Source: an uncultured Bacteroidota bacterium (GTDB lineage Bacteria > Bacteroidota > Bacteroidia > Flavobacteriales > BACL11). From it: a stretch of 49,513 nucleotides of DNA. A model generated the notes under the pieces. That model saw nothing but the letters and a program-made list of their open reading frames with translations. It did no database searches and was not told the origin of the DNA. The stretch is from the NCBI GenBank assembly GCA_902533655.1, contig CACAMX010000004.1, positions 1 to 49,513 of the forward strand, read 5' to 3'. Made by a program: the position numbers and the translations under genes. Below are positions 1 through 49,513 of the stretch, one piece after another; the stretch's first letter is position 1, and every line of letters begins with the position of its first letter.

Positions 1-1
1 T

Positions 2-862
2 TTTTTAGCTTTTTTTTTAGTAAAAAATAATTTACAAACATTAACAAGTGCTTTTCATGAGTGTCAAACATTCTTTAATATTTTTTTCTACGATATTGAG
101 AAGAGCTCTATTTCGATTTTTAACATTGATTTTTGCAGAAATCAAGGTCTTTTTTGGGAACCAGGTATTTTGCAAGCTTATTTAAACTTACTTTTTTTTA
201 TAGAAGCATTTTACTTTAAAAAAAGAAAGGTTTTTTTAATGTTAATTGCATTTGTAGTTATTACTACATATTCTACTTCTGGCTTAACAATATTATTAAT
301 ACAAAGCATCGTGTATATTTATGAAGAAGTTAAGAAGAGCAAAATTTTTGGATTTATTGCCGTACTTTTATTAGTTCCGGTAATTTTTATCTACTCAAAT
401 AACATTGAAAATAAGATTAAAGGTGATTATGAAAGTTCTTTTCAAAAAAGGTTATTTGATTTGACTCAACCCTTTTTTATAGCTTTACAAAATCCGATTA
501 CAGGAGTAGGCTTAGACGTTATTCAATTTCAAGAGGTTAGAAAAGAATTTTATTTTAATTCTAAAAGATTAAATTTTCTACAGGATCAAATAGGAATACA
601 GTCTAAGTCAAAAACAACAGAAAAGGGAAGTTCTAATTCTGTAATGTTCCTATTAGCGACACTTGGATTTCCTTTTACAATATTGTTACTTTATTTTGTG
701 TTTAAGCAGAGTTTTTTTGAACAAAAAAAGATTTTATTTTTTATATTCTTTTTCTTAACAATAATGTCTCAACCATTGTTACTTAGACCTTTCTTTTTTA
801 TATTTATTATTTCAGGAATGATAAATATTTACAGTAAGTTCAGAATAAATACTGCTTTATGA
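2..862 (+). CDS. O-antigen ligase/polymerase (Wzy-like) membrane protein, 5' truncated by window edge
   Basis: Frame 2 stays open from the window edge through the listed ORF (TTG at 170 is internal); translation includes NQGLFWEPGILQAYLNL, typical of Wzy/WaaL proteins, plus several hydrophobic segments; sits next to glycan genes. Confidence 0.75.
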   Translation, partial: FLAFFLVKNNLQTLTSAFHECQTFFNIFFYDIEKSSISIFNIDFCRNQGLFWEPGILQAYLNLLFFIEAFYFKKRKVFLMLIAFVVITTYSTSGLTILLIQSIVYIYEEVKKSKIFGFIAVLLLVPVIFIYSNNIENKIKGDYESSFQKRLFDLTQPFFIALQNPITGVGLDVIQFQEVRKEFYFNSKRLNFLQDQIGIQSKSKTTEKGSSNSVMFLLATLGFPFTILLLYFVFKQSFFEQKKILFFIFFFLTIMSQPLLLRPFFFIFIISGMINIYSKFRINTAL

Positions 863-1992
863 AAATCTTAATTACTGGAGGAGCAGGATTTATAGGTTCT
901 AATTTAGTTAACCTATTATCAAATTTAAATTATGAGATAACTGTGGTTGATAGCTTGCTGAAGCAAGTGCATGGTAAAACCCAAAAATCTTTTTCTTATC
1001 GTCAGATTTTGGGTAAATGTAAATTTGTAAAATCAGACATAAATGACAATACAGTTTTTAAAAGATTACTTCTTGATTCGGAGGTATTAATCCATCTTGC
1101 ATCGCAGACAGGTACTGGGCAATCTATGTACGAAAAAGAACTTTATGAAAAATCAAATATTCTTGGCACAGAGAATATCTACAACTTATTAAATGATAAT
1201 AGTAATAATATTAAAAAAATAATCTTAACCTCATCAAGATCAGTCTACGGACAAGGAGAATATGAGTATCTTGATGGATCCTCGTATACCAATTCAAAAT
1301 TTAAAAGTAATAAACTTGAGTTTGAAGAGGATTTTGATCTCTATTGTCATACAACAAATAAGAAATTAAGACCTATTGCAACAAAAGAAACTTCAAGATT
1401 AGCTCCCAAGTCTTATTACGCTGAAACAAAATTAAGACAAGAGCATATTGTAAAAAAAATAAATAAAGAGCTTGGCATCAATTGCATAATATTGAGGCTG
1501 CAAAATGTCTACGGCGAGGGCCAATCATTAATTAATCCATATACTGGAATTTTATCTATATTTTCAAATAGAATCTTAACTAATTCTAACATTGAAATTT
1601 TTGAGGATGGTCAACAAACAAGAGATTTTGTACATGTCTCTGACGTTGTTTCAATAATCAAAAAAATTATTGATGATAAAGTTAAAAACAAATTCCTAAT
1701 ATATAATGTAGGCTCAGGTTCTAGTACAAAAATAATTGATGTTGTAGAAACTCTCTATAAATACTTTAAGAAGAAAAAAAACTATATAATAAATGGTAAA
1801 CACAGAAAAGGTGACATAAGACATAACTTTAGTGATATAAGTAAAATCAAAAATGACTATAAATTTTCTATTTCAGTAGATTTTAAGCAAGGGATAAAAA
1901 GATATATTGATTGGGTTAAAAATCAAGATATTGTTGAAACCAGTTATGAAAATACTTTAAATGAGTTGAGTCAAAAAGGTTTATTAAAATGA
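859..1992 (+). CDS. NAD-dependent epimerase/dehydratase (extended SDR)
   Basis: N-terminal TGGAGFIGSNL Rossmann motif, SSRSVYGQGE, YAETK (YxxxK) catalytic motif, QQTRDFVHVSDV. Confidence 0.9.
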   Translation: MKILITGGAGFIGSNLVNLLSNLNYEITVVDSLLKQVHGKTQKSFSYRQILGKCKFVKSDINDNTVFKRLLLDSEVLIHLASQTGTGQSMYEKELYEKSNILGTENIYNLLNDNSNNIKKIILTSSRSVYGQGEYEYLDGSSYTNSKFKSNKLEFEEDFDLYCHTTNKKLRPIATKETSRLAPKSYYAETKLRQEHIVKKINKELGINCIILRLQNVYGEGQSLINPYTGILSIFSNRILTNSNIEIFEDGQQTRDFVHVSDVVSIIKKIIDDKVKNKFLIYNVGSGSSTKIIDVVETLYKYFKKKKNYIINGKHRKGDIRHNFSDISKIKNDYKFSISVDFKQGIKRYIDWVKNQDIVETSYENTLNELSQKGLLK

Positions 1993-3371
1993 AAAAAATA
2001 TTTTTCTTAATGTTAACTATTTTGAACACAAACTTTCTTTCTTCTCAAGAAAGAACGATAAAAAATCTTTACGGCTTTGGAACTAACACCACCTTTATGT
2101 TCAACGATATTAAAGATACAAGCTTTTTGAGTAACGTCAATATTATCTCTCCCAGGTTACTAGCATTTCCAGGTGGTTTAGGTAATTTTTATCATCTCAG
2201 TGGTATGGGTTATGGAATAAAAATAAGTGAGGTAGATTTCTTTCACAAAGGAAAGCTGCCAAAAAGAATCAGAGGAATAAATAAAATTATTGAAAAAAAT
2301 AAACATGAAAATTACATATATCCTTTTATTGATTTATCAAAAAAACTCAAATCAGATGTAATAATTGATGCAAATATACTATCGGCTGAAATAGATGAAA
2401 CTATTCAAATGATTAACTTGATATTAAAAAATGGAATTAAAGTTAGTTATGTCGAGATTGGAAGAGAGCTTACAAATCAAAGTTACCATGAAAATTTCGA
2501 CATTTATAAGTACTTAGAAAAGTCAAAGGCTTTAACTGAAAGAATTAGAGTTGCTTTTCCAAATATAAAAATAGGTGTTGTTGCAGCACCCATATACAAA
2601 AGTTATGTAAAGCATGTGAACTGGAATAAACTTTTATCAAAAGAAAATTTTTATGATGCAATAGTAGTTCATACCTATGCAAAGGTAACCAAAGGAAAAG
2701 ATGAATATGGTAAAATGGTTACTGAATATCCCGAAGGTAAAAATATGTATCAAGCTTTTAATATCTATAAAAAAAGGTCACTTGATTTTTTTAAAGAATA
2801 TCCAAAAGAAATAAATGACTATTCACAAATGTTTCAAAATAAAGATATCTGGATTACGGAATGGAATCTACAAGTTTCAAAATTAACAGGTAATACACAT
2901 ATTCAATCATTATTTGTTTTTTGCTACTTAATGGAAGTTGCTTGTAACAAGGAGTTAAGAAAAATTAATTTAATGTCATTTCATAATCTTGCCGGAAGAG
3001 ATATATCTTCCTCAGTGATAATAAACAGAGAAAAAAGTAGTCTTAGCACTACGTATGCAGCGTTCAAGTTGTTATCAGATATTTTTGTAAACGATAGAAT
3101 TACTGTTGTTAGAAGAAGCATTACAAATGAATTTTTTGAATATGAATTTCATAGTGAAAAAAATGAAAAGTTTTTTGTTTGTATAAATTGGTCAGAACAA
3201 GCAAAAAAAGTAGATGTTTCCGAATATGATTACTCAAAGACATATTACTCAGAAAATTTATATGACAATCAATACTACTCAGAAAATTTTTCAAGTAAAG
3301 AAGTTAACTTAAAAGAGTTAGAAATACCAAAGTTTAGTTTTTGTATTTTTAAAAGTGGAAAAAACAAATAG
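1989..3371 (+). CDS. Secreted clan GH-A-like glycoside hydrolase (TIM-barrel type)
   Basis: Signal peptide; FPGGLGNFYH, VEIGREL (acid/base region), IWITEWNL (nucleophile region). Confidence 0.6.
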   Translation: MKKIFFLMLTILNTNFLSSQERTIKNLYGFGTNTTFMFNDIKDTSFLSNVNIISPRLLAFPGGLGNFYHLSGMGYGIKISEVDFFHKGKLPKRIRGINKIIEKNKHENYIYPFIDLSKKLKSDVIIDANILSAEIDETIQMINLILKNGIKVSYVEIGRELTNQSYHENFDIYKYLEKSKALTERIRVAFPNIKIGVVAAPIYKSYVKHVNWNKLLSKENFYDAIVVHTYAKVTKGKDEYGKMVTEYPEGKNMYQAFNIYKKRSLDFFKEYPKEINDYSQMFQNKDIWITEWNLQVSKLTGNTHIQSLFVFCYLMEVACNKELRKINLMSFHNLAGRDISSSVIINREKSSLSTTYAAFKLLSDIFVNDRITVVRRSITNEFFEYEFHSEKNEKFFVCINWSEQAKKVDVSEYDYSKTYYSENLYDNQYYSENFSSKEVNLKELEIPKFSFCIFKSGKNK

Positions 3372-4194
3372 ACCAAATTTATTTTTAGTTGGATCTCCTA
3401 AATGTGGCACAACCTATCTTTGGAGTAAATTAAAAGAACATCCAAAAATTTTTTCTCCAAAATTTCCTGAGAAAGAAATCAATTTCTTTTCCTATAATAA
3501 TTTAAAAAATGATTCTTATTACAAATTTTACGGTATCACTAAATTAAATGATTATTTAAATCTATTTAAAAACTCTACTAATGAAAAATATTTAATGGAC
3601 TCAAGTGTTTCATATTTTACTGACGAAGAAGCTCCAAAGAAAATATTTAAATTTAATTCTAAATCGAAGATAATTATAATGTTTAGAGATCCTGTGAAAA
3701 GAGCTCTCTCACATCATTCAATGGATTTTAGAATGGGTTTAGCGAACAACTCTTTATCAAAATACTTGCTTGATTCGCGGTTAAAAAAATTTTATGTTCA
3801 ATATGTGCACAATAGTATGTATTATAAGTATTCAAAAAATTATATTGATGCATTTCCAAAAAAACAAATCTTAATTATTGATTTTAATGATAAAAAAAGT
3901 ATCTCTGAAAAAATTTCTAATTTTTTATCAATTGATTTTGATAACGATTTTTTTGATTTTAGTGAGCGTATCAATTCAAACAAGGCCCCAAAAAACTTGA
4001 TTTCAAAGTACTTTCAAAGAAACAGGCAACTAACAACAGTATTAAAAAAATATTTACCAAAAAAAATAATTAATAAATTTGAGCCATACTTGTACTCTAA
4101 TGAGATTCGCATTCAATATTCGGATGAAGAAAAAAAAATACTAGAGGAATTATTAATTAAAGATTGGACAAGTTTTCAAAAAATGATTAGCTAG
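3355..4194 (+). CDS. PAPS-dependent sulfotransferase
   Basis: 5'-phosphosulfate-binding loop VGSPKCGTTYLW and 3'-phosphate motif FRDPVKRALSHH. Confidence 0.88.
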   Translation: MEKTNRPNLFLVGSPKCGTTYLWSKLKEHPKIFSPKFPEKEINFFSYNNLKNDSYYKFYGITKLNDYLNLFKNSTNEKYLMDSSVSYFTDEEAPKKIFKFNSKSKIIIMFRDPVKRALSHHSMDFRMGLANNSLSKYLLDSRLKKFYVQYVHNSMYYKYSKNYIDAFPKKQILIIDFNDKKSISEKISNFLSIDFDNDFFDFSERINSNKAPKNLISKYFQRNRQLTTVLKKYLPKKIINKFEPYLYSNEIRIQYSDEEKKILEELLIKDWTSFQKMIS

Positions 4195-4671
4195 ATGAAA
4201 AGCTCTATAACAGAATCAAAAAAAAATATCGGATTTTCTAGAATTTTAGACAAATTACTTCACACTATTGCTAAAAGCTCATTGCTTGGTTCTAAGGCTC
4301 GAGTTTTTATTCATCATCTAAGAGGTGTAAAATTCAAAAATAGATCTACGGTATTTATTGGAGAAGATGTCATTATTGATCCGATAAATCCTTCAAATGT
4401 TGAAATAGGGGATAGATGTTTAATAACAGCTGGAGCAAAAATATTAACACATTATATCGACACAAAAAATCGATCTGAAAATCCTGAATATTATTTCAGA
4501 TTTTATGATGGAAAAGTAATCATAGAAGATGATGTTTTTATTGGAGCAAATGCAGTTATTGCAAAGCCAGTTAGAATTGGAAAGGGGTCAATAATTGGAG
4601 CAAATGTTGTCGTAACTAAAGACATCAAAACAAGTTCTGTTTATACAGGAACTAATAATTCTCAATTGTGA
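4195..4671 (+). CDS. Left-handed beta-helix acyltransferase (WbbJ/serine acetyltransferase-like)
   Basis: Hexapeptide repeats: VIIEDDVFIGANAVIAKPVRIGKGSIIGANVVVTKDI. Confidence 0.85.
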   Translation: MKSSITESKKNIGFSRILDKLLHTIAKSSLLGSKARVFIHHLRGVKFKNRSTVFIGEDVIIDPINPSNVEIGDRCLITAGAKILTHYIDTKNRSENPEYYFRFYDGKVIIEDDVFIGANAVIAKPVRIGKGSIIGANVVVTKDIKTSSVYTGTNNSQL

Positions 4672-5567
4672 TTAAAGTTGCTATTATTACAATAACATAC
4701 AACTCTAGTAATGTAATTATACCTTTTCTAAAATGCCTCTCAGAAAGTAGTTTTAAAGACTTTAAGCTGTTTATTATAGATAACAATTCAGTTGATGAAA
4801 CAGTAGAGATAATCTGTAAAATCAAAAAAATAGATGTTCAGGTTATTGAAAACAAAAAAAATATAGGTGTCGCTGCAGCAAATAATATGGGGATTAAACT
4901 TGCCCTGGAACAGGGCTATCAAAAAGTTTTACTTTCAAACAATGACATAGTATTTGATAAAAATATAATAGGTGACTTAGTTAATTTTAGTAAAAATCAA
5001 TCAAGTAGTATTTCCTCTTTGAAGATAATGTATGAACATGATAAAGATAAAATTTGGTATTGTGGGGGCTTTTTCAATTTTAATAAAGGACTAGTTCCCG
5101 AACACTTAGGAATAGGACAGCCTGATTTCGGACAATACAATCATTTAAAGTATTCAGACTATGCTCCAACTTGTTTTGTTTTGTTTGATTCCAAGGTTTT
5201 CTCTGAAATTGGGTTTATGGATGAAGCATATTTTGTTTATTTTGACGATACAGACTTTTTTTACAGAGTAAAAAAAAATGGAAACTTCAAGTTATTAGTT
5301 AATCAAAAAATTAAAATATTTCACAAAGTAGGTAGTTTAACATCAACAAGTGATGCAAAAGGAAAAAAAAGCAATTTTTTCATCAGTCAAAATATTCAAA
5401 ATCATTTTTATTTTTTAAAAAAAAATGAGCGACTATATTTTTATCTATTTATACCTTTTCTGTTCATTAGATATAATTTGCGTACTATAGTAAGTAATCA
5501 ATATAAATTTAGCTTTAATACTTTATTGTTAGTTAATAAGTCAATCATTAAAGGAATATTAAAATGA
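4668..5567 (+). CDS. Glycosyltransferase family 2
   Basis: VAIITITYNSSNVI, FIIDNNSVDET, NNDIVFDKN, GFMDEAYFVYFDDTDFFYR; GTG start overlapping the upstream stop. Confidence 0.9.
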   Translation: MIKVAIITITYNSSNVIIPFLKCLSESSFKDFKLFIIDNNSVDETVEIICKIKKIDVQVIENKKNIGVAAANNMGIKLALEQGYQKVLLSNNDIVFDKNIIGDLVNFSKNQSSSISSLKIMYEHDKDKIWYCGGFFNFNKGLVPEHLGIGQPDFGQYNHLKYSDYAPTCFVLFDSKVFSEIGFMDEAYFVYFDDTDFFYRVKKNGNFKLLVNQKIKIFHKVGSLTSTSDAKGKKSNFFISQNIQNHFYFLKKNERLYFYLFIPFLFIRYNLRTIVSNQYKFSFNTLLLVNKSIIKGILK

Positions 5568-6703
5568 AGATTAAAGTTGCAATAATTGATCCAATAGGCT
5601 CTCACGGTAGTTCACATCATTACTATTTGTTCGCTCAAGCTAAAGGGTTAATTGAAAATAAAGTAGATGTAACTATATTCTCTAATAAGAAAACTTATCT
5701 CAGCTCATTAGGTAAAATTAAAGTCGAAAATACCTTTGGAGATATCTTTAAAACTAAAAGAAAATTAGCTAATGCAATATTTTATGTTATTGGAATATTA
5801 AAATCATTTTTTAAAGCAAAATTTAGCTCTCATAATTTTTTTCATCTTCATTTTTTTGACTTTAACATTCTTAATTTTTTCGCATGTTTTTTTGCTACTT
5901 TCTTTAATGTTAAACTAGTACTAACAATTCATGATGTTAATCCATTTTCTAAAAAAACTAATCCATATCTCAAAAGATGGATTTTATTATTAGCTGATAA
6001 AGTAATTGTTCATAATGAATTTTCAAAAAAAGAACTAATTAAAGATAAAATAAATCTGAAAAAAATATCAGTTGTTCCACATGGTCATTATTTAGATTTT
6101 ATAAAGCCAAAAACAAATAAAATAGTTGCAAAAAAGAAATTTGGCTTGCAAAGCAAAAAGGTAATTATGTTTTTTGGAATGATTAAAGAAGAAAAAGGTT
6201 TAGACATATTAATTAAATCTTTTCATGAAGTACGTAAAAAAAACAAAGACGTAGTTTTATTTATTGCTGGAAAGAATTACAAAACAGATAATAAAAAGTA
6301 CACAAAAATAATTAACCAATTAGGCTTAAAAAACTCATGTGTAATACACAACAAGTACATTCCAGAAAATGAATTATGTGATTATTACGGCTGTGCCGAT
6401 GTGATAGTTTTACCTTACAAACTAATATTTCAAAGTGGTGTACTCATGATGTCATCCAGCTTTAATGTACCTATTATAGTATCAGATTTAGAACCATTTT
6501 TAGATATTATTGATGATCAGAAAAATGGATTAGTCTTTAAAGTAAATGATGTTAAATCTTTAGCTGAAAAATTAATTTTTTCTATTAACAGTTCTGAAAA
6601 GATGAACTCTTATGCAAAAAATAATTTTGAAAAAATAAAAAATCAATATGATTGGACTAAAATTGGTAAGCTTAATAAGGATGTTTATCTTTACTCTAAA
6701 TAA
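5564..6703 (+). CDS. Glycosyltransferase family 4
   Basis: VVPHGHY, MFFGMIKEEKGLDILIKSF, ADVIVLPYKLIFQSGVLMMSSSFNVPIIVSDLEPFLDII. Confidence 0.88.
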   Translation: MKIKVAIIDPIGSHGSSHHYYLFAQAKGLIENKVDVTIFSNKKTYLSSLGKIKVENTFGDIFKTKRKLANAIFYVIGILKSFFKAKFSSHNFFHLHFFDFNILNFFACFFATFFNVKLVLTIHDVNPFSKKTNPYLKRWILLLADKVIVHNEFSKKELIKDKINLKKISVVPHGHYLDFIKPKTNKIVAKKKFGLQSKKVIMFFGMIKEEKGLDILIKSFHEVRKKNKDVVLFIAGKNYKTDNKKYTKIINQLGLKNSCVIHNKYIPENELCDYYGCADVIVLPYKLIFQSGVLMMSSSFNVPIIVSDLEPFLDIIDDQKNGLVFKVNDVKSLAEKLIFSINSSEKMNSYAKNNFEKIKNQYDWTKIGKLNKDVYLYSK

Positions 6704-6711
6704 TTAAAAAT

Positions 6712-7293
6712 ATGATTATTCAAATTCAAAACATATTACAAGAATCAAAAAACACAGTAGAAAAAACAATAAAATCTGAGCAAATAATAAAGAATTTGAA
6801 TGCAGTTGTTGAAATTATTTTCAATGCATTTAGTGCAGGAAACAAAATATTATTGTGTGGTAATGGAGGTAGTGCAGCAGATGCTCAACATATTGCAGCA
6901 GAGTTAACAGGAAGATTTTTTAAGGATCGAACTGCTTTATTTGCAGAAGCATTACATGTAAATTCATCATACATGACTGCTGTAGCAAACGACTATGGTT
7001 TTGAAAAAACATACTCTAGACTTTTAGAAGCAAAAGGAAATAAAGGTGACGTTTTAATTGCTATATCAACAAGTGGAAACTCTCCAAATATTATTAATGC
7101 AGTTCATAAAGCAAAAGAGATTGGTTTAAGTATAATATCCTTTACCGGTCAAAATGATTCTAAAATCAAAGAATTATCTCATATTTGTTTACAGTCCCCT
7201 TCAACCAACACTCCAAGAATTCAGGAAATTCATATATTGTTTGGTCATATTATTTGTCAATTAGTAGAGGAGAAAATTTTTCCAAATGTTTGA
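6712..7293 (+). CDS. gmhA: Phosphoheptose isomerase
   Basis: SIS domain: LLCGNGGSAADAQHIAAELTGRF, AISTSGNSPN, TPRIQEIHILFGHIICQLVE. Confidence 0.93.
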   Translation: MIIQIQNILQESKNTVEKTIKSEQIIKNLNAVVEIIFNAFSAGNKILLCGNGGSAADAQHIAAELTGRFFKDRTALFAEALHVNSSYMTAVANDYGFEKTYSRLLEAKGNKGDVLIAISTSGNSPNIINAVHKAKEIGLSIISFTGQNDSKIKELSHICLQSPSTNTPRIQEIHILFGHIICQLVEEKIFPNV

Positions 7294-7780
7294 TACACTA
7301 TTTCTTGATCGTGATGGAGTCATTAATGAAAAACTAGATGATAAATATGTTACATGCATCAAAGAATTTGTATTCATTGAAGGGGTTTTAGAATCTTTCA
7401 GAGCTATAAATAAATATTTTAAAAGAGTAATAATCATTACAAACCAACAAGGCATAGGAAAAAAAATTATGACAATTAAACAATTAGAAGATATACATAA
7501 TTATATGCTATCTGAGATTGAAAATTCAGGAGGAAAAATTCATAAGATTTATTTTTGTCCAGATTTAGAAAGTAAAGAAAATAATTGCAGAAAACCGGGT
7601 ACAAAAATGTTCGAAAGAGCATTAGAAGATTTCCCAAAAATAGATTTAAAAAAATCTTTCATGATTGGTGATTCAGAATCTGATATAATAGCTGGAAAAA
7701 AAATGGGAATAAAATCAGTTAAAGTTAACTTGAAATTTAATTTGAAATTGGCATTAAAAAAAATTATTAATATTCCTTAG
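7286..7780 (+). CDS. gmhB: D-glycero-D-manno-heptose 1,7-bisphosphate phosphatase-type HAD phosphatase
   Basis: LFLDRDGVIN, ITNQQGI, CPD...CRKPGTKMFERA, MIGDSESDIIAG; adjacent to gmhA. Confidence 0.85.
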   Translation: MFDTLFLDRDGVINEKLDDKYVTCIKEFVFIEGVLESFRAINKYFKRVIIITNQQGIGKKIMTIKQLEDIHNYMLSEIENSGGKIHKIYFCPDLESKENNCRKPGTKMFERALEDFPKIDLKKSFMIGDSESDIIAGKKMGIKSVKVNLKFNLKLALKKIINIP

Positions 7781-7810
7781 TTTTTTCATAATCAATAACT
7801 ATATATATCT

Positions 7811-7818
7811 TAATTTTG
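7811..7818 (+). promoter_or_regulatory. Bacteroidota -7 promoter element TAATTTTG upstream of coxIII-1
   Basis: Exact TAnnTTTG, 12 nt before the inferred ACG start. Confidence 0.6.
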
Positions 7819-7830
7819 TAAAAAAAAACA

Positions 7831-8382
7831 ACGGAAAAAAAAGTCAAAATAAAATCCCTTAAACAACTACTTTGGATAGGTATTGGTGGAATGGTTATGT
7901 TTTTTGCAGGCCTAACTTCTGCTTATATTGTAAGAAAATCTGAAGGTAATTGGCAAGAGTTTGAGCTTCCAAGCTGGTTTCTATATAGTTTCATATTAGT
8001 AATTTTTAGCAGTATATTTGCTTTTCTTGCTAAAAAGAGGTTTCACAAAGAACAACCATATCAACAAATGATTTTAGTTACTGTTGTACTTGGCTTCTTG
8101 TTTTCTTTGTCACAGTTTTTAGGCTGGAAAGAACTTGTTCAAAATGGTATTTATTTTACTGGTGAAGGTTCAAACCCCTCAGGTTCTTTTTTATACGTGC
8201 TAACTCTAGCGCACTTATTACATTTAATCGCTGGACTCATAGCGCTATTAGTTGGATACTTCAATTCAATTTCCAATAAGTATACTATTCATAATCATTT
8301 AGGACTTGATTTAATTTTTACTTTTTGGCATTTTTTAACATTCTTATGGGTCTACCTTTATTTATTCTTGGTTTTTATCTAA
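7831..8382 (+). CDS. Cytochrome c oxidase subunit III (copy 1); no canonical start codon at the inferred N-terminus
   Basis: Frame translates as TEKKVKIKSLKQLLWIGIGGMVMFFAGLTSAYIVRKSEGNW...; first ATG (7891) lies inside TM1; in-frame stop at 7819. Confidence 0.85.
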   Translation, partial: TEKKVKIKSLKQLLWIGIGGMVMFFAGLTSAYIVRKSEGNWQEFELPSWFLYSFILVIFSSIFAFLAKKRFHKEQPYQQMILVTVVLGFLFSLSQFLGWKELVQNGIYFTGEGSNPSGSFLYVLTLAHLLHLIAGLIALLVGYFNSISNKYTIHNHLGLDLIFTFWHFLTFLWVYLYLFLVFI

Positions 8383-8423
8383 AAAAAAAGTAAAAATTAA
8401 TAATTTTCATAAGTCAAAAAAAT

Positions 8424-8431
8424 TAATTTTG
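8424..8431 (+). promoter_or_regulatory. -7 promoter element TAATTTTG upstream of coxIII-2
   Basis: Exact TAnnTTTG, 8 nt before ATG 8440. Confidence 0.6.
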
Positions 8432-8439
8432 TAAACAGT

Positions 8440-9351
8440 ATGAGAGTAGCAAGCAATACAGATTTTGGCCCAGCATGGAAAGGTGGAGATAAACCATTTG
8501 CAGCGAGTTATGGCAAACTCATGATGTGGTTTTTCTTGATTACTGACGCCTTAACGTTTTCAGGGTTTCTAGCAGCTTATGGATTTAGCCGATTTAAGTA
8601 TGAGCAATCTTGGCCAGTTCCAGATGAAGTTTTTACTCATTTTCCCTTTATTAAAGGTGAATTCCCATTATTCTTTGTTGCATTAATGACTTTCATTTTA
8701 ATAATGAGCTCTGTAACTATGGTTCTGGCTGTTAATTATGGGCATAAGATGAAAAAAAAGCAAGTGATCCTTTGGTTATCACTTACAATCATTGGTGGTA
8801 TTACTTTTCTAGGCTCTCAAGCTTGGGAATGGGGGCACTTTATTCATGGAGATAAAGGTGCAATAATTACTGATGAAAAGGAAATCATTCATCTTGTTAA
8901 TGATGAAAAAGAAATTTCATCAGTCTATAAGTTTATGGGAGTAGACTCATATTCTAAAGATCGATTTTCGCAGATGAATTATGAACAGTTCGTTGAAAAA
9001 TTTAAATCTCAAAATAAGTATAAATTAAAATCTTCCAAAAAAGTTGTTTTAGATCATAATGATGCCGTTACTTTACTGGAGAGTAAGGGGAAAGATTTTG
9101 TTTTGGGAGCAAATTTGGTGAATAACGAATACGGTCATGCACTATTTGCAGATTACTTCTTTTTTATTACAGGATTTCACGGGTTTCATGTTTTTAGTGG
9201 TGTGGTATTATTAATTATTCTTTTAATTAATGTAATAGCAAATACTTATGAAAGAAGAGGTCATTACGAGATGGTTGAGAAAATTGGTCTATATTGGCAT
9301 TTTGTCGATTTGGTATGGGTTTTTGTTTTTACTTTTTTCTATTTAGTTTAA
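8440..9351 (+). CDS. Cytochrome c oxidase subunit III (copy 2) with about 94-aa insertion
   Basis: SQAWEWGHFIHG ... FFFITGFHGFHVFSG ... YWHFVDLVWVFVF. Confidence 0.93.
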   Translation: MRVASNTDFGPAWKGGDKPFAASYGKLMMWFFLITDALTFSGFLAAYGFSRFKYEQSWPVPDEVFTHFPFIKGEFPLFFVALMTFILIMSSVTMVLAVNYGHKMKKKQVILWLSLTIIGGITFLGSQAWEWGHFIHGDKGAIITDEKEIIHLVNDEKEISSVYKFMGVDSYSKDRFSQMNYEQFVEKFKSQNKYKLKSSKKVVLDHNDAVTLLESKGKDFVLGANLVNNEYGHALFADYFFFITGFHGFHVFSGVVLLIILLINVIANTYERRGHYEMVEKIGLYWHFVDLVWVFVFTFFYLV

Positions 9352-9360
9352 ATTTTAGTT

Positions 9361-9684
9361 ATGTCTTCAAAATCAAATAATAATTGGTGGATTTGGAAAG
9401 TTTTCTGGATACTTTTAATAGTAACTGCTGTAGAAGTAGTGTTAGGAATAATTAAGCCACAATATTTAGTCGAAACAAAACTTCTAGGTACAATCTTGTT
9501 GAACCATGTTTTCATAATCTTGACTATTATTAAGGCTGCTTATATCGTAATGGTATTTATGCACCTTGGAGATGAGAGACCAGCTCTTCAGTGGACAATC
9601 ATTCTACCTGCAATAATACTAATACCTTATTTACTTTTTATTTTACTAACCGAAGGTGGATATACCCACTTTATGAGAATATAG
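9361..9684 (+). CDS. Cytochrome c oxidase subunit IV (prokaryotic type)
   Basis: Small 3-TM protein with YIVMVFMHLGDERPALQWTIILP; position after subunit III. Confidence 0.85.
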   Translation: MSSKSNNNWWIWKVFWILLIVTAVEVVLGIIKPQYLVETKLLGTILLNHVFIILTIIKAAYIVMVFMHLGDERPALQWTIILPAIILIPYLLFILLTEGGYTHFMRI

Positions 9685-9686
9685 GC

Positions 9687-10364
9687 ATGCTTTCAAACAA
9701 TAAATCAATCAGTAAATGGATTGGCTTATCACTGCTTTTGATAATCCCATCTTTTATTTATCTTTTTATTAGTAAAGCAGACAATAATTTCATGAAACTC
9801 TCATTTGTAGGTCCAGAAAATCATGTAATTCCTGAATTTTCTTTTGTCAATCAAAACAATGAAATCATAACAAATGATGACTACAGAGGAAATATTTATG
9901 TTGCAAATTTTTTCTTCACTACATGTCCTACAATATGTCCAATAATGACATATAATATGAGAGTAGTGCAGCAAAGGTTAAGTGTTTATCCAAACATAAA
10001 GTTTTTATCACATTCAATAAATCCAAAAAATGATACTCCCGAAAGACTATTAGATTATGCTAATGAAATGAGAGCAAATTTAATGAATTGGAATTTTGTT
10101 ACAGGTGAAAAAGAGTCCATCTACGATATTGCAAAAGAATATTTTGTGAATGCGGTTGAAGATTCACTTGCCCCTGGTGGGTTTTTTCACTCAGAGTATT
10201 TTGTTCTGGTTGATAAAGAAGGAAAAATCAGATCTGGAATTGATAAAAAGGGAAATATTGTTGGTGTTTATGATGGAACAAAAGACACTGATATAAAAGA
10301 TTTAATTAATGATGTTAAAGTATTAATGGCCGAATATAAAAGACCAAAAAAAGATGAGAAATAA
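9687..10364 (+). CDS. SCO1/SenC family copper chaperone
   Basis: FFFTTCPTICPIMTYNM (CxxxC), SINPKNDTPERL, distal His in FFHSEYFVLVD; start placed at ATG 9687 rather than 9591. Confidence 0.92.
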   Translation: MLSNNKSISKWIGLSLLLIIPSFIYLFISKADNNFMKLSFVGPENHVIPEFSFVNQNNEIITNDDYRGNIYVANFFFTTCPTICPIMTYNMRVVQQRLSVYPNIKFLSHSINPKNDTPERLLDYANEMRANLMNWNFVTGEKESIYDIAKEYFVNAVEDSLAPGGFFHSEYFVLVDKEGKIRSGIDKKGNIVGVYDGTKDTDIKDLINDVKVLMAEYKRPKKDEK

Positions 10365-10584
10365 GATATTTTTACTTACATTTTTTTTTCTATTTTACAA
10401 TTTAGATTTATTTTCTCAGTGTGCAATGTGTAAGGCTGTTGTCGAGTCAAATTTAGAAACAGGCTCCCAAGTTGGTAAAGGTTTAAACAATGGAATTTTA
10501 TACCTAATGGCTGTTCCTTATATTGCAATATTTTCTTTTGCTATTCTTTGGTACTTTCAATATAAAAAGTACAAACACTCATAG
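10354..10584 (+). CDS. Small exported membrane protein with CxxC motif
   Basis: Signal peptide, QCAMCKAVVESN, C-terminal TM helix; overlaps the SCO gene end. Confidence 0.7.
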   Translation: MRNKIFLLTFFFLFYNLDLFSQCAMCKAVVESNLETGSQVGKGLNNGILYLMAVPYIAIFSFAILWYFQYKKYKHS

Positions 10585-10585
10585 A

Positions 10586-11914
10586 TTGAAGAACATTATA
10601 AATTTACTTCTATTTCTAGCTTTCAGTTTCAGTTCAATTGCCCAAGAAAAGTGGGACTTACAAAAGTGTTTGAAGCAAGCGAAAGAAAATAATCTTGAAA
10701 TACTAAAACAAAAACTGTTGATTGACGTTGCTAAATCAAATTTAAAGTCATCAAAGTTATCTCTACTACCTGACTTCAACGCTTTTTTAAGCCAGGGATA
10801 TAATTTTGGTAGAGCAATTGATCCACTAACTAATGATTTTACAATTGAAAATATTAGTTCAAATAATTTTTCACTAACCTCATCAGTTGATTTATTTGAC
10901 GGATTTAATAAAATCAATAAAATAAATAGAGATAAGAGTAGTTTAAAATTTTCTGAACTAGAGCTTGAGAGGCTTGTAAATAGAGTCTATATGGACGTAA
11001 TAGATGCTTACTTACAAATAATATTTTGCAAAGAATTGGTTGGTGTGAGTAAACAACAACTCAACATTACAAAGCTTCAGTATGAAAAAAGTTTAAAACT
11101 ATATAATCAGGGGGTATTAGCTAGAGATGCACTATTACAATTTGAATCACAAGTCCTTTCTGAAAAATTAGCTAAGATAAATTCTGAAAATCAGTTAGAA
11201 TTAGCTAAATTAAATTTGCAACAATTTTTAAAAATAGAACAATCAGAAGATTTTGAGATTGAATACATAAAATTGAATGCTGATACAAATTTAACTTATC
11301 CCAAAACCTCTCAAATATATCGATTAGCATTAAATAAATTGCCTGAGTTAAAAGCAGCAGAGAAAAACATATTAATTAGCAAAAAAAACATAAGTATTAC
11401 AAAGAGTAATTTGTTGCCAAAGTTATCATTTAGATCATCTATTGGAACTGGCTATTCAAGCGCAAGAACATCATTGTTCGGAGAAGAGATATCATTTAAA
11501 ACTCAAATTGAAGATAATCTGAGTCAATCGATTGCATTTAATCTGTCGATACCTATTTTTAATGGAAACCAAGTAAGAAATGCGATAACAAGCAGTAAAA
11601 TCGATTTATTGAACAGTGATTATGTTCTTGAGGAAACAAAATTCTTTGTAAGAAAACAAATTGAGATTGCTTACTCTGATTTCAGAACAGCAAGAAAAAA
11701 GTATCAATTTTGTGTAAAGTCTGTTGTTTCAAATAAGCAGACATTTCTGATTTCAAAAAATAAGTATGATCTTGGTATTATTGATACTTTTTCATTTCTA
11801 GAGACAAAAAGCAAACTAAATAAAGCTGAATCAGATTTAATTAGAGCAAAATATGATTATGTATTTAAATCAAAAATATTAGATTACTATATGGGTAAAA
11901 ATTTAAATTTGTAA
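10586..11914 (+). CDS. TolC family outer-membrane efflux protein
   Basis: TTG start at 10586 gives signal peptide MKNIINLLLFLAFSFSSIAQ followed by EKWDLQKCLKQAKENNLEI; coiled-coil repeats. Confidence 0.88.
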   Translation: MKNIINLLLFLAFSFSSIAQEKWDLQKCLKQAKENNLEILKQKLLIDVAKSNLKSSKLSLLPDFNAFLSQGYNFGRAIDPLTNDFTIENISSNNFSLTSSVDLFDGFNKINKINRDKSSLKFSELELERLVNRVYMDVIDAYLQIIFCKELVGVSKQQLNITKLQYEKSLKLYNQGVLARDALLQFESQVLSEKLAKINSENQLELAKLNLQQFLKIEQSEDFEIEYIKLNADTNLTYPKTSQIYRLALNKLPELKAAEKNILISKKNISITKSNLLPKLSFRSSIGTGYSSARTSLFGEEISFKTQIEDNLSQSIAFNLSIPIFNGNQVRNAITSSKIDLLNSDYVLEETKFFVRKQIEIAYSDFRTARKKYQFCVKSVVSNKQTFLISKNKYDLGIIDTFSFLETKSKLNKAESDLIRAKYDYVFKSKILDYYMGKNLNL

Positions 11915-11915
11915 C

Positions 11916-13154
11916 ATGATGAGTTTCATTATTTTATTGGTAATATCAATTTCAATTTTCTTTTTTGCCATTAGAAATAAAAATAATTTGCTAAGGAAAC
12001 TTTCTATTTCACTTTTTATTATTTGTATAGTTTTATTTGCTCTAAGTAAGTTTGGTATTATTTCATCAAAAAAAACAATTGAAGTTAATCAGTCAGTTGT
12101 TTCTTTAAATGATATTGTAGAAACAATTTCAGCAACTGGTAAAATTCAACCACAGACAGAAATAAAAATAAGCGCTGATGTTTCTGGAGAAATTGTTGAG
12201 CTCCTTGTTAAGGAAGGTGATGATGTAATAAAGGGTGATTTATTGCTAAAGATAAAATCTGACATATATCTTTCCATATTAGAAAGAGCTGAAGCATCTT
12301 TAAATAGTTCACTTGCAAATCTGTTAATGGCTGAAGCTCAGTTTCAAGAATCCCAGCAAAACTTCAATAGAAATAAAAAACTTCTTGAAAGTGAAGCAAT
12401 TTCAATTGCTGACTTTGAAAAGATAGAGTCACAGTATAAGGTGTCAAAGTTAAATGTCGAAAGTGCTAAATATGCTATAATTAGCTCTGAAGCATCTGTA
12501 AAAGAAGCAAAAGAAAATTTGGCAAAAACAAAAATTTATGCACCAAAAAATGGAACAATTTCTAGATTAAATGTTGAAATTGGTGAAAGAGTTGTTGGCA
12601 CTGCTCAAATGACTGGTACTGAGATTTTAAGTCTAGCAAATTTAGATGAAATGGAGGTTGTTGTTGAGGTTAATGAAAATGATATTTTAAATGTAGAAAT
12701 TGGAGATAAGGTTGATATTGAAGTCGATGCATTAGCAAATCAAAATTTTAATGGCATAGTCTCAGAAATCGCTAATTCTGCCGATTATGTCGGTATTAGT
12801 GCAGATCAATTAACAACTTTCAAAGTTAAGATTCAAATAGTTGATGTTGCTAATTTCAAGCCGGGTATGACTGCAACGGTTGACATAATTACTGCAAAGC
12901 TTGATAATGTATTAAGTGTTCCTGTTGAATCAATTACTTTAAGATATGATTCAATTTCTGATAAAAAAAATGAATGTGTTTTTTTGATAATTGATGATGA
13001 GGTAAAAAAAGTAAATGTGGAAACAGGTATTCAAGATATTGATTTCATACAAGTAAAGCAGGGACTCGCAATAGATCAAAAAATTGTTAGCGGACCATAT
13101 GATATTTTAAATTTGAGACTAAGTTCAAAGTCAAAAATAAAAGTCTTAAATTAA
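11916..13154 (+). CDS. HlyD/MacA-like periplasmic adaptor (membrane fusion protein)
   Basis: N-terminal TM helices; ATGKIQPQTEIKISADVSGEIVELLVKEGDDVIKGDLLLKI; TKIYAPKNGTISRLNVEIGERV; KPGMTATVDI. Confidence 0.9.
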   Translation: MMSFIILLVISISIFFFAIRNKNNLLRKLSISLFIICIVLFALSKFGIISSKKTIEVNQSVVSLNDIVETISATGKIQPQTEIKISADVSGEIVELLVKEGDDVIKGDLLLKIKSDIYLSILERAEASLNSSLANLLMAEAQFQESQQNFNRNKKLLESEAISIADFEKIESQYKVSKLNVESAKYAIISSEASVKEAKENLAKTKIYAPKNGTISRLNVEIGERVVGTAQMTGTEILSLANLDEMEVVVEVNENDILNVEIGDKVDIEVDALANQNFNGIVSEIANSADYVGISADQLTTFKVKIQIVDVANFKPGMTATVDIITAKLDNVLSVPVESITLRYDSISDKKNECVFLIIDDEVKKVNVETGIQDIDFIQVKQGLAIDQKIVSGPYDILNLRLSSKSKIKVLN

Positions 13155-13825
13155 TGGCTTTAAGCCTTTGTATAGATACCTCGTCCAAGAACTGTTCAGT
13201 TGCAATTTTTGAAAATTCAAAATTAATTTCTTCAAAAGAAAATAAATTTGACAGGCCTTCTCATTCAGAAAATATTAATGTTTATATAGATGCTTTAATC
13301 AAAGAAAAAAAAATAAATTTTTCTGATTTTGATTTTTTTGTTGTTAACAAGGGACCTGGGTCTTTCACTGGTTTAAGAATAGGCACAGCTGTAATCAAAG
13401 CTTTTTGTTTTGCAAACAATAAACCATTAGTTGCAATTTCTTCGTCAAGAGTTATGTCTGAGATAGTTTTAAAAACTAAAAATGAATACGATATATATTG
13501 TCCTGTTATTGATGCAAGAGGCAATGAAGTTTATTTTGCACAGTTTGATAAAAAAAGTAATACAATTGTTGACACGTGTCTCATACCTATTTGTGAAATA
13601 AAATCATTCATTAATAAAAATCTGAATTATATTTTTTTTGGAGATGCTGCTTATAAAATTCAAAATACTTTAAAGTTTAAAAATTTAAAATTCTTTTCTG
13701 AAATTTATCCCTCAGCAATAGCGATGGGTTCAATTGCATATGAAAAATTTAAAAATAAAAACTTTGAAAACTTAGAAAATTTTGAGCCTAATTACATGAA
13801 AGATTTTATAGTTAATAAAAAGTAA
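13154..13825 (+). CDS. tsaB: tRNA threonylcarbamoyladenosine biosynthesis protein TsaB
   Basis: LCIDTSSKNCSVAI, NKGPGSFTGLRIG. Confidence 0.93.
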   Translation: MALSLCIDTSSKNCSVAIFENSKLISSKENKFDRPSHSENINVYIDALIKEKKINFSDFDFFVVNKGPGSFTGLRIGTAVIKAFCFANNKPLVAISSSRVMSEIVLKTKNEYDIYCPVIDARGNEVYFAQFDKKSNTIVDTCLIPICEIKSFINKNLNYIFFGDAAYKIQNTLKFKNLKFFSEIYPSAIAMGSIAYEKFKNKNFENLENFEPNYMKDFIVNKK

Positions 13826-13878
13826 AAAATCAATAAAATTTGGTTTAAAATTATTTTGTTATTTGTTTATACAATATT

Positions 13879-13886
13879 TAATTTTG
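13879..13886 (+). promoter_or_regulatory. Promoter of gcvP: -7 TAATTTTG, -33-type TTTG at 13855-13858
   Basis: TTTG-N20-TAATTTTG, then 9 nt to ATG 13896. Confidence 0.7.
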
Positions 13887-13895
13887 TAAAAAAAA

Positions 13896-16769
13896 ATGAA
13901 GTTCTCAGACAGACATATCGGACCTTCTTTAAATGAACAAAGAAAAATGCTCAACGAAATTGGACTGAGTAGCATACAAGAGCTTATTGATCAGACACTT
14001 CCAAGTCAAATTAGGCTTAATAAAAAAATTGACTTACCGGAACAATTAAGTGAGAGCAGATTTATAGAACATTTATATCATATCGGTAAAAAAAATAAAA
14101 ACTACAGATCATATATTGGGCTAGGATATTACAATACTATACTTCCTGGAGTAATTCAAAGAAACATTCTTGAAAATCCTGGATGGTATACTGCATATAC
14201 ACCTTATCAAGCTGAAATTGCTCAGGGTAGGTTAGAAGCATTGTTAAATTATCAAACTATGATATGTGATTTAACTGCTATGGACTTAGCTAATGCATCT
14301 CTATTAGATGAAGCAACAGCCGCTTCAGAGGCAATGCTTATGCTTTATAACTCTAGAGATAGGTTTAAAAAGAAATCAAATTGTAATAAGTTTTTTGTTT
14401 CATCTGACTGTTTTCCACAAACGATTTCTTTATTGGAAACAAGATCAGAACCTTTAGGAATTGAACTTGTCATTTCTTCAATTAAGGAAGTTGAAATTAA
14501 TGAAAGCTTTTTTGGATCAATTTTACAGTATCCTAATTCAAACGGTGCAGTTATAGACAATAAACAGTTTGTTTCTGATCTAAAAAAGTTTAATATTGGA
14601 TTAGTAGTTGCAGCTGATTTGTTGTCTTTAACATTATTGAATCCCCCCGGAGAATGGGGAGCTGATGTGGTTGTTGGAACAACACAAAGGTTTGGTATTC
14701 CACTTGGGTATGGAGGGCCTCATGCTGCTTACTTTGCTACAAAAGAATCCTACAAAAGAAATATTCCTGGAAGAATTATTGGTATATCACAAGATGTTGA
14801 TGAAAATAAAGCACTAAGAATGGCTTTACAAACTAGAGAACAACATATTAAGAGAGAGAGAGCAACATCAAATATTTGTACTGCTCAAGTTTTACTTGCA
14901 GTAATGGCAGGAATGTATTCTGTTTATCATGGTTCTAGTGGACTCAAATCAATTAGTAATAAAATCCACAGGTTAACTCTTATGCTTTCTGAGGGCCTTA
15001 AACAGTTAGGATACCTTCAAAAAAATAATGTTTTTTTTGATACTTTACATATCAATGTCGGAAATATATCAATTGATAATATTAGAACGTACGCTGAAGT
15101 AGCTAAAATCAATTTTAATTATATTGATGATAAAAATTTAACAATATCAATTGATGAAAAAGATGATGAGAAAAACATTGCAGATATATTAGATGTATTT
15201 GCAAAAAGCTGCAAACATTCTGATTCTCAAAACCTAATTAATGAATTGCCTAATGTAAGAACAAGAAACGGATCAATTTATGACAGTGTTTTTGAAAGAA
15301 AAAGTGAATTTTTAACGCACCATGTTTTCAATAGTTATCATTCTGAAACAGCTCTAATGAGGTATATTAAAAGTCTTGAGAATAAAGACTTAAGTTTAAC
15401 TAAATCAATGATTCCTTTAGGTTCATGTACAATGAAGCTCAATTCTGCTACTGAGCTTTTTGCGTTAAGCTGGCCATCATTTAGTAATTTACATCCATTT
15501 GCTCCATTAAACCAAACTAGAGGTTATAGTATTATGTTTCATGAGTTAGAGGAGATGCTTTGTGAAATTACCGGTTTTGACGCGATAAGTTTGCAGCCTA
15601 ATTCTGGTGCACAAGGGGAGTATGCTGGTTTAATGGTTATTAGGCAATATCATAAAAGTAATGGGGACAGCAATCGTAATATTTGTCTTATTCCTTCATC
15701 CGCCCATGGAACTAATCCTGCATCTGCTGTAATGGCTGGCATGAAAGTTGTAGTTATTAAATGTGATGAAAAGGGTAATATTGATTTTGAAGATTTAAAA
15801 GAAAAGGCAGAAGAGCATTCTCATAACTTAGCAGCTTTGATGATTACTTATCCATCAACACATGGAGTCTTTGAAGAAAAAATCATTGAAATTAACAATA
15901 CAATTCATGAAAACGGAGGACAGGTTTATATGGATGGAGCAAATATGAACGCACAGGTTGGATTAACTAACCCTGCTATAATTGGCGCAGATGTTTGTCA
16001 TTTAAATTTACACAAAACTTTTGCTATTCCTCACGGAGGAGGGGGTCCAGGCATGGGGCCTATAGGAGTAAAAAAACATCTGAAAAATTTTTTACCAACA
16101 AATCCTATTATTAAAGTTGGAGGAAAAAAACCGATTAAAGCCATTTCTGCTGCACCTTGGGGCAGTGCTTCAATTTTGACAATTTCATATGCTTACATAA
16201 AAATGTTAGGGGAGGAAGGTTTGAGGCAGTCAACAGAAATAGCAATTTTAAATGCTAACTATATTAAGAAAAAATTAGAAAGTTCATATAACATTTTATA
16301 TTTAGGAGAAAAAAATAGAGTTGGTCACGAGATGATAATTGATTGTAGACCATTCAAGGCTTTAAACATTGAAGTTTCTGACATAGCAAAAAGGTTAATG
16401 GATTACGGCTTTCATGCTCCAACTGTCTCATTTCCTGTCCCTGGTACAATGATGATAGAGCCAACTGAAAGTGAAAATTTAGAAGAAATTAACAGATTTT
16501 GTGAAGCAATGATTGGAATTAAAAATGAAATTAATGAAATAGCTGAGGGTATTGCCGATAAAGTTGATAATGTAATTAAGAACTCTCCTCATACCATCAA
16601 TATGCTTATGTCAGAGAAATGGAATCACTCTTACTCAAGAGAGAAAGCTGCATTTCCATTGCATTGGGTTAGAAAAGACAAGTTTTGGCCATCAGTTGCA
16701 CGAATTAAAGAAAGTTATGGAGATAGAAATTTAATATGCTCATGCGTTCCAATTGAAGAGTATAATTAA
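13896..16769 (+). CDS. gcvP: Glycine dehydrogenase (decarboxylating), P protein
   Basis: [66 protein letters not shown]; 957 aa. Confidence 0.97.
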
Positions 16770-16793
16770 TTAGATACATTAACAAATAAGATT

Positions 16794-16801
16794 TATATTT
16801 G
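16794..16801 (+). promoter_or_regulatory. -7 promoter element TATATTTG upstream of T9SS paralog 1
   Basis: Exact TAnnTTTG, 20 nt before ATG 16822. Confidence 0.5.
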
Positions 16802-16821
16802 TTATAATATAAATATTAACT

Positions 16822-18639
16822 ATGAAAAAACTTTTACTGATTACTTTTCCAATCCTATCGACTCTTTTTTGCTATGCGCAAATTGTAAATTATGATGATA
16901 TGAGAATTGAGAAAAAAAACTTTTTTAGTGTTCAGCCCACATCAACAAATAGTGCTAGCTCAGCAGCACCTGCACCACCTTTTTGGGCTAATACATTTTC
17001 TAATCCCTCAGAATGGACTATGGTAGATTTGATTTATGGTGGCCTACAAAACTGGGTCATCTCAACTACTGGTCCAGTTGGTTCTTTTTCAGCTGCACTT
17101 GGTTCGATTTCATCTACAAGTGCAAGCGACGGATTTGCTATGTTTGATTCTGATGCATTAAACTCTTCTTATTCTCCACAAGAAGCATATATACAATACA
17201 ATGGAACAGTTGATTGCTCGTCTTATCCATTTGTCAACATAGAGTTTGAATCATATCACAGAAAATTTAGAGACTCAATTTTTGTTGAGGTTAGTGTTGA
17301 CGGTATAACATGGGATAGGTATGAGGTTCACGCAGGACAAGCTACAAATACAGCCACTGCTAATCCAGAATTCGTTTCAATAAATGTGTCTGCGACCGCA
17401 GGAAATCAACCAGCAGTTTACTTTAGATTTAAATATGAAGGAGAATGGGATTATGCGTGGATGATAGATGATGTGTCATTTGCTGAAACCCCAAACAACT
17501 ATGCTACAATTGCTGATGAAGTTTTTGGTGGTTGGTGGATTGGCTACAATAGTACAGGAGGTATTGGTTGTGATTACACTTTCAATCCCATAAGTCAGCT
17601 AGCTGCTAATCCTTACAAAATTGAAGCAGTAATTAGAAATGCTGGCATTGCACCTCAAAACATGACTTTACATGCTGAGGCATTTGACCAAATTACAAAT
17701 TCTGTATATTCATCGACATCTAATTCTCAATATCTATCAACTTCTCAGCAAGATACATTTGCAGTCAATAACACATTTAACCCAACTGTTCTTGGATTAT
17801 ATGAATTAAGAATTTGGGGTGTTGGTGATTCAGCCAACACTGATACTACTACAAAACAAACAGTAGTAACACAGTATTCATACGGAAAAGATTTAAATAA
17901 CTATCAGGGTAGTTATGTTTTAGGTAATGCAACAAGAGAAAATCATGTAACATCATTTTTTGATATATATGCTAATGAAAATCTTTATTCTGTTGATTTA
18001 TACATTGCACCTTGGTCAATTCCAGGTACCAAGATTTATGGTGTACTTTACGAGGCTGACCCGACACCTAGTGCTGATCCTATCTATCTCGATCAAACTG
18101 ACGATCATACAATAACAAGTTCAGATTTAGATAGTTGGATTACTTTGAGTTTTGCCAACCCAATATCACTCATTGCTGGTGTCGGCTATGAGCTGGGAGC
18201 TGCTGGATATCAACATCCTTCAGATTCAGCCGGAATTGGATATTCAGGCCTAGCTCTTGGCACAGAAAATTCATTATTTGATGCAAATGGAGGTAGCCCT
18301 AATTCAGCAGGAATAGCAACATGGTATTATATTACTCAGAATCCTATGATAAGAATGAATTTTGATCCTACATCATCTGGAAGTACAAGTTCTAAAAACT
18401 TAATAAAATCAGATCTCAATATATTTCCTAATCCAGCAAATAATGTAATCACTATTTCTAAACTTGACAATTTTGATTTCTTACAAATAAAGGATTTACT
18501 TGGCAAGGTAGTCTATGAAGAAAGCATTTCAAAGGTTAATAATACCACTATTGATATTAAAGGCTTTTCAACTGGAACATATTTAGTGAACTTTGAAGGT
18601 TCATCTAATAGTTTTACTAGAAAAATAATAATTGAATAA
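16822..18639 (+). CDS. T9SS-secreted multidomain protein, paralog 1
   Basis: Signal peptide; PPFWANTFSNPSEW; WMIDDVSFAETPNN; C-terminal LNIFPNPANNVITI...GTYLVNFEGSSNSFTRKIIIE type A sorting domain. Confidence 0.85.
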   Translation: MKKLLLITFPILSTLFCYAQIVNYDDMRIEKKNFFSVQPTSTNSASSAAPAPPFWANTFSNPSEWTMVDLIYGGLQNWVISTTGPVGSFSAALGSISSTSASDGFAMFDSDALNSSYSPQEAYIQYNGTVDCSSYPFVNIEFESYHRKFRDSIFVEVSVDGITWDRYEVHAGQATNTATANPEFVSINVSATAGNQPAVYFRFKYEGEWDYAWMIDDVSFAETPNNYATIADEVFGGWWIGYNSTGGIGCDYTFNPISQLAANPYKIEAVIRNAGIAPQNMTLHAEAFDQITNSVYSSTSNSQYLSTSQQDTFAVNNTFNPTVLGLYELRIWGVGDSANTDTTTKQTVVTQYSYGKDLNNYQGSYVLGNATRENHVTSFFDIYANENLYSVDLYIAPWSIPGTKIYGVLYEADPTPSADPIYLDQTDDHTITSSDLDSWITLSFANPISLIAGVGYELGAAGYQHPSDSAGIGYSGLALGTENSLFDANGGSPNSAGIATWYYITQNPMIRMNFDPTSSGSTSSKNLIKSDLNIFPNPANNVITISKLDNFDFLQIKDLLGKVVYEESISKVNNTTIDIKGFSTGTYLVNFEGSSNSFTRKIIIE

Positions 18640-18662
18640 ATAGAATATTCACCAATTTAATA

Positions 18663-18688
18663 AGCAGAGTTAAAGTTCTGCTTTTTTT
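18663..18688 (+). terminator. Intrinsic terminator AGCAGA-8 nt-TCTGCT followed by T run
   Basis: Perfect 6-bp stem directly followed by a T tract, after the paralog 1 stop. Confidence 0.7.
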
Positions 18689-18690
18689 CA

Positions 18691-20232
18691 ATGAAAATAC
18701 TGGCTTTTATATTTCTGTTTTCAAATGCGATTGTGTGCTTCTCTCAAATTCAGACTGTAGGTTTGTTCCAATATGATTCAAGTGCAGTAAATGGCTATAC
18801 TCTTTTTTCTGCCGATAAAAAAACATATTTGATAGATAATTGTGGTTACTTGATAAACGAGTGGCAGAGTAATTTTGGCGCAGGAAACTCGGCATATTTA
18901 CTTGAAAATGGAGATTTATTAAGAACATGTAGAATACAAAATAGTATTTTTAGTGGTGGAGGAAGTGGAGGTAGAGTTGAGCTCAGGGATTGGTACAATA
19001 ACTTGAAATGGAGTTATAATTTCTCAAATATTTATTATCATCAGCATCATGACATTGAACCGTTAGCTAACGGTAACATTTTAATTCTATGCTGGAAAAG
19101 ATATTCATATGCTGATGCTATTCTTTCTGGAAGAAATCCTAATTCTTTAATTGATAATGAGTTATGGGCTACTTATATCATTGAAGTGGAGCCTATTGGA
19201 ACTGATTCTATGAAAATTATTTGGGAGTGGAATTTATGGGATCACCTGATTCAAGACTTCGATTCTACAAAAAATAATTTTGGAGTAATTGAAAACCATC
19301 CAGAGTTATTAAATATAAATTATTACAATGGTAATGGAAAAAAGGATTGGATGCACTGTAATTCAATAGATTATAATGAGTCTCTTCAGCAAATAGTAAT
19401 AGGATCTCGTTCTATGTCAGAGTTTTATATTATAGACCACAGCACGACAAGTATGCAAGCATCATCTAGCGCGGGTGGCATCTATGGAAAAGGTGGTGAT
19501 TTTTTATATAGATGGGGTAATCCACAAGTTTACAATAAAGGAAACTCATCAAATAGAAGATTATTTGGTCAGCATGATGTACAATGGATTAAAGACGGAT
19601 TAGTTGACGAAAAAAAGATATTAATCTTTAACAATGGACAGTCAAGAGGATACAGTAGTGTAGAAATTGTTAATACTCAATTTCAAAATTTAGGTAATTA
19701 TCAACTAAGCCAGTTGGGAACATTCATTCCAGATTCATCTGAATGGATATACATTTCTGATAACCCAACAAATTTTTTTTCTTCTTATATCTCTGGAGCA
19801 CAGAGACTTAAAAATGGTAATACTTTAATTTGTGATGGTGCTCATGGAACCTTTTTTGAGATTGATAAAGATAAGAACCAAGTTTGGAAATATGTAAATC
19901 CGGTAATTAATAACCGCGTTCTTGATCAAGGAGACACTATTCCTTACTCAAACAATGGATGGGCTAATAATGTTTTTAGAGCTGAAAGGTATTATCCTGA
20001 CTATTCAGCATTTTATGCAAAAAATTTGAACTCATCTACACCAATTGAAGGTTACCCCTTCTCATATTATTGTACAATGTCAACATATGTTAACAACATT
20101 AACAAGCTTTCCAACAAAAATATTTTATCAATTTTTGATGTTTTAGGTAGAAGATCTGATTTAAACACTAACAAATTGCTATTTTTATATTATTCAGATG
20201 GAAGAGTTGAAAAGAGGTTTATATTAAAGTAG
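18691..20232 (+). CDS. Arylsulfotransferase (ASST)-like secreted protein with degenerate T9SS C-terminal domain
   Basis: Signal peptide; YYHQHHDIEPLANGNILIL, DWMHCNSIDYNESLQQIVIGSRSMSEFYIID, FGQHDVQWIKDG, QRLKNGNTLICDGAHGTFFEI; C-terminus LSIFDVLGRRSDLNTNKLLFLYYSDGRVEKRFILK. Confidence 0.8.
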   Translation: MKILAFIFLFSNAIVCFSQIQTVGLFQYDSSAVNGYTLFSADKKTYLIDNCGYLINEWQSNFGAGNSAYLLENGDLLRTCRIQNSIFSGGGSGGRVELRDWYNNLKWSYNFSNIYYHQHHDIEPLANGNILILCWKRYSYADAILSGRNPNSLIDNELWATYIIEVEPIGTDSMKIIWEWNLWDHLIQDFDSTKNNFGVIENHPELLNINYYNGNGKKDWMHCNSIDYNESLQQIVIGSRSMSEFYIIDHSTTSMQASSSAGGIYGKGGDFLYRWGNPQVYNKGNSSNRRLFGQHDVQWIKDGLVDEKKILIFNNGQSRGYSSVEIVNTQFQNLGNYQLSQLGTFIPDSSEWIYISDNPTNFFSSYISGAQRLKNGNTLICDGAHGTFFEIDKDKNQVWKYVNPVINNRVLDQGDTIPYSNNGWANNVFRAERYYPDYSAFYAKNLNSSTPIEGYPFSYYCTMSTYVNNINKLSNKNILSIFDVLGRRSDLNTNKLLFLYYSDGRVEKRFILK

Positions 20233-20238
20233 TTTTTT

Positions 20239-20246
20239 TATATTTG
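20239..20246 (+). promoter_or_regulatory. -7 promoter element TATATTTG upstream of T9SS paralog 2
   Basis: Exact TAnnTTTG, 26 nt before ATG 20273. Confidence 0.5.
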
Positions 20247-20272
20247 TTATGTTTAATGTATTTTAATACCAA

Positions 20273-22138
20273 ATGAGAAATTTTTTATTAATTGTCTTTA
20301 CTTTTACTTCCTTTTTATTTGCAAATTCTCAGGTTCTAAATTCTCAATTTGTAACTACTAACAAAGAAAATGATTTGGTTAAATCATTCTCAAAATATCA
20401 GAGACAACTACCACCTTTTTGGAACTCTGACTTTTCAAATCCATCTGATTGGGTGCTTAACAATAGTGGTCAAGCTTCTCCAAATGGATGGTCTATAGGA
20501 AACGTTGTAAATAGTTGGTATAATGGCTTAAGCTCAGGAATACAATCAACATCTGGTGGAAATTTTGCCGAGTTATATAATGGCGACCCTACTCAAAACA
20601 CTCAAATGTTGAATGTAACTTATACAATGACATTAGCAAATCCAATTGATATTTTATCTTTAGTTGGTACAGATGAAGTTACCTTATCTTGGGAGGAAAC
20701 AGGAGCTAGATTTAATGACCTACAAGAAGTTCAAGTTAGCACGGATGGAGTAAACTTTGTCACAATTGCAGATAATTTATCATACAGTGTTTTATCACAA
20801 TCTGGAGGTTCTATGTATTCTAATCCTGAAATCAGAACAGTAAATATTCAACCCTATATTTCTTCTAACTCATCAAACGTTTGGATCAGATATTCATGGA
20901 CTACCAATTTTCCTACATCCTCAGCAAATCCAAATGTTTGGATCACATACGGCTGGTTAATTGATGATGTTTCTTTAAGTGTAACACCTGATTATCTTAT
21001 GAATTCGGTTGACGCCAACCATGGAGGTTGGGAAGTTGGTTATGCTAACACTACTGGCTTCGGAATGGATTACACGATTAAACCATTGACTCAATCTGCA
21101 GCTAATCCTTACATGTTCGAGCTATCACTTTCTAATTTAGGTGCAAAAAATTTAAGCGGTAGTAAAATGAATGTTTCAGTAAACAACAGTATTGGAATGC
21201 CGATTTTTTCAAGTTCTAGTGACACTACAACCATCTCAGTTCTTGATACAGTTACTTTTTTAGCTAATCAAAATTTTGATCCAGGTGCAGTCGGTGTCTA
21301 TGACATGTTTTTTTGGGGTACAAGTAGTAACGCAAACAGTGATACTATAACCATGCAAGCTGTTATTTCAGACTCTGTTTACGCAAGAGATTATGGTACA
21401 CCTGATGGTAGTTGGCGTGTTGGCAGAAGTTGCGGGGGATTACAATTATTAAATGTTTTTGACATATATGACAATGAACAAATCAGTTCAGCATCTGCTC
21501 ATATTGCAGATTACTCTATACCTGGAACAGAAGTTTTTGCAATTTTATATGAAGTTGATACCACTCAAAGTCCATGGGCATTTATACAACTATCTCAGAC
21601 AGACGACTACACTGTACAATCTCAAGATATCAACAATTGGATAAATCTTCCATTCAAGCCTGCGTATTCTGTTTTTACCGGAACACATGCAATTGCAATA
21701 GGTAGTTATCAACATCCTACAGATACATTTGGAATTAGTACCTCAGGAGAGGCAGAAGTTTTAATGTCTAGGATACAAGATAATGGATGCAACCTTGGCT
21801 CTCAAGCCTTTGGTTATTGGTATTGGATTAATAATACTCCAATGATAAGAATTAATTTTGGTTCTACTTGGCCTCAATCTGATGAACTAAAATCTCAAAA
21901 CACCTTAAAATTATATCCTAACCCAGTTGAGAATATTTTGAATATTCAGGCTCCCAGCTCTAACAAGAATAGTTATGTTTTAGAACTATTTGATATAGCA
22001 GGTAAACTTGTATTAGAGAAAAGAATTGATAATGATCAGTTCAATAATGTACATGTAGGACACTTAGAAAAAGGTAATTATATGATTGCCATCACAAGTG
22101 AAATTTATTCAACTAAAACTAAAATTACAATTAAATAA
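20273..22138 (+). CDS. T9SS-secreted multidomain protein, paralog 2
   Basis: Signal peptide; PPFWNSDFSNPSDW; WLIDDVSLSVTPD; LKLYPNPVENILNIQAP sorting domain. Confidence 0.85.
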   Translation: MRNFLLIVFTFTSFLFANSQVLNSQFVTTNKENDLVKSFSKYQRQLPPFWNSDFSNPSDWVLNNSGQASPNGWSIGNVVNSWYNGLSSGIQSTSGGNFAELYNGDPTQNTQMLNVTYTMTLANPIDILSLVGTDEVTLSWEETGARFNDLQEVQVSTDGVNFVTIADNLSYSVLSQSGGSMYSNPEIRTVNIQPYISSNSSNVWIRYSWTTNFPTSSANPNVWITYGWLIDDVSLSVTPDYLMNSVDANHGGWEVGYANTTGFGMDYTIKPLTQSAANPYMFELSLSNLGAKNLSGSKMNVSVNNSIGMPIFSSSSDTTTISVLDTVTFLANQNFDPGAVGVYDMFFWGTSSNANSDTITMQAVISDSVYARDYGTPDGSWRVGRSCGGLQLLNVFDIYDNEQISSASAHIADYSIPGTEVFAILYEVDTTQSPWAFIQLSQTDDYTVQSQDINNWINLPFKPAYSVFTGTHAIAIGSYQHPTDTFGISTSGEAEVLMSRIQDNGCNLGSQAFGYWYWINNTPMIRINFGSTWPQSDELKSQNTLKLYPNPVENILNIQAPSSNKNSYVLELFDIAGKLVLEKRIDNDQFNNVHVGHLEKGNYMIAITSEIYSTKTKITIK

Positions 22139-22147
22139 CAACCAAAT

Positions 22148-24031
22148 ATGAAAAATCTTTTATTCTTAATTTCAATTATATATTCAATTTTTGTTTTTTC
22201 TCAAGAAGAAAAAAATAAATTATGTCCAAATGACAATGTTGCTGAAATCTTAAATTCAAAATATATACAAAACAATCATAATAGCCTAAACCAAAGCTTT
22301 ATACCTACTGTTATTTGGTCTGAAGATTTTTCCTCAGGATTCCCCTCAGGATGGTCAAGTTCCAGTACTAACACAGTTGGCGGAATTGCTACTGCTCCGT
22401 GGGTGTGGAGTAATGATGGGTCGTGGGGATATTGGAATAGCAATCAAGGAAGTTCAGCAGCAGCTGGAATTAGCTCAACAACAGCATCAAATGGATTTTT
22501 AATTTCTGATCCAGATTCAGCTAACCATACCGCATACGGTCAGCCTTCAGGTACAACTTATCAATATATTAATTCACAATTTACAACTTCTGCAATTAAC
22601 ACTTTAGGATTTCCTGCTGTAACATTAGAATTTGAACAGCTTTTTAGATTTAATAATAATTTGAATTTGGTAGTTTCGGTCAGCAATGATAGTATTTCAT
22701 GGACTGATTATTTCGTTCAAGGAAGCATAACTAACAATACTCAATCTCCAAATCCTGAAACCGTTAGTTTAAATATTTCTACAGTTGCTGGAAATCAAAC
22801 TAAGGTATATGTAAAGATTAGCTGGGAAGCAAGGGTATATTATTGGATGATCGATGATATGAGAATAATAGAAACACCAAATAATTTAGTTACAATGAGT
22901 AATGAAGTTACTGGTGGATGGTGGAAAGCTTATCAACTTTCTGGTGGAATCGGATGTGATTATACTTTTAATCCACTTTCACAAGTTTCATCCAATCCTT
23001 ATAGTATAGAGGCTGTTTTAACTAATAATGGCTCTGCACCACAAAACATGACACTTCATGCTGAAGTGACTGATGCAATTGGAAATGTAGTTCATTCTTC
23101 TACATCAAATCCAACATATTTATCTACCTCTCAACAAGATACCTTTATGATTAACCAACCATTCAGACCCACAACGATTGGTCTTTATAATATATCAATG
23201 TGGGGAGTTGGAGATTCTGCCTATACTGATACAACATTTAGAGAAACAGTTGTTACGAACTATATTTATGGTAAAGATTTAAATGATTATCAAGGTTGGT
23301 ATGATATTGCTACTGCAACAAGACAAAATCATATCACATCATATATGGATATTTACTCACCCATTGAATTGACAGCAGTCGATGTTTATATAGCTGATTG
23401 GTCTGTTCCTGGAGCAGAGGTCTATGGAATACTTTATGAAAACGATCCATCTTCCACTACTCCAATTTATATTACTCAGACAGATGATTATACAATAATG
23501 CCATCTGACAGAGATAATTGGGTAACCATTAACTTTGACCCACCAGTTTCACTTTTTTCTGGAACTGGTTATGAAATCGGTATAGGTGGTTATCAACACC
23601 CTTCTGATTCAGTTGGTGTAGGGTACTCTGGAATAGCTTTAGGTACTGAAAATTCTCTTTATGATGAAATTGGGACATCCCCAAATTCTAATGGTTCTCC
23701 TACGTGGTATTATATCACAAGAAATCCAATGATTAGAATGAATTTCGAACCTCCTGCAGTGAATAATGTTATTGACAATAATCAAGAAAAATCATTCAGA
23801 ATTTATCCTAATCCCTCAGATGGGAAGTTGTTCATAGTTAATTCTAATGAATTTTCATCTAATGATATTATTAGTATAGTTAATGTTTTGGGTAAAAATG
23901 TATACAAAACTAACTTTTCTAATTTAGCTAAAACTAACTCTATTGATTTATCGTTTCTTGAGTCTGGATCATATCTTATCTATTATGAATCAGATGATTA
24001 CAAAATAACTAAAAGTTTGATTATAGAGTAA
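22148..24031 (+). CDS. T9SS-secreted multidomain protein, paralog 3
   Basis: Signal peptide; VIWSEDFSSGFPSGW; WMIDDMRIIETPNN; FRIYPNPSDGKLFIV sorting domain; middle strongly similar to paralog 1. Confidence 0.85.
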   Translation: MKNLLFLISIIYSIFVFSQEEKNKLCPNDNVAEILNSKYIQNNHNSLNQSFIPTVIWSEDFSSGFPSGWSSSSTNTVGGIATAPWVWSNDGSWGYWNSNQGSSAAAGISSTTASNGFLISDPDSANHTAYGQPSGTTYQYINSQFTTSAINTLGFPAVTLEFEQLFRFNNNLNLVVSVSNDSISWTDYFVQGSITNNTQSPNPETVSLNISTVAGNQTKVYVKISWEARVYYWMIDDMRIIETPNNLVTMSNEVTGGWWKAYQLSGGIGCDYTFNPLSQVSSNPYSIEAVLTNNGSAPQNMTLHAEVTDAIGNVVHSSTSNPTYLSTSQQDTFMINQPFRPTTIGLYNISMWGVGDSAYTDTTFRETVVTNYIYGKDLNDYQGWYDIATATRQNHITSYMDIYSPIELTAVDVYIADWSVPGAEVYGILYENDPSSTTPIYITQTDDYTIMPSDRDNWVTINFDPPVSLFSGTGYEIGIGGYQHPSDSVGVGYSGIALGTENSLYDEIGTSPNSNGSPTWYYITRNPMIRMNFEPPAVNNVIDNNQEKSFRIYPNPSDGKLFIVNSNEFSSNDIISIVNVLGKNVYKTNFSNLAKTNSIDLSFLESGSYLIYYESDDYKITKSLIIE

Positions 24032-24035
24032 TAAG

Positions 24036-24125
24036 TTGAAAGCATTAGTATTACTTTCTGGTTACAGATTTTTCGATGGCTCGAAAGCTCATGAATCAGC
24101 AGCAATATTTATTTATCTAAAATAA
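24036..24125 (+). pseudogene. N-terminal remnant of ElbB/ES1-family (glyoxalase III-like) gene
   Basis: TTG-start reading gives MKALVLLSGYRFFDGSKAHESAAIFIYLK*, resembling the ElbB N-terminus (VILSGCGVYDGSEIHEAVLTLLAI, recalled from E. coli ElbB), then stop. Confidence 0.5.
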
Positions 24126-24221
24126 CATGGTAAATAGTCTATTACACTATATGATTGAAGCGATTATATACGATATTAATAATGTTAGCTTATCTATTAA
24201 TGGACTTAGAAAGCCATTACA

Positions 24222-24250
24222 AAAAAACCCACATAATTAGTGGGTTTTTT
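24222..24250. terminator. Bidirectional intrinsic terminator AAAAAACCCAC-ATAATTA-GTGGGTTTTTT
   Basis: Perfect CCCAC/GTGGG stem flanked by A and T runs; lies 3' of the minus-strand tRNA and 3' of the plus-strand T9SS block. Confidence 0.85.
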
Positions 24251-24251
24251 G

Positions 24252-24324
24252 TGGTACCTCCAGGAATCGAACCAGGGACACATGGATTTTCAGTCCATTG
24301 CTCTACCAACTGAGCTAAGGTACC
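24252..24324 (-). tRNA. tRNA-Phe(GAA)
   Basis: Reverse complement GGTACCTTAGCTCAGTTGGTAGAGCAATGGACTGAAAATCCATGTGTCCCTGGTTCGATTCCTGGAGGTACCA folds as a cloverleaf with anticodon GAA. Confidence 0.95.
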
Positions 24325-24420
24325 AATGGGATGCAAATTTAATTGTTTTTTTTATTTGAATACAATTTTTTATTATTTCTCGCTTGATAAAATTATATAG
24401 TTAATCTTAATTTGAACAAA

Positions 24421-25137
24421 ATGGATCTAATAGTTGATATTGGAAATACTTTAATAAAAGCCACTTTTTTTGACAATCATAAAATTGTAAAAAAATATTC
24501 ATTTGAAAAATTACAAACTAAAAAGCTTGTAAAGCTTTTTGAAAATAAATACATTAAAAAAATTTTTATTTCCAATGTGGGTAATAAAATTGATATAAAT
24601 AAAATTTCTAATTCTAAGCATGTATTACTTTTTAAAGATAATCTTAAAATGCCAATAGAATTAAACTATAAGGATATAAATAAGTTAGGTAAAGATAGAA
24701 TTGGTGCAATGGTTGGTGCAAGAATGTTATACCCAAAACATAATTTACTAGTCGTAGATATCGGCACATGTATAACAATGGATATTTTAACAAAAGATGG
24801 AATCTTTTTAGGAGGAAGAATATCGCCAGGGATTAATTGTAGATATAAAAGTTTATCATCAATTGAGAAACTACCACTTCTTAATTTTGTTTATAGTAAA
24901 GCCATGTATGGAAATGATACAGAATCTTCAATTCACACTGGAATACAAAGATCCATTATTTCTGAAATACGAGATTTTAATTCACATTTGCTAAAACAAT
25001 TCAATAATTTGAACGTTGTTATAACTGGTGGAGATATGAATTTTTTGTTAAAAGAGCTAAAAAACACCATATTTGCAAGCGAAGAAAACCTAGTAGCAAT
25101 AGGTTTGTATGAAATAATGAAATATAATAATGAATAA
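24421..25137 (+). CDS. coaX: Type III pantothenate kinase
   Basis: MDLIVDIGNTLIKATF, DRIGAMVGA, VVDIGTCITMDIL, GGRISPGI, VITGGD; ATG 24421 preferred over TTG 24412. Confidence 0.92.
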   Translation: MDLIVDIGNTLIKATFFDNHKIVKKYSFEKLQTKKLVKLFENKYIKKIFISNVGNKIDINKISNSKHVLLFKDNLKMPIELNYKDINKLGKDRIGAMVGARMLYPKHNLLVVDIGTCITMDILTKDGIFLGGRISPGINCRYKSLSSIEKLPLLNFVYSKAMYGNDTESSIHTGIQRSIISEIRDFNSHLLKQFNNLNVVITGGDMNFLLKELKNTIFASEENLVAIGLYEIMKYNNE

Positions 25138-26383
25138 GATACCCAATAAGACAATAGTGTTTTTTTTGTGTTTAATCACATTAAATTCCTACAGTCAATC
25201 AAATACATTTTCACCATACAGTAGATTTGGGTTAGGTATTCCTGCAAATAACTTATCATCATATTATCAATCAATTGGGGGAGCTTCGATTGCATCACTG
25301 AATTATAGATATATTAACCCATCAAACCCTGCATCCTACTCTTTAATACGTTCTAAAAAATTTAAATTTCATACATCTTTAAAAAATAACACTACATTCA
25401 TAAAAAGTAGCTCAAAAAATGAAGTATATAATAATACACAATTATCCAGCTTGATTTTTGGTTTTCCTATTAATAAGAAAATAGGATTTAGCTCAGGCTT
25501 TTTACCTCACTCTTATAGTGGTTATGATTTGTTTGAGAGAGATTATGACAATGAAGCTGACAAATTTTATGAAGGAAACGGTGGTTTAAGTAAAATATAT
25601 TTTGGAACATCATATAAAATTTCAAAAGAAATTTCAATTGGTGCAAATGCATCATATTTATTTGGTGCAATAAATAGAGAGAAAACAATAATTTTTGATG
25701 ATGAATCAATATTTCATTCAAGGTCGATTGAAAGAGTTAATATTAAAGGATTTGACTATGAGATAGGTTTACTGTTTCAAAACAAAATTAATCAAAATGA
25801 TTTTTCTTTAGCATTAGTTTTTAATTCCAAAAATAATATATCGTCAAAGAGATTTGAACTTGCTGAGAGTTTTGAGTATTTTGGTTTTAATCAAATAGTT
25901 AAAGATACTTTCATTAACTTAACACAAAGAGGTGAACTTACTTTACCGCAATATATCAGTTTTGGTTTCTCATATCAGTTGAAGAAGATGATCTTAATTG
26001 GTGAATATTCTGTCAAAGATTGGAGTAGTTACCAACTGTTTGGACAAACTGATGATTTGATAAAATCTGAAAAATTAAATATTGGTTTTGAGTATCATGA
26101 TGAAAGCAAAAACTATACTTCATATTTCAGCAAAATTAAGTATAGATTAGGATTTTATAATTTTCAAACTCCAATACAATTAAATAATAATAAAATAAAT
26201 GAATTAGGTGTTACTTTAGGAATCAGCTTGCCTAATCAAAGAAGTAGAACAATATATGACTTATCAATATTAGTTGGAAAAAGAGGGACTATAAATGATA
26301 ACTTAATTGAAGAAAATTTTGTTGAGATAGGCCTTTCATTTAATTTTGACTCAATATGGTTTATAAAAAGAAAATATGATTAA
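25130..26383 (+). CDS. Outer-membrane beta-barrel protein (OmpP1/FadL-like)
   Basis: Signal peptide; NTFSPYSRFGLGIPANNLSS; alternating beta-strand pattern; follows coaX. Confidence 0.65.
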   Translation: MNKIPNKTIVFFLCLITLNSYSQSNTFSPYSRFGLGIPANNLSSYYQSIGGASIASLNYRYINPSNPASYSLIRSKKFKFHTSLKNNTTFIKSSSKNEVYNNTQLSSLIFGFPINKKIGFSSGFLPHSYSGYDLFERDYDNEADKFYEGNGGLSKIYFGTSYKISKEISIGANASYLFGAINREKTIIFDDESIFHSRSIERVNIKGFDYEIGLLFQNKINQNDFSLALVFNSKNNISSKRFELAESFEYFGFNQIVKDTFINLTQRGELTLPQYISFGFSYQLKKMILIGEYSVKDWSSYQLFGQTDDLIKSEKLNIGFEYHDESKNYTSYFSKIKYRLGFYNFQTPIQLNNNKINELGVTLGISLPNQRSRTIYDLSILVGKRGTINDNLIEENFVEIGLSFNFDSIWFIKRKYD

Positions 26384-27671
26384 AAATTTTATAATTACTT
26401 TAACTTTAACTTTATCTTTTAGTATTGGAGAAGCTTTTTCACAAGCTAAATATGGTGCTGATAGCATAAGTTGTGTAACTAATCTATCTCTCTTTAGAGA
26501 GTATTATAAACAAAAAAATTATGCGGAAGCTTTGAACCCATGGAGATGGACATTTCAAAATTGTCCTAGTGCTAGCGGAAATATATATAAAAATGGGCCT
26601 ACAATAATTAAATCAATGATAAAAAATAGGCCTGATAAAAAGCAAGAGTATGTTGATACTTTGATGCAAATATATGATCAAAGAATTGAATATTTTGGAA
26701 ATGAAGGTTATGTCTTAGGCAGAAAAGGTGCAGACTTGTTAAGATATGATAAAACTAAATTTCTAGAAGCAAGTGAAATATTAGCTAGATCGATTTATTT
26801 ACAAAAAAATAATTCTGATGCAGGTGCTGTTTTAGCTTATTTTAATACTCTAGACATCATGGTAAAGAAAGATTTAATGTCAGAAGATACCTTGATAAAT
26901 AAATATTCAAACTTGATTAATATTATCGATTACAACATTAAAAAAAATGATAAAAAATCTAAGTTTTATCTAAAAACATCTGACATAATAAACAAAAAAA
27001 TAGTTGATTATATTGATTGCATAAAAATTGAAAATATCTTCAAAGAAAAGTTATCATTAAAAAACAATGATACTGCTTTTGTAAAAAGTTTGTATGATAT
27101 TTTATCAAAACAAAAATGTAATTCTACTGAATTTTATTTTTATGTTTCTAAAAGTTTGTATAAGATGTCACCGACTCCAAGTTTAGCCAGCAAGTTAGGA
27201 AAAATTTGCATTAAAAGAAACGATTATGGTCAGGCAATAAAATATTTTGATGAGGCTATAAAAAATGAATTTGATAATAATAAAAAGGCAAAATTCTTAT
27301 TAGAAAAGGCTGATGCTTACAGAATTTCTGGAAATTATAGAAATGCTATTTTAACTGCAAAAAAAACCAATGATTTAAAGAAAAATTGGGGAGAATCCTT
27401 AATATTAATTGGTAACATATATGTTGCAGGAGCAAATAAATGTAGTTCTGATTTTGAAAAATCAACAGTATATTGGGTGGCAGTTGATTATTTCACAAAA
27501 GCACTTTCTGATGTTGAGACATCTGAAAGAGCAAAAAAAAATATAAATACTTATTCAAAATATTTCCCAACAAAAGAAGAGTGTTTTTTTAATGGAAGCT
27601 TACAAACAGGAGACCCCTACACTGTTGAGTGTTGGCTAAACACAAGAACAACTGTCAGAACAAGTGATTAG
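26376..27671 (+). CDS. Tetratricopeptide repeat protein, exported
   Basis: Signal peptide; TPSLASKLGKICIKRNDYGQAIKYFDEAIKNE...LEKADAYRISGNYRNAILTAKK. Confidence 0.75.
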   Translation: MIKNFIITLTLTLSFSIGEAFSQAKYGADSISCVTNLSLFREYYKQKNYAEALNPWRWTFQNCPSASGNIYKNGPTIIKSMIKNRPDKKQEYVDTLMQIYDQRIEYFGNEGYVLGRKGADLLRYDKTKFLEASEILARSIYLQKNNSDAGAVLAYFNTLDIMVKKDLMSEDTLINKYSNLINIIDYNIKKNDKKSKFYLKTSDIINKKIVDYIDCIKIENIFKEKLSLKNNDTAFVKSLYDILSKQKCNSTEFYFYVSKSLYKMSPTPSLASKLGKICIKRNDYGQAIKYFDEAIKNEFDNNKKAKFLLEKADAYRISGNYRNAILTAKKTNDLKKNWGESLILIGNIYVAGANKCSSDFEKSTVYWVAVDYFTKALSDVETSERAKKNINTYSKYFPTKEECFFNGSLQTGDPYTVECWLNTRTTVRTSD

Positions 27672-28185
27672 ATTCTTGTTTTTAATATCACTATTATTTT
27701 CTTGCGACAATAAAAAAATAATCAATGATGTAATTTCTTTAGAAGATTATGCTGTTGAGAAAATTTATGAAGTAACCATAACACATACACTAAATGGAAA
27801 ATTAAAAGCTAAGATTGAGGTCGGAAAGATGGAAAGATTTTATAAAAATCAAACTATTTTTTTATCTGAGGGAGTTAAAATTAATTTCTATAATAAAAAT
27901 GCAATAACATCAACTTTAACAGCTGAAAAAGCTGAAATTGATGAAACAAATAATTTTCTAAAAGCTTTAATTAATGTAACACTTTCTGATAAAGTTGACA
28001 AAACATTAAATTGCAATAGTTTAATATGGAACAGAGTGAGTGATGAGGTTTATACTGAAGAAGGAGTAACAATTAAGACCAATGATGAAATTATTTATGG
28101 AAGTGGATTTAAATCAGATTCAAAATTTGAAAAGTATCATATTAAGAATGTCAAAGGAAATTTTAGTTTTGAAATAGAAAGCTAA
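27664..28185 (+). CDS. lptC: LPS export ABC transporter periplasmic protein LptC
   Basis: Lipobox LLFSC; LPS-assembly fold pattern; LTAEKAEIDETNNFLKALINVTLSD; GTG start overlapping the TPR gene. Confidence 0.75.
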   Translation: MIRFLFLISLLFSCDNKKIINDVISLEDYAVEKIYEVTITHTLNGKLKAKIEVGKMERFYKNQTIFLSEGVKINFYNKNAITSTLTAEKAEIDETNNFLKALINVTLSDKVDKTLNCNSLIWNRVSDEVYTEEGVTIKTNDEIIYGSGFKSDSKFEKYHIKNVKGNFSFEIES

Positions 28186-28282
28186 ATGCTTTTTGATAAA
28201 TAGATTGTATAACTTCATCACACGCATTACTATCAAAAAATCAATAAGACAAAAGATACTTTCATATTAATGAAAACATTTG

Positions 28283-28290
28283 TAAATTTG
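28283..28290 (+). promoter_or_regulatory. -7 promoter element TAAATTTG upstream of PPIase gene
   Basis: Exact TAnnTTTG, 10 nt before ATG 28301. Confidence 0.6.
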
Positions 28291-28300
28291 CAACCCTTGT

Positions 28301-30415
28301 ATGGCAGCTTTAGAAAACATTAGAAAAAGATCTGTCCTTTTACTTTCTGTAATTGGTTTTGCGATGGTTGCATTCATTCTTGGAGATTTTATGCAGTCAC
28401 AAAGGTCAGGTAGTCCAAACTCAAACAGTGTGGGAGAAGTATTAGGTGAAAAAATTAAAATTCAAGAATTTCAAAAAAAGGTTGAAGAGGGTATAGAGAA
28501 TTTTAAACTACAAAATCCCAACTCCTCAGTTGATCAACAAACTACAGTTCAAATTAGGACTCAAATTTGGGATCAATACATCAAAGAACTAATTTTAAAT
28601 AGTGAGTTTTCAAACCTTGGTATAAATGTTACTGATGATGAGTTTTTTGAGCTTTTACAAGGTACGAATGTTCATCCTGAGATTTCTAAGGTACCTGCAT
28701 TCCAAGATCCCTCCAGTGGAGTGTTCGACAGGTCAAGAATTGTTAGCTATTTAAAGAATATTGACAACGATCCTACTGGAGAAGCAAAAATCAGGTGGAT
28801 ATCATTTCAAAAATATCTATTAAAACAAATAAAGGAGAGTAAATATAATGATTTGCTTCAAAATTCTATGTATGTGACAAACTTTGAAGCTATTGAACGA
28901 CATTCAGAAAAGACCCAAGATGTAAGTTTTAATTGTATAAAGGTACCATTTTCGCACATAAATGATAGTTTAGTTTCAATCAGTAAAAAAGAAATTAGCG
29001 ATTATTATAAAGAAAATATTGCAGATTACAAACAGCAAGAATCCAGAGATGTAGACTATGTTGTGTTTAATGTAGTTTACTCAACAGAAGATGAGGCCGA
29101 GACTGAAAAGTCTATATCTAACATCGTTGAAGATTTCAAAAATTTAGATGAAAAAGATATTGATTTATTTGTTAGAAGAAATTCTGACCTTGCTAATTCA
29201 AATTTTACTTATAAAAATGAAAGTGAATTTGAGGATCCAAAGTTTAATGAACTACTTTTAAATGAAAATGATTTTATTGGTCCCTATAAAAATGCAGAAA
29301 ATAGTTTCAGAATTGCAAAGATTTTTAGCACAGAATTTAGGCCTGACTCTGTAAAAGCACAACATATCTTAATAAGTCCAAAAGAAAACTATCCAATTGA
29401 TTCTGTAAATAAAACCATTTCTAACCTTAATGAAAGAATTGAAAATGGTGAAAGCTTCAGTGATCTAGCTCAAATGTATTCAGATGATAAAGGCTCTGCG
29501 ATTAAAGGTGGAGACTTAGGTTGGTTTAAAGAAGGTGTAATGGTTAAGGAATTTAATGAAGCTTGCTTTTCAAATGATTACAATAAAATATCTAAAGTAA
29601 CTACTCAATTTGGAGTTCATCTCATAAATATATCAAACAGGAGTAAGCTCACAAAAAAACACAAAGTAGTATATATTGACAGGTTAATATTTCCCAGTTC
29701 TGAAACGTACAATAAATATTATTCTCAAGCATCGGAGTTTGCGAATGACATATTAAACAACAATATTGAGTTTGATTCACTTGTGTTAGCCTCAAACCTA
29801 GCTAAAAGAAGCGACTCCAAAGTAAAAAAAGATAAGCAAAATATTTCAGGGCTGCCAAATTCTAGAGAAATGGTCAAATGGATCAGTGGTGCAGAAAAAA
29901 ATCAAATTTCAGAAGTTTTTCAGTTTGAAAATTCTTTCGTTGTAGCAATTATCAAAGAACATTATAAAGAAGGATATGTAAGCATTGAAAATGTAGAAAA
30001 ATCAATTAAATCAATATTAAGCGATAATAAAAAATCTAAAAAAATATTATCTAGATACGATAAAATAGATAACTTAACTCAACTTTCAATTGAAACAAAA
30101 ACTGAATTTATGTCTAGTAATATTGCTAACATGACAAAACTCAATATATCTAAAATTGGATATGAACCAAAATTAGTAGGAGATATCTTTTCTAACTCTA
30201 AAGATAATTTCTCAAACAAAATATATTCTCTATCAACTAAAAAAGCTGTTTATTTTTATGAAATTAATTCAGTTTCTGATGTCTCGATCATTCAAGATTA
30301 CTCTACACACGCTAAGGAACTTAGAAATGAGGTTTCAGTAAATTCCCCAAATTCAGCTTATCAAGCTCTAAAATCGAAAGCAAAAGTTATTGATGATAGA
30401 TCATTATTTTACTAG
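28301..30415 (+). CDS. PpiD/SurA-like periplasmic peptidylprolyl isomerase
   Basis: N-terminal TM anchor; rotamase domain AQHILISPKENY...SFSDLAQMYSDDKGSAIKGGDLGWFKEG. Confidence 0.9.
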   Translation: MAALENIRKRSVLLLSVIGFAMVAFILGDFMQSQRSGSPNSNSVGEVLGEKIKIQEFQKKVEEGIENFKLQNPNSSVDQQTTVQIRTQIWDQYIKELILNSEFSNLGINVTDDEFFELLQGTNVHPEISKVPAFQDPSSGVFDRSRIVSYLKNIDNDPTGEAKIRWISFQKYLLKQIKESKYNDLLQNSMYVTNFEAIERHSEKTQDVSFNCIKVPFSHINDSLVSISKKEISDYYKENIADYKQQESRDVDYVVFNVVYSTEDEAETEKSISNIVEDFKNLDEKDIDLFVRRNSDLANSNFTYKNESEFEDPKFNELLLNENDFIGPYKNAENSFRIAKIFSTEFRPDSVKAQHILISPKENYPIDSVNKTISNLNERIENGESFSDLAQMYSDDKGSAIKGGDLGWFKEGVMVKEFNEACFSNDYNKISKVTTQFGVHLINISNRSKLTKKHKVVYIDRLIFPSSETYNKYYSQASEFANDILNNNIEFDSLVLASNLAKRSDSKVKKDKQNISGLPNSREMVKWISGAEKNQISEVFQFENSFVVAIIKEHYKEGYVSIENVEKSIKSILSDNKKSKKILSRYDKIDNLTQLSIETKTEFMSSNIANMTKLNISKIGYEPKLVGDIFSNSKDNFSNKIYSLSTKKAVYFYEINSVSDVSIIQDYSTHAKELRNEVSVNSPNSAYQALKSKAKVIDDRSLFY

Positions 30416-31678
30416 CTATCTTAATATCTGCAGTCTATAAGAATCTAAATTTAAAAAAACAAATAGAAGTATAGTAAAGCTAATTAGTGAAGAACCTCCA
30501 TAGCTAACAAAAGGAAGTGGTATTCCAACTACTGGGAAAAGTCCAATAGTCATTCCAATATTAATAAGAAAGTGAGTAAAAAGTATACATGCGACACTAT
30601 AGCCATAAACTCTAGAAAAGTTAGATCTTTGTCTCTCAGAGAGGAATAAAATCCTTAGCAACAATGATATGTATAATGATAAAAATATCATAGACCCAAA
30701 GAAACCCCATTCCTCACCAATTGTACAAAAAATAAAGTCTGTACTTTGTTCAGGTACAAAATCAAATCTCGTTTGAGTTCCTTTCAAAAATCCTTTTCCT
30801 AATAACCCACCTGATCCAATAGCAATTTTTGATTGTATAACATTATATCCAATACCGTGAGGATCTTTTTTTTGACCTAAAACAACCATTATTCTGTCTG
30901 ATTGATGTTTTGGTAAATAATTTTTTATAATGTATTTAAAAGAGTATGAGTATAATGCACAGAAAAAAAATAATATCATAATATTAATGATATTTTTCTT
31001 TTTCTTTTTTAAGAAATAAAAAATCACACAAACAATTGAAAATAAAATAATTAATAGTAAAAAAAAATCTAGAACCAAGCACAATACAGAAAGAAAAAAA
31101 ATAGAAAACCCAAAAATTAATACATTTTCAGTTAGACCCTCTCGATATAAAACAAGAATGAAACTAAGAAAAATTAGTGCTGTTCCTGTATCGTTTTGAA
31201 TTGTAATTAGTAATAATGGGATTAAAACTAAGCAGAAACATAAAACAGTTTTTAAAAAGTTAAATTTTTTTATACTAAACAAGTTAATATATCTAGCTAA
31301 TGCAAGCGAAGTAGCAAATTTTGCAAATTCTGAGGGTTGAACTCTAAAACTGCCTAAATCAAACCATGACAATGATCCATTGCTGATCTTTCCAATAAAT
31401 AAAACTAGTATTAGACTAAATATACTAAGAGCATAAATAAGAAAAGATAGTGAGTAAAAAAATTTCCAATCAATTATTGTAAAAAAAAAGGCAATTAAAA
31501 ATGAGATAGAAATGAATAAAATTTGTTTACCATGTCTTTTTGACAAATTAAAAATTTCATTTGAATCATCATTAAACTCTGATGCATAAATATTAAAAAA
31601 CCCAATCACAACTAAAGAAATATATAATATGATTGAGACATAGTCTATATTTTCAAATATATTTTTGGCTTTTCTCAT
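30416..31678 (-). CDS. rodA: Rod shape-determining SEDS protein RodA
   Basis: FRVQPSEFAKFATSLALARY, QNDTGTALIF, AIGSGGLLGKGFLKGTQTRFDFVPEQSTDFIFCTIGEEWGF; position in rod operon. Confidence 0.95.
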   Translation of the reverse strand: MRKAKNIFENIDYVSIILYISLVVIGFFNIYASEFNDDSNEIFNLSKRHGKQILFISISFLIAFFFTIIDWKFFYSLSFLIYALSIFSLILVLFIGKISNGSLSWFDLGSFRVQPSEFAKFATSLALARYINLFSIKKFNFLKTVLCFCLVLIPLLLITIQNDTGTALIFLSFILVLYREGLTENVLIFGFSIFFLSVLCLVLDFFLLLIILFSIVCVIFYFLKKKKKNIINIMILFFFCALYSYSFKYIIKNYLPKHQSDRIMVVLGQKKDPHGIGYNVIQSKIAIGSGGLLGKGFLKGTQTRFDFVPEQSTDFIFCTIGEEWGFFGSMIFLSLYISLLLRILFLSERQRSNFSRVYGYSVACILFTHFLINIGMTIGLFPVVGIPLPFVSYGGSSLISFTILLFVFLNLDSYRLQILR

Positions 31679-33438
31679 TTATTTTTCATTTCAAAAAATT
31701 TTTGAATAAAATTATTACCAATTGGTGCTGCCCACTTTGATCCCCAACCAGCATTTTCAACAAATACTGCTATAGCTATTTCTGGATTATCTTTTGGTGC
31801 AAAAGCCATGTAGATAGAGTGATCATCTCCATGTGGATTTTGTGCTGTTCCAGTTTTACCACAAATATTAAATTCTTCAATATTAGAGTTAAATGCAGTA
31901 CCATTTTTAGAATTAACCACATTGAACATACCATTAATGATATACTTGAAATATTCTTTATTTATCGAACAAAACTTTTTTTTTGTGAAATTAGAATCGA
32001 TAGTTAATTCATTTTCAACTGTTTTAATGATGTGAGGAGTATAAAAAAAACCTCTATTTGCAATTATTGCACATACATTTGCCAATTGAATTGGTGTTAT
32101 CAATAATTCTCCTTGCCCAATTGACATTGAAATAATAGTACTTGAGTTCCAATTATTTTTACCATAGTAATTATTAAAATAATCAGTTTTTGGTAGTAAC
32201 CCCTTTCTTCCTGAAAAAAAATCGTTATTCATCCAATCTCCCAATCCAAAGCTAGAAACATGAGAAAACCAATTAATATACGCTTTCTCTGAGCTTTCAA
32301 ATTTTTTAAAATAATTTTCAAAATTTTCACAAAAAAATGGATTGCATGAATATTTTATTGCATCGTTTAAATTTATTTTTGAGTTATGTTTATGGCATTT
32401 TATAAACCTATTTTTTTCAAAAAAATATTTACCATCACATTTATAATAGTTTTTTGGATTTAATGTTTTTTCTTGTAGGCAAATTAAGCTATTAATTACT
32501 TTAAAAGTTGAGCCAGGTGGATATTCTCCTAATAATGCTCTATTAAACATTGGTTTGTCTATATTATTTGTCAAGCTCTTATAGTTGAGTGATCTATTTT
32601 TGCCCGATAATCTTTCAGGGTCAAAGTTTGGTGATGATATTAAAGAAAGTATTTCACCATTATTTGGATCAATGGCAACAATTGAACCTAGCTTACCCTC
32701 AAGCAATTTATTTCCATAATTTTGAAGTTCTATATTCACAGTAGAAATAAGATTTTTCCCTCTTGTAGCTAGCGTATCAAATTCTCCATTACTAAATTTA
32801 CCTTGAGTTCTATTATATACATCAACTAGTCTGATTGACATACCTTTTTCTCCTCTAAGTTCCTTTTCATAAGAAGCTTCAATACCACTGACCCCTAATA
32901 AATCACCTTTAATGTAAAAATTGTCTTCCTTTATTTTTTTTGAGTTTACTTCTCCCATAAATCCAATAAGATGTCCCAAGTTTTTATGAGGATATACTCT
33001 TTTTGTGACTTTTCTTAAATAAAAGCCTGGAAATTGGTAAAGTTTTTCTCTAAAATTTGCCGCAGTTAAAGCATTCAGTTGTTTTTCAAAAACACTTTCT
33101 CTATATTTAGAATAACTAATTGCATTATTTAATTTTTCAATAAAATCTTGCTTTGAAATGTTGATACTTCTACAAAAAACAGTAGTGTCAATTGCTTTTA
33201 TTTCTCTTGGTATAACAATTATATCAAAAGCAGGCTCATTGGAAACAATTATGTTACTATCACGATCAAAAACTAAGCCTCGTACAGGTTGAAGAATATC
33301 ATATCTTAAAACATTATTTTTTGCCGAGAATCTATACTCTTTATTCAGAACTTGAATGTAAAATAATTTAATCAAAAATATTATTCCAACTGTAACAAAA
33401 AATAGTGCGATTACATTTTTTCTTAACGAATCTTTCAT
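31675..33438 (-). CDS. mrdA: Penicillin-binding protein 2
   Basis: GEYPPGSTFKVINSL (SxxK), YSCNPFF, CGKTGTAQNPHG (KTG). Confidence 0.95.
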   Translation of the reverse strand: MKDSLRKNVIALFFVTVGIIFLIKLFYIQVLNKEYRFSAKNNVLRYDILQPVRGLVFDRDSNIIVSNEPAFDIIVIPREIKAIDTTVFCRSINISKQDFIEKLNNAISYSKYRESVFEKQLNALTAANFREKLYQFPGFYLRKVTKRVYPHKNLGHLIGFMGEVNSKKIKEDNFYIKGDLLGVSGIEASYEKELRGEKGMSIRLVDVYNRTQGKFSNGEFDTLATRGKNLISTVNIELQNYGNKLLEGKLGSIVAIDPNNGEILSLISSPNFDPERLSGKNRSLNYKSLTNNIDKPMFNRALLGEYPPGSTFKVINSLICLQEKTLNPKNYYKCDGKYFFEKNRFIKCHKHNSKINLNDAIKYSCNPFFCENFENYFKKFESSEKAYINWFSHVSSFGLGDWMNNDFFSGRKGLLPKTDYFNNYYGKNNWNSSTIISMSIGQGELLITPIQLANVCAIIANRGFFYTPHIIKTVENELTIDSNFTKKKFCSINKEYFKYIINGMFNVVNSKNGTAFNSNIEEFNICGKTGTAQNPHGDDHSIYMAFAPKDNPEIAIAVFVENAGWGSKWAAPIGNNFIQKFFEMKNK

Positions 33439-33938
33439 TATTTTTTCGTGTAATATAATTCATTGACAAAAATTAGTGCAAGTGTAACTACTGAACTAAA
33501 AAGAGTCTTTATAACCAAATTAAAAATATTCTTAATTTCAAAATCTACGATAAAAAATAATATAAAAGAATGAATATAAATTAATATTGATGAATAAACT
33601 AAAAACTGCAATACTCCCAAGTTAGCTATACTAATATTTTCATCATTGCTTAAAGTTTTAGAATTTGATAAAATTGAAAGAATTTTTGGTCTTAAAAATG
33701 CAACCACTATACACGAAGTTGAATGAATTCCTAATTGGCCTTCGAATATATCAATTATCAATCCAGTTATGAATGATATAAGCATTAAAAAAAAAACTGA
33801 CTTTCCTTTAGGAATACATAGAATTAAGGTTAAATACAAAAATGGAATTACATAAGAGGTAAAAACAACTTCATTTAAAACAAAAACTTGAATTATAATG
33901 TAAATCAAAAATGATTTTAAGTAATTAAAATTAATCAT
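33438..33938 (-). CDS. mreD: Rod shape-determining protein MreD
   Basis: Small multi-TM protein between mreC and pbp2. Confidence 0.85.
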   Translation of the reverse strand: MINFNYLKSFLIYIIIQVFVLNEVVFTSYVIPFLYLTLILCIPKGKSVFFLMLISFITGLIIDIFEGQLGIHSTSCIVVAFLRPKILSILSNSKTLSNDENISIANLGVLQFLVYSSILIYIHSFILFFIVDFEIKNIFNLVIKTLFSSVVTLALIFVNELYYTKK

Positions 33939-34743
33939 AAAGAGATCTCTCTATTTTATTTATTTCTAATTTATTTTTTGCTTCTACAATGTATACATAG
34001 TCAACTGTATTTAGATCTTTTAAAAATCTAATTTTAATTTTTTGATAACCTGAATTATCTCTATTTTTTATTTTACTAACAACCCCAACATTTATATCTC
34101 TTGGAAAAATTGTACCATAACCTGATGTGACTATAGTATCACCAATTGAAATTTCAATATGATTCATAACATCTTTAACTTCACCTTGCATGTAATTAAA
34201 ACCGTCCCAACTTAATGAGCCTACATAATTATTTTTTTTGAACTTTATACTTACGTTTGTTTTTTTATGAAGTATGGAAATTACTAGAGAATAATTTTTA
34301 CTTACACTTTTTACAATTCCAACAATACCATCATTTATAATTACTCCTTGCCCAACCTTAATACTATCTTTACTTCCTTTATCTAATGTTAAAAAGTTAT
34401 TTCTTTTGAACACTGAATTATTTATCACCCTTGCAGATTTAAATAAATAAAAATTGTCTTCATTGGTTATTTTTCTTAAGTCTCCTGAACCAAATTTAGA
34501 TAATAGGTTTTTAATTCTTACGTTCTCTTCTGAGAGTAGTTTATTTTTTTCTTTTAGTGAGACATATTGACTTAATGAATTAAACTTTGATAATGAAACC
34601 CCTCTTAATTCATTAAATGCTTTGTTATTTAGATATCTATGATAAGAGTTGTTAGTAAATAAAAGAAAGATAGATATTGAAAAAAAGATAATAAAATATA
34701 TAAATGAATGATATATTTTAAAGAACCGAATTAGGTTGTACAT
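33931..34743 (-). CDS. mreC: Rod shape-determining protein MreC
   Basis: LTLDKGSKDSIKVGQGVIINDGIVGIVKSVSKNYSLVISILH. Confidence 0.93.
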   Translation of the reverse strand: MYNLIRFFKIYHSFIYFIIFFSISIFLLFTNNSYHRYLNNKAFNELRGVSLSKFNSLSQYVSLKEKNKLLSEENVRIKNLLSKFGSGDLRKITNEDNFYLFKSARVINNSVFKRNNFLTLDKGSKDSIKVGQGVIINDGIVGIVKSVSKNYSLVISILHKKTNVSIKFKKNNYVGSLSWDGFNYMQGEVKDVMNHIEISIGDTIVTSGYGTIFPRDINVGVVSKIKNRDNSGYQKIKIRFLKDLNTVDYVYIVEAKNKLEINKIERSLYD

Positions 34744-34745
34744 TA

Positions 34746-35768
34746 TTATCTAATAAGAAATGTATAGTTTTCGGTATTTTTTAATGCAATTCCGGTTCCT
34801 CTAGCTACCGCTCTTAATGGGTCTTCTGCAACATATACAGGTAGTTTGGTTTTTTTTGATATTCTTTTATCAAGTCCTCTCAGCATCGATCCTCCACCTG
34901 TTAAGTATAAGCCGGTATTGTAAATATCTGCAGAAAGGGCAGGAGGTGTTTGAAATAGAGCACTCATTATTGCCTCTTCAATTTGTTCAATAGAGTTGTT
35001 GAGAGCGCTAGCAATTTCCTTATAAGTTACAATAATTTCTTTTGGAATACCACTCATTAAATCTCTACCATGAACAGGGTAGTTTTGTGGAGGATCTTCA
35101 AGTTCAGTTAAGGCAGATCCAACATTTATCTTAATTTGTTCAGCCATAATATCACCTACAGCTATATTATGTCTAGTTTTCATATAATTTTTTATGTTGT
35201 CAGTAAATTCATCACCTGCAATTCTAATAGACTTGTCTGTCACAATACCTCCAAGTGATATGACTGCTATTTCAGTAGTTCCTCCACCAATATCAATGAC
35301 CATATTTCCGTTTGGTTCAAGTACATCTATTCCAATTCCAATTGCTGCGGCCATGGGTTCATGTATTAGCCAAACATCTTTTGCACCGGCGTGTTCTGCT
35401 GAATCAATAACAGCTCTTTTCTCAACCTCAGTTACACCTGAAGGAATGCAAACTACCATTTTGAGTGATGGAGAAAATAGAGATCTTTTTTTTGGGATCA
35501 TTTTTATAAAACCTCTAATCATCTGTTCTGATGATTGAAAATCAGCAATTACACCGTCTTTCAATGGTCTCATGGTTTCAATTTTTTTATGAGTTTTACC
35601 ATGCATTTGTTGTGCTCTTTTTCCAATTGCTACAACTTCACCAGTTCTAATATCTTTTGCTACTATCGAAGGTTCGTCAACAACAACTTTATCATTATGA
35701 ATAATTAAAGTGTTAGCAGTACCTAGATCGATAGCTATTTCTTCTTGCATAAAGTCAAAAATCCCCAT
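34746..35768 (-). CDS. mreB: Rod shape-determining protein MreB
   Basis: IAIDLGTANTLI, MVIDIGGGTTEIAVISLGGIV, LTGGGSMLRGLDKRI. Confidence 0.97.
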   Translation of the reverse strand: MGIFDFMQEEIAIDLGTANTLIIHNDKVVVDEPSIVAKDIRTGEVVAIGKRAQQMHGKTHKKIETMRPLKDGVIADFQSSEQMIRGFIKMIPKKRSLFSPSLKMVVCIPSGVTEVEKRAVIDSAEHAGAKDVWLIHEPMAAAIGIGIDVLEPNGNMVIDIGGGTTEIAVISLGGIVTDKSIRIAGDEFTDNIKNYMKTRHNIAVGDIMAEQIKINVGSALTELEDPPQNYPVHGRDLMSGIPKEIIVTYKEIASALNNSIEQIEEAIMSALFQTPPALSADIYNTGLYLTGGGSMLRGLDKRISKKTKLPVYVAEDPLRAVARGTGIALKNTENYTFLIR

Positions 35769-35770
35769 AT

Positions 35771-37291
35771 TTAATGTTTAAAGTGTCTTGTGCCTGACAT
35801 TACCATACTTAAATTATTTTCATTACAATAATCAATAGATAAATTATCTTTGATTGATCCACCGGGTTGTATAACCGAAGTAATACCAGCTTTTTTTGCG
35901 ATTTCTACACAATCAGGGAAAGGGAAAAATGCATCTGAAGCCATTACTCCACCACTGATATCATTTTCAAAAAACTTTGCTTTTTCAACGGCATGATTTA
36001 ATGCATCAACTCTTGATGTTTGTCCAACTCCGCTTGAAATTAGTCTTTTATTTTTTACCAATACAATTGCATTTGATTTTGAATTTTTACAAACTTTGGA
36101 TGCAAAAATTAAGTCATCAATTTCATTATCAGATGGCTTTTTAATGGTTACTATGTTCTCTTTTTTTATGGTGTCGATTTTTATATCTTTTTCTTGAGAT
36201 AATATACAACCTAAAACACTTCTATGTTCTATAGTTTCAAATTTAAACTTTTTTTGTTTTAAAATTATTCTATTTTTTTTCTCAGTTAAAATATTTAAAG
36301 CATCCTCGTCAAAGTTCGGTGCTATCAGTACCTCAAAAAAGATTTTATTAATTTCCTTTGATGTTACAAAGTCAATAGTTCTATTACATATTAATACGCC
36401 ACCAAAAGCAGAAATAGGGTCGGATTTTATTGCGTTTTCCCAACTATCAATCAAATTTTTTCTTGAGGCAATTCCGCAGGCATTATTATGTTTTAATATT
36501 GCAAATGTAGGCTCTTCAAATTCAGATATTAAATGGACAGCAGAATTAATATCAAGTAAATTATTGTATGAAATGTCTTTTCCATTAAGTTTTATAAAAG
36601 CTTCATCAAGATTACCAAATAATACCGCATTTTGGTGTGGATTTTCACCATATCTCGTTTTAAAAGTTGTATTAATATCTTGTTCTATTAAGAAGTGATT
36701 GTTCGAAAAATGTTTGTAAATAGACCTGTCATACAAAAAGGTGTTTTTGAACGCATTTGAAGCAAATTTTTTTCTTGTTTCAGTAGTATTTAAAAGTTTT
36801 GTATTTGCTAAAATTTTCGCTAATTCTTCATATTGAGATTTATTAGATATTACTAATACATCTTCATAATTTTTAGCGGCAGCACGTATTAAAGAAATAC
36901 CACCAATATCAATTTTTTCTATGATTTCTATCTCATCACTAGTTTCTTGAACTGTTTTATCAAAGGGATAAAGATCAACAATTACAAGTTCGAATGGAAA
37001 AATTTTATATTTATTTAGCTCTTCAGCGTCTAATTTATTTTTTGATCTAGATAATATTCCACCAAATATTTTTGGATGAAGAGTTTTAACTCTGCCACCA
37101 AGAATTGAGGGATAGTCTGTTATATCTTCAACTTTGGTAACTGCATAGCCTTTTTCTTTAATATAATCATAAGTTCCACCAGTCGAAAAAATATTAGAAT
37201 TATTTTTTTTCAGTGCTAAAAGTATGACTTCAAGCTTTTCTTTGTTAAAGACAGAAACCAAAACATTATTTATATTTTTACCTAATAACAT
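35771..37291 (-). CDS. purH: Bifunctional AICAR transformylase/IMP cyclohydrolase
   Basis: FSTGGTYDYIKE, GGRVKTLHPKIFGGIL, RYGENPHQNAVLF, ILKHNNACGIA, FFPFPDCVEIAKKAGITSVIQPGGSIKD. Confidence 0.97.
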   Translation of the reverse strand: MLLGKNINNVLVSVFNKEKLEVILLALKKNNSNIFSTGGTYDYIKEKGYAVTKVEDITDYPSILGGRVKTLHPKIFGGILSRSKNKLDAEELNKYKIFPFELVIVDLYPFDKTVQETSDEIEIIEKIDIGGISLIRAAAKNYEDVLVISNKSQYEELAKILANTKLLNTTETRKKFASNAFKNTFLYDRSIYKHFSNNHFLIEQDINTTFKTRYGENPHQNAVLFGNLDEAFIKLNGKDISYNNLLDINSAVHLISEFEEPTFAILKHNNACGIASRKNLIDSWENAIKSDPISAFGGVLICNRTIDFVTSKEINKIFFEVLIAPNFDEDALNILTEKKNRIILKQKKFKFETIEHRSVLGCILSQEKDIKIDTIKKENIVTIKKPSDNEIDDLIFASKVCKNSKSNAIVLVKNKRLISSGVGQTSRVDALNHAVEKAKFFENDISGGVMASDAFFPFPDCVEIAKKAGITSVIQPGGSIKDNLSIDYCNENNLSMVMSGTRHFKH

Positions 37292-37368
37292 TCTTATACA
37301 ATTTTACCCAAAAGCTAGAATAAATTATAGTTTAAAATGAATTAATATCTAATCTGTTAATAACTTTT

Positions 37369-37376
37369 TATTTTTG
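37369..37376 (+). promoter_or_regulatory. -7 promoter element TATTTTTG upstream of ABC permease
   Basis: Exact TAnnTTTG, 18 nt before ATG 37395; overlaps the listed TTG start at 37374. Confidence 0.5.
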
Positions 37377-37394
37377 TTAAATAATCTAAAATTG

Positions 37395-38621
37395 ATGAAT
37401 TATAGATTTCTAACAGAATCATTAAAATTAAGTTTTAACACCTTATTAGAAAACAGATTTCGTTCAACATTATCATTATTAGGTATTTCAATCGGCATAA
37501 TGTCAATTGTTATTATTTTTAGTGTTGTAAATTCATTAGAAAAAACATTAAATCAAAGTGTAACAACTTTAGGAGAAAATGTTATATATATACAAAAATG
37601 GCCGTGGACATCTGGAGATGAGTATGAATGGTGGAAATTTTTTAGAAATCCTAACGTAAGTTTTGAGGAGTTCAAGTTTATTGAAGAAAAATCAGCTTTA
37701 TCACAAAATGTTGCTTTTGTTTTCTCTGATGAAATAATTTTGGAAAATAATAATATAAAAATGAGAGATGTTGATGCTTTAGCTGTAACAGATCAAATTT
37801 TTAATATTTGGGATCTTAAGATTCACTCTGGAAGGTTCTTTACAAAAAATGAAGTTAATTCATCAAAAAGATTTATTGTAATCGGATACGAGATTTATAG
37901 AAACTTGTTTAATAAAGAGGAAGCAATTGAACAAACCATTTCAGTTGGAGAAAACAATATGACAATTATTGGTGTATTAGAAAAACAGGGGGAAAGTGTT
38001 ATAGGAGTTTCAAGAGATTACTCTATTTTAATTGGAAATAATTTTGCAGAAAAAATAATGAAAGTCAATGATCCAATGATTTTGTGCAAAGCTAAAACTA
38101 ATATAAAAAACTCTCAATTAAAATTAGAGTTAAAAAATTTAATGAGAAAAATAAGAAAAGTTAGACCACTTTCAAGTGATAACTTTGCCTTAAATGAAAG
38201 TAGCATAATTTCAAATGGTCTTGAAAAATTATTTGGAACAATCAATTTGGCAAGTTTGATCATTGGAAGTTTTTCTATTTTGGTTGGTGGTTTTGGTATC
38301 TCGAATATAATGTTTGTTTCTGTAAAAGAAAGAACCAAAGAAATAGGAATTCAAAAATCTCTCGGATGCAAAAATCAATTTATTTTTACACAATTTCTTT
38401 CAGAAGCAATTGTGCTTTGTATAGTCGGAGGGGTAATTGGTATTCTATTTTCATTTTTTCTAATACAATTAATTTCTTCAATAATTCCTTTTGATGTATA
38501 CATCTCATTTAAAAATATATTTATGGGGCTTGTGGTTTCTTCAGTTATTGGAATTTTTAGCGGATTTTTGCCTGCATATAATGCTTCAAAATTAGATCCA
38601 GTGGAAGCAATTAGGAGTTAA
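37395..38621 (+). CDS. MacB/FtsX-like ABC transporter permease
   Basis: SFNTLLENRFRSTLSLLGISIGIMSIVII; FGISNIMFVSVKERTKEIGIQKSLGC; LPAYNASKLDPVEAIRS; start revised to ATG 37395. Confidence 0.92.
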   Translation: MNYRFLTESLKLSFNTLLENRFRSTLSLLGISIGIMSIVIIFSVVNSLEKTLNQSVTTLGENVIYIQKWPWTSGDEYEWWKFFRNPNVSFEEFKFIEEKSALSQNVAFVFSDEIILENNNIKMRDVDALAVTDQIFNIWDLKIHSGRFFTKNEVNSSKRFIVIGYEIYRNLFNKEEAIEQTISVGENNMTIIGVLEKQGESVIGVSRDYSILIGNNFAEKIMKVNDPMILCKAKTNIKNSQLKLELKNLMRKIRKVRPLSSDNFALNESSIISNGLEKLFGTINLASLIIGSFSILVGGFGISNIMFVSVKERTKEIGIQKSLGCKNQFIFTQFLSEAIVLCIVGGVIGILFSFFLIQLISSIIPFDVYISFKNIFMGLVVSSVIGIFSGFLPAYNASKLDPVEAIRS

Positions 38622-41600
38622 ATTCAAAAATTGATTTTAAACACTCTAGACTTGAATTGAGACCAGGAACTTGTCTAATAGTTAGAATTAGAAATCTGTC
38701 TTTTTGTTTAATTTGTGTTTTGTCAATATTCAAGGCAACAAAGTTTAAAATTTTATCAGTTTTGGTATTTTGGTCATCACTCCAAAAAATTGATAGATTA
38801 TTGTTTCTCAGCCTAATTTTTTCAGCAAATAATTTTTTTCCTAAATTTTTAACTTTTAATCCCAAAACAAAGCTATTAAGTTCATCAGGCTTTTTACCAA
38901 AACGATCTTCAATTTCTGAAATATATTTTTTTATATCAGTTTCATCATTTAAACTATTTAGCATTCTGTAAGTTTTTAATCTCTCATGATCATTAAATAT
39001 ATATTTCTTTGGAATATACATTTCAATATCACTTTCAAATTGGCATTCTTTATAGTTAATCAATCTTTCTTCATTTAACCTTTCCTTTTTAAGTTCATTT
39101 ATGGCATCATTTAAAATTCTTTGATACATTTCAAATCCCATTTCGTTAACAAATCCACTTTGATCTGCACCTAGCAAGTTCCCAGCTCCTCTGATGTCTA
39201 AGTCTCGTAATGCAATTTTCAACCCACTTCCTAGATCAGAATATTTCATCATTGAATTAATTCTTTTGTTACTTACGTTAGTTAAAATCTTTGAGTTTGG
39301 CGCAATCAAATAACAATATGACTCTGTATTACTTCTTCCAACTCTTCCTCTCATTTGATGTAAATCACTCAATCCGAAATCATGTGCGTTATTAATTAAA
39401 ATGGTATTTGCATTTGATACATCTACACCATTTTCAATAATTGTAGTTGTTACTAAAACATTAAAATTATTATTGATAAATTCAGTTAAAATATTTTCAA
39501 TTTCAGAGGATTTCTTTTTACCATGAACTACTTCAACTTTACTTGAAGGACAAATTTTCCTAATAAAATTTGCAATACTTTCTATGCTTGAAACATTATT
39601 ATGAACAAAAAATATCTGACCACCTCTTTCAATTTCAAAGTTTATGGCATCTTCTATAAGTTCTTTGTCGAAACTAATCTTGTTTGTTATGATTGGTCGT
39701 CTATTTTTAGGAGGAGTGTTTAAAATTGACAAGTCTCTAGCTCCCATTAGTGAAAACTGTAAAGTTCTTGGAATAGGAGTTGCTGTCATAGATAAAATAT
39801 CTACATTTTCTTTTTTTAGTTTCATTTTATCTTTTATGTTGACTCCAAATTTTTGTTCTTCGTCTATTATTAGAAGTCCAAGATCTTTAAAATTTATTTT
39901 ATCATTTGATATTGAATGAGTGCCAATAATGATATCAATAGATCCATCATTAATCTTTTTAAAAATCTCTTCTATTTGCTTGTTTGTTTTTAATCTGCTA
40001 ATAAATTCAATATTACATCCAAGATTTTCTAATCTATTTTGAAAAGTATTATAGTGTTGTAAAGCCAATATTGTTGTGGGTACCAAAACAGCAACTTGCT
40101 TATTGTCTAAAACTGCTTTATATGATGCTCTAATTGCAAGTTCAGTTTTTCCAAAGCCAACATCTCCACAAATCAGACGATCCATTGGAGTATTACTTTC
40201 CATGTCTCTTTTTATTTGTTGTAATGATAATTTTTGGTCTTTAGTTTCTTCATAAATAAATGACGCTTCAAGTTCGTCCTGTAAATAATCATCTTTTGAG
40301 AAACTAAATCCTTTTGATTTTTTTCTTTTTGCATATAATTGGATTAAATTAAATGCAATTAATTTTATTCTTTTTCTTGTTTTTTCTTTTTTAGTCAGCC
40401 AGTTTTTTGAACCTATTTGATTGAGTTTTGGAATTATTCCTTCACTAGATGAGTATTTTGATAACTTATATAATGAGTTTATGTTTACGTATATTATATC
40501 ATCGTTTTTATATTTGATTTTGAGAACTTCTTTTTTTATTCTGTCATTGACTATAGATTTCAAACCATCAAAGATTCCTATGCCATAATCAATATGAACA
40601 ATATAATCACCAACATTTAAACTATTAAAATCATCAAGAGAGATCCTCTTGTATGTAGAAAATCTGTTTCTTCTAAACTTTAAGTATCTATTAAAAATTT
40701 GGTGATCGGTGTAAATAACAACTTTGTTATTGTGGTCTATGAACCCTTCCTTTATTACTGCTGAATAGAAGCAATATAATTTCTCTGAAACTTTATTTTT
40801 CAAAACAGAATCAATTCTGTTTATTTGAGATTCTGAAGAACATAATATAATATTTGTATATTTTTTTTTACTCCATTTTTTTATGTCTTTTGACAAGAGT
40901 TCAAAACTTTTATTGTAATTTCTGTTAGATTCAATGTTTGAATTTATTATTTTGGAATTAATAAATAGATTAGAATTTATTTTTTCAATTATTATTTTTT
41001 CTTTTAAATGATTTGAAAATTCGTTTAAATTTAAGAAAGGTAAATTTTCATCAATTTCATTTTTTTGAAGATTAGAAATTAATTGTTGAGTATGAAGAAT
41101 ATCGTTATGCCAAACAAAATCTTCATTATTTAGATAGTCAAAAATTGAAGATGTTTTATTTACTTTAATACTATCATTAGAACTACTGTTAATATTAACG
41201 AATTCAAGACTTTTTTGTGAGAGTTGTGTATGAATTTCGAATTCTCTAATCTCAACTAAGATCTCATTATAAATTTCAAGTCTGATTGGATTTTTGTTGT
41301 TGTGTGAGAAAATATCAATGATTGATCCTCTTACAGAAAATTGGCCAGGCTGAGAAATAAAATCAATCATTTCGAATCCAATATTCTCTAATTTTTCAAT
41401 TAAAGAATCATAATCAATAATTTCATTTTTTTTTAGTCTTAATGTTTGATTTAAATAAGTTTTTTTGTTGACGATTTTTTGTATAACTGCCTCTGAGTAA
41501 CTGACTACAACCGTTGATTCTTTTTCAACCAAAAAATTCAAAACATTTGATCTTTCTTTTTTAATTTGAGATATAGCTTCATCATCATCGTTTGAATCAA

Positions 41601-41847
41601 CATGAGGGAATAAAATACAATCACTAAAATTTAAAGATTTGATATCATTAACAAAGTATGCTGCCTCTTTGAAATTTGAAAAAATGATGAGATTATTGTT
41701 ACTTAGCTTAGCTAAAATGAATGGTAAATATGAATCAATTTTAAAATCAAAAAATATTTTTTCTTTTAAAGGAATTTTTTCAGTAAACAAATGGTTTTTA
41801 AAAAAATTTAAAAACTTATTATTACAGATTATCTTTTTAAGATTCAA
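38611..41847 (-). CDS. mfd: Transcription-repair coupling factor
   Basis: YIVHIDYGIGIFDGL, RLICGDVGFGKTELAIRASYKAV, IIDEEQKFGV, TATPIPRTLQFSLMGARDLS, DLHQMRGRVGRSN. Confidence 0.96.
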   Translation of the reverse strand: MNLKKIICNNKFLNFFKNHLFTEKIPLKEKIFFDFKIDSYLPFILAKLSNNNLIIFSNFKEAAYFVNDIKSLNFSDCILFPHVDSNDDDEAISQIKKERSNVLNFLVEKESTVVVSYSEAVIQKIVNKKTYLNQTLRLKKNEIIDYDSLIEKLENIGFEMIDFISQPGQFSVRGSIIDIFSHNNKNPIRLEIYNEILVEIREFEIHTQLSQKSLEFVNINSSSNDSIKVNKTSSIFDYLNNEDFVWHNDILHTQQLISNLQKNEIDENLPFLNLNEFSNHLKEKIIIEKINSNLFINSKIINSNIESNRNYNKSFELLSKDIKKWSKKKYTNIILCSSESQINRIDSVLKNKVSEKLYCFYSAVIKEGFIDHNNKVVIYTDHQIFNRYLKFRRNRFSTYKRISLDDFNSLNVGDYIVHIDYGIGIFDGLKSIVNDRIKKEVLKIKYKNDDIIYVNINSLYKLSKYSSSEGIIPKLNQIGSKNWLTKKEKTRKRIKLIAFNLIQLYAKRKKSKGFSFSKDDYLQDELEASFIYEETKDQKLSLQQIKRDMESNTPMDRLICGDVGFGKTELAIRASYKAVLDNKQVAVLVPTTILALQHYNTFQNRLENLGCNIEFISRLKTNKQIEEIFKKINDGSIDIIIGTHSISNDKINFKDLGLLIIDEEQKFGVNIKDKMKLKKENVDILSMTATPIPRTLQFSLMGARDLSILNTPPKNRRPIITNKISFDKELIEDAINFEIERGGQIFFVHNNVSSIESIANFIRKICPSSKVEVVHGKKKSSEIENILTEFINNNFNVLVTTTIIENGVDVSNANTILINNAHDFGLSDLHQMRGRVGRSNTESYCYLIAPNSKILTNVSNKRINSMMKYSDLGSGLKIALRDLDIRGAGNLLGADQSGFVNEMGFEMYQRILNDAINELKKERLNEERLINYKECQFESDIEMYIPKKYIFNDHERLKTYRMLNSLNDETDIKKYISEIEDRFGKKPDELNSFVLGLKVKNLGKKLFAEKIRLRNNNLSIFWSDDQNTKTDKILNFVALNIDKTQIKQKDRFLILTIRQVPGLNSSLECLKSIFEFNS

Positions 41848-43027
41848 AGTCTTGACTCATTTCTTTGAACCATTTTGAAGAAATTTCAAAAGGTCTATCT
41901 CCTCGAATTCTGTTAAAATCTATGCAAGTTAATTTATTTTTATTTTCAATATCTTCTCCTATGACACCATTTTTATCTAATATGGCACTTTCAACTGCAA
42001 AATCACAAAGTTTAAAAATTAGATCTAAATCTTCTTTGTTCGGAGATGAGCTTCTCGCAAAGTATCCACTTTTTTGAACTAGAACTTTGTCAGCTAGCAA
42101 CTTTGTTTTAAAATATTTTGCAAACCATTTACCTGCATTGAGATCATCTAGTCTGTAGTGTCCAAATGCATCTTTTTTGATTTCAATATTATTCTTTAAT
42201 TTTTCTTTTATTATAATATTTGTGCCTGCTCCTTCGCTTAAAAAAATATTTACACATCCAAATTCATCCATTATTTTTTTTAATCTTGATGATTCCTTCT
42301 CAATATTAAATTCAATCTCGGGTATTAGTATAGAGTGAATATCCCACGCTTTCTTTCGTAAATTTACTGATTCAAAGAATTTTTTATTTTTCAATCTTTG
42401 CTTATAAATATATGCAGATTTTGCTGTTAGCCATCCACAATTTCTACCCATTATTTCATGTATAATTAGATGCCTTGAACTTGTTGTGTTTTCGTTAACA
42501 ATATTTTCAAAATAAATTGCAGTTTGTTCCGCTGCAGTTATTGCTCCAAGAGTTTGGTTTATTGGTAATACATCATTGTCTATTGTTTTTGGCAGTCCAA
42601 TTACTGTCAATTTGTAATTGTTTTCTTTTAAATAGTTTGATAAATCACATGCAGTTGTGTTTGTATCATCTCCTCCAATTGTGTGTAATATGTCAATATC
42701 ATCTTTTTTAAGCTGTTCAGCAGCTATTTTAAGAGGAATTTCATTTTTTTTGATGTATCCTTTATCTATACAATCGTTAATATTAGTTAGCTTCACACGG
42801 CTATTACCAATTAAACTACCTCCAAATTCATAAATACCATCACATTTGTTTATATCTGGCAGTTTTAAAAAAATTTTGTTGTTTGTAAGTAATCCTTTGT
42901 AACCGTTTAAGTATCCAACAAAATTTACATTATCAAACTTTTTTTTATACTGAAACATTAAACGAACAATACAAGAGGAGAGACAAGGTGCAATTCCTCC
43001 AGAAGTTAAGAATGCTATATTTTTCAT
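41837..43027 (-). CDS. 6-phosphofructokinase family, predicted PPi-dependent
   Basis: TSGGIAPCLSSCI, GGDDTNT and LPKTIDNDV signatures, EIMGRNCGWLTAKSA. Confidence 0.88.
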   Translation of the reverse strand: MKNIAFLTSGGIAPCLSSCIVRLMFQYKKKFDNVNFVGYLNGYKGLLTNNKIFLKLPDINKCDGIYEFGGSLIGNSRVKLTNINDCIDKGYIKKNEIPLKIAAEQLKKDDIDILHTIGGDDTNTTACDLSNYLKENNYKLTVIGLPKTIDNDVLPINQTLGAITAAEQTAIYFENIVNENTTSSRHLIIHEIMGRNCGWLTAKSAYIYKQRLKNKKFFESVNLRKKAWDIHSILIPEIEFNIEKESSRLKKIMDEFGCVNIFLSEGAGTNIIIKEKLKNNIEIKKDAFGHYRLDDLNAGKWFAKYFKTKLLADKVLVQKSGYFARSSSPNKEDLDLIFKLCDFAVESAILDKNGVIGEDIENKNKLTCIDFNRIRGDRPFEISSKWFKEMSQDFES

Positions 43028-43072
43028 AATACAAATATCGTTTTTTATTTTTCAACCTTTGTTAAAGAATTA

Positions 43073-43080
43073 TAACTTTG
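43073..43080 (+). promoter_or_regulatory. -7 promoter element TAACTTTG upstream of aspartate kinase
   Basis: Exact TAnnTTTG, 16 nt before GTG 43097. Confidence 0.5.
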
Positions 43081-43096
43081 TTAAAAAAAGGTTTTA

Positions 43097-44335
43097 GTGT
43101 ACGAAGTTCACAAATTCGGTGGAGCATCAATCGGTTCTTTAGATAGAATCAAGAACACCATAAATATAATTAAAAGTTTCAGATCTGATTCTAAAATTAT
43201 TATTTTCTCAGCCATGGGAAAAGTAACCAACATGCTAGAGCAAATTATAATAAGTTCTTATAAAGGAGAAATTTATTTTAATCAATTTGAAAAATTGAAG
43301 AATTATCATTATTGTTTAATTGATAAACTTTCTTTAAAAGAATGCGATTTATTTTCTGAAATAGATTTACTCTTTGAAGAATTAAAAAAAACATTGAAAA
43401 ATCGATCTGATAATTATCAACTATATTATGATCAAAATGTAGTTTATGGTGAATTAATTTCAACAAAAATAATGAGTATTCTACTAAATTTAGAAAATTT
43501 TGACAATCAAGTAATTGATGCAAGGGATATCATTATGACTGATGATAACTACTGTAATGCTAATATAAATTGGACTAAAACAAAGCGTAAAATAATTAAG
43601 TATTTTAAAAAGAAAAATATTATTACTCAAGGATTTATTGGATCTAATGAAAATCATAGTACGACATTGGGAAGAGAAGGTTCTGACTTTACTGCAGCCA
43701 TTATTTCTAACTGTTTAGAGATAAAAAAATTAACAATATGGAAGGATGTTCCTGGATTAATGAACTGTGATCCAAAAATATTCAAAAGTTCAATTCAGCT
43801 TAAAGAGGTCCCATATGATGAGGTGATAGAGCTTGCTCACTATGGTGCAAAAGTTATTCACCCTAGAACTATAAAACCGCTTAAAGAAAAAAATATAAAT
43901 CTAATCATAAGAAGCTTTGAAAACTTACAATCCGAAGGAACATCAGTGTTTAATCACGCAAGTATAAAGCCAATGGTTTCATCTATTATTTTAAAAAAAA
44001 ATCAAGTTTTAATTTCTGTTTCAAATGCTGATCTTAGTTTATTTCAGCAAAAAAACTTTAACGAAGTGATTGAGCAAGCAAATGATCTAAACATTAATTT
44101 AAATATAGTTCAAAGTTCTGCTATAAGTTGTTCGTTCACTATAGATCAAAATTTTTGCTCAGAAATCTTTTTGAAGAAATTGGAAAAAAAATTTAAAGTT
44201 AGTTACAATAATGATTTGTCACTAGTAACTATAAGACATTATAATCAGAAAATTGTAAAAAGTGTAATTTTCGAAAAAAAAATCTTTCTCCAGCAAAAGT
44301 CTAGAAATACTGTCAGTTTTGTTTTAAAATTTTAA
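43097..44335 (+). CDS. Aspartate kinase (monofunctional)
   Basis: VHKFGGASIGSLDRIKN, TQGFIGSNENHSTTLGREGSDFTAAI, WKDVPGLMNCDPK, YGAKVIHPRTIKPL. Confidence 0.92.
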   Translation: MYEVHKFGGASIGSLDRIKNTINIIKSFRSDSKIIIFSAMGKVTNMLEQIIISSYKGEIYFNQFEKLKNYHYCLIDKLSLKECDLFSEIDLLFEELKKTLKNRSDNYQLYYDQNVVYGELISTKIMSILLNLENFDNQVIDARDIIMTDDNYCNANINWTKTKRKIIKYFKKKNIITQGFIGSNENHSTTLGREGSDFTAAIISNCLEIKKLTIWKDVPGLMNCDPKIFKSSIQLKEVPYDEVIELAHYGAKVIHPRTIKPLKEKNINLIIRSFENLQSEGTSVFNHASIKPMVSSIILKKNQVLISVSNADLSLFQQKNFNEVIEQANDLNINLNIVQSSAISCSFTIDQNFCSEIFLKKLEKKFKVSYNNDLSLVTIRHYNQKIVKSVIFEKKIFLQQKSRNTVSFVLKF

Positions 44336-45236
44336 TAATTTTTTTGTATAAAATTTCTGAAATTTTCTTGTCACTCTCATATGTTAATCCAGCAATGTGT
44401 GGAGTTAAAATAACTTTATCACACTTATTCAAAAAATTTAAATCTTTGAAATTTTTATTTAATTCAAAATTAGAATTTTCTTCCTCAAGAACATCAAGTC
44501 CGGCACCGATAACTTTCCCTTTTTTAATATTTGTTATTAAATCTTTAGTATTCAAACACTTACCTCTTGATGTATTTATAACATATATGTTTTTCTTAAA
44601 ATTTGAAATAAAATTATCATTACAAAAATGATAATTAGATTTTTCATAATTGATATTGATAGAGATAATATCTGATTCATTATAAATTTTTTGAAGTATT
44701 TTATTACTATTATATTTTGCTTTATTTTTGTCATAAATGATAATTTTACATCCAAATAGTGATAAATAAATGGCTAGCTTTTTTCCGACGTTTCCATATC
44801 CAAAAATTCCAATAATTTTACTGCTTATTTCAAAGCCCCTATTTTCTTCTCTCATCCAAATTTTAGATTTTATTTCTAATGAACTTTTTGTTATGTTTTT
44901 TAATAAAGAGATTATTAAGCAAATACAGTGTTGAGCTACAGCTTCGCTATTTCCCTCAGCTGTGTTAAAGCAGTGTATGTCATATTTTTTTGCATACTGT
45001 GAGTCAATATTTTCCATCCCAGAGCCAGCTCTTGCAATGAACTTTAAATTCTTGCAGTTATCAATAAATTGCTTGTCAATTACAAATCTACTTCTAATAA
45101 CTATTCCATCAAATTCATTAATCAACCTTTTTATTTTAGATTTAGATTCATACAAATTTACTTTATAATCTATGTTAGCTTTTTTTAAGAAATTATTAAA
45201 AGAAGGATGGATTTTATCGACTATTAAAATTTTCAT
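44313..45236 (-). CDS. D-2-hydroxyacid dehydrogenase (phosphoglycerate dehydrogenase-like)
   Basis: FIARAGSGMENID, NTAEGNSEAVAQH, GIFGYGNVGKKLA, NTSRGKCLNTKDL, GAGLDVLEEE, LTPHIAGLTYES. Confidence 0.88.
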   Translation of the reverse strand: MKILIVDKIHPSFNNFLKKANIDYKVNLYESKSKIKRLINEFDGIVIRSRFVIDKQFIDNCKNLKFIARAGSGMENIDSQYAKKYDIHCFNTAEGNSEAVAQHCICLIISLLKNITKSSLEIKSKIWMREENRGFEISSKIIGIFGYGNVGKKLAIYLSLFGCKIIIYDKNKAKYNSNKILQKIYNESDIISININYEKSNYHFCNDNFISNFKKNIYVINTSRGKCLNTKDLITNIKKGKVIGAGLDVLEEENSNFELNKNFKDLNFLNKCDKVILTPHIAGLTYESDKKISEILYKKIIKILKQN

Positions 45237-46582
45237 AGAAATAATTTAATCATTAAAAAGTAAATTAATAAGCCAAAAATATCATTTACAGTAGTTATGA
45301 ATGGTCCAGTTGCCAATGCTGGATCTATCTTATACCTATCTAAAAGCAAAGGAATAAATGTTCCAAAAATTGAGGAGAATATGATTACTGAAAAAATTGA
45401 AATGCTAACAACTAAGCTAATTGATATTTGATATGCAAGAAAAAGTGTGATTAAAAATATTATGGATGAGCATGCCAAACCATTTATAATTGATATTAAA
45501 AATTCACGTGATAGTTTACTTATTATGTCTGATTTTTTAATTGTCAAATTAGCTAGTCCTTGAACAACAATCGCGGATGATTGAACTCCGACATTACCTC
45601 CCATAGCTGCAATTAATGGAATGAAAAAGGCTATTTCTAAATTGTTTTTCAGATCAAATAGTCCAATTATTTGTGCACCAATAATACCGCCAATTGTTCC
45701 AATGATTAACCAAGGCAATCTGGATCTAGTAATTGCAAATATATTGTCGTTAATGTTTATATCTTCAAACAAGCCTGAAGCCATTTGATAGTCTTTATCA
45801 GTTTCCTCTTTAAATGTGGATAAAACATCGTCAATTGTTATTCTTCCAATAAGTTCATTTTTGTTATTTAAAACAGGTAGAACTACTAAATTATACTTGT
45901 TCATTAAATTAATTATTGATTCTTTAGTTTCATTTACTTTTACACTAATTAAATTTCTTTTATTTACAATGCTACTGATATTTTTATTATCGCTAATAAG
46001 TAATTTTCTAAGTGATAAAAGCCCAATAAAATTCTCATGTTCATTAACTACATAAATTGTATGTACTTTTTTTATATTTTTTGCTTGTTTTCGTATTTCA
46101 TCGATACATTTCTTATTTGACCAAGAGTAATTTACTTTAACCAACTCTGTTGCCATTAGTGAACCGGCAGTATTACTTTCATATTTTAAAAGCTTTGTTA
46201 TATTTTTTAGTACAGATTGATTTTTTATTTGTGAAAGTACTTTTTCCTTTTTATCATCTTTGAGTTCAAGAATAATATCAACAGCATCATCGGATTCTAG
46301 TTGATTAATTAGATCGTTAGCAATTGTATCAGCACTAAATTTTGAAAGAAAAATGTTTTTAACATTTTCATCTAATTCAATAATTGCCTCTGCATACTTT
46401 TTATTTTCAATAATTTCTTTCAGTTTATCATTGTCTTTTTCATTTAATATCTCCAAAATATCGGCGATGTCTGCAGGATGAATTTCATTTATTATTTTCT
46501 CAATTTCATCAACTTTTTTTAGTTTTAGTAAATTGATAATTTCTTCAGAAAGTTTTTTATATGTCGGTTTAAGAGTTGACAT
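45233..46582 (-). CDS. mgtE: Magnesium transporter MgtE
   Basis: HPADIADILEIL; CBS pair (LISVKVNETKESI...IGRITIDDVL); FIPLIAAMGGNVGVQSSAIVVQGLA; ATG 46582 preferred over the 46606 start. Confidence 0.93.
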   Translation of the reverse strand: MSTLKPTYKKLSEEIINLLKLKKVDEIEKIINEIHPADIADILEILNEKDNDKLKEIIENKKYAEAIIELDENVKNIFLSKFSADTIANDLINQLESDDAVDIILELKDDKKEKVLSQIKNQSVLKNITKLLKYESNTAGSLMATELVKVNYSWSNKKCIDEIRKQAKNIKKVHTIYVVNEHENFIGLLSLRKLLISDNKNISSIVNKRNLISVKVNETKESIINLMNKYNLVVLPVLNNKNELIGRITIDDVLSTFKEETDKDYQMASGLFEDININDNIFAITRSRLPWLIIGTIGGIIGAQIIGLFDLKNNLEIAFFIPLIAAMGGNVGVQSSAIVVQGLANLTIKKSDIISKLSREFLISIINGLACSSIIFLITLFLAYQISISLVVSISIFSVIIFSSIFGTFIPLLLDRYKIDPALATGPFITTVNDIFGLLIYFLMIKLFL

Positions 46583-47315
46583 TCTGGGCAAGAAGTTCGA
46601 GGTCATTGAAAGATAATTCTTCAGCTCTCTTTTCTAATATTGAATCGAATTTTTTATCAAAATTAAAGCTTTTTAATGCATTCCGCAATTTTTTTCTTTT
46701 TTGCTTTAATGCATTTTTTAGTAACGATTCCAAAATTTGATAATCACAATTTAATTTTTTTCTATTGTTTCTTACTAGCTTAATTACAGTTGATGTTACT
46801 TTTGGAGTTGGGAAAAAATTTTCTTTTTCAACATCAAAACACATTTCACAATCATAGAAAGCCTGAATCATGATACTGTTGAACCCTCTGTTTTTACCTT
46901 TCTTATTGCAAATTCTCTCAGCAACTTCTTTTTGAAACATTCCAATAAGTTCAACTACACAATCTCTGTCTTCAATAACTTTTTTAAATATTTTATTTGA
47001 AATATGATATGGAAAGTTTCCTATTATACATACTTTTTCTTTAAATGTTCTTTTTAAATCAATTGATAAAAAATTATCATTAAAAATTCTTTCATTTAAT
47101 TGGGGGAATTTTTTTTTTAAAAAATTTACACAATCTATATCTATTTCAATTAAATGTAAGTTTTCATGTTCACATAAATTTTTTGTCAAAAATCCAGTTC
47201 CAGGTCCAATTTCGATTAAAATATTTTTTTTTGAAACTAATGCAGCAATTTTTTTTGAAATTTCATCATTTTTTAGAAAGTTTTGACTGAATCTCTTTTT
47301 AGGTGAAATTTTCAT
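46569..47315 (-). CDS. rsmA: 16S rRNA dimethyladenosine transferase
   Basis: KKRFSQNFL, LIEIGPGTGFLTKNL, IGNFPYHISNKI, VTSTVIKL. Confidence 0.94.
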   Translation of the reverse strand: MKISPKKRFSQNFLKNDEISKKIAALVSKKNILIEIGPGTGFLTKNLCEHENLHLIEIDIDCVNFLKKKFPQLNERIFNDNFLSIDLKRTFKEKVCIIGNFPYHISNKIFKKVIEDRDCVVELIGMFQKEVAERICNKKGKNRGFNSIMIQAFYDCEMCFDVEKENFFPTPKVTSTVIKLVRNNRKKLNCDYQILESLLKNALKQKRKKLRNALKSFNFDKKFDSILEKRAEELSFNDLELLAQNVNS

Positions 47316-48057
47316 TTCTTAATGTTTTGAATAATTTTGATGCAAACACGAAATTATTTAGTTCATCATTTTTTGATTTTATTAAATCATTTTTATCACC
47401 TCTCCACAAAATTTTTCCTTCGTGAATGAATATAATGTTAGATCCTATTTGAATTACTGAATTCATGTCGTGAGTATTAACTATCGTTGTTATATTAAAT
47501 TCTTCTGTAATCTCTAGTATTAAATTATCTATTAGTATCGCTGTTTTTGGATCTAGTCCAGAATTAGGCTCATCACAAAAAAGGTATTTTGGATTTAATG
47601 CAATCGCTCGGGCTATCGCAACTCTTTTTGTCATTCCACCACTGAGCTCTGATGGAAATAAATTATTCGTTTTTTCAAGATTAACTTTTGAAAGACAAAA
47701 ATTGACTCTTTCTTTTTTCTCCTTTAAGCTAAAACTAGTAAACATATTTAGAGGAAACATAATATTTTCTTCAACACTTAAGTAGTCATATAATGCTCCT
47801 CCTTGAAATAAAACTCCGATTTCTTGTCTAAATTTTCTTATGTTTTTATCATCCATTATTGAGAACTTTCTATTGTCAAACAATATTTCTCCATTATCAA
47901 TGCTGTGTAAACCAATTAGGCATTTTAAGAAAGTTGTTTTTCCTGATCCGCTTTCTCCTATTATCAAATTTGCTTTTCCTCTCTCTAACTTGACTGACAG
48001 GTCATCCAGAACTAAATGTTCTTTAAATGATTTGGATAAATTTTTTACTTCAATCAT
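47299..48057 (-). CDS. ABC transporter ATP-binding protein, MlaF-like
   Basis: Walker A GESGSGKT, signature LSGGMTKRVAIARA, Walker B YLFCDEPNSGLDP; next to MlaE-like permease. Confidence 0.9.
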   Translation of the reverse strand: MIEVKNLSKSFKEHLVLDDLSVKLERGKANLIIGESGSGKTTFLKCLIGLHSIDNGEILFDNRKFSIMDDKNIRKFRQEIGVLFQGGALYDYLSVEENIMFPLNMFTSFSLKEKKERVNFCLSKVNLEKTNNLFPSELSGGMTKRVAIARAIALNPKYLFCDEPNSGLDPKTAILIDNLILEITEEFNITTIVNTHDMNSVIQIGSNIIFIHEGKILWRGDKNDLIKSKNDELNNFVFASKLFKTLRNENFT

Positions 48058-48794
48058 GTTAAAAGTAGTTCTGTTATAATAAAATTAAAAATAAGTATTA
48101 AAATACTACTATTTACAACAGCTGTAGTGCTTGACTTTCCTACTTCTAAAGCTCCTCCATTTGTGTAATACCCATAGAATGCTGATATTGATGTTATCAA
48201 GTATGCAAATACTAAAGTTTTGATTAACGAATAAGTGACATAAAATGGTGAAAATTCTGTTTGAAGACCAAGAACAAAATCAGCTGTAGTAACTCCAATT
48301 GAGATTCCTCCAATCCACCCTCCAAAGATTCCAATAAAAATACTTAATATGACAAGTAAAGGGAAAAAAAGTATTGATGCTATTATTTTTGGCAAAACTA
48401 AGTACGATGCTGAATTTATTCCCATAATTTCTAGTGCGTCTATTTGCTCAGATATTCTCATGCTACCAATTTCAGATGCAATATTTGATCCAACTTTACC
48501 TGCTAAAATTAAAGCAATCATTGTTGGTGAAAACTCTAATATAAGTGCATCACGAGTTACAAAACCAATTAAATACTTAGGTATTAATGGATCGTCTATA
48601 TTTATTGCTTGCTGAATAGTAACAACTCCGCCAACAAAGAAAGATATTATTAAAACAATGCTTAATGAACTTAATCCAACTTTTTCAAATTCATTAAACA
48701 GCTGTTTAAAAAAAATATCCTTTTTTTCTGGAAATGAAAATACTTTTTTCATTAAGATAAAGTATCGACCTATTTTTTTAAGATATTTAAGCAT
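48054..48794 (-). CDS. ABC transporter permease, MlaE family
   Basis: FVGGVVTIQQA, LAGKVGSNIASEIGSMRISEQIDALEIMGINSASYLVLPKI. Confidence 0.93.
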   Translation of the reverse strand: MLKYLKKIGRYFILMKKVFSFPEKKDIFFKQLFNEFEKVGLSSLSIVLIISFFVGGVVTIQQAINIDDPLIPKYLIGFVTRDALILEFSPTMIALILAGKVGSNIASEIGSMRISEQIDALEIMGINSASYLVLPKIIASILFFPLLVILSIFIGIFGGWIGGISIGVTTADFVLGLQTEFSPFYVTYSLIKTLVFAYLITSISAFYGYYTNGGALEVGKSSTTAVVNSSILILIFNFIITELLLT

Positions 48795-48817
48795 TTTATA
48801 AAAATAGACAATTACTT

Positions 48818-48825
48818 TATCTTTG
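48818..48825 (+). promoter_or_regulatory. -7 promoter element TATCTTTG upstream of small lipoprotein
   Basis: Exact TAnnTTTG, 12 nt before ATG 48838. Confidence 0.55.
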
Positions 48826-48837
48826 CATAAAAATCAA

Positions 48838-48951
48838 ATGAGGATATTATTTTTAGCTATCACAATTTTTGTTTTAACTATCTCTTCATGTTCAAGCTTA
48901 AAAAAGAGAGATTGTGATTGCCCTGATTTTAAGATTCACAAAAATAATTAG
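48838..48951 (+). CDS. Small lipoprotein, 37 aa (below the ORF-track size cut)
   Basis: MRILFLAITIFVLTISSCSSLKKRDCDCPDFKIHKNN*: signal peptide with lipobox TISSC; own -7 element. Confidence 0.7.
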   Translation: MRILFLAITIFVLTISSCSSLKKRDCDCPDFKIHKNN

Positions 48952-48983
48952 TTATTTTTAACTAGAATAATTCTAAATAAGTT

Positions 48984-48991
48984 TAAATTTG
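48984..48991 (+). promoter_or_regulatory. -7 promoter element TAAATTTG upstream of ArsP_2-like gene
   Basis: Exact TAnnTTTG, 48 nt before ATG 49040. Confidence 0.45.
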
Positions 48992-49039
48992 TAATAATTA
49001 AATAACAACAGTATTCAAAAATTTTTTTTTCATGATCAT

Positions 49040-49513
49040 ATGAATTTTGAATTCAAAACTTTTTTATTTGAAAATCTAGAGGCTGCTGGCTCCATAGCTG
49101 GCTATGTCTCTATTTCCATTATTGGATTTGCACTATTCACATTATACGCAAAAAAAAGCCACAAAAATTTTGAAAGTCAATTAGGCTCCAAATGGGCTCA
49201 ACCGATAGTTGGGGCTTTTTTAGGAGCAATTCCTGGCTGTGGAGCAACTATTGTAGTTGCCTCACTTTACAAACAAAAAAAAATAACATTTGGAGGTTTA
49301 TTAGCTACGTTCATTAGCACTCTAGGTGAAGGTTCATTTGTTTTGCTTGGAGCTTCAGCAGAAGCAGATGTAGTTGGTAATATAAAAGCATATGCTATCA
49401 TTACAATCTTTGGAATAATTTCTGGTGTAGTCTTTGGATATTTTTTTGATTATATTGGATTTAGATCTAATCTAAAAAGAAATATTAAAGTTTTAAATAA
49501 AGTGAACAAAGAT
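49040..49513 (+). CDS. Putative 10-TM heavy-metal exporter (ArsP_2-like), 3' truncated by window edge
   Basis: Open frame to the window end: MNFEFKTFLFENLEAAGSIAGYVSIS...GAFLGAIPGCGATIVVASLYKQKKITFGGLLATFISTLGEGSFVLLGASAEA. Confidence 0.75.
   Translation, partial: MNFEFKTFLFENLEAAGSIAGYVSISIIGFALFTLYAKKSHKNFESQLGSKWAQPIVGAFLGAIPGCGATIVVASLYKQKKITFGGLLATFISTLGEGSFVLLGASAEADVVGNIKAYAIITIFGIISGVVFGYFFDYIGFRSNLKRNIKVLNKVNKD

Follow-up and report, generated by a model that had tools for sequence, protein, structure and literature searches.

How does a bacterium come to encode, side by side, secreted proteins that are alike in one part and dissimilar in another? This question is raised by the window, a 49,513-nucleotide stretch of DNA from an uncultured Flavobacteriales bacterium. 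An initial annotation, made from the sequence alone, described three large paralogs (P1, P2, and P3) with an arylsulfotransferase-like (ASST-like) gene between the first two. The positions it gave for the four open reading frames were confirmed, and all four are on the plus strand. We found no description of this array in open-licence papers. The locus is organized as follows:

13896..16769, +, gcvP, glycine cleavage P-protein, conserved upstream neighbor of the array
16822..18639, +, P1, predicted T9SS type A secreted protein, head type B, 605 aa (open reading frame; Por_Secre_tail 1.4e-14; head typing)
16975..17490, +, P1 head, variable N-terminal jelly-roll, type B, about residues 52-223 (P3 AF2 boundaries mapped by alignment; head tree)
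17491..18375, +, P1 body, Ig-like plus third jelly-roll module (third module 17875-18375)
18421..18636, +, P1 type A C-terminal domain (CTD)
18691..20232, +, ASST-like (PF05935) enzyme, predicted to be secreted
20104..20229, +, short CTD-like tail of the ASST protein (D.LGR...LF.IY.DG.VEK), without a Pfam/NCBIfam CTD match
20273..22138, +, P2, predicted T9SS type A secreted protein, head type D, 621 aa (open reading frame; Por_Secre_tail 1.4e-12; head typing)
20290..20976, +, putative replaced tract (head) of P2 (DNA identity drop compared to three sister species; AU test)
20990..21871, +, P2 body, Ig-like module plus third module (21374-21871)
21911..22135, +, P2 type A CTD
22148..24031, +, P3, predicted T9SS type A secreted protein, head type A, 627 aa (open reading frame; Por_Secre_tail 2.6e-13; head typing)
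22301..22876, +, P3 head, type A, residues 52-243 (AF2 model; head tree)
22877..23758, +, P3 body, Ig-like module (to 23260) plus third jelly-roll module (23261-23758), residues 244-537
23801..24028, +, P3 type A CTD
24251..24324, -, tRNA-Phe, 3' flank of the array
24412..25137, +, coaX-type pantothenate kinase, downstream neighbor conserved across many genomes

A promoter and terminator scan of the locus gave results near chance level.

Architecture of the array proteins

P1, P2, and P3 have the same architecture: a variable jelly-roll head is followed by an Ig-like module, a third jelly-roll module, and a type A CTD. The type A sorting domains proposed earlier hold up, with Por_Secre_tail (PF18962)/TIGR04183 matches above the cut-offs that reach the C-terminus of all three proteins. 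Read by eye, the N-termini are hydrophobic up to about residue 19-20, ahead of a Q, and the AF2 model of P3 has a helix at residues 2-21. Each of the four other genomes of the genus (G001-G004) has genes for SprA and a C25 peptidase (PorU-type); neither was found in the window's own genome, an assembly that is 55% complete. Judging from their sequences, P1 to P3 are predicted to be secreted and to function in binding.

The third module, which could not be named at first reading, still belongs to no named family but can now be described as a predicted jelly-roll (pLDDT 94.6). Attempts to name it by fold searches against PDB and viral models returned only generic jelly-roll matches (TM about 0.5-0.67), which include PHR domains and phage tail and capsid proteins. 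Representatives of all head types gave nothing usable when compared to Pfam and NCBIfam.

Mosaic similarity among P1, P2, and P3

The patchy similarity first noticed among the three proteins is real, and uniform pairwise identity was not seen. P1 and P3 are most alike in the Ig module (66% identical) and the third module (62%) and less so in the head (37%) and in the CTD (29%), a domain that evolves fast in all pairs compared. Identities for P1-P2 and P2-P3 are 22-39% throughout. The middle of P1 and P3, described in the initial annotation as nearly identical, is indeed shared, but its DNA identity is only 65% and its fourfold sites are saturated (27/87 the same). Because of this saturation, the P1/P3 exchange must be old, and recent gene conversion between P1 and P3 in the window was ruled out. 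The PPFW..FSNPS.W signature common to P1 and P2 does not mark an exchange. Outside the motif, no pair of heads is less alike than these two (24%; type B in P1, type D in P2), and within each type only a minority carries it (4/17 B heads and 2/8 D heads).

Six head types in a largely fixed order

The heads encoded in 43 genomes of the window's GTDB family can be sorted into six discrete types, A to F. Mean head identity is 58-76% within a type and 21-34% between types, and the full ranges (0.44-0.99 within, 0.17-0.42 between) show zero overlap. Body identity depends little on head type, with means of 0.40-0.49 within head types compared to 0.34-0.47 between them. Each locus contains two to four genes, usually in the order gcvP - B/E/F - C/D - A - coaX, and the window reads B, D, A. 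Head types hold their array position across 15 genera, with B, E, or F first and A usually last. gcvP is directly upstream in 35 of the 47 family loci; the loci without an adjoining gcvP mostly reflect contig run-off or splitting, and genus g9 differs.

Head types were not repeated in any of the genomes with at least two typed heads (0/39). Permutations gave an average of 14.2 and a minimum of 5; these figures, like the parsimony counts below, are descriptive rather than strict probabilities because the genomes are related and the head types were defined from the same tree. Every head of an array in family f8 is of the same C-like type, so head non-redundancy is not a universal rule. Head type also varies between species within five genera: g1 has BCA or BDA, g7 has EC or FC, g8 and g12 have E or B, and g10 has B, E, or F in first position.

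Heads and bodies have separate histories

Per-domain analysis revealed a strongly supported conflict between the head tree and the body tree. The body tree unites P1 with P3 (SH-aLRT 97), a grouping that is rejected by head data (AU p 1.2e-68), and joining P3 to the other type A genes is rejected by body data (9e-6). At least 19 head changes are required on the body tree, compared to 5 if the trees were congruent and about 44 if heads were shuffled, and 13 are counted when branches under SH-aLRT 99 are collapsed (descriptive figures, as stated above). Bodies from different slots cluster by genus; in g1, for example, P1 groups with P3, and in g3, E groups with A. For 56 of 92 genes, the body is nearer to paralogs in its own genome than to same-head genes from other genera. 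Same-head genes are equally close or closer in genera such as g13 and g12, and the homogenizing signal is therefore not universal. We compared the 23 gene pairs, each from a single genome, whose bodies are most alike to same-head genes from other genera, and identity crossed over at about residue 249, the head-body junction; since these pairs were chosen for body similarity, the crossover shows where the junction lies and provides no separate test.

The type D head of P2, known from one assembly that is 55% complete and in which a chimeric contig is conceivable, sits on a body that carries a type C head in three sister species. Across the P2 head tract, DNA identity to these species drops to 0.36-0.56; the P2 body retains 0.66-0.82, and most of P1 and the ASST-like gene reach about 0.87. 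A single P2 head clade is rejected (AU p 1e-6).

Homogenization at the DNA level was detected in one related genus. In G020 and in G006, the CTDs of the E and A genes are 0.85-0.86 identical at the DNA level, and 26/29 and 24/28 fourfold sites, respectively, are the same. The tract in G020 runs through the body, CTD, stop codon, and terminator and on into the spacer, with the head excluded. Because it reaches the spacer, protein selection cannot account for it. In the window itself, the tract shared by P1 and P3 is diverged and too old for conversion to be visible in the DNA. The earlier suggestion of domain shuffling or gene conversion is thus backed well beyond the three genes by tree conflict, head changes, and a DNA-level tract.

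These results demonstrate, at the level of gene sequences, that the family uses six head types, with different types per genome in a largely fixed order, and that heads and bodies have separate histories. We think that the locus is probably an old syntenic array of two to four T9SS surface proteins that carry different binding heads on a common body and have been shaped by conversion.

Alternative explanations for the array

Heads might instead be mobile cassettes shuffled among gene lineages that are fixed by their bodies, with the bodies unconverted. The different heads on the same body in P2 of the window (D) and of its sisters (C) fit this model, as do L052, which has an F head within an E-body clade, and the presence of both B and E heads in one g11/g12 body clade. 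We nevertheless consider the model unlikely, since head types hold their slots across genera while bodies from different slots cluster by genus, and since the G020 tract spans the body, CTD, and spacer without the head. Body conversion and head movement are probably both operating.

Another model describes an antigenic-variation or phage-escape locus, in which individual populations would exchange heads, drawing on silent cassettes or import, instead of maintaining a stable multi-specific binding set. The differences in head type among congeneric species in five genera are consistent with such switching, and the adhesin-domain variants of P. gingivalis are comparable (PMC5266723). Silent head cassettes were not seen, and the window's own genome (55% complete) contains only P1 to P3 beyond CTD-level matches. 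We also found no convincing inverted-repeat switch around the array. The chances of this model appear slimmer still.

The ASST-like gene invites a third model, a co-secreted sulfation cassette whose array proteins would present aromatic or polysaccharide substrates to the enzyme. The ASST protein matches PF05935 with 79.2 bits (cut-off 24.2). Its residues H222, N224, R240, and H295 align with H356, N358, R374, and H436 of E. coli AssT and are invariant among eight homologs; no firm equivalents emerged for His252 and Thr501. His436 is the catalytic residue of AssT and acts with His356, Asn358, and Arg374 (PMC13426309). The window protein thus has the same profile and conserved residues as bacterial AssT/AST enzymes and, unlike them, bears a short T9SS-like tail and is encoded inside a surface-protein array. 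That tail, initially read as a T9SS-like domain, does resemble a CTD, but it is short and atypical and lacks a full type A domain. Many secreted proteins of the group appear to carry a short C-terminal tail without a match in the main model libraries.

The proposed cassette was borne out in part: of the 14 genomes with an ASST ortholog, 10, from five genera, have it inside the array or at its edge, but it is elsewhere in G030, G011, G027, and G136. Although this linkage and the retained catalytic residues favor a sulfation cassette, most array-bearing genomes of the family have no ASST within the array, and Flavobacteriales ASST relatives at about 48% identity have no adjoining array. A sulfation cassette is therefore very improbable as an explanation of the array. 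The ASST-like enzyme may be an optional partner that probably transfers sulfuryl groups between phenolic compounds at the surface.

Finally, a model without recombination, in which an old family follows one tree and patchiness reflects unequal constraint on slow heads and fast bodies, would fit the window pair alone, with its saturated synonymous sites in the P1/P3 body, and the fast CTD of all pairs, but it is strongly disfavored, and the least probable of all, given the strongly supported conflicting trees and AU tests, the sudden drop in DNA similarity that is confined to the P2 head in comparisons with sister species, and the near-identical fourfold sites and similar spacer of the G020 tract.

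A model for diversification of the array

We return to our preferred explanation, an old array of different heads on a converted body. The body would consist of the Ig-like module and a PHR/lectin-like jelly-roll and end in the type A C-terminal signal. Homologous recombination among neighboring copies is proposed to overwrite bodies by gene conversion; heads would escape because only the bodies are similar enough to pair. Now and then, recombination within homologous sequence that flanks a head may swap it in place. The bodies of P1 and P3 in the window would have been unified long ago, prior to the divergence of the four sampled species; the placement of a type D head on P2, whose relatives have type C, would be more recent, as suggested by the three sister species and outgroup genera. 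The products are predicted to be secreted and then attached to the surface by the PorU route. The ligands of the heads would differ and could be glycans or surface proteins belonging to prey, particles, hosts, or phages; selection may maintain the non-redundant set.

More tentatively, the gcvP-linked locus could be a dedicated combinatorial display of marine Flavobacteriales, with a non-redundant set of swappable binding heads on a repeatedly homogenized, T9SS-exported body. Head replacement between species would then be a possible specificity switch, for example in particle, prey, or phage recognition.

The array provides an example of modular surface-protein diversification in uncultured marine Flavobacteriales with small genomes, and it documents DNA-level homogenization of T9SS cargo bodies. 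Existing metagenomes can be used to trace its clear rule (different heads, shared body, fixed order). Should the heads bind different targets, the array could be read as a code for the things to which these bacteria attach or by which they are recognized.

Comparison with known systems

Rhs and other polymorphic proteins reportedly combine a conserved core with a displaced variable end. The array likewise joins a conserved core to an exchangeable end, but it varies the N-terminal head rather than the C-terminal end exchanged in Rhs, and no toxin or immunity gene was seen. In the tandemly arrayed clustered protocadherins of vertebrates, also surface proteins, gene conversion homogenizes one part and another stays diverse between copies. 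Array copies similarly share a homogenized part and differ in another, although the proteins are unrelated and the array involves no shared exon, splicing, or promoter choice. By fold, the head and Ig-like domain resemble the MAM-Ig unit of RPTP mu (2c9a), with a sequence identity of 13% and a loose two-domain superposition (TM-score 0.35 by target length).

We also compared the array to the Kgp/RgpA/HagA proteins of P. gingivalis, whose adhesin-domain variants (K4) form a mosaic that is unrelated to strain phylogeny and arises via allelic exchange (PMC5266723). No match to the cleaved adhesin domain Pfam family was found at E<=1 in the three window proteins and ten relatives, and the head matches the Kgp structure 3m1h weakly (E 0.17). 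Both groups have jelly-roll domains and mosaic variants, and the array proteins are predicted to be T9SS surface proteins as well. Unlike Kgp, RgpA, and HagA, the array proteins are without a protease domain, and their variation is N-terminal, in tandem genes, and at a fixed locus.

Organization of the secreted-protein array

Three paralogs with T9SS type A sorting domains (P1, P2 and P3; 605, 621 and 627 aa) and an arylsulfotransferase-like gene (ASST) form a block flanked by gcvP on one side and a tRNA-Phe/coaX pair on the other.

16822-18639, + strand: P1
18691-20232, + strand: ASST-like gene
20104-20229: short CTD-like tail of the ASST-like gene (D.LGR, then LFxIYxDGxVEKKxIIE)
20273-22138, + strand: P2
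22148-24031, + strand: P3

At the array's 3' end is the tRNA-Phe gene (24251-24324, - strand); 90 bp of this region, from 24259, are identical among all four compared species of the genus. Positions 24039-24125 hold an apparent remnant of a DJ-1/PfpI-family gene (KALVLLSGYRFFDGSKAHESA...), which is intact as a 232-aa ORF between P3 and coaX in three sister species.

P1, P2 and P3 score far over the curated Pfam and NCBIfam cut-offs for a C-terminal type A sorting domain (CTD). Outside the CTD, neither database named any part of them except for an FxLYD match in the Ig region of P3 that was barely over cut-off. AlphaFold2 modelled P3 (87 sequences, mean pLDDT 84.9) with a jelly-roll head at residues ~52-243, then an Ig-like module that reaches ~372, another beta module that reaches ~537, and the CTD at 552-627. 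The Foldseek neighbours of this model include the MAM-Ig module of RPTP mu, in agreement with the MAM-like character that the initial annotation gave the head, and the beta-sandwich/Ig parts of family 2 glycosidases. Modelled alone, the third module is a jelly-roll (pLDDT 94.6) whose fold resembles PHR domains and phage tail or capsid proteins (TM about 0.5-0.67); Pfam, NCBIfam and these fold comparisons gave it no family name. We refer to the Ig-like and third modules together as the body.

By profile and protein search, almost every genome in the window's GTDB family has members of the array-protein family, which also occurs in several further Flavobacteriales families. The gcvP-array order is conserved across the window's family, with gcvP immediately upstream in 35 of its 47 loci; the remainder are mostly contig-end cuts or splits, and genus g9 differs. 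The order is also seen in several genomes of two other families, f8 and f9 (array loci L065, L066, L216, L219, L222 and L225). Many genomes carry coaX, an outer-membrane protein, a TPR protein, lptC and a SurA/PpiD-like gene downstream. Elsewhere in some genomes, head-plus-body homologs that depart from the usual three-module size lie within long open frames of 1134-1736 aa (G029:C48 at L078, G036:C33, G277:C9 and G296:C13).

Heads and bodies have separate histories

The head of P3 is 65-69% identical to heads of last array genes in other genera, compared with 37% to the P1 head. The P3 and P1 bodies are 66% (Ig module) and 62% (third module) identical, and the same P3 modules reach at most 56% and 50% identity to those of other genera. 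P1 and P3 fall in separate clades of the head tree, each with its counterparts elsewhere, and are sisters in the body tree. AU tests rejected a P1+P3 grouping on head data (p = 1.2e-68) and a grouping of P3 with other type-A genes on body data (p = 9e-6).

Across the window's family, heads fall into six discrete types (A-F; B, D and A in P1, P2 and P3) with non-overlapping identity ranges, and body identity is nearly independent of head type. The body tree requires 19 head-type changes, compared with 5 under congruence and ~44 for shuffled labels; the best-supported branches alone require 13, compared with ~34. Head-body recombination has thus been repeated but far from random. The conflicting trees, the AU rejections and these family-wide head changes support the initial proposal that the patchy similarity arose by domain shuffling or gene conversion.

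Mean body identity is 0.474 between same-genome genes with different heads, versus 0.428 between same-head genes of other genera; the corresponding head values are 0.306 and 0.618. The body effect is seen individually in 56 of 92 genes and is therefore a tendency, strong in genera g1 (the window's genus), g2, g3, g8 and g11 and weak elsewhere. For the 23 pairs of same-genome genes whose bodies are most alike, the identity profiles cross over at about residue 249; these pairs were chosen on body identity, so the profile only locates the change. The E and A genes of two genomes are identical at 26/29 (G020) and 24/28 (G006) fourfold sites of the CTD. In G020 the similarity continues beyond the stop codon, across a terminator-like hairpin and into the spacer ahead of the next gene, a DNA-level copy that leaves out the head. 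The P1/P3 body exchange in the window is older than the split of the four species, and is saturated.

Repertoire and order of head types

None of the 39 genomes with at least two typed heads repeats a head type (permutation mean 14.2, minimum 5). Slot order is nearly fixed as B/E/F, then C/D, then A, with the exception of genus g3 (E-A-D). Repertoires vary inside genera: g1 has BCA or BDA, g7 has EC or FC, the first head in g10 is B, E or F, and g8 and g12 have either E or B. The no-repeat rule is not universal, since f8 arrays hold C-like heads alone, repeated. The f9 arrays have two A-like heads flanked by unclassified heads, and the head of the first array gene past gcvP in L206 (G207) fits none of the six types.

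The P2 slot differs between close relatives. Compared with its three sister species, the window has a DNA identity of ~0.87 over P1 and the ASST gene for the most part, with a lower value at the ASST tail. Identity drops to 0.36-0.56 at ~20290-20976, the interval of the P2 head, and recovers to 0.66-0.82 over the P2 body. The head is type D in the window and type C in the sister species, and the window's P2 body forms one clade with the bodies of both sister rows that were tested. Type C also occupies this slot in outgroup genera g2 and g11, so the D head is probably derived. A chimeric contig is a possible source of this head, the assembly being 55% complete; it would require in-frame joining of two genes at the domain junction.

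The ASST gene and its short tail

The ASST gene is a PF05935 member by profile score. Its H222, N224, R240 and H295 align with H356, N358, R374 and H436 of AssT, whose roles are described and of which H436 is the sulfurylated residue (PMC13426309). Of the 14 genomes with an ortholog, 10, spanning five genera, have it within the array or at its edge. The suggested co-secretion of ASST and array proteins as a cassette is partly supported; many further Bacteroidota relatives of the ASST have ordinary CTDs and no adjoining array. Named ASST-bearing relatives are uncultured Flavobacteriales/Bacteroidota, many with names that point to marine data sets; the nearest of these genomes carries the label AG-913-I23.

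The T9SS-like C-terminal domain initially assigned to ASST stands as a shortened CTD-like motif in the final 40-60 residues, resembling the second half of a type A CTD; the short-tail proteins scanned gave no CTD match in Pfam or NCBIfam. The same motif terminates a CotH-type protein, copper monooxygenase-like proteins and a beta-lactamase-fold protein, and the ASST profile matches many more C-termini of the family through this short part. Several unrelated secreted proteins thus end in it, with C-termini in L206, L090, L093, L195, L227 and L072.

A model for array diversification

The array proteins carry T9SS-type signals, are modular in build, occupy a conserved place and have separate head and body histories. 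Relatives' genomes carry T9SS genes, namely SprA and a C25 peptidase. We propose that the proteins are exported and then attached, and that their heads may bind ligands. Selection would favour differing heads, with homologous recombination as the putative agent homogenising the bodies. The nearest published parallel we found is adhesin-domain variation in Porphyromonas gingivalis surface proteins (PMC5266723). The two systems agree in secretion route and in mosaic pattern, but they differ in protein family and do not share the array.
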